Shown: positions 1 to 64,000 of the stretch, piece by piece
How positions within the stretch are numbered: the first letter of the stretch is position 1
How the letters are laid out: each line of letters starts with the position of its first letter
Source of the DNA: Aquimarina mytili
GTDB lineage: Bacteria > Bacteroidota > Bacteroidia > Flavobacteriales > Flavobacteriaceae
Reading direction: 5' to 3'
Assembly: GCF_016735115.1 (NCBI RefSeq)
Contig: NZ_JAERQJ010000002.1
Coordinates: 1-64,000 of the forward strand
Length of the DNA: 64,000 nt
The notes under the pieces: model-generated
Told to the model about the DNA's origin: nothing
What the model saw: the letters and a program-made list of their open reading frames with translations, nothing else
Database searches by the model: none
Program-made: the position numbers and the translations under genes

Positions 1-136
1 CCTAATTTCTATTTGAGTTTATAACTGAACGGAAAAGGTCTGAATCGAATGTATAAGTTTAAAAACTTAGAGTGTATAGATAGTGTACCTTTTCCGTTCT
101 TTAAAATATAAAAAATTTAAATGCAAATCTAAAGGA

Positions 137-240
137 GTGTCTCGATGATAATCGAGATGTATCGAGAATAGGTTTTAAAAACCAAAAAATTGTTCTCGAT
201 ACACTTCTCCTTGCGTCGAAGCACTCGAACTGACGCTTTT
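137..240. repeat. dispersed palindromic repeat, copy 1
   Basis: It contains a hairpin (TCTCGAT, 4-base loop, ATCGAGA at 139-156), then GTATCGAGAA facing TTCTCGATAC, then CACTCGAACTGACG. The last block is the reverse complement of CGTCAGTTCGAGTG in the copy at 672-728, so both belong to one mobile-looking, REP-like family. Intergenic location and internal symmetry fit a non-coding repeat. Confidence 0.6.
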
Positions 241-461
241 GGATTACAAAACAAGTACAAGGATGGAGTAGGGCAAAGAAAGAGGCGTTGATGAGGGGGG
301 ATTTGGAAGCGTTACCTGGGTTATCGATGGCGTATCGGGATTTAGAATATGGTGGTTGAGGTTCTCGAAATCACCATATTCGGGTTTTATATTCAAGATT
401 GCGTACTTGGGACTTCGAGAGCCTCAGTCCCCACGAAAGCTTAAATTTTATTGATCCTCCG

Positions 462-515
462 AACCCTGAGTACCCTGAGTACCCTGAGTACCCTGAGTAC
501 CCTGAGTACCCTGAG
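462..515. repeat. 9-bp tandem repeat (TACCCTGAG)x6
   Basis: Six consecutive 9-bp units can be counted; the first begins with A instead of T. The array is followed by GCTCTCGAAGGGTCGAAGGG, which resembles the 'CCCTGAG...TCGAAGGG' repeat at 14283-14303. It therefore looks like an expansion inside a dispersed hairpin repeat. Confidence 0.85.
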
Positions 516-671
516 GCTCTCGAAGGGTCGAAGGGTGAGTATACGGCCTTCGGTTTCGAGGGCCTCAACCTATGCCATAATAAACCCCAGTCCCGAAAAA
601 TGAAACTAGCATATACTATCATTGCGGTTCAATTATTTATAAACCATATATCTGTGGGAGAATGTGTATAA

Positions 672-728
672 AAACGTCAGTTCGAGTGTCCCGATGGTAA
701 TCGGGATGTATCGAGAACAGCTTTTATA
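672..728. repeat. dispersed palindromic repeat, copy 2
   Basis: This copy has CGTCAGTTCGAGTG, a hairpin (TCCCGAT, 4-base loop, ATCGGGA at 689-706), and GTATCGAGAACAG. The outer blocks match the copy at 137-240, while the middle differs in sequence but keeps its pairing, a sign of compensatory change. Confidence 0.6.
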
Positions 729-763
729 CACATACCTCTACAGATTAAAAAAACCTTAGAAAA

Positions 764-1465
764 ATGTCAAAAGAAAATTATGACACAAAGTTACCGGTAC
801 TCGAAAATGTACCATTGGATGTAGTAAAAGCACCTACAACACCTGTAGACACCATGTTGCAAGAGGCCGAAAATCTGTTTATCTGGGCACAGGAAGACAA
901 AAAAGAATTAAAGGGTAAAGGACTAAACTGGAAACAGTTTGTACTGGATCTACCCATTCGTACCGGGGCATGCCGATATGCACAAGCAGTATGGATGAAA
1001 GAACGCTACAGCAAGGAAGAGGCTGCCAAAGCCTGGCGCGAAGAATCCCCAAAAGCCTACGAGTTTAGAAACGACCTGCTGGCCGATCTGCGGTTTGCGT
1101 TTCGTAAACGCCCCGACCTATTGGCTCGTGTACGTGCCATTACCGATGGAGAAGGCGATGCCGATATGATCCAGGATCTTATGGATATTAGTGTTTTGGG
1201 TAAAGCCAATATCCCAGAGCTCGAAGCGATCAACTACGACCTTACACGTTTGGATCTGGCCGCGCAGCAGTCTGATGATCTGGCCGAACTATTAGCCAAG
1301 GCCAATGGTGCGACCTTAGACAACTCTAAAGCCAAAGACATTAGAGATCGGGCGTATACCCACCTTAAAGAAGCGATCGATGAGATCAGAGAAACGGGTA
1401 AGTATGTGTTTAGAAAAAATCCCGAGCGGTATAAAGGCTATATCAGCCGATATAAACGCAAGTAG
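764..1465 (+). CDS. conserved hypothetical protein, 233 aa, predicted helical and cytoplasmic
   Basis: I do not recognise this family. The protein has no signal peptide or membrane segment, is rich in charged and alanine residues, and looks mostly helical. The C-terminus is strongly basic (RKNPERYKGYISRYKRK), which could suit nucleic-acid binding, but that is only a guess. The ATG follows an A-rich leader (ACCTTAGAAAA). Codon use is visibly more GC-rich than in the minus-strand island downstream (GCC, CTG and CGC codons are frequent), so the two may have different histories. It stands alone, flanked by repeat-filled gaps on both sides. Confidence 0.75.
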   Translation: MSKENYDTKLPVLENVPLDVVKAPTTPVDTMLQEAENLFIWAQEDKKELKGKGLNWKQFVLDLPIRTGACRYAQAVWMKERYSKEEAAKAWREESPKAYEFRNDLLADLRFAFRKRPDLLARVRAITDGEGDADMIQDLMDISVLGKANIPELEAINYDLTRLDLAAQQSDDLAELLAKANGATLDNSKAKDIRDRAYTHLKEAIDEIRETGKYVFRKNPERYKGYISRYKRK

Positions 1466-1968
1466 TTTTAACTTGAGTTTGGTATGAGAATTACCGCTAT
1501 AAGTTTTTTAGGATGTATTAGAGTCCCTTCTCCTTGGACGACAGCGCGATAGCGATGAGCGAGACCAAGCAGTGGAGTTAGGATGAGGGGGTTTTCACAT
1601 CAAAACCCTCACCTTAGTCCTCTCCCAGGGGGAGAGGAAACTGAAAAGAGCTAATTATCGAACATTTAGTTTGTTTCAGGCATTTTTCTTAATTCGAACT
1701 CCAGCTAATTTAGTAAAACTTGCATTATAACTGGCCCGCGCACTGGGTTGGGGTTTCCGCACCGCGCGGACGTCTCACCTGAGTCCGCGGGTTTCTTTTC
1801 ACCCTGCGCAGGCCACTGCCAGTATACCGCAGATCGATAAAAGTACCGCGCAGGCGGGTCACCACCCCACGCAGACTAGGTTAGGGGTGCCGCAGGTCGA
1901 TAAAAAGTACCGCAGGTCGGGTGTGGAGTGCCGATGGTCGATTTTATGTGGTGGGGGAGGTATTATAA
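1466..1968. other. intergenic region with a dispersed repeat and a GC-rich repeat block
   Basis: No gene is seen. At 1507-1640 there is a dispersed-repeat-like segment ending in a palindrome (CCTCTCCC AG GGGGAGAGG, about 1620-1640). From about 1731 to 1946 the base composition shifts sharply to GC-rich, with repeated CCGCAGRTCGATAAAA blocks listed separately. Confidence 0.6.
1731..1946. repeat. GC-rich block with about 63-bp-spaced imperfect repeats
   Basis: The segment at 1825-1859 (ACCGCAGATCGATAAAAGTA, then CCGCGCAGGCGGGT) is repeated at 1888-1922 (GCCGCAGGTCGATAAAAAGTA, then CCGCAGGTCGGGT). A third truncated copy lies near 1929-1946. The composition is far from the AT-rich surroundings. 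No open reading frame or hairpin explains it. Confidence 0.6.
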
Positions 1969-2241
1969 CTAATTTTTTGATCGAGAAGAGCTCTCCACAT
2001 GAGTTTCAAATCCACAAACAGTTCTTCCATAGATATTTCTGGCTTTTTTAAGTAAAATTTTTACAATCGTATCTTGACATTTTTGAATAGCTCTACAATC
2101 TTTCTTGTAATGATAGCGTTCGCTTTTCATGCTATTACAGATATAAACCTGTTTCTCATCTTTTTTGTATTCTTTTTTTTCCTCTTGGCTATAGACAGAA
2201 TAGGAGAGAAGTGCTATTGATATTAATACTATTTTTTTCAT
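1969..2241 (-). CDS. small secreted Cys/His-motif protein
   Basis: This is a 90-residue protein with an N-terminal signal peptide (MKKIVLISIALLSYSVYSQ), so it should be exported. The rest carries a VYIC...RYHYKKDCRAI...ARNIYGRTVCGFE pattern. That resembles the small 'YHxxxC ... A...G...C' Cys/His module often attached to or encoded next to SNase-type nucleases and competence proteins; the second CxxC-like part is incomplete here (CGFE). It lies 34 bp after the nuclease gene on the same strand, so it is probably co-transcribed and may act with the nuclease. The specific role is unknown. Confidence 0.6.
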   Translation of the reverse strand: MKKIVLISIALLSYSVYSQEEKKEYKKDEKQVYICNSMKSERYHYKKDCRAIQKCQDTIVKILLKKARNIYGRTVCGFETHVESSSRSKN

Positions 2242-2275
2242 GGTTGGGTAGTTTTATAATCATATATGTTATGCT

Positions 2276-2785
2276 CTATTGAGTTATTTTCTTTTTCTTC
2301 ACTGTCTTTCTTTTACGAAATAGCCATGGTTCTATTAATTTTTCTTGAGACCACATTCCTTTTTTATGAAGTCTAGCTTGATCTTCTAAATCGCTATATG
2401 CAGAATCTTTTGAATATTTTTTAAAGTGTAACGCATATCCATTTGAAACTAATTCTTTGTTTAAACTTTTGTTTTTATACTCAATAACAGCGATGAGTCT
2501 GCGGTACCTATCAAATTTGCCTTTAGAGATAACCTTTACTTTTTTACCAAAACAAAAATCTGACGTAAATTGTTTTGCTTTTTGTCCAAAGGGTTGTTTT
2601 TTCTCTGGGCAGTCGATATGTTCTAACCGAATAATAATGGGTTCTTTTTTATATAAAACCTCTATAGTATCTCCATCTTTAACCCCAATCACTTTGGCAA
2701 AGAATTCCTTAGGAACCTTTTGATCAGAAACAAATGATAAAAAGCAAAAAGATATAAATAAGTACTTGGTGTATTTTATAATCAT
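2276..2785 (-). CDS. secreted thermonuclease (SNase-like, TNase fold)
   Basis: This 169-residue protein has an N-terminal hydrophobic export segment (residues 1-20) and a complete staphylococcal-nuclease core. Visible catalytic elements are VKDGDTIEV (Asp39, metal ligand), IIRLEHIDCPE (Arg53, Asp58, Glu61) and DRYRRLIAVI (Arg96), matching Asp21, Arg35, Asp40, Glu43 and Arg87 of the S. aureus enzyme. The closing GMWSQ...PWLFRK segment is also typical. It is expected to hydrolyse DNA and RNA in a calcium-dependent manner outside the cytoplasm. It sits in an island with other proteins carrying nuclease-associated adaptor domains (Excalibur, PBCV basic adaptor, Cys/His module). Confidence 0.9.
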   Translation of the reverse strand: MIIKYTKYLFISFCFLSFVSDQKVPKEFFAKVIGVKDGDTIEVLYKKEPIIIRLEHIDCPEKKQPFGQKAKQFTSDFCFGKKVKVISKGKFDRYRRLIAVIEYKNKSLNKELVSNGYALHFKKYSKDSAYSDLEDQARLHKKGMWSQEKLIEPWLFRKRKTVKKKKITQ

Positions 2786-2827
2786 GTGTTTAGTTTTCAG
2801 TTGATTAAAGTCATAGATTATAATTGA

Positions 2828-3211
2828 CTAGTTACACATACTTCTAGCAACATAGGTCTTATTACCATTAGAATTTATATAGTAACAACCACCTCTTGGA
2901 CCACGATGATATGTTTTAGTAGTTTTTGTTTTATATTGCCTGCTACGTTCACTTTCTATTGATCTAGAATAGCTGCCATCATTGTACTTTGCAGTTTTTG
3001 TAAAATATTGAACCGTATTTGATGATTGTGTTTTTGTACCTAACTTTTTATCTATAGCATCAATTCTTGCTTGTATTTCTTTTGCTTGTTTAAGTAAATC
3101 ATCTCTTTGTCTTACCAGTTCTTCTCTAAGGTAAAGACTCGTTTCTGTACTTTGAGAATTACATTGATAAGATGCCGAGATTAATAACAATATTAATACT
3201 AACTTATTCAT
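2828..3211 (-). CDS. secreted coiled-coil protein with C-terminal PBCV-type basic adaptor domain
   Basis: The 127-residue protein has a signal peptide (to about residue 19), a short coiled coil (ELVRQRDDLLKQAKEIQARI) and a C-terminal HRGPRGGCYYINSNGNKTYV segment. The latter matches the PBCV-specific basic adaptor domain, a small basic module found fused to diverse effector domains and thought to act in binding or targeting. Its ATG overlaps the stop of the vWA-like lipoprotein gene by four bases (ATGA), which implies translational coupling. The nuclease gene follows 42 bp downstream. Confidence 0.75.
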   Translation of the reverse strand: MNKLVLILLLISASYQCNSQSTETSLYLREELVRQRDDLLKQAKEIQARIDAIDKKLGTKTQSSNTVQYFTKTAKYNDGSYSRSIESERSRQYKTKTTKTYHRGPRGGCYYINSNGNKTYVARSMCN

Positions 3212-4122
3212 TTGTCAAGTATAAAATCTTTAATTAGTTTATCCATATTAGATGGTAGGTCAGCATTCTTGAGTTCAAATCGTTTTACTTTCATGGCGTT
3301 TAACCAATTGCTCCAATAGGTCATAATTATATCTTCTTCGAAAGGGTTTTTTTGATCTGGATTAATACCTAAAACAAGAACTTCTAAGTTTGATAAGTCA
3401 TCTGTAGCAGGAATAAATCCAAATTTTTCTTTTTCTAATCTGATCTTCCAGTTCGATGAAGTAAGCTTAAAACTTCTAATATCCTGTGGAGTAAGATATG
3501 TAGTTAGATTACCTTCTCTAATCTTTGTATTATTGTGATAAATATAACCATCAGTCAATACCACTAATACATTTCTAAAACCATCTTCAATACAATAATC
3601 TATAGCTTTATTTTTGAAGAATTTCCATGTATCTGAGCCAATGTATTTGTCATCTTTAATAGCCAGACTATAAACTTCAATTGGTTTGGTTGAATATGCA
3701 TCTAGAACTTTTTCAAGTAATTGAGTTGAAGCATTATCTTTAGTCACCTCGAATTTTAAGTTATTTGAAAGGGCATTTATCTCTTGGTTTAAAGGTTCTG
3801 GATCAAAAAAAAGTTGAATTTTATCGTTCATGGTTCTAACTCTTTTTGTTCTTAAATGACCCTCAAAAGCCTCTGCAACCGATTTTATATATGCTGCATC
3901 TCTTTTGTAATAATCCATAGACGGATTAGGATATTTTTGAGGATTTATTCGATCAGAAAGATCCAGCAGAAAACTGATGTTGAGATTGTTGGCTTTTTCG
4001 GATTTCTCTAATCTTTCTTGTGGCTTCTTAATAGTCGTTTTGTCACTCTTTTGTTCACATGCACTGGATAGCAATAGAACTGAAAGGACTATGAGTACTA
4101 TGCAATTATAGATATATTTCAT
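3208..4122 (-). CDS. vWA-like lipoprotein
   Basis: I chose the internal ATG at 4122 because it starts a lipoprotein signal (MKYIYNCIVLIVLSVLLLSSAC); a longer frame to 4167 would run into the upstream gene. The mature part resembles a von Willebrand factor A domain, with a FLLDLSDR strand in place of the usual MIDAS DxSxS and a VLVVLTDGYIY strand later. The last MIDAS serine is Arg, so metal binding may be weakened. The protein is expected to be anchored outside the inner membrane. It is encoded between a 4-TM protein and the PBCV-adaptor protein with almost no spacing, so they may form one envelope complex. Confidence 0.65.
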   Translation of the reverse strand: MKYIYNCIVLIVLSVLLLSSACEQKSDKTTIKKPQERLEKSEKANNLNISFLLDLSDRINPQKYPNPSMDYYKRDAAYIKSVAEAFEGHLRTKRVRTMNDKIQLFFDPEPLNQEINALSNNLKFEVTKDNASTQLLEKVLDAYSTKPIEVYSLAIKDDKYIGSDTWKFFKNKAIDYCIEDGFRNVLVVLTDGYIYHNNTKIREGNLTTYLTPQDIRSFKLTSSNWKIRLEKEKFGFIPATDDLSNLEVLVLGINPDQKNPFEEDIIMTYWSNWLNAMKVKRFELKNADLPSNMDKLIKDFILDK

Positions 4123-4126
4123 GATT

Positions 4127-5392
4127 CTAATTTTTTGTAAATAACAAGTGTTGAAAATCCATTTCATTCATATTGTGTTCTGATAAATGCATCTTTGCTA
4201 CTTCTTCACATCTATTTAATAATTCGTCTTTTTCTTTGTGAGGTAATGCCAGTTCTGCACTTATTGCTTGATACCAACCTTCTTTGTATTGATAATGATA
4301 ATGAAGGTATTCTTTTACTGGAAAAACAAACCCATCTATTTTTGACTGTAATTCTGCTATTTTTCCTTTAATAGAAGTTATTTGCTGTTTTATCTTATCC
4401 ATGCTTTCTTGAAGTTCTATTCTTTTTAATAGCAGGTTTTTTAACTCTTCTTTTTTTACTCTAATGAAAGCTTTGATTTTATCTAAATTTTCATACTCAT
4501 GCATCACAAAATCAAACACCAATCCCCAAATAATGTATACAACGAATCCCGCAAAAATAATCCCCCAAAAGTTGACACTTTTAATTGCTAATTCTGGAGT
4601 GAACTTTTCACCAAGTACAGCATCATACAAGAATATTTTTCTTTCTATTAAGTATGCTAGAATAACATCAAAAACAAAGGTTAATAGAAACAAGGCGGTG
4701 ATCTTTATAAACGATAACTTACCTTTATTTTTTTGGAACATATGTATCAAATAGCCAAGTCCCATAAAGGCAAAAGGAAGGGTTCCTACAAAAATAGCTT
4801 CTAATAAACCGTGTGAGATAGCTTTACTAAAAGCATTTGCATCAAAAATGGCGGCAGCTACACTATCGGTTTCAAAGTCTTTAAAAAAACCTGAATAAGA
4901 AGCAGATATGTAAAATACGAACAGATAAATGGTTATTGGGATTAATAATAATAAACCAATATAGAACTGGGCTTTGGGTCTTTTATCTACATCAATTCCA
5001 TAATTGTCAGGGTTCTGTTTTACATCTACCATTTCAAATTTTTTAGTATCAATATTGGCATTTATACTTTTTTCTTGTTCATGATAGATAGAAATAGCAG
5101 TTTCTCTTTTCTTGAGTTCGGTTCTTTGTCGTTCTTGTTCTTCTTTATAAGGTTGCTTTAAACGTTGCTGTTCTGCCAATTGTTTTCTGCATTGATCTTC
5201 GAAACTATTGTATAGGTTATGTAATCCCGTTCTTAATACGACCGGATTACCTGATGCTTTTTTTGATGCTCCATAACCACTTTGATAGTAGGTAATTCTT
5301 ATTTGTTCTCTGTCTTCTTCATCTTCATTATCAGAAATCTTCGCTTTGAATTCTGATTTTTTAAGGGCAAATAACTTTTTTATAGATTCCAT
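4127..5392 (-). CDS. four-TM coiled-coil membrane protein
   Basis: The 421-residue protein has a long charged, coiled-coil N-terminal region (about 60-115), four predicted membrane segments (about 143-164, 195-216, 230-249 and 273-296) and a second coiled coil (about 300-355), followed by a soluble tail. I do not recognise the family by name. The architecture suggests a membrane scaffold with cytoplasmic coiled-coil arms. It is 3 bp from the TerB-like gene and 4 bp from the vWA-like lipoprotein gene, so the three are one tight operon. Confidence 0.65.
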   Translation of the reverse strand: MESIKKLFALKKSEFKAKISDNEDEEDREQIRITYYQSGYGASKKASGNPVVLRTGLHNLYNSFEDQCRKQLAEQQRLKQPYKEEQERQRTELKKRETAISIYHEQEKSINANIDTKKFEMVDVKQNPDNYGIDVDKRPKAQFYIGLLLLIPITIYLFVFYISASYSGFFKDFETDSVAAAIFDANAFSKAISHGLLEAIFVGTLPFAFMGLGYLIHMFQKNKGKLSFIKITALFLLTFVFDVILAYLIERKIFLYDAVLGEKFTPELAIKSVNFWGIIFAGFVVYIIWGLVFDFVMHEYENLDKIKAFIRVKKEELKNLLLKRIELQESMDKIKQQITSIKGKIAELQSKIDGFVFPVKEYLHYHYQYKEGWYQAISAELALPHKEKDELLNRCEEVAKMHLSEHNMNEMDFQHLLFTKN

Positions 5393-5395
5393 AGG

Positions 5396-5803
5396 TCAAG
5401 CATTTATTTGGTTAATGATTTCCTCCACTTTTATTCCTTTTTGTGCACAGTCCAAAAGGTACTCAGTAAGCTCTTCGATATTTTCTTCTAAAAACTCAAA
5501 CTTTCTACAATACTTTTTAAGTGTATTCCGTTCATCTTCTGTTATTTTTTCATCAGCCCAGATCATTCGTGATAAATCGTAGAGATATTCAATACGTTCA
5601 CTTAAACTTTCTGGAATGGCAGATTCATGATCTATTGGGTTGAGTAATAATTTTTCGAGTTCTTCTTTGGGGATGCCTCTTTCTTCAGCAAAATGATAGA
5701 GCATATTTAGTTCAAGGACGTCAAAATCGTCATCGGATAATGCCATTTTATATAGTCTTAAAAAATGACTTTTTAGTTCAGCTGAGATAGTATAATTTTC
5801 CAT
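5396..5803 (-). CDS. TerB-like helical protein
   Basis: The 135-residue all-helical protein has two matching halves (LYKMALSDDDFDVLELNMLY and LYDLSRMIWADEKITEDERN). This is the acidic-loop pattern of TerB/TerB-like tellurite-resistance domains, where acidic residues between helices bind metal. There is no signal peptide, so it should be cytoplasmic, probably meeting the 4-TM partner encoded 3 bp downstream. TerB with vWA-type proteins is a known pairing in Ter-type stress systems; here the other Ter genes are absent. Confidence 0.65.
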   Translation of the reverse strand: MENYTISAELKSHFLRLYKMALSDDDFDVLELNMLYHFAEERGIPKEELEKLLLNPIDHESAIPESLSERIEYLYDLSRMIWADEKITEDERNTLKKYCRKFEFLEENIEELTEYLLDCAQKGIKVEEIINQINA

Positions 5804-5825
5804 ATAATTGATTTAGAATTAGTAT

Positions 5826-6188
5826 TTAACTGCATTTACAACCTTCACCTACAACCCATCTACAGCATGGATCGTTTTCACATTCAGCTTTTCTTTTATT
5901 TGAGCAACCACAATTAGATGTTGAGGCACAATTTTTTACACTATTACCAGGTTCTTCACAGGCAATTCCATCGTTATCTCGATCTAAATCGTTTCTGCAT
6001 TCTGGATCCGCGTCAAAAGCTGCTTGTGCGGCTGCTTCCGATGTGTAATTTGCACAGTTAGTATCTCTACAACCTATCGATGAATCAGTGTTTATATCTT
6101 CTATAGTAGTATTATCTTCACTTTTAGAACATGCATTAAATAAGGTTAATACGAACCCGATTAGTATAAGGGTTAAAATATTTTTCAT
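5826..6188 (-). CDS. Excalibur-domain lipoprotein
   Basis: The lipoprotein signal ends in LFNAC (Cys20). The central segment, CANYTSEAAAQAAFDADPEC then DLDRDNDGIACE, is a clear Excalibur calcium-binding domain, with the Asp-rich loop resembling an EF-hand. A Cys-rich tail follows (eight cysteines between about residues 87 and the end), probably disulfide-bonded. Excalibur domains are frequently fused to SNase-type nucleases; here the nuclease is a separate gene 3 kb away in the same island. Expected location is the periplasm or the cell surface. Confidence 0.8.
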   Translation of the reverse strand: MKNILTLILIGFVLTLFNACSKSEDNTTIEDINTDSSIGCRDTNCANYTSEAAAQAAFDADPECRNDLDRDNDGIACEEPGNSVKNCASTSNCGCSNKRKAECENDPCCRWVVGEGCKCS

Positions 6189-6190
6189 TT

Positions 6191-6448
6191 TTAGTTGTAT
6201 TGGTTAATTATTATGATGAATAGGAAAGTACTTGAGGACAGTATCAATAGAAGGATAAGACATCCACTTCCTTTTGATTTCTTGAAAGATTTTCTATAGG
6301 TCAAACCCGGAATTCCTGTTCTTAAGGAGTACCCTTTAGAACTTAAAGACCCTCGTTTGGTTCTATAACTGGGTGTAATGCCAGATTTATTTACATTTAA
6401 CCCAAATCCCTTGCCTAATTTTATTCTTTTGTTGTATTTGAATGCCAT
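6191..6448 (-). CDS. DUF4236 small membrane protein
   Basis: The N-terminal 55 residues (KRIKLGKGFGLNVNKSGI...TGIPGLTYRKS) match DUF4236, a short beta-rich domain of unknown function, and one C-terminal membrane helix follows (CLILLLILSSSTFLFIIII). The gene begins two bases after the Excalibur gene ends in coordinate terms, so both probably share one transcript. DUF4236 occurs widely in accessory regions of bacterial genomes and phages; its function is not known. Confidence 0.75.
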   Translation of the reverse strand: MAFKYNKRIKLGKGFGLNVNKSGITPSYRTKRGSLSSKGYSLRTGIPGLTYRKSFKKSKGSGCLILLLILSSSTFLFIIIINQYN

Positions 6449-6455
6449 TTCGGTT

Positions 6456-6593
6456 TTACTTAGGAGGTTTTCTTCTATGGGGTTTTACAGGAACCGTCTT
6501 TGGACCAGGTTTTGGCTTATTGGGATTAGGTCTAGGTGTTGGTGAAGGAGTGGACCTTCTATGAGGTTTTACTGGTACTGTTTTCTTTGTCAT
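6456..6593 (-). CDS. 45-residue Pro/Arg/Lys-rich peptide with internal repeat
   Basis: A short frame from ATG (6593) to TAA (6456) encodes 45 residues, over a quarter of them proline, with TVPVKPHRR present twice, near each end, separated by a PSPTPRPNPNKPKPGPK linker. There is no signal peptide. It fits exactly between DUF4236 (7-bp gap) and the YidD-like gene (4-bp gap) on the same strand, which supports real coding. Its net charge is strongly positive; an adaptor or polyanion-binding role is conceivable but unproven. Confidence 0.55.
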   Translation of the reverse strand: MTKKTVPVKPHRRSTPSPTPRPNPNKPKPGPKTVPVKPHRRKPPK

Positions 6594-6597
6594 CTTA

Positions 6598-6885
6598 TTA
6601 GTTTTTACGAATTAATCTTTCAGCGATTTCTTTTTCTTCTATAATTTGTTGGTTAGGTAATAACATAAGTTTCTTATCACTTATGGGATCTTCAAAAACG
6701 ATGAAACCACTTCTACAATTCTGATATCTATAGCGTAATGCACTTAGTCCTGATATCAAGCCTTTTTTTAAGGTTTCCTCATATACATAAATTGAACAAG
6801 ACTTTCTAAAAATGCACCTTCTTCTTTTTGACTCTGGAATTAAGTACCAATAGAGTTGAATAGTAATTACAAGGATCCATTTCAT
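6598..6885 (-). CDS. divergent YidD-like protein
   Basis: The 95-residue protein resembles YidD, the membrane-protein-insertion efficiency factor: an N-terminal amphipathic or membrane helix (ILVITIQLYWYLIP), the RRCIFRKSCSIYVYEETLKK block corresponding to the Cys-containing core, and a further Cys near residue 57. It lacks the Gly/Pro-rich tail of housekeeping YidD and is not next to rnpA/yidC, its usual place, so it is probably a specialised paralogue. The start is ATG at 6885, 9 bp after the DUF4177 gene. Confidence 0.6.
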   Translation of the reverse strand: MKWILVITIQLYWYLIPESKRRRCIFRKSCSIYVYEETLKKGLISGLSALRYRYQNCRSGFIVFEDPISDKKLMLLPNQQIIEEKEIAERLIRKN

Positions 6886-6894
6886 GATATACTG

Positions 6895-7122
6895 CTATTT
6901 GCTAAATACTATCATCTGTCTTGATGTAGTATATCCAGGTCTAGCCCCAAAGCCAAAACATCCACTTTCTGGTTGCACAAAAGTTATTAAGCTTTCCAGT
7001 CTAACATATTTCCAACCCTGATTTGCATGATTTTGAATTAGGTCTTCTAATTGATTTGCAGCTTGATTAGAGGTTCCTTTATTACCAATTGAAGCGACAA
7101 ATGGCACAACTTTATATTCCAT
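6895..7122 (-). CDS. DUF4177-like small protein
   Basis: The 75-residue protein starts MEYKVVPF and carries LEDLIQNHANQGWKYVRLE, the pattern of DUF4177 (a small alpha/beta domain of unknown function), ending in YTTSRQMIVF. It is cytoplasmic by sequence. It is the first gene of the tightly spaced minus-strand island; a TAAGTTTG -7-like element lies 31 bp before its start. Confidence 0.65.
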   Translation of the reverse strand: MEYKVVPFVASIGNKGTSNQAANQLEDLIQNHANQGWKYVRLESLITFVQPESGCFGFGARPGYTTSRQMIVFSK

Positions 7123-7152
7123 AGTTTTCTAAGTTTTAAGGTTAATACAATC

Positions 7153-7160
7153 CAAACTTA
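7153..7160 (-). promoter_or_regulatory. candidate -7 promoter element of the island
   Basis: On the minus strand the sequence reads TAAGTTTG, an exact fit to the Bacteroidota -7 consensus TAnnTTTG, 31 bp before the DUF4177 ATG. I do not see a convincing -33 TTG at the right distance, so this is tentative. Confidence 0.4.
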
Positions 7161-7170
7161 CCAACCTTAA

Positions 7171-7199
7171 AGACCAATTCCTTGTGGTTTTCCACATAG
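7171..7199 (-). terminator. hairpin after the 56-residue peptide gene
   Basis: On the minus strand CCTATGTGG and CCACAAGGA pair imperfectly around a short loop, followed by a T-rich run. It resembles the hairpin at 7536-7561 and lies between the 56-residue peptide gene and the next promoter. Confidence 0.4.
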
Positions 7200-7222
7200 G
7201 ATCAAAATGTTTTAAAAAGTAG

Positions 7223-7255
7223 AGACCTGACAGGTTTTAAAAACCTGTCAGGTCT
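7223..7255. repeat. perfect 15-bp palindrome (AGACCTGACAGGTTT)
   Basis: AGACCTGACAGGTTT, a 3-base loop TAA, and its exact reverse complement form a 15-bp perfect stem. From memory, 'ACCTGTCAGGT' palindromes of this kind recur in flavobacterial intergenic DNA. It could work as a bidirectional terminator after the 56-residue peptide gene. Confidence 0.7.
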
Positions 7256-7312
7256 ACATAGCTTGTTATCCCAAAATAAACTTTATTTTGATCCTAACTT
7301 TAAATTATTTGA

Positions 7313-7483
7313 TTAAGCATATTGAGTAAGTTTCCAGGTAACAGCTTTGCCACCATATGGAGGCATTCTATTTCCTTTAGCTATTGGTGCAGTTGTTGTT
7401 GGAGTGCCTACCACTTTCCAAATTCCTGACTCTGGACAATTTTGTCCAGTTCTTGCAGTTGTACCGATTGGTTTTTTTGACAT
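7313..7483 (-). CDS. 56-residue peptide with CPxSGxW motif
   Basis: An ATG (7483) to TAA frame encodes 56 residues with TGQNCPESGIWKVVGTP followed by IAKGNRMPPYGGKAVTWKL. The CPxSGxW ... KGxxMPP.GG...W pattern is seen in small domains in many bacteria, from memory, but I cannot name it with confidence. The regular motif spacing and a strong following hairpin support real coding. It has no signal peptide. Confidence 0.6.
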   Translation of the reverse strand: MSKKPIGTTARTGQNCPESGIWKVVGTPTTTAPIAKGNRMPPYGGKAVTWKLTQYA

Positions 7484-7535
7484 TTTTAAAAATTTTAAAA
7501 TTAATAATGACTAAACTTACTATTACACAAAAAGA

Positions 7536-7561
7536 ATCCCTTGTGGAAACTCACAAGGGAT
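7536..7561 (-). terminator. intrinsic terminator of the kinase/regulator operon
   Basis: A 10-bp perfect stem (ATCCCTTGTG / CACAAGGGAT, 6-base loop) lies just after the response regulator stop codon; on the minus strand it is followed by TCTTTTT. Confidence 0.75.
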
Positions 7562-7588
7562 AGCGTTTTAAGATTATTTAACGATAGT

Positions 7589-8257
7589 TTAATCTATTAG
7601 ACCTAATTGATTTACGGTATATACAAGTTGTACATTAGTTTTTGCGTTAAAATCATCTCTTAATTTTCGTATACGATCTTCTACAGATCGTTTGCTACTG
7701 GGCTCAATATTATTTTCTACCAAATATTGACTTATTTCTTCATGTTTATATCCTTGTGTCAGTAATTTTAGAAGCTGTATTTCATATTGCTCCAGTTGTA
7801 ATACATTTTTTTGATGCAATGCATCTTTAGATACCGGGCAGGTGTATATATTGTTCTGATCTACAGCCGTAATAGCTTGTACAAGTTGAGTTAATCCATA
7901 TAAGCCTTTACAAACATATCCATCGATTTTATGATTTGTAAAAAAGGATTTGATGATCGCAGGTTTCTTTTCTCCAGTAAAGACAATAATCTTAATATCA
8001 GGTTGTACCTTTTTTACTTCCTCGATAAGCTGTTTTCCTGTAGTGATGTGATGTTTTTTATAATCTAGAGCAAAAGAGAGGTCAGTGATTAACAAATCAT
8101 AAGGGATCTCCTTTTGTTTAGCTTCTTTTATTTTAAGCAGTGTTTTGTCACAGAACTGAGCCGTATCAACATGGGCTTCGGTAAATTCGTTAACAGCAGA
8201 AACAATACCTAAATTGTCACTATCCTCATCTTCGGCAATCAAAATTTTAGTAAACAT
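7589..8257 (-). CDS. LuxR/NarL-type response regulator
   Basis: The 222-residue protein has an N-terminal receiver domain with acidic pocket (IAEDEDSDN), phosphoacceptor Asp59 (DLLITDLSF), a Thr switch (VFTGEKK) and conserved Lys (VCKGL). The C-terminal 70 residues (YEIQLLKLLTQGYKHEEISQ then KRSVEDRIRKLRDDFN) form a helix-turn-helix output domain in the LuxR style. It follows the kinase gene by 12 bp on the same strand, so they are a two-component pair. Confidence 0.85.
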   Translation of the reverse strand: MFTKILIAEDEDSDNLGIVSAVNEFTEAHVDTAQFCDKTLLKIKEAKQKEIPYDLLITDLSFALDYKKHHITTGKQLIEEVKKVQPDIKIIVFTGEKKPAIIKSFFTNHKIDGYVCKGLYGLTQLVQAITAVDQNNIYTCPVSKDALHQKNVLQLEQYEIQLLKLLTQGYKHEEISQYLVENNIEPSSKRSVEDRIRKLRDDFNAKTNVQLVYTVNQLGLID

Positions 8258-8269
8258 ATTTTATTCAAA

Positions 8270-10228
8270 TTATGGCGTAAAAACAATAGTTGCTTTAAAA
8301 CCTTCTTGTGGTTTTGAGTCAAAAGTAATGGTTCCGTTAATGTCTTTTATGCGGTTTTCCACATTCTTTAGTCCATTTTTTGAAACTAATTTATTCAGAT
8401 TCATGCCTACACCATTGTCTATATAGTTTACTTTAATTTTTTTCTTTTCTTTTGTAAAGGTAATAGCTACAATACTTGCTTTGCTATGCCTTTTCATATT
8501 GGTAAGTAGCTCTTTTAGCACCAAATACAGTTCTCCTTTTTTGAGTGGTGATACCTCTGTCCAAAAGCTTGTTTCTAATTCACTTGTAATTATTTTGGTT
8601 TGATCATCACCGTAAGAATCTAACAATGTTAGTAGTTCATCGCCGTATTCTTCTCCGGTTTCTACCTTATTATCCCTAGAAAAATCTCTAATCTTATGAT
8701 ATACGGTATCAAACCCCTTAAGTATCTTAAGGTTTTCCTGATCATTTTTAAAACCAGAAACCTTTTGTAGTTGTAATAGTAGATAATAAAGATTATTTCC
8801 TACCTCATCATGTAACTTTTTTGATAACCTATTGTTGGTGTCATGACGTTCTTCTAAACGAGCAGTTTTAATTCGCTGTTTCCAGATCAGGAAGACCGAT
8901 ATTACTATAATTATCAATATTGATGAGATAAGAATAAGAATGTTTCTCCTAGACGTTTCTTTGGCAAGTTTTAAATCTTGTTCTGCCGTTTGAGCCTTTA
9001 GTTCAAGAACTTTTTCTCGATTCTTTTCGGTATCGTATTTTATTTTAGCGAATTGGTGTTTTGCTTGTAGTCTAGCAACATTAATACTATCGGTTAATCT
9101 TTGATATTCAATTGCAACTTTCTTCGGATTTTTTTCCAATTGAATGAGATAGGAGAGGGCCTCTACTTTGGATTTCGCACCATTTATTTTTTTTGCTGTT
9201 TCATACGCATTATTAGCATACTGAATAGCAATTTTATCTTGTTTAAGGTTTTTATGATACTCTATTAAATGGACATAACTGGCAAATTGACCAGAAAAAT
9301 CATTTTCACTCAAACGTATCTTAAGATTGTGGTTTAGTTCGTCCAGAGCATTGTAATTTTTATTCTCCAACCATTTAATGTACGCTAAGTTATCATGGAT
9401 TCTGGCTTTTTCTTTTCTATTAATGGTTAATGTGTCAATAGATAACTTAGAGAGTAGGCCAATGGCTTTTTCAAAGTTGTTATTTTTTGAATACACAGTT
9501 GCTAAATTATTCTTGTAGATAAGCCTATCCGTTTGATTTCTAGTCTCTGAAATTGCCTTATTATACCAGTAGATAGATTCATTATAATTGTTTTGTCTAT
9601 TTGAGCTAATGGCTAATGTATTATACAAAGAGGCTATATGTTTTTTATCGAGTTCTGGATCTAAATACTCTAACGCTTCAATTGAGGTAACCTCACTACC
9701 GATGAAGTCTCCCTTTTTATGCTGTATCGTTGCCATTGTTAATAATCTTTTACCAGCATTAGAATATTCTTTTATTGAAAGGTGATAATTTTTAGAACGG
9801 TTTAAGTAAAAGTAAGCACTATCCAGTTTTGATGCCTTATAGAAGTAGTTCCCAATTTTAAAATTAGCTCGTGAAAGCATTATCGTGTCTTTTGTATTTA
9901 ATGCCTTTGCCAGTAATACTCTACCATAAAAAAGAACACTGTCGTATTGTTTAGCTTTGTTGTGCAAAGTAATTTTATAGGAAAGGGATTTTTTTTCTAA
10001 CGAATCGATGTTGACATTTATAGATAATTCATAAGCCGAATCAATTGATTTTATGCGCTGCTGTAGAGTTTTGGACTTGTTCCTAGCATTTTGATAGTAT
10101 TCGGATATACTATCAATTCTAGAGCTTTTTGTCTCGACAATAGAATTGTTTCTATCCGAACAAGAGGTAAAGAATAATGAATAAAATAGTAAGACAAGAG
10201 CACTATATTTAAGGCAGGTTACTTTCAT
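8270..10228 (-). CDS. TPR-containing sensor histidine kinase (HisKA_3 type)
   Basis: The 652-residue protein begins with a lipoprotein-type signal (LFFTSC), then TPR-like helical repeats (about 45-380) that probably form the extracytoplasmic sensor. A coiled coil and one membrane helix follow (about residues 430-450), then the LSKKLHDEVGN dimerisation box with phosphoacceptor His473, and a HATPase domain (ELLTNMKRHSKAS, NYIDNGVGMNL, GLKNVENRI). This is the typical Bacteroidota TPR-kinase layout. It phosphorylates the regulator encoded 12 bp downstream. The ligand is unknown. Confidence 0.9.
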   Translation of the reverse strand: MKVTCLKYSALVLLFYSLFFTSCSDRNNSIVETKSSRIDSISEYYQNARNKSKTLQQRIKSIDSAYELSINVNIDSLEKKSLSYKITLHNKAKQYDSVLFYGRVLLAKALNTKDTIMLSRANFKIGNYFYKASKLDSAYFYLNRSKNYHLSIKEYSNAGKRLLTMATIQHKKGDFIGSEVTSIEALEYLDPELDKKHIASLYNTLAISSNRQNNYNESIYWYNKAISETRNQTDRLIYKNNLATVYSKNNNFEKAIGLLSKLSIDTLTINRKEKARIHDNLAYIKWLENKNYNALDELNHNLKIRLSENDFSGQFASYVHLIEYHKNLKQDKIAIQYANNAYETAKKINGAKSKVEALSYLIQLEKNPKKVAIEYQRLTDSINVARLQAKHQFAKIKYDTEKNREKVLELKAQTAEQDLKLAKETSRRNILILISSILIIIVISVFLIWKQRIKTARLEERHDTNNRLSKKLHDEVGNNLYYLLLQLQKVSGFKNDQENLKILKGFDTVYHKIRDFSRDNKVETGEEYGDELLTLLDSYGDDQTKIITSELETSFWTEVSPLKKGELYLVLKELLTNMKRHSKASIVAITFTKEKKKIKVNYIDNGVGMNLNKLVSKNGLKNVENRIKDINGTITFDSKPQEGFKATIVFTP

Positions 10229-10251
10229 ATATTGAAAGTACTAAAAATATC

Positions 10252-10278
10252 AAAACCGCACTAATATGGTGCGGTTTT
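10252..10278. terminator. hairpin terminator between lipoprotein and kinase genes
   Basis: AAAACCGCAC and GTGCGGTTTT form a perfect 10-bp stem with a 7-base loop and run into T on both strands. It would end transcription of the 50-residue lipoprotein gene before the kinase. Confidence 0.8.
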
Positions 10279-10302
10279 GATCTCTATGAATTGAACATTT
10301 GT

Positions 10303-10455
10303 TTATTCATCATCATCATCAGGTACAACAACTCCTTCTTCACCCTCGGTAGCTAATTCTTCGATACCGATTTCTTCAGATAAATCTGAGGTTGTACAAG
10401 AAAATAATGACATGTTAAACAAAACGACTACTAATATTATAATTGCTTTACGCAT
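10303..10455 (-). CDS. 50-residue acidic lipoprotein
   Basis: A frame from ATG (10455) to TAA encodes 50 residues: a lipoprotein signal (MRKAIIILVVVLFNMSLFSC) and an acidic mature peptide of 30 residues ending in VPDDDDE. It lies upstream of the kinase gene on the same strand, separated by a strong terminator. A sensory accessory role is possible from position only. Confidence 0.65.
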   Translation of the reverse strand: MRKAIIILVVVLFNMSLFSCTTSDLSEEIGIEELATEGEEGVVVPDDDDE

Positions 10456-10859
10456 AATTTCTAAAATTTAAAATTGGACATAGCTGTGGCTGTCCGGGAT
10501 TTAACCCCAGAGGATAAATTGCCATACAGCATTACTTTGAAATGTGAAGAGGCGCCTCTTCACTTTTGGGAAGTTGTTTGGAAACAACTAGACAAGAAGA
10601 GCTTATTTTACTTCCCAGATCAATTCACAGATCCTGTCTTGTATTTCCAGTCTTGAATTGATATTGTACATTAATCCTAGTTGTACAGAAAAGGATGATT
10701 ACCAATTCGATGAGACAAATGAAATAAAGATTTGAGAAAATGCTGTGGACACACTATGGACTTGTTTCGCACAAAGTATAGACACCCTTTGTTTATAGTA
10801 GGTTTGGGAATACATGTCCATCTTAAATTTGTAACTTTAAGACCTAAATAACTGATAAT
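10456..10859. other. intergenic region rich in inverted repeats
   Basis: There is a 60-residue frame at 10474-10656, but it starts only with TTG and its DNA is almost entirely inverted repeats: GTGAAGAGGC/GCCTCTTCAC (10544-10563, perfect), AGTTGTTT GG AAACAACT just after, and ATCAATTCA...TGAATTGAT near 10619-10662. I read it as structured non-coding DNA or RNA rather than a gene. The remainder up to 10859 is the AT-rich leader of the next gene. Confidence 0.45.
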
Positions 10860-11507
10860 ATGATTATCAAAGTAGTCAAATTGGCTTTCGAAAAAGCAAA
10901 AAAAGAAACCTCTAATAGATCAAAGACTGGTTTAGCAACACATATTTCCAAAAGAATTGAAAAAGATTACCCTGATAGGGTTATCAGCTATAGAACTTTT
11001 ACGAGATATTATGAAAAATACATTGAAGAAAAAATGGGTGTTATTGATGAACCCCAACCTGATATTATTGAATATTTATGTCAATATTTAGGATATGAAG
11101 GATATGAAGATTTTGTAAGAAAGAATAAAATCAAACTGATAATAAAATTGTTACTTGGTTTTGGAGTTATTTCATTAATTATGGTAATAATAGTCTTTAG
11201 TTTTAATACACAACAAAAAGATTGTATGACATGGTCCAAATACAATTATATACTAGTAGTTTGTCCACAAAGCCATAATCCTAAGATTATCCCATTAGAT
11301 ACAGTTTTATTAAATGAATTTGAAAAGATTGAAGTAGATACGAATTCTATTTTCTTTGATAATAATGGGAAAGCCAAGGTTTGGTATGATAAAACAGAAG
11401 GGAAGATTGAGTTTTTTAATTCAAAAGGAATACACCCAACAAATGGAAATAAGCTAAAACCTATTACTCAAACTATTGTTCGTAAATATGTTTTTGGAGA
11501 AGATTAA
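10860..11507 (+). CDS. bitopic membrane protein with HTH-like N-terminus, unknown function
   Basis: The 215-residue protein has a soluble N-terminal part (residues 1-90; AFEKAKKETSNRSKTGLATH and SYRTFTRYYEKY suggest an HTH-like helical domain), one membrane helix (about 91-113, LIIKLLLGFGVISLIMVIIV) and a C-terminal part that would be extracytoplasmic, with two Cys (DCMTW, VVCPQS). Such proteins with a DNA-binding-like domain inside and a sensor-like domain outside could be one-component regulators, but I cannot assign it. It is monocistronic. Confidence 0.6.
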   Translation: MIIKVVKLAFEKAKKETSNRSKTGLATHISKRIEKDYPDRVISYRTFTRYYEKYIEEKMGVIDEPQPDIIEYLCQYLGYEGYEDFVRKNKIKLIIKLLLGFGVISLIMVIIVFSFNTQQKDCMTWSKYNYILVVCPQSHNPKIIPLDTVLLNEFEKIEVDTNSIFFDNNGKAKVWYDKTEGKIEFFNSKGIHPTNGNKLKPITQTIVRKYVFGED

Positions 11508-11536
11508 TAAATGTATTAATAGCAATTACTATTAAA

Positions 11537-11612
11537 AATCCACACAAAAAAGTGGGGAAATTACCCTCAAGTGTGGATATTATACACACTTTTGTTTTTG
11601 AGGGTTTTTGAT
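11537..11612 (+). promoter_or_regulatory. two mutually exclusive hairpins before the GT2 gene
   Basis: ATCCACAC (11538-11545) can pair with GTGTGGAT (11571-11578). The overlapping segment ACCCTCAAGTGTG (11563-11575) can instead pair with CACAC...TTTGAGGGT ending about 11605, which is followed by TTTTT. The second form looks like a terminator. The arrangement could be only the terminator of the upstream gene, or an attenuator for the glycosyltransferase 76 bp on. Confidence 0.4.
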
Positions 11613-11687
11613 AACCCCTTGTTATTCATAGCGTTTTAAAAATGGTATCAATATTGGTGGTTCTGAGAAGGAATTAAGAAAACTTTC

Positions 11688-13142
11688 ATGAAAGGATCAA
11701 CATCTAGTAAGGCGACCACAACATCAATATCTATTGATCGTTTAGAAAAATTCATTGCAAATGCTTCATCATCGTTTATTTTAATAGCAACTTTTCTACT
11801 GCTATTTGGTGCCGCATCGCTGTTTTATTTTTTACAACCCTATTTTGAAGAAATTCACCTCGAACGTATGAATACCTCCTGGGGTATTGCTCTAATGACC
11901 ACAGGGATCCTACTATTAGCAGTAAAGATCAGTTTTATCATTTATATACTCGCGCTATATCTACGATATAAAACCATTGCACCGGTATCTGATCAAGAGT
12001 TACCACTATGCACCGTAATCGTACCGGCCTATAACGAGGGAGAGTTGGTGTACAAAACCTTGCATAGCCTTGCCGAAAGTGATTATCCACAAGAAAAATT
12101 ACAAATTATATCTATTGATGATGGTAGCCAGGATGATACCTGGCAATGGATGCAACGCGCCAAAGCAGAGTTGGGGGATCGTGTATCGATATACCAACAA
12201 CCCGAAAACAGAGGAAAACGTCATGCCTTATACCGTGGGTTTAATCTGGCAACCGGAGAGGTGCTGATCACTGTAGATAGTGATTCTATCGTAAAAACAG
12301 ATACACTGCGTATTATGGCTTCGCCATTTGTAGTTAACAAGGATTGTGGGGCTGTAGCCGGTAATGTACGTGTTCTAAATCGCGAAAAAGCATTGATCCC
12401 ACGTATGCTTAATGTAAGTTTTGCTTTTAGTTTTGAATTTATACGTTCTGCACAAAGTGCCTTAGGTTCTGTATTGTGTACACCAGGAGCGTTGTCGGCA
12501 TATCGTAGAACGGCTGTTTTTAAATGTCGAGAAGCATGGATCAATCAAACTTTTATGGGGCAAGTCTCAAAAATAGGAGAGGACCGCGCCATGACCAATA
12601 TGATTTTAAAACAAGGCTATAAGGTGTTGTTTCAGCGCAAGGCCTATGTCTATACCAATATCCCTGAGCGTTATAAAAACCTATACAAAATGTTTATCCG
12701 TTGGGAGCGCAGCAATATCCGCGAGAATATCGCTATGAGTAGATTTGCCTTTACCAACTTTAGAAAAGGATCTAAAACCGGGACCAGAGTACTGCTTTTA
12801 AACCAATGGTTGAAAATGATAATGGCTTATCCGGCAATGCTGTTAATGATCTTTTTTATCAGCACCTATCCGTTGTTGTTTTTTAGCTCTACATTATTGA
12901 GTATACTGGTGTTTTCGAGTATTCAAGCATTCTTTTATGCCAAAAAACACAATGTAGCTGAGTCATTATGGGCGTACCCATATAGTGTTTTTTATGCGTT
13001 TACCTTGTTTTGGATTACTCCTTATGCGATTGCAACTGCGGGCAGAAGCGGGTGGTTAACACGTGATTTACCTAAAGAGCAACTCAAAGAACAAGAACAG
13101 CAGGTAGAGGTAGTGCCTGTCTCCGTTTCTGTTTTAGAGTAG
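11688..13142 (+). CDS. family 2 glycosyltransferase, processive membrane type
   Basis: The 484-residue protein has two N-terminal membrane helices (about 28-50 and 65-90), a GT-A catalytic domain with VIVPAYNEGE, the IDDGSQDDTW nucleotide-sugar motif, DSDS metal motif, GEDRAMTN acceptor/base motif and a RWERSN segment in the place of QxxRW, then three or four C-terminal helices. This is the layout of hyaluronan/poly-N-acetylglucosamine synthases, so it should polymerise and export a polysaccharide through the inner membrane. The sugar is not deducible. No deacetylase or export partner is adjacent. Confidence 0.85.
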   Translation: MKGSTSSKATTTSISIDRLEKFIANASSSFILIATFLLLFGAASLFYFLQPYFEEIHLERMNTSWGIALMTTGILLLAVKISFIIYILALYLRYKTIAPVSDQELPLCTVIVPAYNEGELVYKTLHSLAESDYPQEKLQIISIDDGSQDDTWQWMQRAKAELGDRVSIYQQPENRGKRHALYRGFNLATGEVLITVDSDSIVKTDTLRIMASPFVVNKDCGAVAGNVRVLNREKALIPRMLNVSFAFSFEFIRSAQSALGSVLCTPGALSAYRRTAVFKCREAWINQTFMGQVSKIGEDRAMTNMILKQGYKVLFQRKAYVYTNIPERYKNLYKMFIRWERSNIRENIAMSRFAFTNFRKGSKTGTRVLLLNQWLKMIMAYPAMLLMIFFISTYPLLFFSSTLLSILVFSSIQAFFYAKKHNVAESLWAYPYSVFYAFTLFWITPYAIATAGRSGWLTRDLPKEQLKEQEQQVEVVPVSVSVLE

Positions 13143-13290
13143 TACGATCTGGGTTAAATGTATTTGACCCTAGTCCTTTTTTGTTAAGACTAAACATATA
13201 GTCCATTTTTCGAATTGATCATAGAGAATTTTTCAAGAGGATTTCTTATCTTATACTATGAATATGTATAACTCTTAAAATTTGTCAATT

Positions 13291-13470
13291 ATGGAATTTA
13301 TGGAAATAATGGATAACAAAGGCACCTTGCATTATATCAATCCCAGTCACATCTCCGGACTCTGCGCTGTAGAAGGCAAATGCAAAATTAATCTAATGGG
13401 TCAGGATTATATGGTTACCAAAGAAACCATGGAAGATGTAAAACTTCATCTTATGTCTTTTAGGCACTAG
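13291..13470 (+). CDS. 59-residue conserved small protein
   Basis: The ATG at 13291 is preferred over an upstream TTG nine bases earlier. The 59 residues (MEIMDNKGTLHYINPSHISG ... CKINLMGQDYMVTKETMEDV) have the beta-strand pattern of small FlbD-like proteins: a 'yiNp..I' strand, a central '.I.L..g....v.ET.eev'. This similarity is by eye only. The function is unknown; the gene stands alone. Confidence 0.5.
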   Translation: MEFMEIMDNKGTLHYINPSHISGLCAVEGKCKINLMGQDYMVTKETMEDVKLHLMSFRH

Positions 13471-13570
13471 AAAGATCAATTTGATAACAAAATAATAGTC
13501 ATTATACCTGTTAATACGACGAAGAAAAGCATCAATTCGTGTGCTTTGTTGTAATGCAATGAAAACAAAA

Positions 13571-13613
13571 TGTACTTCGACAGGCCCAGTAGAGCTATCG
13601 AGAATAGCTTTTT
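13571..13613. repeat. dispersed repeat with terminator-like hairpin
   Basis: TACTTCGACAGGCCCAGTAG is followed by AGCTAT CGAGA ATAGCT (13593-13609) and a T run. The 'TTCGACAGG...' and 'ATCGAGAA' blocks recall the repeats at 137-240, 672-728 and 14240-14313. Confidence 0.5.
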
Positions 13614-13685
13614 TAAGTGCACAAGGGGTTTAGTATATCTAAGGGCAAAATAAGTAGGTGTCGTATACTACTAATAACATAACCT

Positions 13686-13856
13686 ATGGCAAAAAAAGGG
13701 AAAGAAAAGAATACACAAAATAAAGCGAAGCATGCCAAACTGATGAATCGCAAAAAGAATAAAATCAGAAAAGAGAAAGAAGCCCGGGCAGCACGTTTGA
13801 AAGCTTTAGTACAAAAAATGAATCAACAAAATAATACCGATACCGCTCATGACTAG
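13686..13856 (+). CDS. 56-residue Lys-rich helical protein
   Basis: A frame from ATG at 13686 encodes 56 residues with about one third Lys or Arg (MAKKGKEKNTQNKAKHAKLM...), predicted as one basic helix, with no signal peptide. It overlaps the start of the YchJ gene by eight bases, which supports translational coupling and real coding. The composition suggests RNA or ribosome binding; this is inference. Confidence 0.55.
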   Translation: MAKKGKEKNTQNKAKHAKLMNRKKNKIRKEKEARAARLKALVQKMNQQNNTDTAHD

Positions 13857-14241
13857 TTGCTATTGTGGAAGAGCGATATCGTATGCATCTTGTTGTGGCA
13901 AAATTCATGAGGATATTACTTCTGTAGCTACTGCCGAAGACCTAATGCGATCGCGGTATAGCGCCTTTGTATTGGCTAAAGGCGATTATTTACAGAAAAG
14001 CCATCATAGTACCACCAGACCCTCATCTAAAGAAAAGAAATCTATAGTATGCTGGGCTAAATCTGTACAGTGGGTAAAACTAGAAGTACTGCATACTTCT
14101 GAAGGTATGCCAAAAGATACCAAAGGCACTGTAGCGTTTAAAGCATTTTATTATGAGCAGGGTGCGTTGCAAGTGATCCATGAACATTCTATGTTTACCA
14201 AAGAACACGGCTATTGGGTATATGTAGGAGAAGTACAGTGA
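13849..14241 (+). CDS. ychJ: YchJ family protein (SEC-C zinc motif plus NTF2-like domain)
   Basis: The 130-residue protein begins with a Cys-rich motif (CYCGRAISYASCCGKIH) of the SEC-C type, normally a zinc site, followed by AEDLMRSRYSAFVLAKGDYL, the hallmark of the YchJ NTF2-like domain, and a closing FTKEHGYWVYVGE. It matches the UPF0225/YchJ family, whose function is not established; SEC-C motifs are otherwise known from SecA. Translation is probably coupled to the Lys-rich peptide gene upstream. Confidence 0.85.
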   Translation: MTSCYCGRAISYASCCGKIHEDITSVATAEDLMRSRYSAFVLAKGDYLQKSHHSTTRPSSKEKKSIVCWAKSVQWVKLEVLHTSEGMPKDTKGTVAFKAFYYEQGALQVIHEHSMFTKEHGYWVYVGEVQ

Positions 14242-14313
14242 GGGCTGAGGCTCTCGAAGCCCACATCATATATCAAAGCCGAACCCTGAGTGTAGTCGAA
14301 GGGAAGGGTGAGA
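14240..14313. repeat. dispersed repeat with CCCTGAGTGTAGTCGAAGGG
   Basis: GGCTCTCGAAGCCC and GAACCCTGAGTGTAGTCGAAGGG lie between two convergent genes. The same blocks occur near 425-540 and, in altered form, at 17683-17776, so this is a dispersed family. Confidence 0.55.
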
Positions 14314-14320
14314 TCTAATA

Positions 14321-14698
14321 TCAAGGCGGTAAAACAATAGCCTTAAAAAGTTTGATAGTACCATCGGTATACCAGCAAAGTCCAATTATTTTTGCTTCGG
14401 TAGGGTGTTTAACCTTCCAATAGGCTACTTCTGAAGCCTGTTTTATATCGGTATATAAATCCTGATCATCTGGATCTGGAGCAAAGTCTGCATGTTCTAG
14501 ACTCAAGCGATCTTTTTTATCACACGTATTTATTAAGGGTTTGATATCAATCACTTCATTAATATCACAAGCCATAGTTTTGGCGTTAATAGCATTATGT
14601 AATTGATCGATCAAAGTTGAATCCATTATTTTTTCTGAATTTATACATCTTTTCTGAATCAGAAAAAGAGAAATTAAAGAAATTACGACATATTTCAT
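14321..14698 (-). CDS. secreted hypothetical protein, 125 aa
   Basis: An N-terminal hydrophobic segment (YVVISLISLFLIQKRC) suggests export. The mature part has several Cys and an acidic DFAPDPDDQDLYTDI loop. I do not recognise a family. It follows the eCIS-type effector gene by 28 bp on the same strand, so it is probably co-transcribed and could be its partner or immunity factor; that is inference from position. Confidence 0.5.
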   Translation of the reverse strand: MKYVVISLISLFLIQKRCINSEKIMDSTLIDQLHNAINAKTMACDINEVIDIKPLINTCDKKDRLSLEHADFAPDPDDQDLYTDIKQASEVAYWKVKHPTEAKIIGLCWYTDGTIKLFKAIVLPP

Positions 14699-14726
14699 CT
14701 TAGGGGCATTTACATATGAATCATAT

Positions 14727-16661
14727 TCATGGTCCTAGCGGTCCTAACATTCCACCGCCAGGTTGAAGGTGGGGTGGTAGTAAGGGGCCCAAGAATCGGG
14801 TCGTTTCAATTTCTACACGTCTGTTAAGATCTTCAGGTGAATAACTATTATCTTCTCCATGTTTTTGAACAACGATCATATGCGCGGGGATACCCTCACT
14901 AATTAATCGAGCTCTGATGGCGTTTGCCCTTCTTTCTGATAAATCCATATTATATCTTCGGTTTCCATCTTGACTCGAGTATCCATGAATAATAATTTGA
15001 GAATATGGCATCGTAGCTAGTATATGCTGTCTTATTCTTCTATTGGCTATATCATAATGTGTATTCGAATTAATAGTACTATCATTTCTAAGACTTACAG
15101 AGTCATTATCAAACCAAAGAATACTGCGAGTGCCTTCATGATCTACAGGAGATTCTGTGGCAAAATCAATTCCTGTGGCTTGATTCCCTGCAATAGCATC
15201 CCATCTTGTAGCTGAATCTTGTAATTCTTGAGTAGCCCCACAAGTCGCTATTGGGGTTGCTGGTCTAAAGTTTATTGTTCCTGAATTATCAATATAATAT
15301 CCCCAAGTTACTCCGGCAATGGTTTTTCGATTTCCTCCAGATGTTTCACAAACTAAAAATGTTTGAAACTCTTTTCCATGGTTTCGTATGCTTGTCCAGT
15401 GACCTGGAGCATCGCGAAGTATCGCTGGTTGAGAAGGGGAGCCAATTTGAGTACTTGATCCTGTAGTTCCAGAGTCTGATTCTCCATAAAAAGGTCTTTT
15501 TGCAGATCCTACTCTGTCTATGGCCCATCCTCTTGATGGTGCATCCGGATCGTCCCATCCCGCCCTTTCTTTTCTTGTAGGAGTTGTTGGCTCATCTGTT
15601 ATGATTTCACCTGTAGTTCCTTTTTTAAAATATCGCAAGACTTGAATAAATCGAATTTGATCACAACTGCCACAAATATTATGGTCATATACACTTTGTA
15701 TCTTCACATAAATCCCTCTAACATCCCTACCGGCTGCTGCATAGGGATACGTTCCTTTATAGGCTTTAGCAAAGTTAAATCCAACATTACAACCAAACAG
15801 GCCACGGCAGTTATCTGCTGTTACGGTAGTACCCATAATGGTATCTGCCGTCATCGTGCCCGAAGTGAGTGCGGTACTTAATCCTGTACCTGCTTCAAAA
15901 GCAGCATCATTTTTTTGGATTACATTTGTACCCGAAAGACCATTAGATTTCATCACCGTTGGGTGATTCGTAGCTACGCTACCTTGTTGAATGGTATGAG
16001 TCAACTCATGAGCCAATAGTTTTTTTCCTTCTTTGCTAGAACTATTAAATTGTCCTTGATTGAAATAAATATCAGATCCATGCGTAAAAGCCCGAGCACC
16101 AAGCTCCTTATTCATTTGAGCCGCATGTGCATCGTTATGGATTCGTACATTGCTAAAATTGGCTCCAAATCCTGTTTCCATTTCGGCACGAGTTTCCTTG
16201 GATAAAGGTGTTCCTTTTCCATGTGTACTTTGGAGCTTGCTTTCCAGATCCTGGCTCAATTGTATTTGATCATGTATTGGTTGGGCTTGTATTGCCCCTT
16301 CTTTTGATTCAGAATCGCTTTCAAAAATGGGTTTTCTATGAATAACAGGGTATGTTTCTTTCTTTTCCTGGATCTGTTCTTCATTATCACAGGTGTCACA
16401 TTTTCTTTGAATTGTTTTGGAAATCCCATTTTTAGGACTACTTCGGTTTACAACCTGATCTGCAACAGCATCGGCTTCTTTTTCATATCTATCATTGGGT
16501 TGTCCAACCTTTAGCTTTGCCTGAATTTTTGAAGTGCCAAAAAAAGGAGATTCAGCTTCTTTAGATTTAGAAAAAAAGCTTTTTTCAGAACTCTTATTAA
16601 AGAATGTCTTAGAAGTTTCCGGATGCGTAGTCTTATGATTTTTAGTAGTAGTACTTCTCAT
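14727..16661 (-). CDS. eCIS-type effector: DUF4157 core, middle domain, OmpA-like C-terminus
   Basis: The 644-residue protein has no signal peptide. It carries an N-terminal linker (KLKVGQPNDRYEKEADAVAD), the DUF4157 'eCIS core' (about residues 125-230) with GFGANFSNVRIHND, ARAFTHGSDIYF and the zinc-protease-like LAHELTHTIQQ, a Trp/Cys-rich middle domain (about 280-500), and an OmpA-like domain (about 525-620; IIIHGYSSQDG, LSERRANAIRARL, NRRVEIE). DUF4157 marks cargo of extracellular contractile injection systems. OmpA-like domains bind peptidoglycan. No sheath or baseplate gene lies in the window, so this is an orphan effector or serves a system elsewhere. Confidence 0.8.
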   Translation of the reverse strand: MRSTTTKNHKTTHPETSKTFFNKSSEKSFFSKSKEAESPFFGTSKIQAKLKVGQPNDRYEKEADAVADQVVNRSSPKNGISKTIQRKCDTCDNEEQIQEKKETYPVIHRKPIFESDSESKEGAIQAQPIHDQIQLSQDLESKLQSTHGKGTPLSKETRAEMETGFGANFSNVRIHNDAHAAQMNKELGARAFTHGSDIYFNQGQFNSSSKEGKKLLAHELTHTIQQGSVATNHPTVMKSNGLSGTNVIQKNDAAFEAGTGLSTALTSGTMTADTIMGTTVTADNCRGLFGCNVGFNFAKAYKGTYPYAAAGRDVRGIYVKIQSVYDHNICGSCDQIRFIQVLRYFKKGTTGEIITDEPTTPTRKERAGWDDPDAPSRGWAIDRVGSAKRPFYGESDSGTTGSSTQIGSPSQPAILRDAPGHWTSIRNHGKEFQTFLVCETSGGNRKTIAGVTWGYYIDNSGTINFRPATPIATCGATQELQDSATRWDAIAGNQATGIDFATESPVDHEGTRSILWFDNDSVSLRNDSTINSNTHYDIANRRIRQHILATMPYSQIIIHGYSSQDGNRRYNMDLSERRANAIRARLISEGIPAHMIVVQKHGEDNSYSPEDLNRRVEIETTRFLGPLLPPHLQPGGGMLGPLGP

Positions 16662-16787
16662 AAGGATTTTCTTTGATTAGAAATGCCATTTTACGGTCTA
16701 CTAAAAATAACACATAATAACCGCATTACCATGGGTTTATCCCTTTTTTTTGACCGGTAAATGCCCCTTTTATAACATATCCCAAAT

Positions 16788-16821
16788 AAAAAAGAGAGCT
16801 CATGCATAAGCTCTCTTTTTT
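16788..16821. terminator. bidirectional hairpin terminator
   Basis: AAAAAAGAGAGCT and AGCTCTCTTTTTT form a 13-bp perfect stem with loop CATGCATA, flanked by A and T runs. It lies just after the DUF4494 gene (minus strand) and before the effector gene start. Confidence 0.9.
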
Positions 16822-16853
16822 ATTGTTATTTGCCGTTGTGCACAGAAGGGATA

Positions 16854-17525
16854 TTATTCCTCTTCCTCATAATGCACCTGAGCATACGATGTATCTTCTT
16901 CGATGAGATCAAAGGTTTCAGGTGTTTCCACCGTTTCTTCAGTTTCTGTCGCTGTTTCCTCTATAACATCATCTTCTGTAGCTTCCAGTACTTCGGTAAC
17001 CTCTTCAACTTCTTGAATCTCTTCAGTCTCTTGAACAGGAACAGAGTCTTTAAGGGTATTAAATCGTTCTATTCTTTCAACATCTCCTTCTTCACCAGAA
17101 AAATAAGGAAATACATCCATGATTGGAGATTCGGCAATAGCGGGTATGGTATAGTCTCCCATGGTACCACTCATCATTTGATTGGTGTTATCAAAAGCTT
17201 CTTTGACATCGTTAGCTTGTACTAAAAGATACATATTCGATTTTCTTTCTTTTCCGCTTTCTTCATCATAGGCGATCAAAGAAACTTTGGATTTGAACCA
17301 ACGATCCGAATTTTCGAAAGGATGAATTTCTGCATAATTTGCAACCTTTATATTTGTGATTTTAAACTCGTCGCTAATATAGGCCGACATCTCTTCGTTA
17401 ATTCTGCTTTCGGCTTCTGTATATGATATTGCATCTACTAAATAAGGTTCTGTAGTCATTCGTTGTACTCCAGAATCATCAGTTTTTCTATACTTTACTT
17501 TACATTCGTACCAAATTGCGCTCAT
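16854..17525 (-). CDS. DUF4494 protein with acidic tail
   Basis: The 223-residue protein starts WYECKVKYRKTDDSG and continues EPYLVDAISYTEAESRI, the signature of DUF4494, a Bacteroidota family of unknown function. Residues 1-150 are the domain; the last 65 are extremely acidic (strings of E, T and V, such as EATEDDVIEETATETEETVE) and probably disordered. It is cytoplasmic by sequence and stands between a terminator and a repeat-filled gap. Confidence 0.8.
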   Translation of the reverse strand: MSAIWYECKVKYRKTDDSGVQRMTTEPYLVDAISYTEAESRINEEMSAYISDEFKITNIKVANYAEIHPFENSDRWFKSKVSLIAYDEESGKERKSNMYLLVQANDVKEAFDNTNQMMSGTMGDYTIPAIAESPIMDVFPYFSGEEGDVERIERFNTLKDSVPVQETEEIQEVEEVTEVLEATEDDVIEETATETEETVETPETFDLIEEDTSYAQVHYEEEE

Positions 17526-17682
17526 ATTTTGTTTTATTTTAGGAGGGCAAATATATGCGATACGAATAGGCTAGAGGTCGGCTTCAAGAAATAGATATTC
17601 ACAATTTTTGAAGGTGATTATTAGGTGTTTGATCGTCAGTATTTTATTAAGAAATGTAATTGGTTTTAAAACCGCAATTCTG

Positions 17683-17776
17683 ATGCTTCGACTTTAGGAG
17701 AAGTGTAGCAAGAATAGAACAGGGCTTCGAGAACTTCAGCCCCTGCAATGTGAACGGTGAGGTTCTTGAAGCCTGA
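17683..17776. repeat. dispersed repeat with long inverted arms
   Basis: GGCTTCGAGAAC (from 17723) and GTTCTTGAAGCC (to about 17773) are inverted arms matching at 11 of 12 positions around a GC-richer loop. 'CTTCGACT' and 'TTCGAGAAC' blocks link it to the other dispersed repeats in the first 18 kb. Confidence 0.5.
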
Positions 17777-17780
17777 AATA

Positions 17781-18863
17781 TTACACCATATTTATCGTAT
17801 GGATATTTACTTTTTCTTGTTTTCCTTTTAGTAAGACACTCCCCAAAAATGTTGAAGATAGGTGTTTACTGATTTTTAGGTCTTTTAATAACTTTTCTGA
17901 AATAAGAAGCAATACATGATGCTTATTACATTCGGCCTGGATGCGAGCAGAAGTGTTGATCACATCCCCGTGATATGCTATTTCTTTTTTAATTACGCCC
18001 ACTTCAGTCACCATCAGGGTGCCACCATGCAAACCTGCTTTAAACTCTGGAACAATTCCGTATTTATCAAGATAATATTGCGATTTACTTTGTTTCTTCT
18101 GCTGAAAGGCAAAGAATAAATCGATGCAATTGTTATTGGCCAATCCTTTTTTATAGGGCCAGCTTAGCACCGCTTCATCACCAACATATTGATAGATTTC
18201 TGCATCATATTTTGGCACAACTTCATTAAGGTCATAAAAACAATCCTGAATAAACTGACTATACTTAAAATGCCCAAGGTTTTCGGCAATTGTAGTCGAG
18301 TCTTTTAGGTCTAAAAACATAAAAATACGTCTCTCTTCTTGCGGGTTTTTATATTTACCTAAAAGCATTTTTAGAAAAACGCCTTTCCCAAATTTTTCGG
18401 TAGCAATTTTAATAAACGAAAACACAAAAGAGACCATTACAATGTATAAGATTGTTGCCCAAAAGGATTTGTTCTCTTTCCACCATCCCCGACCTGTATC
18501 TAGGTCTAAATCGTAGATACCAGAAAAAAACTCCATAACTATTGTAAATACACCTATAGTCATTGTAAAATACAGGAATGTTCTAATCATTAGGTTATAA
18601 ACCAGTAATAGCCTGGTCGATACAAATTTTTCAAAAAAGAAATCTATGGTGGCATATATAAAGCCAATCAAAATCCCAATACTTGTAAACCCTATCAAAG
18701 CTCGAATGGTTCCTTGAGTTCCACTATATTTTTCAATTACAGTAAAGCCAACTTCTTCATCTAGCCCATAATATCTGAATATTGAAAATACTGCCATGAC
18801 AACCGCCCAAAAAAGAATAGATTGCCATAGAAGTTGTAGGTATGTTTTCAGATCACGATTCAT
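17781..18863 (-). CDS. membrane class III adenylate/guanylate cyclase
   Basis: The 360-residue protein has about five N-terminal membrane helices (residues 10-165) and a C-terminal class III cyclase domain. The metal-binding aspartates are in FLDLKDSTT and YVGDEAVLSW, and the AYHGDVINTSARIQ segment carries the Asn/Arg pair that holds the transition state. It should make cAMP or cGMP at the inner membrane; substrate choice is not certain from sequence. It follows the LamG lipoprotein gene by 26 bp on the same strand. Confidence 0.85.
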   Translation of the reverse strand: MNRDLKTYLQLLWQSILFWAVVMAVFSIFRYYGLDEEVGFTVIEKYSGTQGTIRALIGFTSIGILIGFIYATIDFFFEKFVSTRLLLVYNLMIRTFLYFTMTIGVFTIVMEFFSGIYDLDLDTGRGWWKENKSFWATILYIVMVSFVFSFIKIATEKFGKGVFLKMLLGKYKNPQEERRIFMFLDLKDSTTIAENLGHFKYSQFIQDCFYDLNEVVPKYDAEIYQYVGDEAVLSWPYKKGLANNNCIDLFFAFQQKKQSKSQYYLDKYGIVPEFKAGLHGGTLMVTEVGVIKKEIAYHGDVINTSARIQAECNKHHVLLLISEKLLKDLKISKHLSSTFLGSVLLKGKQEKVNIHTINMV

Positions 18864-18889
18864 GACTACAATCTAATTAAATATTTTTT

Positions 18890-19768
18890 TTAGTTTAAGA
18901 TGCTATGCACTCCATTTTCTAAAGTATAGAGTGTTTTAATCTCTGGATCGGTTAGACTTCGATTAAAAATAGAAAGTTCATCCATCATCCCTATATATCC
19001 TAATCCAAGATAAATGTTTGATAATTCTAGATCCCAAGTAAATGGGGTAGTGATGTTGGATCGTGTTCCTTTGAGTTCACCATTCATATATAATGAAGCT
19101 TTTCCTTGTGGGGTATTAAGGTTTGAAAAATTAATCAGGATATGAGTCCAAACGTCGCTACCAAAAGGAGGATTTTTAACTCCTGTTAGTTTTTTATTAA
19201 AGATGGGGTTTTCATTGTCGGGTCCTTTTGGATTGGGGTTCCAAACATTACGATCACCGATAACTCCTAATCTAAAATCTCTAGGGTTTTCTTTGGTGAA
19301 ATCTACCCATATTGCGGCATCATTGTAACTTACATCAGTGATCTGTATGGGGTCGCAATAACCCGGTTCTAGATCGGTGGCAGGATCTAACTGTAACCAA
19401 AATGATATGGCACCGCTCCAATCTGTAGTGTTGTAACTAATATTGTCTTTACTAGGATAATAAATATACCCTTTGCTACGCTCTGTAAATAACAATCCAT
19501 CACCAAAACGTCCTTTACCTTTATTGATTTGTATATCCGGTTTGTGCAAACCTACTTGCGCAGAATCTCTGGCTTTGCGATTAGGCACCGTATATAAATG
19601 TTTATCCCCTAAGGCAAAATCAGCATCAACTCCTTGATCAAAAGATGCATACAGGGTTAGTGCAGCTTTTAAATCGGCATAGCCAGTATCTGTCTTACAC
19701 GAATTAAAGAATAGTAATGTCGCACTCCCCAATAATAAACGAAATAATGTTGTTTTGTAATATGACAT
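18890..19768 (-). CDS. LamG-type lipoprotein
   Basis: The 292-residue protein has a lipoprotein signal (LLFFNSC). The mature part reads as a concanavalin-A/LamG jelly roll: LYASFDQGVDAD, GDGLLFTERSKGYIYYP, TDWSGAISFWLQLDP, WTHILINFSN, GKASLYMNGELKGT and the closing MMDELSIFNRSLTDPEIKTLY, a strongly conserved LamG ending. Such proteins bind glycans or proteins at the cell surface. It is probably co-transcribed with the cyclase gene 26 bp downstream. Confidence 0.8.
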   Translation of the reverse strand: MSYYKTTLFRLLLGSATLLFFNSCKTDTGYADLKAALTLYASFDQGVDADFALGDKHLYTVPNRKARDSAQVGLHKPDIQINKGKGRFGDGLLFTERSKGYIYYPSKDNISYNTTDWSGAISFWLQLDPATDLEPGYCDPIQITDVSYNDAAIWVDFTKENPRDFRLGVIGDRNVWNPNPKGPDNENPIFNKKLTGVKNPPFGSDVWTHILINFSNLNTPQGKASLYMNGELKGTRSNITTPFTWDLELSNIYLGLGYIGMMDELSIFNRSLTDPEIKTLYTLENGVHSILN

Positions 19769-20021
19769 GATGTTGGTTTTTAAACATTAAATATAAGATT
19801 ATCCTTTTGGTAATAAATATAATTTATTAAAATTTAGCATCATTTATTGGATATCATAAGGTATTTTCAAAGCATAGTAATACATACTTTTGTGCTGGAT
19901 TTGATTGTCAAAAACCAAGGGATTACAAGGCTTTTACCGTAAAAACTTTCCACTTTAGACGGCTATACGCTATTAAATCATTTAGTACCTTTATAAAGAA
20001 GCCAACCGAAATTGATTTGCT

Positions 20022-20600
20022 ATGAAAACGATCAGTACACTTATTGATAATCCGACAATTACACCAGAATTAAAAACTACATTCGAAACCATTAAAGAAG
20101 AACTAGGGGCTCCTTTTGTTCCTCACTTTTTTCAGATATGGGGATATAACGCTACGGCGCTTCAAGGCATAGTACCTGCTATGAAATATATACTAGGTAG
20201 TGGTGTATTGGATCGCAGGTTAAAAGAGATGATTATGATTGCAATATCGTCTTTGAAAAAATGCAACTATTGTGAAACTGCTCATCAAGTATTTTGTTTT
20301 AGTATGGGGGCATTGCCAGAGCAAATAGAATATTTAGTAAATAGTCATACGTTACCAGATTCTGATGATCCAAAAGATAAAGCAGCGATTGATTTTGCAG
20401 TGCGATTATCTAAACACCCTAATACATCAAGTAAAGAGGATTTTGAAAAGTTACAAGCACTTGGATTTTCTAAAGCTGAAATTCTTGAGGTGATTGCGAT
20501 GTCGGGGATGGCTGTTTTTTATAGTCATTTAGCCGATGCTACAAAAATTACTATAGATGAAGGCTTTAAAGCTGCGCTTTCAAATACAGAAACTACTTAG
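20022..20600 (+). CDS. carboxymuconolactone decarboxylase / AhpD-like protein
   Basis: The 192-residue helical protein carries KKCNYCETAHQVFCF, the CxxC-xxxH redox centre of AhpD-like alkylhydroperoxidases. Family members reduce peroxides or act as thiol-disulfide relays. The gene is followed 60 bp on by a small ferredoxin-like gene on the same strand, suggesting a joint redox function. Confidence 0.85.
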   Translation: MKTISTLIDNPTITPELKTTFETIKEELGAPFVPHFFQIWGYNATALQGIVPAMKYILGSGVLDRRLKEMIMIAISSLKKCNYCETAHQVFCFSMGALPEQIEYLVNSHTLPDSDDPKDKAAIDFAVRLSKHPNTSSKEDFEKLQALGFSKAEILEVIAMSGMAVFYSHLADATKITIDEGFKAALSNTETT

Positions 20601-20660
20601 AAAATTATATTTGATAACAAATACGTTTTTATTTAGTTCATTCCTTTTAAATTTAATACT

Positions 20661-20879
20661 ATGGCTAACGACATTAAAAAAGAATACAGTAACCAAGAAA
20701 TCACGGTTGTTTGGAAACCTGGTAAATGTATTCATGCGGGAATTTGCGTTAAAACATTGCCCAATGTATATGACCCCAATGGGAAACCTTGGATAAAACC
20801 TGAAAATGCATCTACTGAAGCATTAATAAAACAGATCGATAAATGTCCTTCGGGCGCATTAAGTTATTATAGAAATTAA
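20661..20879 (+). CDS. mono-cluster ferredoxin-like protein (Fer4_19 type)
   Basis: The 72-residue protein has GKCIHAGICVKTLPNVYD and DKCPSGALSYY, matching the (4Fe-4S) mono-cluster domain found in small YjdI-like proteins. It would carry electrons, perhaps for the AhpD-like protein upstream. Its stop codon overlaps the stop codon of the convergent KAP NTPase gene, so there is no room for a terminator. Confidence 0.85.
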   Translation: MANDIKKEYSNQEITVVWKPGKCIHAGICVKTLPNVYDPNGKPWIKPENASTEALIKQIDKCPSGALSYYRN

Positions 20880-23800
20880 TCCCCGTTATAGGTAAACCTT
20901 TTGATAAAAGGTAAGTGGTGCTGAAAGATTTCTATGGATTGCTGAAGAAGATCGTTCATGTTTTGATGTAATACTTCTTGAAAGTCTACACTCAGTTCCT
21001 TATCCTCGGCATCAAGTCCTTGCATATGATCATTTTTGAATAAATCGGCTATGCTATGATCTGCAGGTGTATCTATAATATATTCTTCGATCCAAAAGTT
21101 CAATTTTTTAAACTTGCCAATAGGTAAGGCTAGCAATAACAATACAGCCTTAATCTCTAAAGTATTATGCTGTTCTTTATACCCAAAATCTTCATGGGCT
21201 TTTACTATGCGATAAATATTAACAAATCGCTTAATCGCTCTTGGACTAGAACCAATAATCACAGACATTTCTTGCAGAAACTCGATTTCTTGGGCAGATA
21301 GTTCTAATGAAGCAATGGTTTCTGTGGTTTCGATAACTTCACGATCATCATTTTCATATGAATTATTGACCGGTAATGGTTCTGTTTGGTGGGATGTTTC
21401 GGTTTCTGTGATTAGATTTGTTACCTCAGTCGATATTGCAGTATCTAATATTTCTTCTGATTGTATTGGTTTTGTTTCGGCTAGCTGTTTTAGCATATGC
21501 TTTATACTTTCATCCTCAGCCGCCTTTAAGTTAAACGGGACCTGAAATATTTTCTCAAGATAACTAGACGGGTCAATCATTTCTACTTCTTCGCTTTGAA
21601 CATTTTCAACAAAGTGCATTTGATGTTTTTTGATCAATGCATTTTTTACCCAACGCGGATCAACACCAACAACCACAACAAATAGGGGATAGGCCATCAA
21701 TAAATTCACAGCTTCTAATACTTCGACAACACGTTCTTCGGGACAGCGATCCAGATCATCGATATAAAGTATAATTCTTTGCAACGGAGGGTCAAAATTA
21801 TCTCTAAATTTTTCTGTTTCTTCGGTTTCTTCAATGTTTTGTAGCTCTTTATGATGATCGGTAAACAGGTTACTTAAAATTTCAAAATCTTTTCTGATAA
21901 TTGAGATCAACCCAAGATGCTTTTCGTATTCTTTGCTAGAAGACCGTTTTTCTATGAACGAATGCAATGCTTCTGTAGACAGGGTGTTTTTTAATCTAAA
22001 CTCAATCTCGGCTTTTTGTTCGGTTGTTTGATTAATTTGTTGATTAATAGTGGTGATTTGACCTTTAATTTGTTCGATCTCCAGGGTTAATGCTTTTTCT
22101 TCTTGAGCAAATTTGAACAAAGCATCTTCCTTTTTTAGTTCGTATTCTTTTTTGATACTCCAAAATGACGCAACGATAGGTTGTAATTGTCGGTAGGTTT
22201 TGACACCTCTAATATATAATGCCCCAGCAACCGAAATGAAATACCAAATATTGGGGTTATCGATCCACAGATTTGACCATTTGGTTACAGTAGCGACATA
22301 ATGTAGCAATTTTGGTATTGCTATTACTATGGCTAAAATGCCTACAAACCATAAAATATTGATATACCATTTCCCTGCTCTAAAAAAGGTTTTTAAGAAG
22401 GTGAATGCCGATTTGGTTTGATTGTACAACTCATCAGGTGTGTGCCAATATGCTTTCGGAACAATGGTAGCAAACTGCTCTTTGTTTTTTATGAACGTAA
22501 TATTACTAGTGATCGCCTTTTCAACAGTTTGTTGTACTTTAAATTCTTTATCGACCTGCTCTATGATTTGAAGCATGGATTTACTCTTTATCTCCTTTAC
22601 TTTTTTATTAAGAAGCTCTTCAATACTTTTCTTCTTTTCATTTAAGCTTTTGAGTTTAGCATCAATAACTCCTTTTTTCTTTTCAAGTTCTTCGAGTTCA
22701 TTATGAGTAATATTAAGTTTTTTGGTAAGTACTTTTTCGATTTTGTTTTTGTACTCATCACCAGCGGTATTATTCTGAATATATAGATTTAATCCATCAA
22801 AAATTTTGGTAATAATACCTGCCCATAGATTTGTATCCATATACGACCAAGCATTGAAATGCACATGAGCAATACCTTCACAAAACCCATTTTCCGGATT
22901 TTTAAGCGATAATAACTGGATACGCTCTTTCAATTTCTTCATAAAAAAACTTTTACCAGATCCCCACTTACCAAATAACGCAATGGCCAGGGGAGGTGTA
23001 AAGCTCTTTGCTGCCACTACACGGGCAAAAGCAGATACATCTTTAGAAATATTAAGGTGATCAATACTCAAGTCTGAATCACTAATCAACCCTGCAATGG
23101 TATTGATTTTTGTGACTGTAGTAATAGTATTATCAACATTAAATTCTGGTAATAAATCTTTCCATCTGTCTTTTACTAATGCTAGTATTGTTAAGGTGTC
23201 ATTCATTTCAGGAACGGCTATTGCATTCCCAAGATAATCCCCAGTAGTAGCTACATTATAAGTAGCATCAGTAATTTTCCAATCAACTTCTAATGTCTTC
23301 CCATCATTCGGATTTTTAGTAACAATACCAAATCCTAATATGATCAAATGGGTTGGTTGTTTAGTATCTGTTTTTTTTAAAACGATTATATCCCCAGGTT
23401 TAACCATTTTAAAAGCTTCATCTGAATTGGAAGTCGGGTCATGATTTTCACAAACACCGTCAGCGAAAAAATGATTTTTTAGATTTACTTTTCCTTTAAA
23501 GAGGTTAACCAAGTATAATTTACCAGGAAAGTTGTCTATAAAGTGTTTTGCATCTGATAGAAGGTTTTTATCAGAAGAGATTTCAGCCTCTACTTTTATA
23601 TGCTTTTCTTGCGTATTGGATTGTTGAGTAATGTCTTCTGTCTTGCGCTTTATTTCTTTAAAAAACGCACTACCTCTTCGGCTCTTCGGTAATGAAATAA
23701 TAAATCTGGCACCTGATTGATTAAGCTCTTTTGCAACACCTTCAATAACAAATTGAGTTATACTAAGGCTTTTCTCAAACGATAAACCAGATTCTCCTGT

Positions 23801-24142
23801 ACCTAATAACGGAATCCATATAGTTTTTGATGATAAACGCCCAAGATAGTTTTGTATGGCATAGGTTAGATTATTTCTTAGAGCGGTTTCATTGTTATGC
23901 TCTCCACCATACGTCACAATCAGTAAAATAGGTTTTTTACCCTTTTGTACCAGCAGGTCAAATCCTTTTTCAAGATCCAAACTTTTAAGAACCTTGGGAT
24001 CATATCCATAAGCAGTAAGCACTAGAACATTTAAGTTTCCGGTATTACCATATATATCAACAGAAGTAATAGCAATATCCGCTTCGTTTGGAGAAGCATT
24101 TAAAATAATGTCATATGGCACACTTGAAGTTTCCTGTTTCAT
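20876..24142 (-). CDS. KAP-family P-loop NTPase with N-terminal macro-like and EVE/PUA-like domains
   Basis: The 1088-residue protein is unusually complex. Residues about 1-165 resemble a macro domain (TIWIPLLGTGESGLSFEKS). Residues about 200-315 read like an EVE/PUA domain (MVKPGDIIVLKK, FGIVTKN, LEVDW). A KAP NTPase follows, with Walker A GKWGSGKS at about 388-396 and Walker B ILYIDDLDRCPEE at about 790-797. The NTPase is split by coiled coils and two membrane helices (about 590-650), a KAP hallmark. KAP NTPases are linked to membrane-associated signalling and anti-phage defence; macro and EVE domains bind ADP-ribose-type nucleotides and modified bases. The combined role is unknown. Confidence 0.8.
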   Translation of the reverse strand: MKQETSSVPYDIILNASPNEADIAITSVDIYGNTGNLNVLVLTAYGYDPKVLKSLDLEKGFDLLVQKGKKPILLIVTYGGEHNNETALRNNLTYAIQNYLGRLSSKTIWIPLLGTGESGLSFEKSLSITQFVIEGVAKELNQSGARFIISLPKSRRGSAFFKEIKRKTEDITQQSNTQEKHIKVEAEISSDKNLLSDAKHFIDNFPGKLYLVNLFKGKVNLKNHFFADGVCENHDPTSNSDEAFKMVKPGDIIVLKKTDTKQPTHLIILGFGIVTKNPNDGKTLEVDWKITDATYNVATTGDYLGNAIAVPEMNDTLTILALVKDRWKDLLPEFNVDNTITTVTKINTIAGLISDSDLSIDHLNISKDVSAFARVVAAKSFTPPLAIALFGKWGSGKSFFMKKLKERIQLLSLKNPENGFCEGIAHVHFNAWSYMDTNLWAGIITKIFDGLNLYIQNNTAGDEYKNKIEKVLTKKLNITHNELEELEKKKGVIDAKLKSLNEKKKSIEELLNKKVKEIKSKSMLQIIEQVDKEFKVQQTVEKAITSNITFIKNKEQFATIVPKAYWHTPDELYNQTKSAFTFLKTFFRAGKWYINILWFVGILAIVIAIPKLLHYVATVTKWSNLWIDNPNIWYFISVAGALYIRGVKTYRQLQPIVASFWSIKKEYELKKEDALFKFAQEEKALTLEIEQIKGQITTINQQINQTTEQKAEIEFRLKNTLSTEALHSFIEKRSSSKEYEKHLGLISIIRKDFEILSNLFTDHHKELQNIEETEETEKFRDNFDPPLQRIILYIDDLDRCPEERVVEVLEAVNLLMAYPLFVVVVGVDPRWVKNALIKKHQMHFVENVQSEEVEMIDPSSYLEKIFQVPFNLKAAEDESIKHMLKQLAETKPIQSEEILDTAISTEVTNLITETETSHQTEPLPVNNSYENDDREVIETTETIASLELSAQEIEFLQEMSVIIGSSPRAIKRFVNIYRIVKAHEDFGYKEQHNTLEIKAVLLLLALPIGKFKKLNFWIEEYIIDTPADHSIADLFKNDHMQGLDAEDKELSVDFQEVLHQNMNDLLQQSIEIFQHHLPFIKRFTYNGD

Positions 24143-24277
24143 GAACGATTACTTTTGAATGGTCTTAAGATTTTTGTCAAATTATTGACAGCTACATGCA
24201 ATCTAAGTTAAAGATAGAACTAATGTATAAGTTAGCAAAGAGGCGTTACCTATTTTTGGGCACTCTAAGTTTATCCG

Positions 24278-24631
24278 TTAGAAAAACACTAGCGTTTCTC
24301 TATTCAGAAAAGTAAGGTATAGGGTTGCAGTATGGATTAATTGATCAAATCCCATTATAGGAAAGAAAATACGAGGTTTTTTTCGATATTTTGAAGTCAA
24401 CTTGCTGGTAAAGAAATCAGTAATACCGTGAAGTATACAATTGATTAATAAAAAAGAAATAGCCACTTTAATGGGGAATAAAATAAGACTGCACAACAAC
24501 AAAACTCCAGAATAGGTAAGTACATGTAGGATGAGCCATTTAAAATGGTGACTTTTGCCCACTGCCATTTTTGAGGTCTGAAAAGCATAATCCCCAACCC
24601 AATGTGCTAAAAGAATCCAAACAAAGTTCAT
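24278..24631 (-). CDS. DUF3307 membrane protein
   Basis: The 117-residue protein starts ILLAHWVGDYAFQTSKMA and contains INCILHGITDFFTSKL and GFDQLIHTATL, the conserved polar motifs of DUF3307, set within four membrane helices. The His/Asp residues in the membrane suggest an enzyme-like site, but no function is established for the family. It is monocistronic. Confidence 0.85.
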   Translation of the reverse strand: MNFVWILLAHWVGDYAFQTSKMAVGKSHHFKWLILHVLTYSGVLLLCSLILFPIKVAISFLLINCILHGITDFFTSKLTSKYRKKPRIFFPIMGFDQLIHTATLYLTFLNRETLVFF

Positions 24632-24841
24632 ACCTAAAAGATATCAATTCAGTGGGTTATAACCTAATTGTTAACATAAAGTTTTTATAATAGTATTCAA
24701 AAACTTAAAAATAAAGAGGAAACTTAAGTATATTGTAGTATAAATTCGTCTTTGCGCCAAATTTGACCTCGAACCTACTTTTTTTAAGGTAAAACCTGTA
24801 TTTAGATACAGTCAGGATATATCCAATTTTAAAACTATCAG

Positions 24842-26812
24842 ATGTTTCGCACGTTTCGTCATCGATTGTTATTTTGGTTTTTGGTTTTCATTAGCTTTAG
24901 CTTTGTGATTATCATGCTCTCTTTTGCTTATCTTGATAAGCGTGAACATATCTTACAGCGTACAGAGGCTATAGAACAATCTTATGTAATGCTTTTAAAA
25001 ACAGTAAAAGCACAACAGGATTTTTTTAGTTATGCAACCAAAGATCAAAAGTTCTTCAGTACTGGAGACAATGCATACCTTGATAATTATCTTACATTAC
25101 TAGATAGTACACGATTTCATTTAATGCATATTGATTTTAGTAAAAAAACTGAACTCTATACAAGTATAGAATCTATACGACTTGATATTACAGAAATTGA
25201 TGGCATTTTCTTAGAATTAATAGAAAATATTCAGGCAAGAGGATATAAAAATTATAATCTAGAGGGTAGTATGCGTAAAGATGCACATTGGCTTGAGAAT
25301 ATTACCGAAATTCCAACAGAAGATATCCTAAGACTAAGACGTTATGAGAAAGATTATATTATAAGAAATGAGAAAAGCTATGTAACCAGGTTCAAAAAGC
25401 GCATAGATTTGATTACAGACCATGTACAGAGTAACAATGCAATTTCGAATAAGCGAAAAAAAAGAATTCTCTATTACCTTGAAGGATATAACAATAAGTT
25501 TATGCAATTGGTTGAGTTGGATGAGCGTATTGGACTTAAAGATAATACAGGTTTAAAAGAAGTGTTAGATCGTGTTATTACGATTTGCGAAACTGGTTTT
25601 AGTGATGCTATATTCCAAGCCAAAGAATGGTCAAAAGCAGAATTTAAAAAGTTGACCATTTATTTTGGACTTGTCGCTCTTGCATTAATGATCATAAGTA
25701 TATGGATAAGTTCTATGATTTCTAAAAAAATCACCAAACCACTCACAGAATTAACCATGCACATCACACGTTTTGTTGATAGTAATTTTACATTAGAGAC
25801 AGAACATCCCGTAGTGAGAACACATGATGAAATCGGAAGTCTTACCCGGAATTTTTCCTTTTTAAAAGATGAAGTTATCTCCAGACTTAAATTTTTTAAA
25901 CAAAAGGTTGATGAACGCACCGAAGAATTGGCTAATGCGAATAAGAGATTACTTCGTTTGAGTGAAGCCAATAGTCGATTTGTACCTATAGAGTTTTTGC
26001 AAAACTTAGGAAGAGAAAGTATTGAACAAGTAGCATTAGGAGATCAGGTAGAACGTGAGATGACTGTAATTTTTTGTGATATTCGAGAGTTTACAAAATT
26101 GTCTGAATCTTTAAGTCCTCAAGAAAATTTTGATTTTCTAAACGAATACCTAAGCGGTATCGTACCTATTATAAAACGTAATGGTGGGTTTATAGATAAG
26201 TTTATAGGGGATTCGGTTATGGCCTTGTTTCCTAAAGAACCTGATGCAGCTATACGTACGGTTTTTGAGTTTGAAGATTTTTTGGAAGGATTTAATCATA
26301 AATTGAAGAAAAATAACAGACGCCCCATAGAACTAGGTACGGGTATACATACCGGAAACTTAATTTTAGGCACCATTGGGCATGAGCATCGATTAGAAAC
26401 GACCGTAATATCGGATGCAGTAAATACATCTTCAAGAGTGGAAGGGTTGACCAAGTATTATAAGGCAAGAACCATTTGTACAGAAGCGACACTTTCTAAG
26501 CTAAAAAATGAAGCGTCTTTTAAGTATCGTTTTTTGGATAGGGTTAAGGTGAAAGGAAAAACCAAAACGCTTTCGGTGTACGAATTTTTATCTCCTAAAG
26601 AAAAAGTAAAATTAGCGTACCTTGATATGTATAATAAAGCGGTAGATTATATTAAAAAAGAAAATGTAGCTGAAGCAACCAAAGTTTTTTCCGGATTGCA
26701 TTCAAAACACCCCAATGACAGAGCAGTAGAGATTTTTTTGGATCGATGTCATAATTATATAGAAAGAAAAGCATCCTCTTGGGATGAAATAACCCATATG
26801 ATTAATAAATAA
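24842..26812 (+). CDS. HAMP-linked class III adenylate/guanylate cyclase receptor
   Basis: The 656-residue protein has two membrane helices (about 8-29 and 273-293) flanking a helical sensor region of about 240 residues, a HAMP linker (ISKKITKPLTELTMHITRFV), a coiled coil, and a class III cyclase domain: VIFCDIREFTKLSES (first metal Asp), FIDKFIGDSVMALF (second Asp), and VISDAVNTSSRVEGLTKYY. The last 60 residues look like a short helical repeat. It should couple an external signal to cyclic nucleotide synthesis. A SthA-like gene starts 14 bp downstream, so the two are co-transcribed. Confidence 0.9.
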   Translation: MFRTFRHRLLFWFLVFISFSFVIIMLSFAYLDKREHILQRTEAIEQSYVMLLKTVKAQQDFFSYATKDQKFFSTGDNAYLDNYLTLLDSTRFHLMHIDFSKKTELYTSIESIRLDITEIDGIFLELIENIQARGYKNYNLEGSMRKDAHWLENITEIPTEDILRLRRYEKDYIIRNEKSYVTRFKKRIDLITDHVQSNNAISNKRKKRILYYLEGYNNKFMQLVELDERIGLKDNTGLKEVLDRVITICETGFSDAIFQAKEWSKAEFKKLTIYFGLVALALMIISIWISSMISKKITKPLTELTMHITRFVDSNFTLETEHPVVRTHDEIGSLTRNFSFLKDEVISRLKFFKQKVDERTEELANANKRLLRLSEANSRFVPIEFLQNLGRESIEQVALGDQVEREMTVIFCDIREFTKLSESLSPQENFDFLNEYLSGIVPIIKRNGGFIDKFIGDSVMALFPKEPDAAIRTVFEFEDFLEGFNHKLKKNNRRPIELGTGIHTGNLILGTIGHEHRLETTVISDAVNTSSRVEGLTKYYKARTICTEATLSKLKNEASFKYRFLDRVKVKGKTKTLSVYEFLSPKEKVKLAYLDMYNKAVDYIKKENVAEATKVFSGLHSKHPNDRAVEIFLDRCHNYIERKASSWDEITHMINK

Positions 26813-26826
26813 TAAAACATATATCT

Positions 26827-28251
26827 GTGAAAAAGTACGATCTAATTGTTATAGGCTCAGGGCCTGCCGGAGAAAAAGCAGCTGCAAAAGCAGCATATTT
26901 TGGGTATAAAGTAGCACTTGTAGAAAAGGAACGTACATTTGGTGGAGCAGGGGTGCAAACAGGAACTTTACCCTCAAAAACCTTAAAGGAAACAGCTTTA
27001 TACCTGTCTGGAGTATATCAAAAAGGGGTGTTTGGTGTAGATAAAGAGATTGGTAGAGAGACTGGGGTTCATGACTTTTTATATAGAAAAAATGTGGTTA
27101 CCAATCACATGAATAAGATGGTGAAATACAACCTCGAAAAGCATGGGATTGAATTATATGAAGGTTTTGCCAGTTTTATTAACAAAAATCATATCAAAAT
27201 ATCGGGTGAGTTAGAACAAACCATTGAAGGCAGATTTATTCTTATCGCTACAGGATCTTATCCATATCATCCAGAACATATTCCTTTTGATAATAAGCGA
27301 ATACTGGACTCTGACACTATTCTAAGCATCACAAAGTTTCCCAAATCAATATGCGTGTTGGGAGCAGGGGTTATTGGTTGTGAATATGCAACTATTTTTG
27401 GTGCAATGGGCGTAAAAACCTTTGTGGTTAATGATCATGATAAAATTCTCGGGTTTTTGGATACCGAGGTTTCTGAAGCCTTGGTAAAACAAATGAAGAA
27501 AAATGAAATAAAGATATTGTTCAACAACTCGGTTACTAGTTTTGAAATCCCCGAAAATGACGAAAAACCTCTAAAACTAGAGTTGCGATCAGGGCAAATA
27601 CTAAATGTAGATATGTTCTTGTTTGCTGCTGGTCGCAGTGGTCATATTAAAGGCTTAAATTGTGATGGAATCGGTTTGAAAACCGGAAAGCGCGAGACGG
27701 TTTTGGTAAATGATAAATTTCAGACTAATATTCCCAATATTTATGCTGTGGGTGATGTTATTGGGTTTCCGGCATTGGCCAGTACGAGTATGGAACAAGG
27801 TAGAATTGCTATAACACATATGTTTAATACAGCAGATTTAGAGTCTTTAGCTGATATTTTTCCCTATGGGATCTATACTGTTCCAGAGGTGTCTATGGTC
27901 GGAATAACAGAAGAGCAAGCCAATGAGGCTAAAATTGATTTTGGAGTTGGTTATAGTTATTACAGAGATACTGCCCGCGGAATGATTATGGGAGATACCG
28001 ATAATGGGTATCTGAAATTAATTTTTGACAAAAAGACTAAAGTTGTTTTAGGAGTACATATTATGGGATATTCTGCGACTGAATTAATTCATTATGGTAT
28101 GCAGCTTGTACAAGAGAAAAAGACTTTAGATCATCTAATTGCTACCGTTTTTAATTACCCAACATTACATGATTTGTACAAGTATGCCAGTTATGATGGG
28201 CTAGGAAATCTTGCAGGAAAAAAGGTAAAAAAAGCGGGAGAGTTGATATAA
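26827..28251 (+). CDS. sthA: SthA-like pyridine nucleotide transhydrogenase (flavoprotein), GTG start
   Basis: The 474-residue protein follows the dihydrolipoamide-dehydrogenase fold: FAD site IGSGPAGEKAAAKAA, NAD(P) site LGAGVIGCEYATIFGAMGV, second FAD motif NIPNIYAVGDVIGFP, and a C-terminal dimer domain with YPTLHDLYKYA. FLDTEVSEAL and GIYTVPEVSMVG match SthA closely. The redox loop reads FGGAGVQTGTLPSKTL, so both disulfide cysteines are missing, consistent with transhydrogenase rather than disulfide reductase chemistry. The first codon is GTG; no ATG is nearby. It lies 14 bp after the cyclase gene. Confidence 0.8.
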   Translation: MKKYDLIVIGSGPAGEKAAAKAAYFGYKVALVEKERTFGGAGVQTGTLPSKTLKETALYLSGVYQKGVFGVDKEIGRETGVHDFLYRKNVVTNHMNKMVKYNLEKHGIELYEGFASFINKNHIKISGELEQTIEGRFILIATGSYPYHPEHIPFDNKRILDSDTILSITKFPKSICVLGAGVIGCEYATIFGAMGVKTFVVNDHDKILGFLDTEVSEALVKQMKKNEIKILFNNSVTSFEIPENDEKPLKLELRSGQILNVDMFLFAAGRSGHIKGLNCDGIGLKTGKRETVLVNDKFQTNIPNIYAVGDVIGFPALASTSMEQGRIAITHMFNTADLESLADIFPYGIYTVPEVSMVGITEEQANEAKIDFGVGYSYYRDTARGMIMGDTDNGYLKLIFDKKTKVVLGVHIMGYSATELIHYGMQLVQEKKTLDHLIATVFNYPTLHDLYKYASYDGLGNLAGKKVKKAGELI

Positions 28252-28253
28252 AC

Positions 28254-28291
28254 AAAAACGGGCTGTTATGTGGTATAACAACCCGTTTTTT
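28254..28291. terminator. hairpin terminator after the SthA-like gene
   Basis: AAAAACGGG and CCCGTTTTT close a stem with inner TGTTAT/ATAACA, followed by TTTTTTC on the plus strand. A C-A mismatch interrupts it. Confidence 0.8.
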
Positions 28292-28319
28292 CGAACAATT
28301 CAATTTTAAAAAATCAACA

Positions 28320-29078
28320 CTAAAAATTTATTCTTCCGGTTCCTATATTACCGCTATAGTAATAATCCCAGGCATCAGCCGTATCATTATCTAACCATAC
28401 GTTAGGATAAGACCAAAATTGAGAAAATCCAGTTGCAGGGATCGTTTGATCACTCTGCCATAATTGACAGATAAATTCTTTTACAAACCATCCATTCATA
28501 CCTTTTAAATATAAATGCCCGTAGTCCACTTCAACCCATTCTACTGCAGCTCCTGGAATAGCTCCTCTAAATAAATATCCATCATATCCGCCATCAAGAC
28601 TGTTACCAGCTCCATTCATCCAATTAAAGGCAGGAGTATATCCACCAGCACTTGTGGTAAATCTAATATACGCGCCAACAGGACCATCGGTTTCATTATA
28701 GGTCTGTGTACCCGTTTTTACCCAAACTCTGTAATACCATTCTGTACTAAAATCTTTGTTTATTTGTTTGGATTGGTTGCTTAAATAGTTCTTAACTTCT
28801 TTATCGAATTTTAGCATCGCTTCCTGCAATGGTACATCATCATCAAAATGTACTTTTAATACAGGACTAACGGTTTCTTTAAAATCCTTTAGTATTTCCC
28901 CATCATTACCAGTGGTACTTTTAAACCCTTCATTTTTTTGATTTAAGTTGTTTTTTTCAACTTCTTCGATCTCCAGAGATTGGTTGGTCTCGTTTACAAG
29001 ATCTGACTTTTCGCAGGATACTATCCAAAATACCCCAATTAATAAAGCCACGGTTTTAAGATTATGAATTTTTTTCAT
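28320..29078 (-). CDS. lipoprotein with PLAT-like C-terminal domain
   Basis: The 252-residue protein has a lipoprotein signal (FWIVSC). An acidic, probably disordered linker (about 25-115) precedes a beta-rich domain starting WYYRVWVKTGTQTYNETDGP with VGAYIRFTTSAGG, EWVEVDYGHLYLKG and GWFVKEFICQLW, which resembles PLAT/LH2-type beta sandwiches. That assignment is by eye and uncertain. A surface lipid- or ligand-binding role would fit. It is monocistronic. Confidence 0.5.
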   Translation of the reverse strand: MKKIHNLKTVALLIGVFWIVSCEKSDLVNETNQSLEIEEVEKNNLNQKNEGFKSTTGNDGEILKDFKETVSPVLKVHFDDDVPLQEAMLKFDKEVKNYLSNQSKQINKDFSTEWYYRVWVKTGTQTYNETDGPVGAYIRFTTSAGGYTPAFNWMNGAGNSLDGGYDGYLFRGAIPGAAVEWVEVDYGHLYLKGMNGWFVKEFICQLWQSDQTIPATGFSQFWSYPNVWLDNDTADAWDYYYSGNIGTGRINF

Positions 29079-29360
29079 TCGTTTTAATTTTATTATTAAT
29101 AATTTAATTAGTTAGTTGTAGCCCCTTCATCTGCCGGCAAGAAAAATATTCGTACAACCTGATACAAATGTATTAGCTTTGTGTAAATAAAATAAGAGTC
29201 GTATATCCCTGTTTATTAGTTGTTTAAACCCTTTTGTGAAGGGGTTATTTCCCCATCAGTAATTCTCGATATTTATTGTAGAAATTTGCACCTATTTCAA
29301 TACAGAATAATATTCGTATACTTGTTCCTTTTTATATATAACCCTTGAAATATTTTATAA

Positions 29361-30278
29361 ATGATTCTTAGAATTCTTTTTCTCTTTATACTTGTAATCA
29401 CACCATCCATTCATGCTCAGGATTATATTGATCTTGTTAAAATCAATTATGGTTCTATTTTAGATGCCGGATTTGAGGGCAGCGATACCCAAACGAATGT
29501 AAACTTACTGGATGTTGGAGTCACGTATCCTATAAGACTTAATGAGAACACTGCAATTATAACTGGAATCGATTATATTCAACATTCATTAGATCTTTTT
29601 CCAAATTCAGAAACAATTAATCTCAATAATATCACGATTAAGGCTGGATTAAATATTAAGCATGGATCAAAATGGTCTGGTACGTACTTGTTTTTACCAA
29701 AAATTGCAAGTCAAGATTTGCATACCGATGGAGATCATTTATTTTTTGGTGGGGTAGCTTTATTAAAGTATCAAAAAAGCGAGCGCATGCAATATCGATT
29801 TGGGGTTTATGCATCTAGCGAAGGTTTTGGAACTTTTATGACTCCAATTCTTGGACTATACTATATCAGCGAAAATAAAGATTGGGAGATTTCTGCAAGT
29901 TTACCCATCAATGCAGATGTAAATCATCGTTTTAATAATGCCGTAGCAGTAGGTTTAGGATTTCAAGCTTTTGTGCGTTCATTTAGCATGGAGCGTGACG
30001 AAAATACTCCAGAATTATACACACAAATGTCTAATATAGAGTTTGGCCCTTATGTGCAACACAGTTTTTTAGATCAGAGTATCTTGGTTCGTCTACAAGC
30101 CGGATACTCAACAGCATCATACGAAGTATTTGAAGAAGGGGATACACTCCCTATTCGAGTTTCGGCATTTGAGTTTGGAGATAATCGTAATCTACTTAAC
30201 CCTGAGATGACTGGTAATGTTTTTGTTAGAGTAGGAGCTACGTATCGTTTTCATTTGAAAGAGAAAAAAGAAGAGTAA
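29361..30278 (+). CDS. DUF6268-type outer membrane beta-barrel protein
   Basis: The 305-residue protein has a signal peptide cleaved near SIHAQ, then alternating amphipathic strands with aromatic girdles (DVGVTYPIRLNENTAIITGI, GGVALLKYQKSERMQYRFGV, FVRVGATYRFHL). The pattern fits DUF6268, a Bacteroidota outer-membrane barrel family. Its cargo or ligand is unknown. It is a single gene followed by a clear terminator. Confidence 0.75.
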   Translation: MILRILFLFILVITPSIHAQDYIDLVKINYGSILDAGFEGSDTQTNVNLLDVGVTYPIRLNENTAIITGIDYIQHSLDLFPNSETINLNNITIKAGLNIKHGSKWSGTYLFLPKIASQDLHTDGDHLFFGGVALLKYQKSERMQYRFGVYASSEGFGTFMTPILGLYYISENKDWEISASLPINADVNHRFNNAVAVGLGFQAFVRSFSMERDENTPELYTQMSNIEFGPYVQHSFLDQSILVRLQAGYSTASYEVFEEGDTLPIRVSAFEFGDNRNLLNPEMTGNVFVRVGATYRFHLKEKKEE

Positions 30279-30598
30279 TTCTCAAACATAGTATTACACT
30301 AACTAAAAAACACCTTACAGAATGATGCAAGGTGTTTTTTTAGAATTTGGCTAATTCAAATACTATCTCCTCTATAACTAACTATCTCTTTTTTGGTTTT
30401 AAGAAGTGATAATTTTGATTCAAATGTATCGTATTATATGTATAAACAAAAGAGGGATATAGCCTATTTTTAAAGGTTAAAAACCCCTTTATCAGTTGTT
30501 TAACTAATTATGTTGAGTTTTATAATGAAATGTTAAAAACTTGTTTTTACTTTTTCATTAAATTGTGATTTCTTTGCTGTTGGGAAAAAATAACACAA
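30279..30598. other. AT-rich intergenic region
   Basis: Apart from the terminator at 30305-30340 the gap holds only AT-rich sequence. I see no open frame with a good start, no clear promoter and no repeat. Confidence 0.5.
30305..30340. terminator. hairpin terminator after the outer membrane gene
   Basis: AAAAAACACCTT and AAGGTGTTTTTT form a perfect 12-bp stem with a 12-base loop, with A and T runs on either side. Confidence 0.9.
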
Positions 30599-31174
30599 TT
30601 GGAAGAGCAGGTAAAAGAACAAAGTAAGGTATACACACGGTACAACTTTTTTAATAAAACGTATTGTGTCTTTAGAGGGGTGCCCTTACGTGAAATCTCA
30701 AGAAGAAAGCCTAATTATAGAAGCGAATCAGGAAGCACATACTATTATACAAAACATGGTGTATATAGACTATCAAATCACTGGGGAAGAGCAGCAAAAT
30801 GCCAATGGAGATTGGTATCTGATTTTCCGGCAGAAATAGATGATTTACGCCTAGGGTACGCAGATTGGGTGGATTTTAGAGAAAACCTTGACCCAGATGT
30901 TGATGCATATTACATTTCTGTAGACTTTGAAACCAAAAAAGTGAGCTATATGCACAAAGACAACCCCAATTATAATGAAATTGCGGTTTTACGATCTGCA
31001 GATGCTACGCGCAAACTTATCAAGCAAATCAAAAACCTTTTAGAAACACACAAGTGGGCCAAATACTACGATTATGATGACCTTGACGAATTTCGAGAAG
31101 ATGTAGTTACACGCCTCATAAATAGTAATCTTTCCCTTAACGAGTTGCGCAGAGAATTAGTCGAAGAATATTAG
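30599..31174 (+). CDS. conserved hypothetical protein, 191 aa, TTG start
   Basis: The reading frame is open from a TTG at 30599, and no ATG occurs in the first 100 codons, so TTG is the probable start. The protein is soluble, without signal or membrane segment. It has a Tyr/Trp-rich N-terminal half (TYYYTKHGVYRLSNHWGRAA, KCQWRLVSDF) and a charged helical tail. I do not recognise the family. The sharply conserved-looking aromatic segment suggests a nucleic-acid or nucleotide-binding fold, but this is a guess. Confidence 0.6.
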   Translation: MEEQVKEQSKVYTRYNFFNKTYCVFRGVPLREISRRKPNYRSESGSTYYYTKHGVYRLSNHWGRAAKCQWRLVSDFPAEIDDLRLGYADWVDFRENLDPDVDAYYISVDFETKKVSYMHKDNPNYNEIAVLRSADATRKLIKQIKNLLETHKWAKYYDYDDLDEFREDVVTRLINSNLSLNELRRELVEEY

Positions 31175-31273
31175 ATCAAGTTGTACATTGGGTAAAATAT
31201 TAATTGGATAAAACATTGATATAGTTACGATTATTTAAGATCTTTATAGTGCTGATAATTAGTGTTTTATTTC

Positions 31274-31966
31274 ATGAATATTTTAGTATTCATATCATGC
31301 TTTATTTTCGCTATCACTTTTGGGTTTAGTCAGGATACCTATATTACCCAAAGACAAGACATGGTCAATAATCAATTAAAAATAAGAGGAATAGTAGATT
31401 TAGCTACTATAAATGCTATGCGTGCTGTTCCCAGACATGTTTTTGTTCCTGAAAATGCTCAAAAATATGCTTATGAAGATCGACCTTTGTCTATTGGTAA
31501 AGGGCAAACTATTTCTCAACCATATATTGTTGCCTTTATGACCCAGGAGTTGCGATTACAATCAGAGCATAAGGTGTTAGAAATAGGTACAGGTTCTGGA
31601 TATCAGGCAGCTGTACTGGCAGAAATCGCAAAAGAGGTATACACCATTGAAATTATTGAATCTTTAGGAAAAAGAGCAAAGGAACAACTAGATACATTGG
31701 GATATCAAAATGTTGAAGTACGAATAGGAGATGGGTATCATGGATGGAAAGAAAAGGCTCCTTTTGATGCTATAATTGTCACCGCAGGGATTGACAGCAT
31801 ACCCAAGCCATTATTGGATCAGCTTGCAGAAGGAGGCCGAATGATAATTCCTGCAGGACCCCGCAACGCCATGCATTTACTACTAGTTACCAAGAATAAC
31901 GGGAAAGTACGAACCAAAAAACGATTACCTGTACGATTTGTACCTTTTGTAAGAGGAAGGAATTAA
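31274..31966 (+). CDS. pcm: exported protein-L-isoaspartate O-methyltransferase
   Basis: I chose the ATG at 31274 (not the upstream GTG at 31262) because it starts a clean signal peptide, MNILVFISCFIFAITFGFSQ. The rest, 210 residues, is a full PCMT: RQDMVNNQLKIRGI, VPRHVFVPE, the TISQPYIVAFM motif, the AdoMet site VLEIGTGSGYQAAVLAEI, and IIVTAGIDSIPKPLLDQL. It transfers methyl groups to L-isoaspartyl residues to start repair. Export is unusual, since AdoMet is cytoplasmic; the signal may instead be a membrane anchor. Confidence 0.85.
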   Translation: MNILVFISCFIFAITFGFSQDTYITQRQDMVNNQLKIRGIVDLATINAMRAVPRHVFVPENAQKYAYEDRPLSIGKGQTISQPYIVAFMTQELRLQSEHKVLEIGTGSGYQAAVLAEIAKEVYTIEIIESLGKRAKEQLDTLGYQNVEVRIGDGYHGWKEKAPFDAIIVTAGIDSIPKPLLDQLAEGGRMIIPAGPRNAMHLLLVTKNNGKVRTKKRLPVRFVPFVRGRN

Positions 31967-31981
31967 TCAAATTATATTAAA

Positions 31982-32092
31982 CTACTCTTTATTTTTATTT
32001 CGTTTTCGAAGTATATAAATTATTAAAGCAATTGGTGTTATTAACATTGTGAAAACAATGAGAAGTAAGATAATTTGCCATATACCAATCAT
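31982..32092 (-). CDS. 36-residue single-TM peptide
   Basis: ATG (32092) to TAG (31982) encodes 36 residues: one membrane helix (IWQIILLLIVFTMLITPIAL) followed by a basic end (RKRNKNKE). The inside-positive tail suggests a C-in membrane peptide. It lies alone between pcm and tetR on the opposite strand. Supported by composition only. Confidence 0.4.
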   Translation of the reverse strand: MIGIWQIILLLIVFTMLITPIALIIYILRKRNKNKE

Positions 32093-32155
32093 AGAAGTAA
32101 AATTATATTTTGATTCAAAAATAGAAAATCACACCAATTAAGAGCTAAATACGCC

Positions 32156-32186
32156 TTGATTTAGTAAAAAATAAGTATTATATTTG
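32156..32186 (+). promoter_or_regulatory. promoter of the tetR-alkB operon (-33 TTG, -7 TATATTTG)
   Basis: TTG (32156-32158) and TATATTTG (32179-32186) are separated by 20 bp and match the Bacteroidota consensus TTG / TAnnTTTG. The tetR ATG lies 31 bp downstream. Confidence 0.65.
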
Positions 32187-32208
32187 ACTAATAAACGAAA
32201 ATAGTCAA
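32184..32208 (+). promoter_or_regulatory. TetR-type operator, TTGACTA-N11-TAGTCAA
   Basis: A perfect inverted repeat with 7-bp arms and 11-bp spacer overlaps the end of the -7 element and ends 9 bp before the tetR ATG. Size and position fit an autoregulatory TetR-family operator that would block RNA polymerase. Confidence 0.65.
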
Positions 32209-32217
32209 AAATTATAA

Positions 32218-32796
32218 ATGAGCCCGACAAAACAAAAATTACTCTCGACTGCGAGTAAAACATTTAGTAAGTATGGATTCTATAAGACTTCTATGGATGA
32301 GATTGCAAAATCTGCCAGAAAAGCAAAAGGGTCTTTATATTATCACTTTAACAGCAAAGAGTTACTTTTTCGTGAAGTTGTATTATCAGAGCTTACTTTT
32401 TTAAAAGAAGAGCTCACATTAATTTTTGAAAATCATGATGCTGATAGTAGAGAAATCATAAGGGCCTATATGATTAAACGTATGGAGGTTATGAATATCT
32501 CTATAAACTATCAGGAAACCCTGCGACCAGAATTTTACGAGTTTTATGAATTCTTAAATGACGTGATTTTAGAGATGGATCAATGGGAGAAACAGCAAAT
32601 CACAGAAATTCTAAATAGAGGAGTAGTTAAAGAAGAGTTAGATCTACCAGGAAATATTGAAGTATATGCAGAAATGTTATTGATTTTTCTTAAAGGTTTA
32701 GAAACTCCTTTATTCTTAAAAGGGCAATACGAAAGATTGATCTCTAATTTTGATAACCTTATTGGAATACTAACTAAAGGCATCTCTAAAGTATAA
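32218..32796 (+). CDS. TetR-family transcriptional regulator
   Basis: The 192-residue protein begins with the TetR HTH (KQKLLSTASKTFSKYGFYKT then MDEIAKSARKAKGSLYYHFNSKELLF), followed by an all-helical ligand domain. It lies 25 bp before the alkane monooxygenase gene and is preceded by a promoter-overlapping inverted repeat, so it probably represses its own operon and is released by a hydrophobic or fatty ligand. Confidence 0.9.
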   Translation: MSPTKQKLLSTASKTFSKYGFYKTSMDEIAKSARKAKGSLYYHFNSKELLFREVVLSELTFLKEELTLIFENHDADSREIIRAYMIKRMEVMNISINYQETLRPEFYEFYEFLNDVILEMDQWEKQQITEILNRGVVKEELDLPGNIEVYAEMLLIFLKGLETPLFLKGQYERLISNFDNLIGILTKGISKV

Positions 32797-32821
32797 TTGT
32801 TGAATCCTAATACCCAGAAGA

Positions 32822-33862
32822 ATGAAAAGGCTAAAATATCTCTTAGTATATACACTACCAATTACAGTTTATTTTTCTTTTAATAGCACAGGGGCAATGA
32901 CCTTTATTCCATTTATTATATTTTTTGGTTTTGTTCCGCTATTAGAATTATTCCTAAAGCCAGATGCATCAAATTTTGATAAAGAAACTGCCACCGCAGA
33001 AAAAAATAACCCTGTTTATGATTGGGTGATGTATTTATCATTACCTGTACAATTAGGTATGCTGGTGTATTTTCTTTTTGTAATACAGGAAACTCCATTT
33101 GGCACTACAGAGTTTTTTGGAAGAGTTTCTGCCATGGGATTGATGTGTGGAGTTTTAGGAATTAATGTTGGTCATGAGCTTGGGCATCGACGAAGTAGGA
33201 GAGAACAATTGATAGGAGAAATATTATTGTTAACATCACTAGATACCCATTTTTTGCCATATCATAATGGGGGTCATCATAAAGATGTTGCAACACCAAA
33301 TGATGCAGCTACGGCAAAAAAGAACCAAATTTTATTCACTTTTTGGATAACTTCTCATTTTGGAAGTTATTTTAAGGCCTGGAGATTAGAAAATGAACGA
33401 TTACAACAGCAAGGCAAATCACCATTTTCTATACAAAACAGAATGATTGTATACTCTTTTGCCAATATTGCACTTTTAGGATTGATTTTTTATTTTTTTG
33501 GGACACATGTATTGATTGCCTTTATTGCTGCAGCAATACTAGGGATTATGCTATTAGAAACCGTTAACTATATAGAGCACTATGGTCTAATGAGGAAAAA
33601 AACAGAAACAGGAACCTACGAGCGTGTAAAACACCATCATTCATGGAACTCTGATCATCCTATAGGTCGTTTATTATTATTTAACCTTTCTAGACATTCT
33701 GATCATCATTATAATGGGAGTAAAAAGTATGCTGTATTAAAATCATTGCCGCAAAGTCCACAAATGCCAACAGGTTATCCCGGAATGATGGTATTGGCTT
33801 TATTTCAACCGTTATGGTTCATACTAATGAATAGAAAATTAAAAACGTTACAAGAATCGTAA
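32822..33862 (+). CDS. alkB: alkane 1-monooxygenase (AlkB-type, non-haem di-iron)
   Basis: The 346-residue membrane protein has six or so helices and the conserved histidine boxes of the AlkB family: NVGHELGHRRSRRE, HNGGHHKDVATPNDAATAKK, ETVNYIEHYGLMRKK and FNLSRHSDHHYNGSKKY. The HHHSWNSDH segment is also typical. The enzyme hydroxylates the terminal carbon of alkanes using reduced rubredoxin; neither rubredoxin nor its reductase is nearby. It is co-transcribed with tetR. Confidence 0.9.
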   Translation: MKRLKYLLVYTLPITVYFSFNSTGAMTFIPFIIFFGFVPLLELFLKPDASNFDKETATAEKNNPVYDWVMYLSLPVQLGMLVYFLFVIQETPFGTTEFFGRVSAMGLMCGVLGINVGHELGHRRSRREQLIGEILLLTSLDTHFLPYHNGGHHKDVATPNDAATAKKNQILFTFWITSHFGSYFKAWRLENERLQQQGKSPFSIQNRMIVYSFANIALLGLIFYFFGTHVLIAFIAAAILGIMLLETVNYIEHYGLMRKKTETGTYERVKHHHSWNSDHPIGRLLLFNLSRHSDHHYNGSKKYAVLKSLPQSPQMPTGYPGMMVLALFQPLWFILMNRKLKTLQES

Positions 33863-33878
33863 GAAAAACATATACTAC

Positions 33879-33910
33879 AAAAGCCTCAATTACAAATTGA
33901 GGCTTTTTTT
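33879..33910 (+). terminator. terminator after alkB
   Basis: AAAAGCCTCAATT and AATTGAGGCTTTT make a 13-bp perfect stem with loop ACA, followed by TTT. Confidence 0.9.
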
Positions 33911-34036
33911 AGATACGAATAAGTATTTCACTTCACTAACATTAACAAATCAATGACTTATTGCGTATCTGGTTAAGGGGCAAAAATATATTCATATTCG
34001 TGAACTCCCAATATTGATTCAAGAAGAGCGTAATGA

Positions 34037-34381
34037 TCAGCATTCGAATAGAATTGTATGTGTGGCTGTTACACATAATTCATTATTAGCATTAAAAAAA
34101 CGACTCTTCAATTTAATTTTTTGTTTATTACTGATCTCATCAAGAGGTTCTAGGTTTATAAAGAAGTGCTGAGTAAACATTAAATTCTTTCTATATTTTA
34201 ATTCTTCCTCACAACTTTGTAAAGCCATATTGAAAGTGTTTCGTTCTTCTTTGGAGTACCCTTTTTGCAATAAAAAAGCTGCTAATGTAGATTGTATGTA
34301 TGTACGATATGCATGATCTTGCATTACCATAAAATCATCTACATCTTCTCCTTTTACCTTGTATGTTTCTTGAAAAATCAT
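34037..34381 (-). CDS. short hotdog-fold (thioesterase-like) protein
   Basis: The 114-residue protein has the hotdog order: a long central helix (DHAYRTYIQSTLAAFLLQKG), then strands (LEELKY, FTQHFFINLEPLDEI, KIKLKSRFFNANNELCVTATH). The start MIFQETYKVKGEDVD suits acyl-CoA thioesterase-like proteins, but the family catalytic Asp/Glu is not obvious. It ends on its own, next to the DUF5777 operon. Moderately uncertain. Confidence 0.5.
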   Translation of the reverse strand: MIFQETYKVKGEDVDDFMVMQDHAYRTYIQSTLAAFLLQKGYSKEERNTFNMALQSCEEELKYRKNLMFTQHFFINLEPLDEISNKQKIKLKSRFFNANNELCVTATHTILFEC

Positions 34382-34451
34382 ATTAAATTTTTAGTTTGCA
34401 TAATCAGTTTTAATGATTTAAAAATCAATGATATATATCATGTTGTAGATT

Positions 34452-35357
34452 CTATTTAATCTTACGCGCTTTTGATTTTTTATGCTTTCCAAACTGAAAA
34501 GCTCTCGAAATATTGAATCCTAAATGGACATCACCCTCAAAGAAATTATCTGTAGACTCTGTGATAAAACTTTTCTCGATCATTGTAATCGAATTAGAAA
34601 GGATAATTTGAAACACATGTCCACCAGTTTCAATATCGATTCCGAATGCCAGAGAATTTTTAGCATCTATAGACTCTAATGGGTTAATGGTATAATGATA
34701 CTCTCCATTTATCGAAATTCTTTTTGTTAACTTCACTCTACCTCCCATACCAATAGCAAAAATGTCGTGAGGATCTTTTAGTAGTTCTACAGAATTTCTG
34801 TGTATATAACTAGGTGTAATTTGTAGTGAGAAACCTGGACTAAATTTTCTAGCCAATAATACTTGTGTTGTATACGATAAACGATCACTGTCGCTGGGCT
34901 CTCTTCCGGGTTCAAAATCATTAATACTACGATATGCAGCACTAGCAAAAAGAGAAACGGAAATGGGCAAAGACTTTGCACCAGAACTTTGTTTTAATGC
35001 TCTATATTTTACAAAACCATCATAGGTTTTTTCAAAACTACTTCGCCCAAGACCTATCATGATATCATCTGATAAACCATACTCAAAAGCAAAACGAATA
35101 TTTGATTGATCTAACCCATATAATTCATCCGGACCAAGATTTACTCTTCCAAAGCGATGAGATATCACAAACTCTAATATTCCTTTATTTCTGTTTTCTA
35201 TAGAATGACCATTAAGTATCCTTGTACCTTTAAAGGTAGAAGTTACATAGTTTTTATCTTGAGACGCTTCATTGTCAAGGATTTCAAAAAGATCATCTTG
35301 TGCTAGTATCTGTGTCTGAATACCCAATAGAGTAATTATAATAAATAAATTTTTCAT
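34452..35357 (-). CDS. DUF5777-type outer membrane beta-barrel, copy A
   Basis: The 301-residue protein has a signal peptide (to about AQ at 20) and about ten amphipathic strands. The conserved segments RILNGHSIENRNKGILEFVI, FAFEYGLSDDIMIGLG, GFVKYRALKQ and GEYHYTINPLES match copy B at 43204-44112 over the whole length (for example GHSIE.R.KGILE, EYGLS/EYGIS, INPLESID). It is the last gene of a four-gene operon. The ligand is unknown. Confidence 0.8.
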   Translation of the reverse strand: MKNLFIIITLLGIQTQILAQDDLFEILDNEASQDKNYVTSTFKGTRILNGHSIENRNKGILEFVISHRFGRVNLGPDELYGLDQSNIRFAFEYGLSDDIMIGLGRSSFEKTYDGFVKYRALKQSSGAKSLPISVSLFASAAYRSINDFEPGREPSDSDRLSYTTQVLLARKFSPGFSLQITPSYIHRNSVELLKDPHDIFAIGMGGRVKLTKRISINGEYHYTINPLESIDAKNSLAFGIDIETGGHVFQIILSNSITMIEKSFITESTDNFFEGDVHLGFNISRAFQFGKHKKSKARKIK

Positions 35358-35358
35358 G

Positions 35359-35901
35359 CTACTTTTTATATGGTTTATGGTCTAAAGCAAAACTTACCTC
35401 TACAATTTCAGCGATATTATTGACTACTACTGAAGGTATTTTAATATTGAAGTCTGCAATTTTTAAAGGAAAGCTTCCTTGTACCGATATATGGTCTGTG
35501 GTTCGAGTAATTTTAGCTAATGTTTCTAGTTTTTGGGTAACACCATGAATAGTTATATTACCATCAATAGTTACTTCTTGCTCATTTTGATCTAAGCTGT
35601 TAAAATTCAAAATCTGTCCCTTAAACTTAGCTTTGGGATACTTATCGGATTCTACATAATTTTCGTTAAAATGTTCTTGCATTAATGATTTCTCGAACAT
35701 AAATGACTTCATAAGTATGGCGATGGCAATTGTACCTGTAGATGTGTCGATAATGCTTAATACTTGATTATTATCAGCCTTAATATCTTCAACTGGTGCA
35801 CTAGAAAAAAAAGAGGTATATCCCTGCTTTGTTAAGAACCGTTCTTGTCCCGATACAACGATAGTAAACAAGAAACTGAAAAGTAATATGTGTAGTTTCA
35901 T
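35359..35901 (-). CDS. YceI family protein, copy A
   Basis: The 180-residue protein is a secreted YceI-like lipocalin-like barrel: signal peptide, then QEVTIDGNITIHGVTQKLE, the family core, and DFNIKIPSVVVNNIAEIVEV. YceI proteins bind isoprenoid or amphiphilic molecules. It is clearly paralogous to the protein at 42666-43214 (SLMQEHFNENYVESDKYPKA versus SLMHEHFNESYIESDLYPKA). One base separates it from the DUF5777 gene. Confidence 0.85.
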   Translation of the reverse strand: MKLHILLFSFLFTIVVSGQERFLTKQGYTSFFSSAPVEDIKADNNQVLSIIDTSTGTIAIAILMKSFMFEKSLMQEHFNENYVESDKYPKAKFKGQILNFNSLDQNEQEVTIDGNITIHGVTQKLETLAKITRTTDHISVQGSFPLKIADFNIKIPSVVVNNIAEIVEVSFALDHKPYKK

Positions 35902-35936
35902 TTTTTAGATATTTTTATTTTTGATAGATGTGTTAA

Positions 35937-36362
35937 CTAATTAAGAATGATACATTTTACCAGGACAACGTCCATTAGATAACCAGTGCATATTCCTTTG
36001 ATTGTAATCATTTGTCCAACTTTTAGTGTGGTTAGCTTGCTATTTTCTTTTGCATCAATATGGCACATAACACTTCCAAATGAATCGTTATCACTTAGAC
36101 TTATTACCCCTTTTTCATCTGTTATGTTCAATTCAGATATAGTGCCGGTAATTTGAAGTACTTGCTCCAGGTATTTTGTGTTTGCCTGAGTCTCATTATC
36201 CTGAAACTCTTCAAGAACATTAGTTGCTTCTAAATAGAAATTCGGAGTATTTTCAGAAACGTCGGTATGTGGTTTATTAAATACTGTGACACTAATAAAA
36301 ATTACTGCTAAAATGATAATGAGTACAGCGTTTATGAGTATAATTTTAGTTTTTCTAATCAT
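35937..36362 (-). CDS. OB-fold (tRNA_anti-like) membrane protein, copy A
   Basis: The 141-residue protein has one N-terminal membrane helix (about 8-29) and an OB-fold of the tRNA_anti-like type: VLQITGTISELNITDEKGVI, LSDNDSFGSVMCHI, VGQMITIKGICTGYLMD. The C-terminal ..KGIC.G.L.D..L..C motif recurs in copy B. It is anchored at the inner membrane facing out. The binding partner is unknown; in this setting a protein-envelope or small-ligand role is more likely than RNA binding. Confidence 0.75.
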   Translation of the reverse strand: MIRKTKIILINAVLIIILAVIFISVTVFNKPHTDVSENTPNFYLEATNVLEEFQDNETQANTKYLEQVLQITGTISELNITDEKGVISLSDNDSFGSVMCHIDAKENSKLTTLKVGQMITIKGICTGYLMDVVLVKCIILN

Positions 36363-36366
36363 AACT

Positions 36367-36720
36367 TTAATTGTTTAATGCTCCATTATCAATCCAGCAT
36401 CTAATTCGCTCTATTTCTTCATTGGTTAAAGTCCCTCCTAAAGGCATTCTTCTGGTCACCACTTGTGTTCTTACTCTATTGGCGTTGTTTTTGATTCCGT
36501 CAAAAGTTCTTAAATCAGGAGCTTGATTACCACCATGACATCTAATACAATTAGAATCAATGATAGGTTTAACATCATCGATAAATGAAATATCTGTACT
36601 ACATATTTCACTTCCGATAGGTATTGGAATTTCTTCTTCGACATTATTATCACATGAAAAAAAAGTAATACTTAACATCATCAGTATGTATGCGTATTTA
36701 ATTTTTGAGATTGTATCCAT
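36367..36720 (-). CDS. cytochrome-c-like lipoprotein
   Basis: The 117-residue protein has a lipoprotein signal ending FFSC (Cys23) and one haem motif CIRCH (Cys58, Cys61, His62) in the setting DVKPIIDSNCIRCHGGNQAPDLRT. A distal MPLGG Met is the likely second haem ligand. It should pass electrons in the periplasm or at the outer membrane. It heads the minus-strand operon with the OB-fold, YceI and DUF5777 genes, 4 bp upstream. Confidence 0.85.
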   Translation of the reverse strand: MDTISKIKYAYILMMLSITFFSCDNNVEEEIPIPIGSEICSTDISFIDDVKPIIDSNCIRCHGGNQAPDLRTFDGIKNNANRVRTQVVTRRMPLGGTLTNEEIERIRCWIDNGALNN

Positions 36721-36737
36721 TGGTATTGAATTAAGGT

Positions 36738-36772
36738 ATAAGAGGAAGGAGCAAAGCCAACCTTCCTCTTAT
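36738..36772. terminator. hairpin between COG4315 and cytochrome genes
   Basis: ATAAGAGGAAGG and CCTTCCTCTTAT form a 12-bp perfect stem around an 11-base loop. There is no T run after it on the minus strand, so it may be a processing or partial-attenuation element rather than a full terminator. Confidence 0.6.
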
Positions 36773-36868
36773 GATCAACTAACTACTTAAATATGAAATT
36801 GAATTAAACTATATATTTAGGTAAAGTATTATAAAGTATTTAAAAACAATTGTTTAAAGTTTTTTGTT

Positions 36869-37720
36869 TTACTCTGGTGCTCCAGGAGTATCAACATTAG
36901 CTATTGGCCAAACCCCTGGTGCAGGGAAATTAATTCCAAAGTTATCTCCGCGTTCTACATCCTGCCCAAAGTAGTACAATGGCCATCCTTTAAAGGTTAA
37001 TTGTTGTCTACCAAAAACATCTATGGTTCCAAAATCGCTGGCATCAAGAATACTTGGCAACTTATCAATATCGATATGGAATACTGGCCAAACTGCATCA
37101 TTTGAGAAATCTGCTGCTGTAAAGTTATTCGTATCTTTTGTGTCATTCTGGAACGTATACAGTGTTCTTCCTGTATTTCCATTCACAATGTAGAATGTAA
37201 GTTCATCACCTTCTGTATAATCACTTTTAAAGTTTATAGGATTTCCTTCTGCATCTTTACCTATCAATTGAGCTTCAGCATACATCAAAGAATAATCTGG
37301 TTTTGCGATATACCAGTTATTACCTACTTTATCACCATTAGTGTCCCCAGCAGCATTGTCATTGGCAAAATAATACAGAGGCCATCCTTTATAGGTGTTT
37401 TGTTTTTCTCCATCTGCCCGAGTAATAACTCCAAAATCTGATGCTAGTAAACCTTCATCTAAGGTTAAATCGGCAGTATAAAATATTGGCCAGGCAGCCT
37501 TACATCCATCTGCACATTCTGAAACTCCTTTTGTATCTCTGGAAAAGAAATATAAAGACATACCATTAGCATCGGTTAGAATACTACCAAATGTTGCATC
37601 TGTAGCTAATTGTACAGTGTTAACCGCTGTTACTGGTGGAGTAGGTTGGGCATCGTCGTCACTACTACAACTATAGAGGATACCGACTAAAGTGAATACT
37701 AAGAAAATTGACTTTTTCAT
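36869..37720 (-). CDS. COG4315-type lipoprotein with two secreted repeats
   Basis: The 283-residue protein has a lipoprotein signal (ILYSC) and two tandem copies of the COG4315/Lipoprotein_15 repeat: GSILTDANGMSLYFFSRDTK...SECADGCKAAWPIFY...GWPLYYFAND, and GRTLYTFQNDTKD...AVWPVFHID...GWPLYYFGQD. The first repeat retains the Cys pair, the second lacks it. The family is surface or periplasmic and of unknown function; some members occur with electron-transfer genes. The regulatory motif at 37782-37837 lies 61 bp before its start. Confidence 0.85.
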   Translation of the reverse strand: MKKSIFLVFTLVGILYSCSSDDDAQPTPPVTAVNTVQLATDATFGSILTDANGMSLYFFSRDTKGVSECADGCKAAWPIFYTADLTLDEGLLASDFGVITRADGEKQNTYKGWPLYYFANDNAAGDTNGDKVGNNWYIAKPDYSLMYAEAQLIGKDAEGNPINFKSDYTEGDELTFYIVNGNTGRTLYTFQNDTKDTNNFTAADFSNDAVWPVFHIDIDKLPSILDASDFGTIDVFGRQQLTFKGWPLYYFGQDVERGDNFGINFPAPGVWPIANVDTPGAPE

Positions 37721-37781
37721 TTTTTTGAGTTTTTATGATTTATGAAGCAAAGTACCGTCAATACTGCCCTTAGAATCAAAT

Positions 37782-37837
37782 TAATATGTGTGAGAGGGAA
37801 AAAATGGCGTTAAAAAGGAAAAAAATGAGTTGAAAAA
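37782..37837 (-). promoter_or_regulatory. shared LytTR-candidate operator, site a
   Basis: Read on the minus strand: TTTTTCA, N6, TTTTTTCCTTTTTAACG, then ATTTTTTCCCT and CACACATATTA. It aligns over 56 bp with the sites at 40515-40571 and 41920-41976, the core TTTTTTCCYTTTTAA being common to all, with a second TTTTTTCC about 20 bp after the first. It ends 61 bp before the COG4315 start. Confidence 0.6.
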
Positions 37838-37838
37838 A

Positions 37839-38132
37839 ATGAGTAATATTGATTTACAACAACTGAAAACTAATCTCAAGAGTTTCCAGAATACTGTTGA
37901 TGTTCTCGACATGGCAGCTGAAGATTTCTCCAATGTAGTTGATGTTTTCGACACGGTAGTTGAAGGTTCCCTTAATGTAGCTGAAGATTTCTCCAATGTA
38001 GCTGAAGATTTCTCCAATGCAGCTGAAGATTTCTCCAATGTAGTTGATGTTTTCGACACGGTAGTTGAAGGTTTCCTTAATGTAGCTGATGTTTTCGACA
38101 AGATGGTCGATGTTTTTATTAATATTGTGTAA
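37839..38132 (+). CDS. heptad-repeat helical protein, 97 aa
   Basis: From the ATG at 37839 (a TTG at 37830 gives three more residues) the frame encodes 97 residues. Residues from about 23 on are ten or eleven tandem 7-residue units such as AEDFSNV, VDVFDTV and VEGFLNV, encoded by 21-bp DNA repeats. Hydrophobic residues fall at positions 1, 4 and 7, so one long amphipathic, acidic helix is expected. There is no signal peptide. The minus strand is also open because of the repeat, but its frame would include operator DNA. It shares no clear similarity with known families. Confidence 0.45.
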   Translation: MSNIDLQQLKTNLKSFQNTVDVLDMAAEDFSNVVDVFDTVVEGSLNVAEDFSNVAEDFSNAAEDFSNVVDVFDTVVEGFLNVADVFDKMVDVFINIV

Positions 38133-38179
38133 GATAGGAGAGAAACCCCCTTTATTCTAATAAGGTTTATAAACAAAAA

Positions 38180-38215
38180 AAATCCTGCTGGTCTCATTCA
38201 TAACCAACAGGATTT
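38180..38215. terminator. bidirectional hairpin terminator
   Basis: AAATCCTGCTGGT and ACCAACAGGATTT pair with one mismatch around a 10-base loop, next to an A run. It would end both the collagen-like operon (minus) and the heptad-repeat gene (plus). Confidence 0.8.
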
Positions 38216-38252
38216 GGGTATTGAGGAAAATAAAACCCCTTTTTATATTCCT

Positions 38253-38978
38253 TTACAGTATATCAATTCCCGGAATATTTTCTAATACAATAACATCTAC
38301 TTCTCCAGATATTGATAAATCATTATCACTACCGTTATTGTCTGCATCGACATCAAAAGAGAATGAGAACCTAAGATTATGTGTATCCTCGTTAAAGTTA
38401 AAATTAGTGATGCTTAAATTAGACGTAGGCGATTTAACCCCTAGATTATCAAAATCATCGTTAAGTTGTAATACCACCAGATCTTCAAAAACCATATTAT
38501 ATTCATTAAGGTCTAGTGTAAATTCAAACTCTTGAGTGTCGTTCCCTGGATTGATAACATTAAGTGTAATTCCAGCTGTAAACTCTTGAGAGTCTTCATC
38601 AGGAGTATTTAAAAATCGCAATAGATTAAATGTGATACTATTAGAATCAGTATCTGTAGTAAACGAATTAAAATTAATAAGCGAATTTGCATCTATAGCT
38701 GTAAATTCCAAGACTTTAGTATCTGTAAACGCTTCGTCGTTATCAGGTCTGGTTCCGGTAAGCGTTAAGTTAATACTTCCAAATTGAGTAAGCTCTGCGA
38801 AACCAACACCATCTTGTCCGTTAACTCCATCAGTACCATTTACCCCGTCAATTCCATTAATTCCATCCAAGCCATCAGGTCCTGCTGCACCATCTTCACC
38901 TTCACAATTGACTAAAGACATCCCTAGAAAACCAATGAAAAGGATTTTATATATTGTTGTTAAATGTATATGCTTCAT
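38253..38978 (-). CDS. collagen-like lipoprotein, paralogue 3
   Basis: The 241-residue protein has a lipoprotein-like signal (VNC, Cys25), eleven Gly-x-y triplets (GEDGAAGPDGLDGINGID...) and a beta-rich C-terminal domain of about 180 residues starting GFAELTQFGSINLTLTGTRP and ending SGEVDVIVLE. It is homologous to its two upstream neighbours over its full length. Collagen-like tracts make extended surface stalks; here the role is unknown. It is the third gene of the operon. Confidence 0.75.
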   Translation of the reverse strand: MKHIHLTTIYKILFIGFLGMSLVNCEGEDGAAGPDGLDGINGIDGVNGTDGVNGQDGVGFAELTQFGSINLTLTGTRPDNDEAFTDTKVLEFTAIDANSLINFNSFTTDTDSNSITFNLLRFLNTPDEDSQEFTAGITLNVINPGNDTQEFEFTLDLNEYNMVFEDLVVLQLNDDFDNLGVKSPTSNLSITNFNFNEDTHNLRFSFSFDVDADNNGSDNDLSISGEVDVIVLENIPGIDIL

Positions 38979-39008
38979 TTTATGTTTATTTTGATAATTT
39001 TTAGTGTA

Positions 39009-39725
39009 TTACAATTCAATTCGTTCTCCTTGTAGTTCTCTTAATACAATCACATCTACTTCTCCAGATACCGATAATTGGTTACCGGTAGTATTTCTAT
39101 CTGCTGGTATATCCAATGTAAAAGAAAAAGTAAGTGCATTCGTTTCACTATTAAAGTTGAAATTTGTGATGTTAAAATTCTCTAAATCAGCATCACTACC
39201 TACGAAAGTTGTTAGATTAAACACAGTAAGATCTTCTGAGATAATAGGATATTGAAATATGGTAAAACGAGATTCGTTAAACTCTGGGGTATCTGATTCG
39301 GGATTGGTGACTTCTAAACTAAATGTAGTGCCAACACTTTGGAAATCTTCGCCACCAGGAGCGCTAAGAAGCCTTCCAAAATCGAACTGTGCTGAAGACT
39401 CCTCTACAATAACAGAATTTGATTGTGGTAAAATTTCTGGAGACAAAGGAGTGAATCTAAATATCTTACTATCTGTAAAAGCTACATCGTCTGGCCTTGT
39501 ACCTTCTATAGTAAGTGTTATACTTCCAAACTGTGTAAGTTCGTCAAAACCTAATCCATCGGTTCCGTCTGTTCCGTTAGTTCCATCAACTCCATCAATT
39601 CCATTAGTGGCATCTTGTCCTGCTGGTCCAATGTCACCATCTTCTCCTTCACAATTGGCACATAATACTGCAAAGCAGCAAATAAAAAGTGTTTTATATA
39701 TGTTTATATGATTAAATATTTTCAT
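39009..39725 (-). CDS. collagen-like lipoprotein, paralogue 2
   Basis: The 238-residue protein repeats the layout of its neighbours: signal with lipobox LCANC (about 25), about eleven Gly-x-y triplets (GEDGDIGPAGQDATNGIDGV), then the shared domain (FDELTQFGSITLTIEGTRPD...SGEVDVIVLRE). The domain has diverged most in the middle (loss of the FNLDxxY segment). Gaps to the next genes are 19 and 30 bp. Confidence 0.75.
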   Translation of the reverse strand: MKIFNHINIYKTLFICCFAVLCANCEGEDGDIGPAGQDATNGIDGVDGTNGTDGTDGLGFDELTQFGSITLTIEGTRPDDVAFTDSKIFRFTPLSPEILPQSNSVIVEESSAQFDFGRLLSAPGGEDFQSVGTTFSLEVTNPESDTPEFNESRFTIFQYPIISEDLTVFNLTTFVGSDADLENFNITNFNFNSETNALTFSFTLDIPADRNTTGNQLSVSGEVDVIVLRELQGERIEL

Positions 39726-39744
39726 GTCTTATATTTTTAATTAT

Positions 39745-40446
39745 TTATTCTACTAAACCATCTATATCTTCTACAACGATAACATCTACTTCTCCAGAAA
39801 TAGTAAGGTCATTACCCGTATCATTATTAGCGGCATCGACAGTAAATGAGAATGAGAATGTAACCGCGTTGGTCTCATTATTAAAATTGAAGTTGGTTAT
39901 ACTAAAATTAGTAACCCCTGTTTGATCATTAATAAATTCACCAGTAAACCCAAAGTAGGTGAGATCATCAAAAATCATAGTATAATTATCAATGTCTAAG
40001 TTGAATTCAATAGTTTCCTCAGTTTCTCCCGGATTCGTAAAATCTAGATTAACTTCTATTTCTGAACCTTGAAAATCATCATCTGGGACACTTAGAGTTC
40101 GTTCTATATTGAAATTTAACTGATCATCTCTAATATCAACATCGTTATTAAAATCGATATCTTCTACTGCAGTAAACTTAAATTCGTCGGTCTTAGTAAA
40201 AGGAATATTATCTGGTCGTGTTCCTTCCAGGGTAAGTGTGATACTTCCAAATTGGGTTAGTTCGTCAAAACCAACACCATTTTGGCCATTAACTCCATTG
40301 ATACCATTGGTACCATCAATTCCATCTGTTCCGATGATTCCATCCTGTCCGGCAGGACCGATATCACCATCTTCACAATTGACGGATAAAAGCCCCAATA
40401 CGCCAATTACAATTGTTCGTAAAAAAAAGTTTTTCATTGTTTTCAT
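39745..40446 (-). CDS. collagen-like lipoprotein, paralogue 1
   Basis: The 233-residue protein has a signal with LLSVNC, Gly-x-y triplets (GDIGPAGQDGIIGTDGIDG) and the same C-terminal domain (FDELTQFGSITLTLEGTRPD, ITNFNFNNETNAVTFSFSF, ISGEVDVIVVED). It is the first gene of a three-gene operon, and the shared operator motif lies 68 bp before its start. The three proteins probably make a homo- or hetero-trimer through the Gly-x-y part; this is inference. Confidence 0.75.
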   Translation of the reverse strand: MKTMKNFFLRTIVIGVLGLLSVNCEDGDIGPAGQDGIIGTDGIDGTNGINGVNGQNGVGFDELTQFGSITLTLEGTRPDNIPFTKTDEFKFTAVEDIDFNNDVDIRDDQLNFNIERTLSVPDDDFQGSEIEVNLDFTNPGETEETIEFNLDIDNYTMIFDDLTYFGFTGEFINDQTGVTNFSITNFNFNNETNAVTFSFSFTVDAANNDTGNDLTISGEVDVIVVEDIDGLVE

Positions 40447-40514
40447 TTTAAAAAATTAATTTATGGTTTGAATGATGGTGCAAATAACCATGAATAGGGC
40501 GTTTCAAACGAAAT

Positions 40515-40571
40515 TAAAGTTTATGAAAAGGAAAAAATAATGTTTAAAAAGGAAAAAAAAGACTTGAAAAC
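40515..40571 (-). promoter_or_regulatory. shared LytTR-candidate operator, site b
   Basis: Read on the minus strand: GTTTTCA, N6, TTTTTTCCTTTTTAA, then ATTTTTTCCTT and CATAAACTTTA. The two TTTTTTCC blocks begin 21 bp apart, two helical turns. It ends 68 bp before the first collagen-like gene and aligns with sites a and c. Confidence 0.6.
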
Positions 40572-40693
40572 ACCATACTCTTTGTCTAAAATAGAGAACA
40601 TAAATAGTCCAAAATTCTTGACAAACTACAATGCTTTCTAGTCAAGAAAATAAAATGAAAATACCTGAAAAAATATAGATTTCACTACACTAA

Positions 40694-41800
40694 TTAGATA
40701 CTTAACCACTGTCTAAACTCTGCAGCTTTGTTTTTGCTAATGATAATTTCTACATCGGCATTGCGGATTAGTATTTTGAGCTGACTATTACCGTATTTGA
40801 TAATTTTTTCGATAGCGGCTATGCTAATAATAAATTGGCGATTGGCTCTAAAAAACAAAGAAGAATCAAGACTCGAAAACATATCATCTAAGCTTACATT
40901 ACTTGTAGATCTTTTTCCATCAGAACAAATCACATACGTAATGGTGTTTTCTGTATGGATATAAGCTATTTCATCAATGTTTATTGGGATTAACTCGTTT
41001 CTAATATAGGTGAGAATTCTCTTCTTTCCAGGATCTAATGATTGCTCTGTGGGTTCATTTGTAGTCGTATTTTCAACCACTCTTTGCTGATATGCAACAA
41101 GATCAGTATTTAGTTTTGAAAGGTTTACTAGTTCACTTTCTAGGCTTATGTTTTTTTGTTCGAGCTGTTTTTCATAATAACTACCTATGATACGAACTGC
41201 AAAAAATGAAGATAGGATAATTAGCCCACCCATTAGAGCAAATATGGTATAAAAACTGGTCTTAAGTTTTCGAGTTTGAGCTGATATCTTATCTAAATTT
41301 GCATGTGCAGCAACAATTAAATCAGAATCTTGCACGGGAGAGATATATATGATTTCTGACTCTGTATCAAGAGTATCGTTTTCCTTTTCCTTTTTGCGAT
41401 TCATCAATAAATCATAGAGTTTGTCAGAACTATTTTCTTCGCTCAGCGATTTTAAAAGTAATTGATTAGAGTTTACTTTTTGACCAACTTTTGTAATATC
41501 GGGATGACAAACTTCTTTACCCGACCAGTCGAATACGCAAATAAAAGAAGCTCCGCTATGTGTATTCTCAATTGTATTCTGAATATTATGTATTACTGTC
41601 TTTTTTTCAATACCACCTACCAATTGATTGCTGATAAGTTTTGCTATTTCATTGGCTTCTCGCTTACTGGATTCTAATTGTATTTCAATTAATTGATTAG
41701 CACTTACTTTGATAAAATATTTGACACCCAGAGATGCTATAATCAAAAAAATTATAGATATAGAAATAAAGGTCAAAAAGTATAATTTGTCTTTTCTCAT
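40694..41800 (-). CDS. membrane-bound Cache-type sensor with LytTR DNA-binding domain
   Basis: The 368-residue protein has two membrane helices (about 6-28 and 182-206) around an extracytoplasmic sensor of about 150 residues with the Cache-like ASFICVFDWSGKEVCHPD strand pair. A short coiled coil leads to a C-terminal LytTR domain (about 265-368; LIPINIDEIAYIHTENTITY, FFRANRQFIISIAAIEKI, IISKNKAAEFRQWL). LytTR domains bind two direct repeats about two turns apart. No kinase or receiver domain is present, so it is a one-component membrane regulator. It lies in the middle of the cluster it may control. Confidence 0.85.
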   Translation of the reverse strand: MRKDKLYFLTFISISIIFLIIASLGVKYFIKVSANQLIEIQLESSKREANEIAKLISNQLVGGIEKKTVIHNIQNTIENTHSGASFICVFDWSGKEVCHPDITKVGQKVNSNQLLLKSLSEENSSDKLYDLLMNRKKEKENDTLDTESEIIYISPVQDSDLIVAAHANLDKISAQTRKLKTSFYTIFALMGGLIILSSFFAVRIIGSYYEKQLEQKNISLESELVNLSKLNTDLVAYQQRVVENTTTNEPTEQSLDPGKKRILTYIRNELIPINIDEIAYIHTENTITYVICSDGKRSTSNVSLDDMFSSLDSSLFFRANRQFIISIAAIEKIIKYGNSQLKILIRNADVEIIISKNKAAEFRQWLSI

Positions 41801-42035
41801 TAAGCCGTTACATGAATCTTTGTGATTGCAAAACGCATCTTGTTAGGTATAATTATAATGTTAAAACGAAAATAATATTTTTTTTTACTATTTCGTTTAA
41901 TCACAAAACAATTGCAATTCTTTTCACTGGATTTTTTTCCCTTTTAACGGTTTGTTTTCAGCCTTACACACATTTATTAAGGGGGTTCACTATAATCATT
42001 GTTTATTTGATCCAATAAAAATTCAAAAAATATTA
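41801..42035. other. divergent intergenic region between LytTR gene and operon B
   Basis: It holds site c of the shared operator. A 68-residue frame across it (41812-42018) has no RBS and no family resemblance, and contains the operator; I treat it as non-coding. Confidence 0.5.
41920..41976 (+). promoter_or_regulatory. shared LytTR-candidate operator, site c
   Basis: On the plus strand: CTTTTCA, N6, TTTTTTCCCTTTTAACGG, then TTTGTTTTCAGCCTTACACACATTTA. It ends 59 bp before the ATG at 42036 and also lies upstream of the divergent LytTR gene. The second TTTTTTCC block is the least conserved of the three sites. Confidence 0.55.
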
Positions 42036-42131
42036 ATGATGAAAACATCTAAAAATAAAATGCTTTTATACTTATTTTCAATTGTAGCGGTTATTATAAT
42101 GTTACAAATCACATTTTTAATCACAACCTAA
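42036..42131 (+). CDS. 31-residue single-TM peptide
   Basis: ATG-ATG at 42036 opens a 31-residue frame with one membrane helix (MLLYLFSIVAVIIMLQITFL) and a basic start. It lies between the operator and the OB-fold gene. Copy A of the operon has no equivalent (it has the cytochrome there), so this could be a leader peptide. Composition and position are the only support. Confidence 0.4.
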   Translation: MMKTSKNKMLLYLFSIVAVIIMLQITFLITT

Positions 42132-42235
42132 CCCACTAGCATATTTTAAAAACCGGGTATTTACTATTTAAATTAAATTTTATAAATTCCATAATTGAAG
42201 TATTACAGAATACCATAGTTCTTCCAAAGCACAAT

Positions 42236-42673
42236 ATGAATAGGAAAAATAAAATTATAACCTTTCTTTTTTGCCTTGTATTCGCAGCGGGTCTATATTT
42301 ATATTTTGGCTTTTATAATCGTTCATATGAAACAATAGATAATGTTGCAACAGATATTAGTATTAGTTCAAGAAAACTTACATCGACATATATGCTTAAT
42401 GAAAAAAATGCAAATTCTATATATAGAGGTAAGGTTATTGAAGTGGATGGTATTGTAAAAGAAGTCTCTTTTTTAAATAACCGAAATACTGTATTATTGC
42501 ATGGCAATGACAAATATTCTAGCGTAATATGCGATATGCAATCTGATCAAATCGAAGAAGTCAAAAAGCTTAAAGCCGGTCAGAAGATAAGAATTAAAGG
42601 GATATGTAAAGGGTTTCTTAAAGATGCGATATTATTAAACTGTATGCTGATTAACACACAAATCAATGAATAA
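42236..42673 (+). CDS. OB-fold (tRNA_anti-like) membrane protein, copy B
   Basis: The 145-residue paralogue of the protein at 35937-36362 has an N-terminal membrane helix (about 8-27) and the OB-fold (RGKVIEVDGIVKEVSFLN, GQKIRIKGICKGFLKDAILL NC). The ending IKGIC.G.L.DA.LLNC is the same in both copies. Its stop overlaps the YceI start by 8 bp. Confidence 0.75.
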   Translation: MNRKNKIITFLFCLVFAAGLYLYFGFYNRSYETIDNVATDISISSRKLTSTYMLNEKNANSIYRGKVIEVDGIVKEVSFLNNRNTVLLHGNDKYSSVICDMQSDQIEEVKKLKAGQKIRIKGICKGFLKDAILLNCMLINTQINE

Positions 42674-43214
42674 AATTATTGTTCTGCTATTTATTTTGAC
42701 AGGTTTTACGGAATTAGAAGTAAAGTCTGATCAAATTATCACACGCCAGGGACAAACTTCTTTTTTCTCTTACACCTCTGTTGAGAATATTGAAGCAAAA
42801 AACAATCAGGTGTTGAGTATTATAGATTTATCAAAACATAAAATTGCCGTGAGCATGCTCATGAATGCTTTTGTTTTTAAAAAATCATTAATGCATGAAC
42901 ATTTTAACGAAAGTTATATTGAGTCTGATTTATACCCAAAAGCCACTTTTGAAGGGAAGATTATTGATTTTGACCCGTTAGCCACAGGTACACAAATTAA
43001 AATCATTAAAGGCGACCTTACTATACATGGTATTACCAAGGAAGTTGAAATAAAAACAACGATTGAAAACAACAATGGCAATTATTTGTTAACGGGCGAT
43101 TTTGAAGCAACCGTTAAAGATTTTGACATCAAAATACCACCAATTTTAGCTCCAAATATTGCAAAAACCATATCAATAACTTTTAGATTTGAATATCAGC
43201 CATATGAAAAATAA
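42666..43214 (+). CDS. YceI family protein, copy B
   Basis: The 182-residue secreted YceI-like protein has TSFFSYTSVENIEAKNNQVL, KGDLTIHGITKEVEI and DFDIKIPPILAPNIAKTISI, aligning throughout with copy A. It should form the isoprenoid-binding barrel in the periplasm. Its end overlaps the DUF5777 gene start by 11 bp, showing translational coupling. Confidence 0.85.
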   Translation: MNKIIVLLFILTGFTELEVKSDQIITRQGQTSFFSYTSVENIEAKNNQVLSIIDLSKHKIAVSMLMNAFVFKKSLMHEHFNESYIESDLYPKATFEGKIIDFDPLATGTQIKIIKGDLTIHGITKEVEIKTTIENNNGNYLLTGDFEATVKDFDIKIPPILAPNIAKTISITFRFEYQPYEK

Positions 43215-44112
43215 AACACATCTTTTAGTATGCTTTTTTATCTTGATAGGATGTGGTATATCTATCAATGCGCAAGATTTATTAGAAACCTTAGAAAAAG
43301 AGTATCCAGACACACCGCAATATGAATTTGCAACGTTTAAGGCGAGTAGAATTTCGATAGGACATTCAATAGAAACAAGAAAGAAAGGCATTTTAGAAAT
43401 TCAAGCATTTAACAGGTTTTGGAATATCCCAAATTATGGAGGGCAAAGCTTTGTAGCTGATAAACTTAGTGCCAGATTGGCTCTTGAGTACGGAATTTCA
43501 AACCGATTAACCTTTGGAGCAGGAGGGAGTACCCTCGATGGAATCTTTGATGGGTTTCTAAAATATAGACTCATACGACAACGAAGTGATGGTAAGGGAT
43601 CTCCTTTGAGTGTTACACTTTTTCAGAATGGATCTTATCGAAGTAAGCGTAATCGACCTTTTCCTGATGTTAATAGATTTGATGAGTTTAGCGATAAATT
43701 AGCGTTTACAAGTCAATTGCTTATCGCCCGTAAGTTTACACCACAATTTTCTATGCAAATTTCACCAACGTACACGCATAGAAGTTCTTCAGCTTTTTCT
43801 GAAGATCCTAATAATCAATTTGCAATAGGAATAGGAGGACGTTATAAATTAGGCGGTCATGTATCCATTGCATCAGAATACTATTATGTCATTAATCCAT
43901 TAGAATCTATTGATACCTATGATGCATTTTCATTAGGAGTAAATTGGGAGCTCAGTGATGTGATGTTGCAATTTCATCTTACCAATACACGGGCAATGGC
44001 AGAAGATGCATTCATTATGCAAACCCCAAATAACTTTAACTTCAAAGATGGTAACTTGGTATTTGGGTTTAATGCTATTTTTGTTTTGCATCTAAATCAA
44101 AAGCAACCCTAA
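43204..44112 (+). CDS. DUF5777-type outer membrane beta-barrel, copy B
   Basis: I chose the ATG at 43204 (MKNKTHLLVCFFIL) since the earlier in-frame TTG lies further inside the YceI gene. The 302-residue protein has a signal peptide (cleaved near INAQ) and barrel strands matching copy A: GHSIETRKKGILE, LALEYGISNRLTFGAG, FDGFLKYRLIRQ, SPTYTHRSS, SEYYYVINPLESID. It is the last gene of operon B. Confidence 0.8.
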   Translation: MKNKTHLLVCFFILIGCGISINAQDLLETLEKEYPDTPQYEFATFKASRISIGHSIETRKKGILEIQAFNRFWNIPNYGGQSFVADKLSARLALEYGISNRLTFGAGGSTLDGIFDGFLKYRLIRQRSDGKGSPLSVTLFQNGSYRSKRNRPFPDVNRFDEFSDKLAFTSQLLIARKFTPQFSMQISPTYTHRSSSAFSEDPNNQFAIGIGGRYKLGGHVSIASEYYYVINPLESIDTYDAFSLGVNWELSDVMLQFHLTNTRAMAEDAFIMQTPNNFNFKDGNLVFGFNAIFVLHLNQKQP

Positions 44113-44285
44113 GCATTTTTTAGTTTCATTATCTTTTTTAAAAGCACCTGGAGATCAATGAGTTACCCGGTACGATTATGTACACGAATTTGGTATATTG
44201 TATAACATGAAATCTATATCGTTATGGATTAATATTGTAATAGTTTTCTTTTGTTTTCGTCTTTGGTATACTTAATCATAATAAC

Positions 44286-45005
44286 ATGAATCTAATGAAA
44301 CCAATCTTCTTATGTCTATTCATGATCTATAGTCTTGCAGGAGCAACTATAAGACTAAATTCAAATGATTATAACGAATTTATTTCTCATGAAGTAACAC
44401 AAGATGAAACTACAATTTACTTGAAGCTTAGTACTTCTCATGAAGAAACAATTAAAAAGTTACTTTTTCTTGGTACAACGGTATACTTTGACATAAACGG
44501 AAAAGAAAATAGAGATGTGTATGTTAATTATCCTTTAAAAATGGAGAAGTCGAACGTTAACCATATACATGTTCAAAAAGAGCAGGCGGAAGAAATAAAT
44601 TTGCAGTCAATACTAGAAAAAATACCTCAACAAGCAACGTATGGAAACTTTGATCAAGTACAGCAGTTCCATATCTTATTGAATAATTTGAATATTAATG
44701 CTTCGTTACGTCAAAACGATAATATAACAATAGAATTGACAATCGAGATCCCAAAAAATCGAATTTCAGAAGAACCTTTTGATGTATCAAAATTATCCAT
44801 AGGAGTCGTATCCGGAAAGCTTGAAAAACCTTCTCTTGGCAATGGCCGTATAGATAAAGTACAAAGAGGTGGTGATGGGAGTAGACCAAGTAGTGAAGCT
44901 CCTCGCAGAGACAGAAGACCTAGACCCGAATTACGATCAATAGAACTAAAAAATCAAAAACCTTTTAAACCCATTAATTTTTGGTTCAATTCGGGATTAG
45001 AATGA
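44286..45005 (+). CDS. secreted hypothetical protein, 239 aa
   Basis: The signal peptide runs to about residue 20 (GATIRLN). The mature protein has a beta-rich domain (about 30-170; YLKLSTSHEETIKKLLFLGT) and a basic, disordered stretch (DGSRPSSEAPRRDRRPRPE). I do not recognise a family. A possible 22-codon frame precedes it at 44207-44275 but has little support. It lies just outside operon B on the same strand and may be independent. Confidence 0.55.
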   Translation: MNLMKPIFLCLFMIYSLAGATIRLNSNDYNEFISHEVTQDETTIYLKLSTSHEETIKKLLFLGTTVYFDINGKENRDVYVNYPLKMEKSNVNHIHVQKEQAEEINLQSILEKIPQQATYGNFDQVQQFHILLNNLNINASLRQNDNITIELTIEIPKNRISEEPFDVSKLSIGVVSGKLEKPSLGNGRIDKVQRGGDGSRPSSEAPRRDRRPRPELRSIELKNQKPFKPINFWFNSGLE

Positions 45006-45124
45006 TGTTTTCTTCTTTTATTTTAACTAATGAAAAAACTATGACCTAAGTAGTTTTATCAAAACTGATAAAAGTCATTGATTACCAATAAAAAAGAGAT
45101 TAAAATTGGTGTATAACTACACTT

Positions 45125-45619
45125 ATGAAAATCTCAAAAGATATTGTTTTACGCCCCCGATTTTTTCAAGATTTAGATATATCTTCAGAAAGAGCTCTGG
45201 AGGCTTTCGAAAGAAAAGGTAAAACTTGTCGAGAGTTTAAAATTAGTCGTATAGATCACCATGTATTTATACGTTTCCCAAAAAAAGAACAACATTTTTG
45301 GTCTCCACAATTACATTTAGAAATTTATGATACAGATAAAGATAAACCAACGCTAAAAGGACTTTTTGGACCTAGTCCAACCGTTTGGACACTCTTTATG
45401 TTTCTACACTTCATTGTAGCCGGATTATTTACGACTGCCGGAATATGGTTATATGTTAGCTTAAGTTTAGGCAACCCCATAATATTTCCAATAGTTTCTA
45501 TGATCTCTCTTTTTATTATTTGGTTTGTACTTTATTTTGCTGGTCGTTTAGGAAGAGAGGCCGGTAAAAAAGAAATGTATGCATTATATAATTTTATGGA
45601 AGATACTTTGGACATCTAA
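45125..45619 (+). CDS. two-TM hypothetical protein, 164 aa
   Basis: A soluble N-terminal half (RPRFFQDLDISSERALEAFE) is followed by two membrane helices (about 82-108 and 116-138), then a short charged tail. From the look of similar frames, it is conserved in flavobacteria, but the family and function are not known to me. It converges on the ABC transporter gene. Confidence 0.6.
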   Translation: MKISKDIVLRPRFFQDLDISSERALEAFERKGKTCREFKISRIDHHVFIRFPKKEQHFWSPQLHLEIYDTDKDKPTLKGLFGPSPTVWTLFMFLHFIVAGLFTTAGIWLYVSLSLGNPIIFPIVSMISLFIIWFVLYFAGRLGREAGKKEMYALYNFMEDTLDI

Positions 45620-45633
45620 AAAAAAATGAATCC

Positions 45634-47310
45634 TTAGAAATAATGTACCTTATCAATATCAAATCCTTGAACCTTATGATCATCTAGTAAAATCAATGTT
45701 TTTTGGTCTTGAATACTCTTAAGCATATGCAATAAAAGCTTTTGAGTTTTGGTATTAAGTTCTTTTAAAGGTTCTTCAAGAATTAAAATTGGTTTTCTGG
45801 TAAGCAAAGCTCTACAATACATCAATATTTTTTGTTGTCCAGAAGTAAGATTGCACCCCATGTCACCAATTTTACTACCTAGTTGTAATTGATTTTTGGC
45901 ATCTTCGTGCTGCTGCAGGTGCTCTAATAGAAATTTTGCTTTTTCCTTATTATGTTCTTTTCTATTATATACAATGGCTTCATAAACATCTCTTCCATAT
46001 AATGGAAAATCCTTGGATACTATGGCAACATTTTTTCTTATGGTTTTTTCTGAAAGCTCACTACAACAATGATCCCCATACAAAATCTGACCTTTGCTAG
46101 GCGACATTAGTTTTAATAACAAACGGATGAATGTGGATTTTCCTGATCCTGATTTGCCCTGAAACAATATTGTATTTTGAGGAGGTATAGAGAGTTTTAA
46201 ATCTTTAAATACTGGTTTATTAGTATCTGGATAACCAAAAATCACATCTTTAAAAATAATCTCTTTATGTCCTAAGGCAATCTCCTCAAATGGTAGCTGA
46301 TTTTCTTTAGGTAAACTAAAAATGGCTATCAACTTACTAAATGAAATATCTCCTAATTTCCAGATAATACTCACACGTAAACTACGGCGAAGTACAGGAA
46401 GAATAGAAATAATTAATAAAATTAAGACCAATAAAGAAGCACCTTGAAAACTTTTGGTAATGTCGTCATGTGTAGATGAAAATACATACACCATAATAAT
46501 CCCAAGCATACCGTAAGTAATCGCTGGAATAATAGCTTGCAAAAATGCTACAATCTTGACATAACGTTTACCTATATTGTAAAGGTTATCAGACCTTTTT
46601 TGATACCGTTTTTCTTCAGGGCGATATTTATTAAAAGCTTTCAAAGCCATAATACCTCGTAAACGTGTATTTACAAAGCTTAACATCCCAGAACGTTTAT
46701 TACGTCTCTCTAAAGAAACCGTATATAACGCTTTGTTGATACCCCAAAGCACCAGTGATGAAATAAGAATACAACAAGCAATAATGACTCCCAAAAGTGT
46801 ATCAAAGTACCCAATTGCAACTACAACAATACCTAGCAAAACTACATCTTGAGCAAACCGAATCAATCCATTTTTCATATAATTTTGAATACTCTTTAAA
46901 TCTCCACTATATCGTAACAAGTATTTTCCAATTCCTTTTTTATCGTATACATCCATTGATATTTGTAACTGATTCGTAAAAAGTTGTTCCCTTAAGGTTT
47001 TGCTAAAACGTTCACCAATTAGTCCAATACCAAAACGATTTAAATACTCAAAAAGTAGTCGTAATATCACAAGCGAGAAGAAAAAAACTAGAAATGAGTT
47101 AAAATCTGGAGCATCCATAAAAGGAATAAATTTAAATGCAGCCAATCGATGTGAAGAAAACCCAAAACTAAGCTCATAAAACTTACCAATACTAATTGGG
47201 ATAAGAATGGTTAGTACATTGTATAAAAGACCAGTAAACAGGGTTAATGTGACTAAAATTATGTTTTTAGCGGCAAAGGTATTAATGATGCTCCATTTAG
47301 TATATGACAT
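45634..47310 (-). CDS. ABC exporter, membrane and ATPase domains fused
   Basis: The 558-residue protein has an N-terminal transmembrane domain of about six helices (residues 18-310) and a C-terminal ATPase: Walker A FQGKSGSGKSTFIRL, signature LTSGQQKILMYCRALL (standard LSGGQ replaced by TSGQQ), Walker B PILILEEPLKEL, and the LLLDDHKV segment where the H-loop is expected. The signature and D-loop are unorthodox, so activity may be low or the protein may be specialised. The substrate is unknown. It is the last gene of a minus-strand cluster of five. Confidence 0.8.
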   Translation of the reverse strand: MSYTKWSIINTFAAKNIILVTLTLFTGLLYNVLTILIPISIGKFYELSFGFSSHRLAAFKFIPFMDAPDFNSFLVFFFSLVILRLLFEYLNRFGIGLIGERFSKTLREQLFTNQLQISMDVYDKKGIGKYLLRYSGDLKSIQNYMKNGLIRFAQDVVLLGIVVVAIGYFDTLLGVIIACCILISSLVLWGINKALYTVSLERRNKRSGMLSFVNTRLRGIMALKAFNKYRPEEKRYQKRSDNLYNIGKRYVKIVAFLQAIIPAITYGMLGIIMVYVFSSTHDDITKSFQGASLLVLILLIISILPVLRRSLRVSIIWKLGDISFSKLIAIFSLPKENQLPFEEIALGHKEIIFKDVIFGYPDTNKPVFKDLKLSIPPQNTILFQGKSGSGKSTFIRLLLKLMSPSKGQILYGDHCCSELSEKTIRKNVAIVSKDFPLYGRDVYEAIVYNRKEHNKEKAKFLLEHLQQHEDAKNQLQLGSKIGDMGCNLTSGQQKILMYCRALLTRKPILILEEPLKELNTKTQKLLLHMLKSIQDQKTLILLDDHKVQGFDIDKVHYF

Positions 47311-47418
47311 AACATGTATTTAAAAATTCTTAAAATATGTTGTGAGGAAGGCCAAACCTTTAAAAAGACATTCTAAAACCATTTAGTTTGGCCCACCTAC
47401 TTACATAACAAACAATAA

Positions 47419-48759
47419 CTATGTGTCTAAGAATCTATATTGCTGATCAGGTTGTAGTAACACACATTGATTCTTCTTTCCAAACCATCGATAGCGGTTT
47501 GCAGCAATAATGTTATAGATTTGATCTCTAAAGACCCTCGGAATAATATATAAAGCTTTTGCCAAAGGCCATGGAAGCTTTAAATTGCTACAGATGCGTA
47601 ATATTGCATCACTCTTTTGATACACTATACCATTTTCTATGAGCACAATAGATGAAAGGCTCTGAGGCACAGGGTTTCTGTTTCCTAACACTACTCTTGC
47701 ACTTTCCGATTGTAGAGATGCAAACAGATATAAGGGATCTCGCTCTCTTTTGAGAATAAATTGAATCCAACCATTACATAAATTACAAACTCCATCAAAC
47801 AGGATTATCGGTTTTGGGGTACTTTGGGGCGCATCCTCTTTTAAAGAGGTTATTATAGCCCTTCTATCAGATGGTTTCCATAACTTTTCGACATCAAAAA
47901 ATGAAAGAAAAATTAACCCAGTCATTTGATAACGAAAACGTATACCCATGATAAAAAAGATCCCCCAATGCATCATCCAGGTTAGTGTTGCCCAGATCAT
48001 TCCCCATCTTCTTTTAACAAGAGCCAGTGGTGCTCCCAGCTCAAGAATAAAGGTTAAAATACCCATTCCAAGAAATAACCAGGTATGCTCAAATAAAAAG
48101 TCGAATAGGGGAGCGGCTTCAGAACCTAACATTTCTTTACGTATGGCATCTACGGCTACTTGAGACCTCATAGCACTACCTGTGGCCCAATCCCAAGCAA
48201 GGTCACCTGCAAGTTTAGCTATTCCTGCCAATAAATAAGCCCCAACAGTAACAGCACAAATAAGTTGAATGGGCCATCCATACTGCCAATGCGCTCTGGG
48301 TAACTTAAAACCTCTTTTAACCCTATTAAAGGAATCCCAGGATAATGCATCTGCAGAAGCCACAAATCCAAGTATAACAATATGTATTATAAGTGCATTT
48401 CGATTATGGTAAATCATAGACCACGAATTTCGATAGGTAAAAAACAATAACACTACAATTGCAAATGCAGGACCAGTGTATTTAAATTTCCATCCTATGA
48501 TGTAACCTATGTTTAATAGAATTACTCCTATGCTTATCCACCAAAATACTTCTGGAGAGAGAGGGTCACGCATCCAGCTTAATATTCCAATGGGATCAAA
48601 AGCTTCTTTACTTTTAGCCATTCTTTGTAGCATTCCAAAACGCGAAACTATATACCATAAACTGAATAAACCAGTAGCAATACGCAACAATGCAAGTCGT
48701 TGTGGAGTTACTTTAATAAACCAGTGATTTTGTATCTTTTTTAAGTATGCATTCATCAT
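47419..48759 (-). CDS. HTTM domain fused to DCC1-like (DUF393) domain
   Basis: Residues 1-300 form an HTTM (vitamin K-dependent gamma-carboxylase-like) multi-TM domain (RLALLRIATGLFSLWYI, WSMIYHNRNALIIHIVIL). Residues about 310-446 are a DCC1-like thiol-disulfide domain with IILFDGVCNLCNGWIQFILK, CxxC included. The fusion suggests membrane-linked redox chemistry on a substrate, perhaps a quinone or a protein. The start ATG overlaps the stop of the 152-residue gene by four bases. Confidence 0.8.
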   Translation of the reverse strand: MMNAYLKKIQNHWFIKVTPQRLALLRIATGLFSLWYIVSRFGMLQRMAKSKEAFDPIGILSWMRDPLSPEVFWWISIGVILLNIGYIIGWKFKYTGPAFAIVVLLFFTYRNSWSMIYHNRNALIIHIVILGFVASADALSWDSFNRVKRGFKLPRAHWQYGWPIQLICAVTVGAYLLAGIAKLAGDLAWDWATGSAMRSQVAVDAIRKEMLGSEAAPLFDFLFEHTWLFLGMGILTFILELGAPLALVKRRWGMIWATLTWMMHWGIFFIMGIRFRYQMTGLIFLSFFDVEKLWKPSDRRAIITSLKEDAPQSTPKPIILFDGVCNLCNGWIQFILKRERDPLYLFASLQSESARVVLGNRNPVPQSLSSIVLIENGIVYQKSDAILRICSNLKLPWPLAKALYIIPRVFRDQIYNIIAANRYRWFGKKNQCVLLQPDQQYRFLDT

Positions 48760-49214
48760 TTTTCGATTTTATAACAAGCCAATTTTCTCTCATGTACAGG
48801 TAATGTATCTTGTTTAGAGAAGTATCTTTCTAAATGATAATACCCTTTAACCAATTCAATTCTTTTTAATTTAGAATATGGATATCCCTTTTTTAGGGCA
48901 ACTCGTTCTGCTACTTCTTGTGTGATTACATCTGCTCTGCCTGATCGTGCTGCTTTTTTGATTTGTCTTCGTACTTGATTAAAACCTCCTGTGCCTGATA
49001 TTTTGTAGGGTATTTTATAGCGATTTTGAACAGAATCATATCCAACAAAGTAATATAACCCATAAGTAGCTTTTCGTTTTTTAGAAAACATAGGGTAGTA
49101 GGATAATGGAAAATTATCTTTTGGTTTACTAGCCCAATTTTCTACTACTGGAGACAGAATCAATAGTATAATCAATACGCTTATTAATATAGCTTGTTTT
49201 TGTGAATATATCAT
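48756..49214 (-). CDS. single-TM partner of the HTTM protein, 152 aa
   Basis: One N-terminal membrane helix (about 8-26) is followed by a soluble part with DNFPLSYYPMFSKKRKATYG, a conserved-looking segment. From memory, such small proteins occur next to HTTM genes, often overlapping as here (ATGA). An extracytoplasmic partner or activator role is inferred. Confidence 0.6.
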   Translation of the reverse strand: MIYSQKQAILISVLIILLILSPVVENWASKPKDNFPLSYYPMFSKKRKATYGLYYFVGYDSVQNRYKIPYKISGTGGFNQVRRQIKKAARSGRADVITQEVAERVALKKGYPYSKLKRIELVKGYYHLERYFSKQDTLPVHERKLACYKIEK

Positions 49215-49258
49215 GATGAGGCCTTTTTGTGCGTTACTATTTTAAAGAAATATTGCAT

Positions 49259-50302
49259 TTACACTGCCACATCTACATCCTGCGACAACAAATTAACCAA
49301 AAGATCAGATTGTAATAGTTTACTTAAGGTAAGAATTGGAGTAGAATGTAAGTTTTGAACTTCATCAACTAATAAGGGACTACCGGTAAATAATCCGGCT
49401 AAAGCAAACAAACGATCACCAAAAATAGGAGATAACAACTGTACACCACTATTTACAGCTAAACTATCACAGCATGATAAAATAACATGATCTATAGTTT
49501 CTGTAAAGAAAGAATGGTTGAGTAGTGCACGTGTCTCTTTTTGATATAATCCATCGGCAACTTCAATAACTACATAATCTGGTTCTGTTTTCGAAACATC
49601 AGATAATAAGGCTTCATATAAATCCATAATGGTTTCTGTAGAGCATAAATAAGTCGATGGAAAACCAAATTCTGAAAAATCACTGACAAAATCAGCTCCG
49701 CAATCATAAGCCAACATCCTGTCTTTATTAAAAACCGTACCTGTAAGTTTTATATAAGCGACTTTATATCCTGATGTTTTTAACCCTCTACATAAATAAG
49801 CCGCTGTTGTGGTTTTACCACTATCCATACTAGATCCGATTGATAAAATCGTTTTATAATTTCTTATTTTAGTTGGGTTGAATTTTACAGGTTTTCTATG
49901 ATCATAGATGGTATTGATTACTGCACCTTCTTTATGGGTTGCATACCCTACTAGTTTTAGTTTTGTAGGTCCTTTTAATTCAAGCTTATAAAACATCGAA
50001 ACCACTGTGCCTGCGACACCACCTTTTCCTAGTAAGTCATACTCTTCTTGATACTCTTTGGATACATATCCTTCAAATTGATTACTTGCATATCGATTGC
50101 CAAATGCCAGCATGATTTTGTCTCCTTCAAAAATGTAACAGTTTCTACCCTCGAAGTCTTGGATCGCATTTAAAGATCCAATACTTATTACTTCAAAAAT
50201 TGCTACATCTCCTGCAGTTGGTTGATACTTTTTAATTATTTTTTCATCAACCTGATATTTTATTACATTCTTACAGATGTTAGATCTCTTGATAGTTTTC
50301 AT
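49259..50302 (-). CDS. P-loop NTPase, DUF1611-like
   Basis: The 347-residue protein has an N-terminal domain of about 150 residues and a P-loop domain with SIGSSMDSGKTTTAAYLCRG (Walker A-like), IKLTGT, DYVVIEVADGLYQKET (Walker B region) and LAGLFTGSPLLVDE. The pattern resembles the DUF1611/MobB-type SIMIBI NTPases. The substrate is unknown. It lies 44 bp before the HTTM partner gene and 42 bp after the DUF2490 gene on the same strand. Confidence 0.65.
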   Translation of the reverse strand: MKTIKRSNICKNVIKYQVDEKIIKKYQPTAGDVAIFEVISIGSLNAIQDFEGRNCYIFEGDKIMLAFGNRYASNQFEGYVSKEYQEEYDLLGKGGVAGTVVSMFYKLELKGPTKLKLVGYATHKEGAVINTIYDHRKPVKFNPTKIRNYKTILSIGSSMDSGKTTTAAYLCRGLKTSGYKVAYIKLTGTVFNKDRMLAYDCGADFVSDFSEFGFPSTYLCSTETIMDLYEALLSDVSKTEPDYVVIEVADGLYQKETRALLNHSFFTETIDHVILSCCDSLAVNSGVQLLSPIFGDRLFALAGLFTGSPLLVDEVQNLHSTPILTLSKLLQSDLLVNLLSQDVDVAV

Positions 50303-50344
50303 AAATAAATATTTAAATTGGTTTAAAATTAATTTCTGATCATT

Positions 50345-51184
50345 TTATATTGATGTCATTTTATTGTTGCGACGACGTTTTGAAGCTTTACTTCCTATAG
50401 AGGTAAGCTTAGAAAATTTCTCTCTTAAATCTAATTGATATGAAAATCGAAACATCACTACAGAAAAATTACTAAATGCCCTTTTAACTCTACCATTTCT
50501 AGGATCTACTACATTGATTCTTCTATATTTGTTACCAATGTTAAACTCGGTTTGCCTCATGTAACTTAAGCTAGCATTTGCTCTTCTAAAAGGCTTAAAA
50601 CGTACTCCCAAAGTAATTCTGTGTGCATGGAGTCCGTTGGGGGATTGTTTTATTACTTTGTCTCCTAATTCATCTCGATATTGGAATGGTCTCCCCGAAA
50701 GGTAATAATGGAATTCATTCGTGATGAATGGAGTAGTTTTAAGGGGTAAACCCCAGTTACCACGATGAATACGAAACCCATAACGCAAACGATATTCGAA
50801 TTTGCTTCTTTCGGGAAAATGCCATTCTGCTCTAAAGCTATTTGCAATACGTAGTTTACCTAATCTAAAATCTTTTCTATAACGGCCTGTTATTCTATTT
50901 CTAGCCTCCTGATCTGGGTCAAAAGGATCTGATGATCTTATATATCCCAAACCAACTCGTGTTCTTTTACTAATCCTATAAGAAATACTTGCACTATTTT
51001 GTAGTGAAGATAGTTCAAATGGTTCTTGGCTAAATAATAATAATTGGCCAACTGTTAATCTCCATTCTTTTGTAAGTTTGGCCTGTGCACTATGTCCTGT
51101 CCATAATTTTAGATCTTCTTGTGCAATTATGGTTTGAACAAAGAAGAATAAGGATAATACAATTGTTGTTTTTAGTGTAGTCAC
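50345..51184 (-). CDS. DUF2490 outer membrane protein
   Basis: The 279-residue protein has a signal peptide (cleaved at TIIAQ) and a DUF2490 barrel pattern: DLKLWTGHSAQAKLTKEWRL, SLQNSASISYRISKRTRVGLG, GRYRKDFRLGKLRIANSFRA. This family is a Bacteroidota outer membrane barrel of unknown function. It is the first gene of the minus-strand cluster that continues with the P-loop NTPase. Confidence 0.8.
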   Translation of the reverse strand: MTTLKTTIVLSLFFFVQTIIAQEDLKLWTGHSAQAKLTKEWRLTVGQLLLFSQEPFELSSLQNSASISYRISKRTRVGLGYIRSSDPFDPDQEARNRITGRYRKDFRLGKLRIANSFRAEWHFPERSKFEYRLRYGFRIHRGNWGLPLKTTPFITNEFHYYLSGRPFQYRDELGDKVIKQSPNGLHAHRITLGVRFKPFRRANASLSYMRQTEFNIGNKYRRINVVDPRNGRVKRAFSNFSVVMFRFSYQLDLREKFSKLTSIGSKASKRRRNNKMTSI

Positions 51185-51323
51185 TGCAATAATATCTTAA
51201 TAGTTAAACTTTTCTATGTATAGCTATAAGAGATAAAAAGGTAAAGCGTGACAAACTTTGTTCAACTTTTTATTGTAAAAGCTGAAATACCACTAAAAAT
51301 AAGTTGTTAGAAGAAGTGTTAAC

Positions 51324-54185
51324 CTAGAGTTTTAATCTTTTAATCCAGGTTTCTGGAGTATTTAGTATAAAAAAGATAAGTAGAAAAATACCAACAATGA
51401 GAACCCAAATAATGGGATTTGTAGGATCTTGTGAAGTACCAACTTCGCCTAAAAGTATGAAATTAGCCCAGTAGTAAGGATGTTTTTTGTTGGGTTCTAT
51501 TTTTGAAAGATAATCTAACTTGGATTGATGTAATGCCAGATCTATTGGCTTACCTTCATGTACATATTCTAAGAATGAAGTAGTAATAGCCAAAGAACTT
51601 GCCTCGGAAGCATTCCATAAACTAGATAAAATATTTCGGGCTCCACCTAAAAGAAAAGATTTACTCATTCCCTGTACCCCTTCACCGCTATAGATTTTTC
51701 CACTTGCAGAATGACAAGCACTTAGGAGTACTAAATCTGCTTGTAACCGATTTCCATACAAATCCTGCGAAGAAAGTATAAAGTCTTCTTGATGATCATC
51801 AAAAATAATGCAAGATCTTCCCGGATCATTAATGTCAACCAGGCCGTGCAATGAAAGATGAATAATATCGGCCTTAGGACTATGCTTTAAAAAGTTTTTT
51901 AAAGAAGCTTCATTATCGATAAATGTTTTTCCGTCAAAAATAGCAGCGCCTCTCTTTATTTCTTCATGAGATAATGCAAGCTGCATCAGGCTTTCGTTCC
52001 CAAAAAACTGCTTGCTCTCTTTCAATTTTTTATTGAGTTGATTACTATATTTGGCACCAAAACCGATATAGTTTTGTAGTGCAACGTCTTGATGTTCACG
52101 AAATAATAAAGCTATAGAGTAGGAGTAGGAGATTGCATAATCCTCTATCACATATTTTTTAGCAGGATTACTACCGTTGATTAAGGCTTCGAATGGTAAT
52201 TTATGTAATTGCCCATCGGGTATAATACATAGTCGTTTTATATCCTTATCGATTTCTTTAAGTCCCTTTTTGAGGCACTTCTCATAGATCATTTCAGAAA
52301 TCTTTTGCGAAACCTTAGTATTAGGATCATGACACTGATTAATAAAATTATTTAAAGCGGTTTTAATCTCTTGAGTATAAGGTATACTAACAGGAAAAAA
52401 ACTATTTCGTGTTAACCAGAATCCATAAATCTTATTCTCTGAGACGAAATATTCGATCACAGCCATATCCTTAGGCAAGTCTTTTTGGACCTCATTTAAT
52501 TTAGGCGGATGAATAAATGCATATTTTTCTTTAAAATAAGCTGGCTCTTTTTGTTCGATTTCATTGAGATAGCTGTCCAAAGCAGATTGCGCTTTGGTGT
52601 ATGTTTGAAGAAGAGAATCCTGATCTTTAATAGTTGCTTCTGTTAATAATGCCTGTTGAATGTGCATTTCTTCACGTAGGGCTTTTTCTTTTTTCGCAAC
52701 TTCTGGAGATACATTAGATTGAAAAGCATTGGCTTGGTTTAACTCATATTGTAATACAATAGCTTTTGTCTTTGAAGAAAAATAATAAGCTTCTTCAAGA
52801 TAAAAACGATCTCCAGTAATTCGATGCAGCGTTAAAGCGTCCTCAACAGCTTTCCCATAATGTTCAAACTTTAGATTCAAAAAATCTAATTTAGATTGTT
52901 CGAATTGAAATGAAAACAAGTTACGGTTGATTACAGAATCGATTTTATGCTTCGCAATAAGACCTTTTTTTAGAAATGCAATGTCACCAGATGCTTCAAA
53001 CTTAGTCTTAAATATTTTTACTTTTAATGCTATCAATCGAATTAAATGAGAATCATCAAGCGCTTTTGATTTACTAATGATTGGCAATTGATTTTCATCA
53101 AAATGACCCGCAGGAAGTATGATGTTAAAGGCTTCAGAAAGATATGCACTAGCTTTTTCATGATCCCCTTTAGTAATTAATACATCACTAAGATTTTCAA
53201 AGGCATGAACAAGAGATTGTTCACTCTCTCCTTTTTGAACCATTATTCTTCTTAAACTAAGTGATTTTAAAAGGTTTTCTTCAGCATGATCATACTTTTT
53301 TTCTTCTAATTGTATCATGGCAATTAACTCTAGTCCAATCGCATGATAATATGGTTCTTTATCATTATCTAATATTGCAATAGCTTTTTGAGCCATTTGC
53401 TCTGCTTCTTTATACTCTTTTAATTCAAGATGCGTAGTACCAGCATTTAGATATACCCATGCCAGATTGAGTTCCGGTATTAAATCAGGGAATTTTTTAT
53501 GAATAGATAGTGCATTTAAAAGAGATTCTTTTGCTTTTCCATATTCTTTAAAATTATTATTCATCACAATAAGATCGTTTAATACTTCAAATTGTTTTAT
53601 CTCGGTTTGCTGCTGTTGTTTATATAAATTGATTGCATTTTTATAATACAATTCTGCACGAAAAATGTCATTTAGATTTTTATAAAATTTACCTATACCA
53701 TGATACTTACGTGCTAGTTTAGAATGAGGGTATTGCGGATCATTCTCGAAGATATAGAGTGCCTTATCTAAATAAAGCTTAGCAGATTCCATCTTATTAA
53801 GGTATTGGTAAGAAATACCAATATTATATATGGTATTTGCTTTTTCTGCTGGAGGAACTTGAGGGCAACTTCCCCAAATACTTAACACCTGATCTTTAAA
53901 ATGTTGTATGGCCTTTAATTCTTGATTGAGTTGATAATAAGACACACCAATTTTATGTAAAATTTTTCCTTTATAATAGCAGTCCAATTCTTGATATTCA
54001 TGCTGCTTAATTAGTTCTTCAATCAACTCAAGATTATCTTGGTAGCGTCCTTCTACAATATTTTGATTTATGATTTCATAGTGTTTTCTGAAATAATCAT
54101 CATCGGGGAGTGTTGCCCATGATAAAGAAACGAGAAAAAAACAACCAACTGTAATAACCATACAAGGTTTCAAAATCATAATCAA
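51324..54185 (-). CDS. CHAT-domain protease-like protein with TPRs
   Basis: The 953-residue protein has a signal peptide, TPR-like repeats (about 60-440), a helical linker and a C-terminal CHAT domain (caspase/HetF-type). The catalytic pair is visible: His780 in HLSLHG and Cys824 in LLSACHSASGKIYSGEG, and it ends SLWNASEASS, as in CHAT proteins. A final membrane helix (about 920-945) precedes a short basic tail. CHAT proteases with TPRs act in programmed protein cleavage, including type III-E CRISPR Craspase. With a signal peptide, the protease domain would be extracytoplasmic, which is notable. Confidence 0.85.
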   Translation of the reverse strand: MIMILKPCMVITVGCFFLVSLSWATLPDDDYFRKHYEIINQNIVEGRYQDNLELIEELIKQHEYQELDCYYKGKILHKIGVSYYQLNQELKAIQHFKDQVLSIWGSCPQVPPAEKANTIYNIGISYQYLNKMESAKLYLDKALYIFENDPQYPHSKLARKYHGIGKFYKNLNDIFRAELYYKNAINLYKQQQQTEIKQFEVLNDLIVMNNNFKEYGKAKESLLNALSIHKKFPDLIPELNLAWVYLNAGTTHLELKEYKEAEQMAQKAIAILDNDKEPYYHAIGLELIAMIQLEEKKYDHAEENLLKSLSLRRIMVQKGESEQSLVHAFENLSDVLITKGDHEKASAYLSEAFNIILPAGHFDENQLPIISKSKALDDSHLIRLIALKVKIFKTKFEASGDIAFLKKGLIAKHKIDSVINRNLFSFQFEQSKLDFLNLKFEHYGKAVEDALTLHRITGDRFYLEEAYYFSSKTKAIVLQYELNQANAFQSNVSPEVAKKEKALREEMHIQQALLTEATIKDQDSLLQTYTKAQSALDSYLNEIEQKEPAYFKEKYAFIHPPKLNEVQKDLPKDMAVIEYFVSENKIYGFWLTRNSFFPVSIPYTQEIKTALNNFINQCHDPNTKVSQKISEMIYEKCLKKGLKEIDKDIKRLCIIPDGQLHKLPFEALINGSNPAKKYVIEDYAISYSYSIALLFREHQDVALQNYIGFGAKYSNQLNKKLKESKQFFGNESLMQLALSHEEIKRGAAIFDGKTFIDNEASLKNFLKHSPKADIIHLSLHGLVDINDPGRSCIIFDDHQEDFILSSQDLYGNRLQADLVLLSACHSASGKIYSGEGVQGMSKSFLLGGARNILSSLWNASEASSLAITTSFLEYVHEGKPIDLALHQSKLDYLSKIEPNKKHPYYWANFILLGEVGTSQDPTNPIIWVLIVGIFLLIFFILNTPETWIKRLKL

Positions 54186-54284
54186 GAATTAAGTAGGCAC
54201 TGCTTATTTACAATACTAAATTTTGAACTACTAATATAGTGAAACGTTAATTTTTTGCGATTATCCGTAAATTATTAAATATTT

Positions 54285-54320
54285 AAAAAGGGATATACTT
54301 TATATTGTATATCCCTTTTT
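54285..54320. terminator. hairpin terminator between subtilase and CHAT genes
   Basis: AAAAAGGGATATAC and GTATATCCCTTTTT form a 14-bp perfect stem with an 8-base loop. It would end the subtilase transcript, so the CHAT gene probably has its own promoter. Confidence 0.9.
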
Positions 54321-54340
54321 AATAAAAAAATATTGAGGTT

Positions 54341-55948
54341 TTATCTTTTTACAACAATTTGGGTGAGTGCATTATTCCCGGTAACTACCTTTACAAAATA
54401 TGTCCCAGGAGGTAGTTGTTGAGTTTGCGCAATATTAATTATGTTGCTTGCTCGCTCTAGAATATATCGGTTTTTTGATACTAATATCCCCGTTTGGTTA
54501 AAAATTGAAACAGTTGCCTTTTTTTCTATATTTTTATCTATCTCTAGTTGTAATGTTTCATTAAAAGGATTAGGGTAAAACATAAATTTAGGTTTTGGGA
54601 CGACAGCTCCATTGGATGTATTAATTCTTGTTGTACAACCATTACTTAGTTGATTAAATGCAGCTGGGAAATTAATAATCCCATTAGCTACCACTTTTTC
54701 AAAAAAATCTGATGATGTTGTGGAGGTATTGATCAAACTACATTTAATTTTTTGATAATCAAATGTGGTTTGATGTGTAGCCAGTATTGTTGCCAAAGCT
54801 GTTACATTTGCTGAAGCGAATGAAGTTCCCGATTGATAAGCTACATTTCCGTTTAACCCAGGACCGGGAATATTTTCGCCTAGTAATGCTACATCCACAG
54901 AATATTGGCCATAGCTACTAAAGTTACTTAGCTTATTGTCTTTACAACTTATTGAGGCTACAGACAAGATGTTAGCATTGGGATAAGAGGCAGGAAATGA
55001 TATAATTGGATCGGTATCATTGTTTTCATTTGTATTACCAGCCGCTGCGATTACCATAGCGCCCATTTGTTCTGCATAATCTACTGCTAATTTTAGAGGT
55101 CTACCTGTTGGGTTTACATTTTTATTTTGGTAGCTAAAGCTGAAATTTAAAATATTTGCCCCCTCGTTTACAGCATCCAAGATGGCCGGAATAAGATTAG
55201 AGATAAATCCACGTCCTAGATTATCATGAGTTTTTCGTATATCAAATGATACTACAGAAGCAGGTCCCTGGGCGCTTAATAAATGATGTATAAGACCCGC
55301 GATATGAGTGCCATGACCATTAAGATCTTCTGGGATTTTATCATCATCTATATAGTCATATCCAGTATATTGGGGGATTGAGAATGAGTATCCAGGAAAG
55401 CTTCCAGAGGCTTGAACAATACCAGTATCAAAAATTGAAATTTTAATAGGGTTGGTTCCAGTAGCATATTGAGGAAGTATAGTATCGAAACAAAAGCCAG
55501 GGATATCTAAAGGTTGCGCGGGAATAATATGTCCAATATTAAACGTAGCACCATCGATCTCAGTCTTTCCTTCGGCTCCCTGTACTTGTCCATCTATATT
55601 TGTTACTGTTTGTCCCTGTGCAGAGATATACGGAAAACTTACGGTGTTCCACAATCTAAGATTAATTTCTGGTCGGTACCAAATTTCTTCAGAATTTAAC
55701 TCATCTAATAAAATATCGACTTCCGCTTGACTAATAGTAGGGGATAGTGTTACAAAATATAATGAAGGATGTTTGATGATGTCTTCATCCTCATCGTCGT
55801 CATCGTCATCATCATCGTCGTCATCATCTCTATATTGATTAACTGGTTCAACTATAGTATTAAAAATACTATTATTTTGTTGACCTAAAATCGGTGATAT
55901 AACTATTAATACTAAAATAACGATTAAAAAAAACTTCAATTTTTTCAT
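54341..55948 (-). CDS. subtilisin-like (S8) serine protease with T9SS sorting domain
   Basis: The 535-residue protein has a signal peptide, a run of 12 aspartates with further acidic residues (41-56), a pro-region and a subtilase domain with Asp174 (FDTGIV), His212 (NGHGTHIAGL) and Ser376 (SGTSFASAN), plus the oxyanion Asn in AAAGNTNENND. The last 75 residues (FYPNPFNETLQL ... GTYFVKVVTGNNALTQIVVK) are a type A T9SS sorting domain. It should be exported across the outer membrane and act at the surface. It is separated from the CHAT gene by a terminator. Confidence 0.9.
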   Translation of the reverse strand: MKKLKFFLIVILVLIVISPILGQQNNSIFNTIVEPVNQYRDDDDDDDDDDDDEDEDIIKHPSLYFVTLSPTISQAEVDILLDELNSEEIWYRPEINLRLWNTVSFPYISAQGQTVTNIDGQVQGAEGKTEIDGATFNIGHIIPAQPLDIPGFCFDTILPQYATGTNPIKISIFDTGIVQASGSFPGYSFSIPQYTGYDYIDDDKIPEDLNGHGTHIAGLIHHLLSAQGPASVVSFDIRKTHDNLGRGFISNLIPAILDAVNEGANILNFSFSYQNKNVNPTGRPLKLAVDYAEQMGAMVIAAAGNTNENNDTDPIISFPASYPNANILSVASISCKDNKLSNFSSYGQYSVDVALLGENIPGPGLNGNVAYQSGTSFASANVTALATILATHQTTFDYQKIKCSLINTSTTSSDFFEKVVANGIINFPAAFNQLSNGCTTRINTSNGAVVPKPKFMFYPNPFNETLQLEIDKNIEKKATVSIFNQTGILVSKNRYILERASNIINIAQTQQLPPGTYFVKVVTGNNALTQIVVKR

Positions 55949-56019
55949 AATTTTAAAGATATCGCGGTTTTAATTTAGATAGGAGTAAGGTTTGACATGA
56001 ACTAGAAATTGTTTGTTAC

Positions 56020-56706
56020 TTACTCTTTATTTATATTTTTTAGTAATTCCTGAGCTTTTATATGATTCCAATCAGAGTTCTTAATTCGTTTCAATAGTAT
56101 CCCGGCTTTAGTATTTTCTTTGTTTAATACGTAAGCTAAGGATTGATACCAATTTATTTCTTGCCTAAATGGACCTTTGTTACTGTTAATCATCTCAAAT
56201 AGTTGTATCGCTTCGATATATTGATCATTTAATAAAAATGCCAACCCATGATAATATTTATCCTCCTTAGTTTCTGCTTTGATACTTTGAAAATATTTGA
56301 TTGATAATGAATATTGTTTAGTATTAAAAGCCTGTATAGCTAATATTCTATTATGATTTTCATCGGTAATGCCCTTAGAAGCACCAGGATGAAGTATTTC
56401 TTGATCATTTAGATATTGTTGGGCTATTACGTAAGGGTCAGATTCTACAGAGGTAAATAATTGTAGAGTAACTATTAATGCAATACAAGCAGCTGCAGCT
56501 AAAACTACTTTTATGTACTTAGAAGTATCTTTTTTCCTTTTTAAGTTAATACTGTTTCTTGTGATGCCGTAATCATTAGAAAGCATTTTTTGCCACTTTG
56601 TTCTTAAATCTTCATCGTGTTTTCTTTTTAGAACCTCCTCAAAAATTTGATCCTCTTCTTCTTTTGAGATATTTGGGTCTAAAAGTCTTTTTAATTTATT
56701 CTTCAT
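56020..56706 (-). CDS. anti-sigma-like membrane protein with TPR-like C-terminus
   Basis: The 228-residue protein has a charged cytoplasmic N-terminus (about 75 residues; ISKEEEDQIFEEVLKRKHDE), one membrane helix (about 66-86; KVVLAAAACIALIVTLQLF) and a periplasmic TPR-like half (about 115-225). The layout and position fit a Bacteroidota anti-sigma factor. Its start overlaps the sigma gene stop by four bases. It would be a natural target for a protease on the outside. I see no recognised anti-sigma motif. Confidence 0.65.
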   Translation of the reverse strand: MKNKLKRLLDPNISKEEEDQIFEEVLKRKHDEDLRTKWQKMLSNDYGITRNSINLKRKKDTSKYIKVVLAAAACIALIVTLQLFTSVESDPYVIAQQYLNDQEILHPGASKGITDENHNRILAIQAFNTKQYSLSIKYFQSIKAETKEDKYYHGLAFLLNDQYIEAIQLFEMINSNKGPFRQEINWYQSLAYVLNKENTKAGILLKRIKNSDWNHIKAQELLKNINKE

Positions 56707-57269
56707 GACTTTAATATTGTTTTTAGACCAAATTGGTCTTTAAGTTTTTTGATACAACGTTCTTTTTGTTTTCTTATCGTTGCGGGGCTTTTTTGAGCTT
56801 CTTCGGCAATTTCAGACAATTTCATTTTTCCATAGAAATGCCATGTTAGTAATTGTTTGCAAGAGTCTCCTAGTATCTGCCATGCTTTATTAAGTCGACC
56901 TAATTCTTCAATAGATGTTGTTGGTTCAATATCTTCTTCTGCAGCAAGTAATATTGTACCATCTATTGTTGTATTATTTTTTTTAAGGTTTCTAAATAGC
57001 ATTTGAGAAGCTATCTTGGTAAATAGAAAACGTAAGTTTCCATACTGTAACTTTCCGTCAACAAATCGTGTTCTAAATTCAATCAGAGCATCCATAGTTG
57101 CATCATATGCATCCTCATGGCTAGATTTATATTCTCGACATAGATAATTCATAGTTTCTTTATACTGTTTAAGAAATACCTGTTCAAAAAAATAAGTATC
57201 ATTCCTTTTTAGATCAGCTATGAGCTTTTCGAATGATGCTTGAGTTAATCCAAAGTTTTTATGTTCCAT
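56703..57269 (-). CDS. ECF-type RNA polymerase sigma factor
   Basis: The 188-residue protein has a region 2 helical part (FEQVFLKQYKETMNYLCREY, HEDAYDATMDALIEF) and a region 4 HTH (LLTWHFYGKMKLSEIAEEAQKSPATIRKQKERCIKKLKD). It is a sigma-70/ECF-like protein, probably held by the downstream anti-sigma-like protein, with which it overlaps by four bases. Its regulon cannot be read from the window. Confidence 0.85.
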   Translation of the reverse strand: MEHKNFGLTQASFEKLIADLKRNDTYFFEQVFLKQYKETMNYLCREYKSSHEDAYDATMDALIEFRTRFVDGKLQYGNLRFLFTKIASQMLFRNLKKNNTTIDGTILLAAEEDIEPTTSIEELGRLNKAWQILGDSCKQLLTWHFYGKMKLSEIAEEAQKSPATIRKQKERCIKKLKDQFGLKTILKS

Positions 57270-57684
57270 TCTTAGTTTGGTGTTTACCTACAAAGGATAT
57301 AGAGTTATTAAAACTATAATGACTAAGAAAAAAACAGTTCAATTGTTTATTCATTTATCACTATAAGGTCATAAAAAGAAAAACGTGACATATTTAAACT
57401 AAAAAAAAATGTTATGCTTTTTATCCTCTGTTTTTGTTACACTTAGTACTATTATTTTTTGATTTATAAATGAACAGCTAAAAAAGAAATTACCCTACCA
57501 CAGATGGAATAATATGTATCATTTTTAGAAGAGATTAACACTTTGTAGAAATCCTAGTAAACATGTTATAATTTTATTAACCAAAAGTTAAACTATTATA
57601 TATTAATAGTAAATGTATTATATTTATAAAGTAAACCTATTGATAAATATGTATTGATTCTAACCTAATTTAAATTTAACTACT
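57270..57684. other. AT-rich divergent intergenic region
   Basis: It lies between the sigma gene (minus) and the universal stress gene (plus). It is AT-rich with several short frames, none with a good start. I see no clear promoter, hairpin or repeat. Confidence 0.5.
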
Positions 57685-58470
57685 ATGGATTCTACTAAAT
57701 ATAGAATGTTGGCGCTAACAGATTTATCCAAATCATCAATGACTATCTTAAAAAATGCTGCACAATTGGCAAAAGCAATCGGAGGTAAAATTGAAGTATT
57801 TTATGTTAAGGCTCCTGCAGATGTAGTTAATTATGAAAATCAATTTTCTGCTATAAGAGCTATACAGGAAGATTCTCGTCGAGCACAAAAACGATTAAAA
57901 ACAATGGTTAGAAAAATAGAAAAGGAAGAAAACATAAAGATTACTTTTCAAATAGCTTACGGCAATATTAAAAATGCAATCCAAGAAAAAATTTCTAAAA
58001 CAAAACCGGATATCGTTTTATTAGGTAGACGTAAGTCTAAACTTGTTAACTTTCTAAGTAATGGAATAACAAAGTTTTTATTGAATGAATGCCCGGCCAA
58101 TGTTTTAATTGCTGGAGAGGACGATAAATTTTATTCTTATGATGATACATCCTTAGGAGTGTATGGCGATGTTTTACAAAAAGATGGTATAGAAATTATT
58201 AATGATTTGAACCAGAAAAATTCAAATCCTATACGATTTTTTAGTATTCGTAATACGAAAAATACTAAGAAAAATATACCACAACATAGGAATACTAAAG
58301 AAAAGGTATCTTACATATTTTCTGAAGGAACAAATGCGTTAGATGGTATAACTTCGTATGTATCCAGAACAAATATGCAATTGTTTTGTATTTCGCGAAA
58401 ACATCAAATTAAGTCTTCTCTTCAACAAATGGTTTACAAATTAGATATTCCAGTATTAATTTTGGAGTAA
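57685..58470 (+). CDS. universal stress protein, two-domain
   Basis: The 261-residue protein has an N-terminal UspA domain (residues 1-150; MLALTDLSKSSMTILKNAAQ, VLLGRRKSKLVNFLSNGITKFLLNECPANVLI). The usual ATP-binding GxxGxxx(S/T) loop is replaced by GRRKSKLV. The C-terminal half (about 165-261) is a degenerate second Usp domain ending QQMVYKLDIPVLIL. It is cytoplasmic and monocistronic. Confidence 0.8.
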   Translation: MDSTKYRMLALTDLSKSSMTILKNAAQLAKAIGGKIEVFYVKAPADVVNYENQFSAIRAIQEDSRRAQKRLKTMVRKIEKEENIKITFQIAYGNIKNAIQEKISKTKPDIVLLGRRKSKLVNFLSNGITKFLLNECPANVLIAGEDDKFYSYDDTSLGVYGDVLQKDGIEIINDLNQKNSNPIRFFSIRNTKNTKKNIPQHRNTKEKVSYIFSEGTNALDGITSYVSRTNMQLFCISRKHQIKSSLQQMVYKLDIPVLILE

Positions 58471-58514
58471 CTGAGGAAGGGTCAACGGCTCTTTTATAAT
58501 GCGGTAATATACTT

Positions 58515-58943
58515 TTAAGCAGCTTTAGTCTTAGATTTAAGGTTTCTGGCCCAAATAATAGCATCATTTAGATTGTCGAAATTTTGAAGTTTACTTCTCA
58601 TAAATAATTTTTCAAAAACGGTATTGAGCATTCCTTTTTGGTTATAACTAACAATACCATATCCTTTTAGTGAATAGCTATATTTAAAGAAATGTAACCA
58701 ATCACTAGGAACAACAGAATATTGATTAATACGATTGGTTATATAGACTAAGTCTTTTCCATTTTGATCATAAAGACTAGTTATTTCTTCAACCACGGCT
58801 TTGGCGTGATCTTTCCATGTAAAGACAATATCTTTATGAACCTCGCCTACAACAAAACTATCAAACAAATAGAATTCGCCATAATCATAGTTAAGTACTT
58901 GTATAGCGTCTAAATAAAAGGGAGTATCCTTAATACTTTTCAT
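58515..58943 (-). CDS. hypothetical protein, STAS-like fold suspected, 142 aa
   Basis: The protein is cytoplasmic, with an alpha/beta order (VVGEVHKDIVFTWKDHAKAV, DLVYITNRINQYSVVPSDWL, GYGIVSYNQKG, FDNLNDAIIWARNLK) that recalls small STAS/SpoIIAA-like proteins of Bacteroidota. This is by eye only. It converges with the universal stress gene. Confidence 0.5.
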   Translation of the reverse strand: MKSIKDTPFYLDAIQVLNYDYGEFYLFDSFVVGEVHKDIVFTWKDHAKAVVEEITSLYDQNGKDLVYITNRINQYSVVPSDWLHFFKYSYSLKGYGIVSYNQKGMLNTVFEKLFMRSKLQNFDNLNDAIIWARNLKSKTKAA

Positions 58944-59189
58944 AAACCAAAAATACGAAGTGATAGGTAAGATGCATCGGTTTTTTGAGTAAAAATATAA
59001 TCAATCTTCGATGAATTAAAAAATTCAACGACAAAAGTCATTCTAATTCTCTATTAATCAATAAAGTGCATTAGATTATATAAAGACACTTGATGTTTCC
59101 TTAGATCATACACTATAGAATCACACGTAATATGTATAATAAATTAATAGACATATATTTGTAAGAAATAACTAACCAATTAAACTTAT

Positions 59190-61697
59190 ATGGAATATTT
59201 TTTACTTATTCTGATTATTATAATGTTGCTTCATCATAAAATGACATTTAAGTCAAAAATTTCCAAGCTGCATCAAGACATAAAAATACTTCAAGAAAAA
59301 CTCAATAAATTACAAAAATCTAAGATCGAAGGTATCACTGCTACCCAAGAAGAAAAGAAAGATATCGTAAGGGAAGAACCTAAAACAAAACCTTTACCAC
59401 CTGTATCAGAAGAAAAACCAATTCAGGAAAAAACTCCCGTTACCAATGTTCCAAAACCTCTATCTCCTGTTAAAAAGGAGAACGAGTTAGCTACCTCAGA
59501 TAAAACTACAGCACCGATTCTAAAAAAGCCGATTACACCACCTAAGCCACCAAAACCTGGGCTTTGGAAACGCTTTAAAGAAAAGAATCCCGATTTAGAA
59601 AAATTTATTGGTGAGAATTTAATTAACAAATTAGGAGTTCTGATTTTAGTATTAGGGATTAGCTATTTTGTGCGATATGCCATTAATAAAGATTGGATAA
59701 ATGAACCGGCTCGTGTTGGTATTGGTGTATTAGTAGGTAGTTTGATTATTGGTATCGCACATAGATTACGAAAAAAATATGCAGCCTTTAGCTCAGTTCT
59801 GGTTTCAGGAGGTATAGCGGTATTTTATTTTACTATTGCTATTGCATTTCATGAATACCAACTATTTAGCCAAACCGTAGCATTTATTATTATGGTATTG
59901 ATTACTGCATTTAGTTGTTTGTTATCCTTATCGTATAATCGCATAGAATTGGCCGTTTTATCACTAATTGGTGGTTTTGCAGTTCCTTTTATGATTAGTA
60001 CGGGTAGTGGTAATTACATTGTACTATTTAGCTATATAGCAATTCTGAATATTGGTATTTTGGCATTAGCCTATTTTAAAAGATGGACTTTAGTAAATAT
60101 TCTTGCCTTTATTTTTACTACACTTTTATTTGTAGGATGGTTGATACAAGAAATGGGTATAGAAGAACCACATTATTTAGGCGCATTAGTTTTTGGGTTT
60201 ATATTCTATATCATGTTTATGATTATCAATATCATAAATAATATGAGAACCAAAGGCGCCTTTTCTATAGCACAATTAACGATAGTATCGATTAATACAT
60301 TTGTATTTTATACAGTGGGTATGGTTGTACTTTCAAGCTATCACTCAGAGTTTTCAGGACTTTTTACAGCTGTATTAGCACTATTTAACATTGCATTTGC
60401 ATCGTTCTTGTATAAGAAATTTGGATTGGATAAAAAGGCTGTTTATCTATTGATTGGTCTAGCCCTAAGTTTTATTACCCTGGCTATACCTATACAATTT
60501 AAAGGTAATTATATTACGTTGTTTTGGGCGGCAGAAGCTGTACTACTCATGTGGCTTGGTCAAAAATCTAGTATCAAGAGTTATCGATATGCGTCGATAT
60601 TTGTTCAGATCTTAATGTTATTCAGTTTATGGATAGATTGGGTTAAGTTTTATTTACTTAAAAAAGAAATCCTATCTATCATACTTAATCCTATTTTTAT
60701 AACGGGTATAGTGGCTATTGCTTCGCTGGTTTTAGTGGGGTATATATTACGAAGTGAGAAAAATAAACCCAGTAAATTCTTATTATCATTTAACCCGATT
60801 ATCTACAAAAAAATAATTATAATCATAGCTATTTTTACAGGCTATTTGGTAGGTATTTTTGAAGTAGGATATCAAGCACATATTTATTTCGATTCTGAAG
60901 CACACGTAGCAAATACTTTTCCAATTGTATATCACTTATTATTTACAGCAATTTTATGCTTCTTCTTATACAAAAGTGATAAGAGCACTAAGGATATATT
61001 AATAAATTATATTGCATTATTTAATGTCGTAGCTTTTGCATTCATCTTCTCTAGACTTCCTTTTTTAGAACTAAAAGAAAATCTCATCCTAGAACAAGGA
61101 GGTAAATTGGCTTTTTACTTTCACTATATTTCGTTAGTATTAATAGTATATTTCTTTTACCTCATATACAAAACGAATAAAAGAAAATCTACACAGTCTA
61201 AATTTAGCCGTTCATTCATGATTTGGGGAGTTTCGTTTTTAATTGTTTTTATTTTAAGTTCAGAAGTCATACTACATGGATTGCAACTTATGAATTTAGA
61301 AGTTACTACAGATCAAATTAACGAGTTTGCTTCAGATTATGGAGAAACGGATACAGATTATATGAGAGAAAACCTGGCTACTATGAATATTAGTGATGCA
61401 CGATACAAGATTATCAAAACAGGATTGCCCGTCGCATGGGGAATACTGGCATTTATATTTTTAATAGTCGGAATCAAAAGACAGGTAAAGCAGTTACGAA
61501 TTATAGCGCTTACATTACTAGGGATTACCATTTTGAAGTTATTCATTTATGATATCAGTAATGTATCAGAAACAGGAAAAATTATAGCTTTCATTTTACT
61601 GGGAGTACTTATTTTAGTGATTTCATTCGTATATCAAAAAATAAAAAGATTAGTAATTGAAGAAGATAAAACCAAAGAAGATGATCAAATCAATTAG
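59190..61697 (+). CDS. DUF2339 multi-pass membrane protein
   Basis: The 835-residue protein has an N-terminal helix and coiled coil (about 20-50), a Pro/Lys-rich linker (about 50-130), and more than 20 membrane helices starting with FIGENLINKLGVLILVLGIS, the DUF2339 signature, followed by GVLVGSLIIGIAHRLRKKY. The family is usually an orphan membrane protein paired with a DUF3999 protein. It overlaps the next gene by 17 bp. Confidence 0.85.
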   Translation: MEYFLLILIIIMLLHHKMTFKSKISKLHQDIKILQEKLNKLQKSKIEGITATQEEKKDIVREEPKTKPLPPVSEEKPIQEKTPVTNVPKPLSPVKKENELATSDKTTAPILKKPITPPKPPKPGLWKRFKEKNPDLEKFIGENLINKLGVLILVLGISYFVRYAINKDWINEPARVGIGVLVGSLIIGIAHRLRKKYAAFSSVLVSGGIAVFYFTIAIAFHEYQLFSQTVAFIIMVLITAFSCLLSLSYNRIELAVLSLIGGFAVPFMISTGSGNYIVLFSYIAILNIGILALAYFKRWTLVNILAFIFTTLLFVGWLIQEMGIEEPHYLGALVFGFIFYIMFMIINIINNMRTKGAFSIAQLTIVSINTFVFYTVGMVVLSSYHSEFSGLFTAVLALFNIAFASFLYKKFGLDKKAVYLLIGLALSFITLAIPIQFKGNYITLFWAAEAVLLMWLGQKSSIKSYRYASIFVQILMLFSLWIDWVKFYLLKKEILSIILNPIFITGIVAIASLVLVGYILRSEKNKPSKFLLSFNPIIYKKIIIIIAIFTGYLVGIFEVGYQAHIYFDSEAHVANTFPIVYHLLFTAILCFFLYKSDKSTKDILINYIALFNVVAFAFIFSRLPFLELKENLILEQGGKLAFYFHYISLVLIVYFFYLIYKTNKRKSTQSKFSRSFMIWGVSFLIVFILSSEVILHGLQLMNLEVTTDQINEFASDYGETDTDYMRENLATMNISDARYKIIKTGLPVAWGILAFIFLIVGIKRQVKQLRIIALTLLGITILKLFIYDISNVSETGKIIAFILLGVLILVISFVYQKIKRLVIEEDKTKEDDQIN

Positions 61698-62916
61698 ACC
61701 TTTATTCCTGTTACTTACTGGGATAATAAGTGCACAACAACCCCAAATTGAGGGTAAATTATCTGAGGTTAAGAGTGATGGGCTGTATAAAATTAAAGTT
61801 TTACATGACGTTCGTTCATATTCTAAGGAGGACCTAAGCGATTTCAGAATATGGGATAGTAAAGGAGAGCAGGTACCTTATTTTGTATATCCCGATGATC
61901 AGGAGACCCAAATATCTAATTTTTCAGAATTTGAGATCATTTCTAAAGTTAGCCTACCAGATTCAATTACTACCTATATCTTTATCAATCCAAATGATAA
62001 AATCAATAAAGCAGTACTTTCTATTGCAAATTATGAAGGCAACAAAACGTATAGCTTGCAAGGGAGTAATGACCAAAAACAGTGGTTCGGATTGGTAAAT
62101 AGTCAAAATTTATACGCTATAAAGAGTACTACTGCAACCAGTGTTTATAAAGTAATAGATTTCCCATTGTGCTCATATAAATACCTGAAACTAATTTTTA
62201 ACGACCGTACCTCATTGCCAATTAATCTTTTAAAAATCGGAACGGCCACTACAAAAATCTTGAAATCTCCATTAGAAGAAATCTCTGTAAAAAATACAAG
62301 TAGTGCTAAACTAGTTAAAGAGAAAAAGACCAAAATACATGTCGTTTTCAACGCTCCCGAAATCATTAATCAATTAAAATTCAATATTAGCGAGCCAAAA
62401 TTATACAATCGTAAAGCCAGAATCTACACCCTGAGGACAAGAGAAGTAAAGCATCAGGTAGAAACATACGAACACCATATTGCAAATTTCACGATTAGCT
62501 CTGATCAAAATATTAAATTTCCTCCCATATCATTTTTTGAAAAAGAAGTATATATAGAAATAGAAAATCAAGACAATCCTCAATTAACATTTTCATCTAT
62601 TCAATTTTTTCAAATACCTGTATTCGTAGCTGCAGATTTAAAACAGGGTGAAACGTATGCCATTACCTCTGGAGATAAAAATCTAAACAAACCGAACTAT
62701 GATCTCAAATATTTTAGCGCAGAGATTTCAGGGAATTTACCGGAGGCGCGTATTATCTCAGTAAAACAGAATCAAGATAAAGATTCTATAGTAGAAAAAC
62801 CTGTTCCTTTTTGGCAGAAATCATGGTTTATGTGGGCATGCATCAGTATAGCAACGTTAATGATTGGATATTTCGCTTTTAGCTTGCTAAAAGATTTAAA
62901 GCAAGAAAATAAATAG
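61681..62916 (+). CDS. DUF3999-like secreted protein
   Basis: I chose the ATG at 61681 (a TTG at 61657 is in frame) because it starts a signal peptide (MIKSIRPLFLLLTGIISAQ). The 411-residue protein has two beta-rich domains (SKEDLSDFRIWDSKGEQVPYF; YSLQGSNDQKQW, a F5/8-like segment) and a C-terminal membrane helix (about 380-402). DUF3999 pairs with DUF2339, which matches the 17-bp overlap. The function is unknown. Confidence 0.7.
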   Translation: MIKSIRPLFLLLTGIISAQQPQIEGKLSEVKSDGLYKIKVLHDVRSYSKEDLSDFRIWDSKGEQVPYFVYPDDQETQISNFSEFEIISKVSLPDSITTYIFINPNDKINKAVLSIANYEGNKTYSLQGSNDQKQWFGLVNSQNLYAIKSTTATSVYKVIDFPLCSYKYLKLIFNDRTSLPINLLKIGTATTKILKSPLEEISVKNTSSAKLVKEKKTKIHVVFNAPEIINQLKFNISEPKLYNRKARIYTLRTREVKHQVETYEHHIANFTISSDQNIKFPPISFFEKEVYIEIENQDNPQLTFSSIQFFQIPVFVAADLKQGETYAITSGDKNLNKPNYDLKYFSAEISGNLPEARIISVKQNQDKDSIVEKPVPFWQKSWFMWACISIATLMIGYFAFSLLKDLKQENK

Positions 62917-62954
62917 TAAAAGAAGAGACAGAGATAAAACGAGCGTTTAACGGT

Positions 62955-63983
62955 TTATTGCTTATTCAAAGTTTCTTCTGCTTTTGCCCAATCATTTTCT
63001 AAGACAGAATACACCTGTTTTTGATCAGCCCGAACGGTGTAATCACCAATGAATTTTGTTCCCAACAAATCAATATGATACAATGCTTTAAAACCATTTT
63101 CGTAGATTACGGCAGGATAAACATCATGTTCTTTAAAAAAAAATGAAAAAGGACCAAAACGAACATGAGCATCTACCGCAACACCTTTCCCATTAGGCGA
63201 TAAAATATAATCCTCCTTAGAAACAAAAAGAGTAAACCACCCTCTATGAATTCGAAAATCATTCTTCGCAACACCAGCTTTTCCTTGATTTGGAAAAGTA
63301 GTAATAATCGATTTGATGGTAGCATTTCCAATTATTTTTTGAAATAATCCCATCATAGTAAGTAGCATTTTGTTTTTCCAACTAATCGAAGCACCGAACA
63401 TTTTTGACCAACTTTTTATCTTAAAATTAAAATCACCTGTCCAGGTTCCCATCGCTGTTTGAAAGTAATATATCTGATTAGGTGCTTTCTGTAAGGCTTC
63501 AGGACTTAAGATCACATCGTGTTGTTCTGTTAATTCGTATAATTCGTTTCCTGCATTTAAAGTATCAATAATCTGATCAACATTTTTTATTTCTACAGCC
63601 TTAATAATTTTTAAGATAGATTCTGCCATAAAACCAGGTTCAATAATTTTCTCACCCAACTTAGCAATACCAATGTTTTTATGTTCGATAATCACCTGCT
63701 TATCTGGTTCAGAAAGAGGGGCCAGTTCTACTGCAAGCTTCCATGCAAAATCTCGAGCTACTTTCATACTAAAATTAATGATGGCTTCTTCTTTTTGTTC
63801 TGTTATATCTTCTAATAAATGTAACAATGGTGATAGTGCACTTAATTCATCTAGAACCGTTGGCATTATAGAAGAAAGAATAGTATTAACTTTTTGAAAA
63901 TCATCATGTAAATCATGAATAGCATCTCCAGGGGCTATTTCTGCAGCGGCGGCTCCCAAGTCAATATTAATATGAGGATTCAT
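62955..63983 (-). CDS. hypothetical protein, 342 aa, start near window edge
   Basis: I use the ATG at 63983; the frame stays open from TTG to the window end. The protein has an Ala-rich N-terminus (HINIDLGAAAAEIAPGDAIH), a helical region (about 30-150), and a beta-rich C-terminal half (about 180-330; GTWTGDFNFKIKSW, FRIHRGWFTLFVSKEDYILS). No signal peptide is visible. I do not recognise the family; it converges on the DUF3999 gene. Confidence 0.55.
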   Translation of the reverse strand: MNPHINIDLGAAAAEIAPGDAIHDLHDDFQKVNTILSSIMPTVLDELSALSPLLHLLEDITEQKEEAIINFSMKVARDFAWKLAVELAPLSEPDKQVIIEHKNIGIAKLGEKIIEPGFMAESILKIIKAVEIKNVDQIIDTLNAGNELYELTEQHDVILSPEALQKAPNQIYYFQTAMGTWTGDFNFKIKSWSKMFGASISWKNKMLLTMMGLFQKIIGNATIKSIITTFPNQGKAGVAKNDFRIHRGWFTLFVSKEDYILSPNGKGVAVDAHVRFGPFSFFFKEHDVYPAVIYENGFKALYHIDLLGTKFIGDYTVRADQKQVYSVLENDWAKAEETLNKQ

Positions 63984-64000
63984 AGCCAATAACAAGTGTT

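What the first reader, a model, noticed from the sequence alone, without database searches (positions are those of the whole stretch)
37782..41976. Three copies of one motif before three operons around a membrane LytTR regulator
Segments 37782-37837 (minus), 40515-40571 (minus) and 41920-41976 (plus) align end to end over about 56 bp. They share TTTTCA, then TTTTTTCCYTTTTAA, then a second TTTTTTCC-like block about two helical turns on, then a CA-rich tail. Each ends 59-68 bp before the first ATG of a transcription unit: COG4315 lipoprotein, collagen-like operon, operon B. LytTR domains bind direct repeats spaced about two turns. The gene for a Cache-LytTR regulator lies in the middle of the cluster. 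I propose this is its regulon and binding site. The motif is seen; the link to LytTR is inference.
Basis: partly seen in the sequence, partly recalled or inferred. Interest (0 to 1): 0.78.

Follow-up and report, generated by a model that had tools for sequence, protein, structure and literature searches.

The report
Operator of a membrane-bound LytTR regulator
In a marine Aquimarina bacterium, a repeated DNA switch in front of three gene groups for cell-surface proteins is very likely where a membrane sensor protein made by a neighbouring gene binds to turn those genes on, and the same switch goes with the same sensor in many related bacteria.

Summary
The three segments share a motif whose 27-base core matches exactly three times in the 5.0-Mb genome, all here. 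It is a row of direct repeats: two strong half-sites (TTCCYTTTYAA-like) 20-21 bp apart and a weaker TTTTCA one upstream. The same motif emerges de novo from other genera without using this genome.

The link to the Cache-LytTR regulator (REG) is strongly supported by comparison but not tested in vitro. With a model trained only on other genera, sites occur in 26 of 31 REG+ and 2 of 21 REG- Aquimarina genomes. In Flavobacterium-type loci the motif sits beside REG with no YceI/COG4315 operon nearby. Collagen-like operons far from REG carry it; their homologues in REG-lacking genomes do not. Loci of other LytTR genes lack it.

New: a TTTG (-7 promoter box) stands at a fixed distance downstream (offset 50-52 in 111 of 140 sites), which points to activation. 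That box departs from consensus (T, not A, at -11). A fourth site in this genome precedes a lipoprotein cluster.

Closest precedents: CoxC/RcoM (three-repeat LytTR operators) and Bacteroides membrane LytTR systems. Verdict: a real regulon, a new variant of a known kind.

The parts
37790..37840 (-). Site 1 (COG4315 operon): half-site 1 TTTTCAA 37830-37836, half-site 2 37810-37820, half-site 3 37790-37800
   Evidence: top hit of R1 (2.5e-13) and R2 (2.9e-8) in the genome
37748..37780 (-). Predicted promoter of the COG4315 operon: TTTG 37777-37780 (-33) and TTTG 37748-37751 (end of -7 box)
   Evidence: fixed offsets in 140 sites
40523..40570 (-). Site 2 (collagen-like operon): half-site 1 40564-40570, half-site 2 40544-40554, half-site 3 40523-40533; -7 TTTG at 40481-40484
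   Evidence: R1 2.0e-9, R2 1.3e-5
41921..41967 (+). Site 3 (operon B): half-site 1 41921-41927, half-site 2 41937-41947, half-site 3 41957-41967; -7 TTTG at 42006-42009
   Evidence: R1 1.5e-9, R2 1.2e-4
40694..41800 (-). REG: membrane regulator, TM 8-26 and 186-204, Cache-like domain between them, LytTR domain about 269-366
34452..37720 (-). Operon A: COG4315 lipoprotein (PF03640), cytochrome c-like, OB-fold, YceI, DUF5777 barrel (co-transcription inferred)
38253..40446 (-). Three tandem collagen-like lipoprotein genes; terminator-like hairpin 38180-38215 after the last
   Evidence: Collagen matches are below Pfam's cut-off
42236..44112 (+). Operon B: OB-fold, YceI and DUF5777 genes, paralogous to the tail of operon A

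Best explanation
The motif is the operator of REG, a one-component, membrane-anchored transcription regulator with an extracytoplasmic Cache-like sensor and a cytoplasmic LytTR DNA-binding domain. LytTR domains, probably as a dimer or higher oligomer, bind direct repeats two helical turns apart (two strong half-sites and a weaker upstream third) and help RNA polymerase at an adjacent weak promoter. On an unknown extracytoplasmic signal this activates operons for secreted, lipid-anchored and outer-membrane proteins: COG4315/cytochrome/YceI/beta-barrel, collagen-like and TIG lipoproteins. Shown here by comparison: the motif, its conservation, its repeat period, its tracking of REG, its fixed distance to a -7 box. 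Inferred: physical binding, activation, signal, oligomeric state.
For: De novo discovery in 16 loci of other genera. Matrix from 14 of those sites finds the window sites and scores above 24 in 48 of 66 unused named loci, against 4 of 80 for the reversed matrix and 0 of 80 for each of 20 permuted ones. Held-out profile: 26 of 31 REG+ against 2 of 21 REG- genomes. Family: 16 of 16 REG+ against 0 of 133 REG- at E<=1e-5 with R1, whose positives are partly its training set. REG-only loci with the site. Collagen-like natural experiment. Other LytTR loci at most 13.3. Repeat period 20 bp, as for LytTR sites in print. TTTG at offset 50-52 in 111 of 140. LytTR and Cache folds.
Against: No binding or expression data. 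18 of 66 named loci score 24 or less, among them L211 (66% identical REG) with nothing above 18. REG+ misses with R2: G152, G153, G155, G167, G182. L022/G010, a remote homologue, has none. Half-site 1 is weak: best spacing 20 in only 18 of 49. A -33 TTTG is present in only 43 of 140 sites and the fourth own site has TTAG in place of the -7 TTTG. Sites in related genomes share ancestry.
Confidence: 0.82

Rival explanations
1. REG binds the motif but as a repressor released by a signal, as CoxC does.
For: CoxC, also a membrane LytTR protein with three repeats, represses from an operator over the -35 box (passages and section 17 of PMC11347149). In 43 of 140 sites a TTTG stands 21-23 after half-site 3 starts, and an early reading took that as the -7 box.
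Against: The far stronger TTTG at offset 51 places the half-sites upstream of -33. The -7 box lacks the consensus A-11 (4 of 83), typical of promoters that need help.
Confidence: 0.12
2. Another transcription factor, encoded elsewhere, binds the motif; REG is merely a neighbour.
For: Binding partner not tested; motif and REG could both belong to a conserved island.
Against: Motif tracks REG genome-wide, also beside REG in loci with none of the other cluster genes; distal sites exist only with REG apart from G194 (55% complete) and the marginal G190; repeat spacing is LytTR-like.
Confidence: 0.06
3. The shared segments are mere relics of promoter duplication: operons A and B are paralogues, and the collagen promoter was copied too.
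For: Operon A's tail and operon B share OB-fold, YceI and DUF5777 genes.
Against: Spacers diverge while half-sites stay conserved across genera; unlinked sites precede unrelated operons; collagen-like paralogues without the site exist in the same genome.
Confidence: 0.02
4. The motif is an AT-rich promoter feature (UP-like element or alternative sigma factor site), not an operator.
For: T-rich tracts; a shared unusual -7 box, TTnMTTTG.
Against: Only four convincing sites in 5.0 Mb; two to three phased repeats reaching far upstream; dependence on REG presence.
Confidence: 0.04

Closest known systems
CoxC (MHYT-LytTR, Afipia carboxidovorans) and RcoM1 (Paraburkholderia xenovorans)
   Same: CoxC: membrane sensor fused to LytTR in one protein. 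Both: three direct repeats of a TTC-type half-site; for CoxC 18-21 bp apart (passages and section 17 of PMC11347149).
   Different: MHYT sensor for CO in CoxC against a Cache-like domain here; CoxC represses over -35; half-site TTCNNGCA/TTNNNGCN against TTCCYTTTYAA; third repeat here is weak.
LRS-like operons of Bacteroides thetaiotaomicron and B. ovatus
   Same: Bacteroidota; LytTR regulator with TM segments; 11-bp repeats (TCCGGTATTCA type) 11 bp apart, 11 bp upstream of a promoter ending TATCTTTG (section 9 of PMC6193735; predicted there).
   Different: Those have a separate NfeD-like/DUF2154 membrane protein and proposed autoregulation; REG has neither shown here, and its targets are other operons.
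AgrA, ComE, YpdB (LytTR response regulators)
   Same: LytTR fold; paired direct repeats two turns apart near -60 in AgrA (passages of PMC4227749 and PMC4847170).
   Different: They are soluble two-component response regulators; REG has no receiver domain and has its own membrane sensor.
Transmembrane transcription regulators (CadC/ToxR-like)
   Same: Sensor and DNA-binding domain in one membrane-held protein; enriched in Bacteroidota (passages of PMC10269533).
   Different: LytTR domain. A Cache survey counts LytTR among transcription-factor outputs of Cache proteins (one passage of PMC4822843), so the domain pairing is probably not new in itself.

Membership tests
LytTR-family transcription regulator | C-terminal LytTR domain | tested here: met
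   PF04397 1.8e-18 in REG and in 58 of 58 aligned homologues; best Foldseek hit 3d6w, TM 0.90 by target length
LytTR-family transcription regulator | Direct repeats about two helical turns apart at target promoters | tested here: met
   Spacing 20 in 39, 21 in 6, 19 in 3 of 49 sites; autocorrelation peak at lag 20
LytTR-family transcription regulator | The domain binds those repeats | not testable with these tools
   needs gel shift or footprinting
Membrane one-component (transmembrane) regulator | TM helices plus extracytoplasmic sensor and cytoplasmic DNA-binding domain in one chain | tested here: met
   TM 8-26 and 186-204 by hydropathy; model pLDDT 80 with a domain between them; Cache-type Foldseek hits are weak, E 0.008 and up, and the window's sCache_3_2 match is below cut-off (17.7 against 28.4 bits)
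Two-component LytTR response regulator | Receiver domain | tested here: not met
   Pfam scan of REG lists LytTR and a sub-threshold Cache only
LytTR regulatory system (LRS) | Soluble regulator with a cotranscribed separate membrane inhibitor | tested here: not met
   REG itself carries two TM helices; no partner gene is shared by all REG loci by tblastn with the 19 window proteins used; other partners were not sought
CoxC/RcoM-type three-repeat LytTR operator | Three direct repeats required for binding | tested here: inconclusive
   A third, weaker half-site is conserved as TTTTCA but its spacing varies; its need was not testable

The most novel reading that the evidence does not exclude
A family of membrane-held Cache-LytTR activators across Flavobacteriaceae drives its own promoter class, defined by a three-half-site operator at a fixed distance from a non-canonical -7 box (TTnMTTTG, T at -11). 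It coordinates an envelope programme of c-type cytochromes, YceI, COG4315, collagen-like and other surface lipoproteins in response to an extracytoplasmic ligand.
Probability: 0.42. Interest if true: 0.66.

Novelty: new variant of a known kind. Interest (0 to 1): 0.55.

Why it matters
To my knowledge (recalled) few regulons of membrane LytTR regulators have been worked out. Library searches returned no paper joining LytTR, Bacteroidetes, direct repeat and binding site, or YceI with DUF5777 or COG4315 (open-licence papers only). This supplies an operator, a predicted regulon and a sensor for gene families of unknown function (COG4315, YceI, DUF5777, collagen-like lipoproteins) in many marine bacteria, and a clear test of how a membrane-tethered LytTR protein could activate a weak Bacteroidota promoter.

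Tried and rejected
The sigma-70 promoter scan gave a chance-level number (59 against a mean of 56.3 in shuffles), as expected for Bacteroidota. Reading the TTTG at offset 22 as the -7 box, which would favour repression, was dropped when the far stronger TTTG at offset 51 appeared. The single-sequence structure model was unusable (pLDDT 45.6); an alignment-based one was used. The 31-aa ORF before operon B has similar ORFs in only two (L082, L085) of 15 relatives examined, so it is not counted as part of the system. An early note listed G162:C1:857442 as a collagen-operon site; no collagen-like match exists in that genome and no downstream ORF was found, so it is not counted. In one search the real set had five restarts and the shuffled sets three. 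Function of the regulon: no paper found; left open.
Full report
WHAT IS THERE. The three segments align as stated. The core pattern matches three times in the window, against none in 100 shuffles, and exactly three times in the 5.0-Mb genome; the two further hits with 1 and 2 mismatches lie inside open reading frames. Around them are operon A (COG4315 lipoprotein, cytochrome c-like, OB-fold, YceI, DUF5777), three tandem collagen-like lipoproteins, REG, and operon B (OB-fold, YceI, DUF5777). The closest titled relative is an uncultured Aquimarina (REG 94% identical).

ANATOMY OF THE MOTIF. Stacking 49 sites shows half-sites of type TTCCYTTTYAA / TTCCCTTTCAC. Between the two strong half-sites the best spacing is 20 in 39, 21 in 6, 19 in 3 and 14 in 1 of 49; in the 39 with spacing 20 the matrix correlates with itself best at lag 20 (0.36, next 0.25 at 21). 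A weaker third half-site (TTTTCA) precedes them, with best spacing 20 in only 18 of 49. So the motif is a run of direct repeats two helical turns apart, the geometry reported for LytTR proteins (passages of PMC4847170; section 9 of PMC6193735) and, as a triple, for CoxC (section 17 of PMC11347149).

INDEPENDENT DISCOVERY. REG homologues at E<=1e-40 occur in 16 of 149 family genomes, the window's own included, and in 31 of 52 genus genomes; most lie beside operon A or B genes. A Gibbs search on 30 upstream regions from 16 loci of other genera, without the window, gave the same motif (575 bits against 407-439 in four Markov controls); some of the 30 regions, mainly internal genes, had no site. 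A matrix from 14 of those sites scores the window sites 37.2, 29.4 and 22.3; apart from shifted registers of the same sites the next in the window is 13.3. In 66 named loci not used before (14 duplicates of the 80 dropped), 48 had a hit above 24 and 58 above 18; over all 80 loci the reversed matrix gave 4 and each of 20 permuted matrices 0.

DOES IT FOLLOW THE REGULATOR? A profile trained on 21 sites from other genera (R2) was run on 52 whole Aquimarina-genus genomes: 26 of 31 REG+ and 2 of 21 REG- have a match at E<=1e-3 (Fisher p 9e-8). The two exceptions are G194 (55% complete, with an operon-B-type YceI on the same contig as its site) and G190 (8.3e-4). The five REG+ misses are G152, G153, G155, G167 and G182. 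With R1 (49 sites, partly from these genomes) the numbers are 29 of 31 and 1 of 21; across the family 16 of 16 REG+ against 0 of 133 REG- at E<=1e-5, but 11 of 133 at 1e-3. Three comparisons separate REG from its operons. First, six loci of Flavobacterium and near relatives hold REG, none of the other window genes by tblastn, and a site scoring 33-39 before a divergent gene; that gene was read in three of the six and scanned in one, L260, where it matches Haem_bd and cytochrome P460. Five further loci without those operons (L276, L278-L281), all 36-38% identical, have no hit above 24. Second, collagen-like operons far from REG in G165 and G176 carry a site (31.0 each), whereas the upstreams of seven collagen-like genes in six REG- genomes score -9.7 to -0.8, as do three collagen-like paralogues in REG+ genomes (-5.9 to -2.7). 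Third, thirteen loci of genes that match REG only around the LytTR domain score at most 13.3, against 26.8-42.6 for 16 of 17 REG loci of similar size; the miss is the 31%-identical L022 (9.8).

REGULON IN THIS GENOME. R1 ranks the three window sites first, then G000:C38:106833 (1.9e-8), then 0.002 and worse; R2 has the same four on top, next 0.0067. The fourth site precedes a small lipoprotein and two lipoproteins, one scanned and carrying a TIG domain, with 155 bp to the first ORF. It is not seen in the nearest sister genome, G170, at E<=0.01. In relatives, genes after sites include lamin-tail, spondin-N and CHRD proteins, mostly with signal or lipoprotein-like N-termini as read by eye.

HOW IT PROBABLY WORKS. 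In 140 extended sites (score above 22, identical ones dropped) TTTG stands at offset 51 from half-site 3 in 83 and at 50-52 in 111; the largest count at any offset in 200 Markov sets was 8. In the three window sites the distance from the TTC of half-site 3 to this TTTG is 49 bp. Bacteroidota promoters are TTTG (-33) and TAnnTTTG (-7), the transcript starting 4-5 nt after the -7 box, with A-11 nearly invariant in F. johnsoniae (passages of PMC6847099). Among the 83, T-11 occurs in 78 and A-11 in 4; a -33 TTTG at offset 21-23 in only 43 of 140. So the half-sites lie upstream of a weak, off-consensus promoter at one fixed distance, close to the AgrA arrangement (repeat centre near -60; passage of PMC4227749). 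This favours activation; it is inference.

THE REGULATOR. REG has TM helices at 8-26 and 186-204. The alignment-based model (pLDDT 80.2, pTM 0.50) shows a mixed domain between them, a long helix and a beta-rich C-terminal domain. Foldseek's best hit is the LytTR domain 3d6w of a Bacillus cereus 'methyl-accepting/DNA response regulator'; ComE and AgrA LytTR structures follow, with one helical histidine-kinase model (9a5d) among them; chemoreceptor ligand domains, CitA and DcuS come weakly (E 0.008 and up). For the window protein the Cache match is below Pfam's cut-off; 19 of 58 homologues match sCache_3_2 at E<=1.

KNOWN OR NEW. Membrane LytTR regulators, three-repeat LytTR operators and Cache proteins with LytTR output are each in print. 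Searches for LytTR with Bacteroidetes, direct repeat and binding site, and for YceI with DUF5777 or COG4315, returned no paper; the library lacks most subscription journals. I file this as a new variant of a known kind.

LIMITS. No binding or expression was measured. Sites in related genomes share ancestry, so counts are not independent events. The signal, the oligomeric state and the need for the third half-site are open.

Noticed in passing
window 37896-38123: A 21-bp (105-bp higher order) tandem repeat array lies between the collagen operon's terminator-like hairpin and site 1; Tandem Repeats Finder does not find it at the same place in the sister locus L082.
   Followed up: partly
window 42036-42131: A 31-aa predicted membrane ORF begins right after site 3's promoter; similar ORFs in L082 and L085 only, of 15 relatives examined.
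   Followed up: partly
L103 8009-9097 (also L192): A REG paralogue's site precedes a protein of the Bacillus_HBL family (PF05791, 3.1e-27), with a similar ORF next to it.
   Followed up: no
L255 (Aquimarina pacifica): Nine tblastn matches to collagen-like lipoproteins lie in a row beside REG.
   Followed up: no
L175, L178-L183, L189: In eight genomes a site lies between a YceI-type gene and a three-gene run that looks like radical SAM and methyltransferase genes (recalled labels, not searched), 165-207 bp before the first ORF.
   Followed up: no
L187, L190, L191: A site precedes a conserved operon whose second protein looks like an M23-type peptidase (recalled, not searched), about 16 kb from a REG paralogue in G160 and G164.
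   Followed up: no
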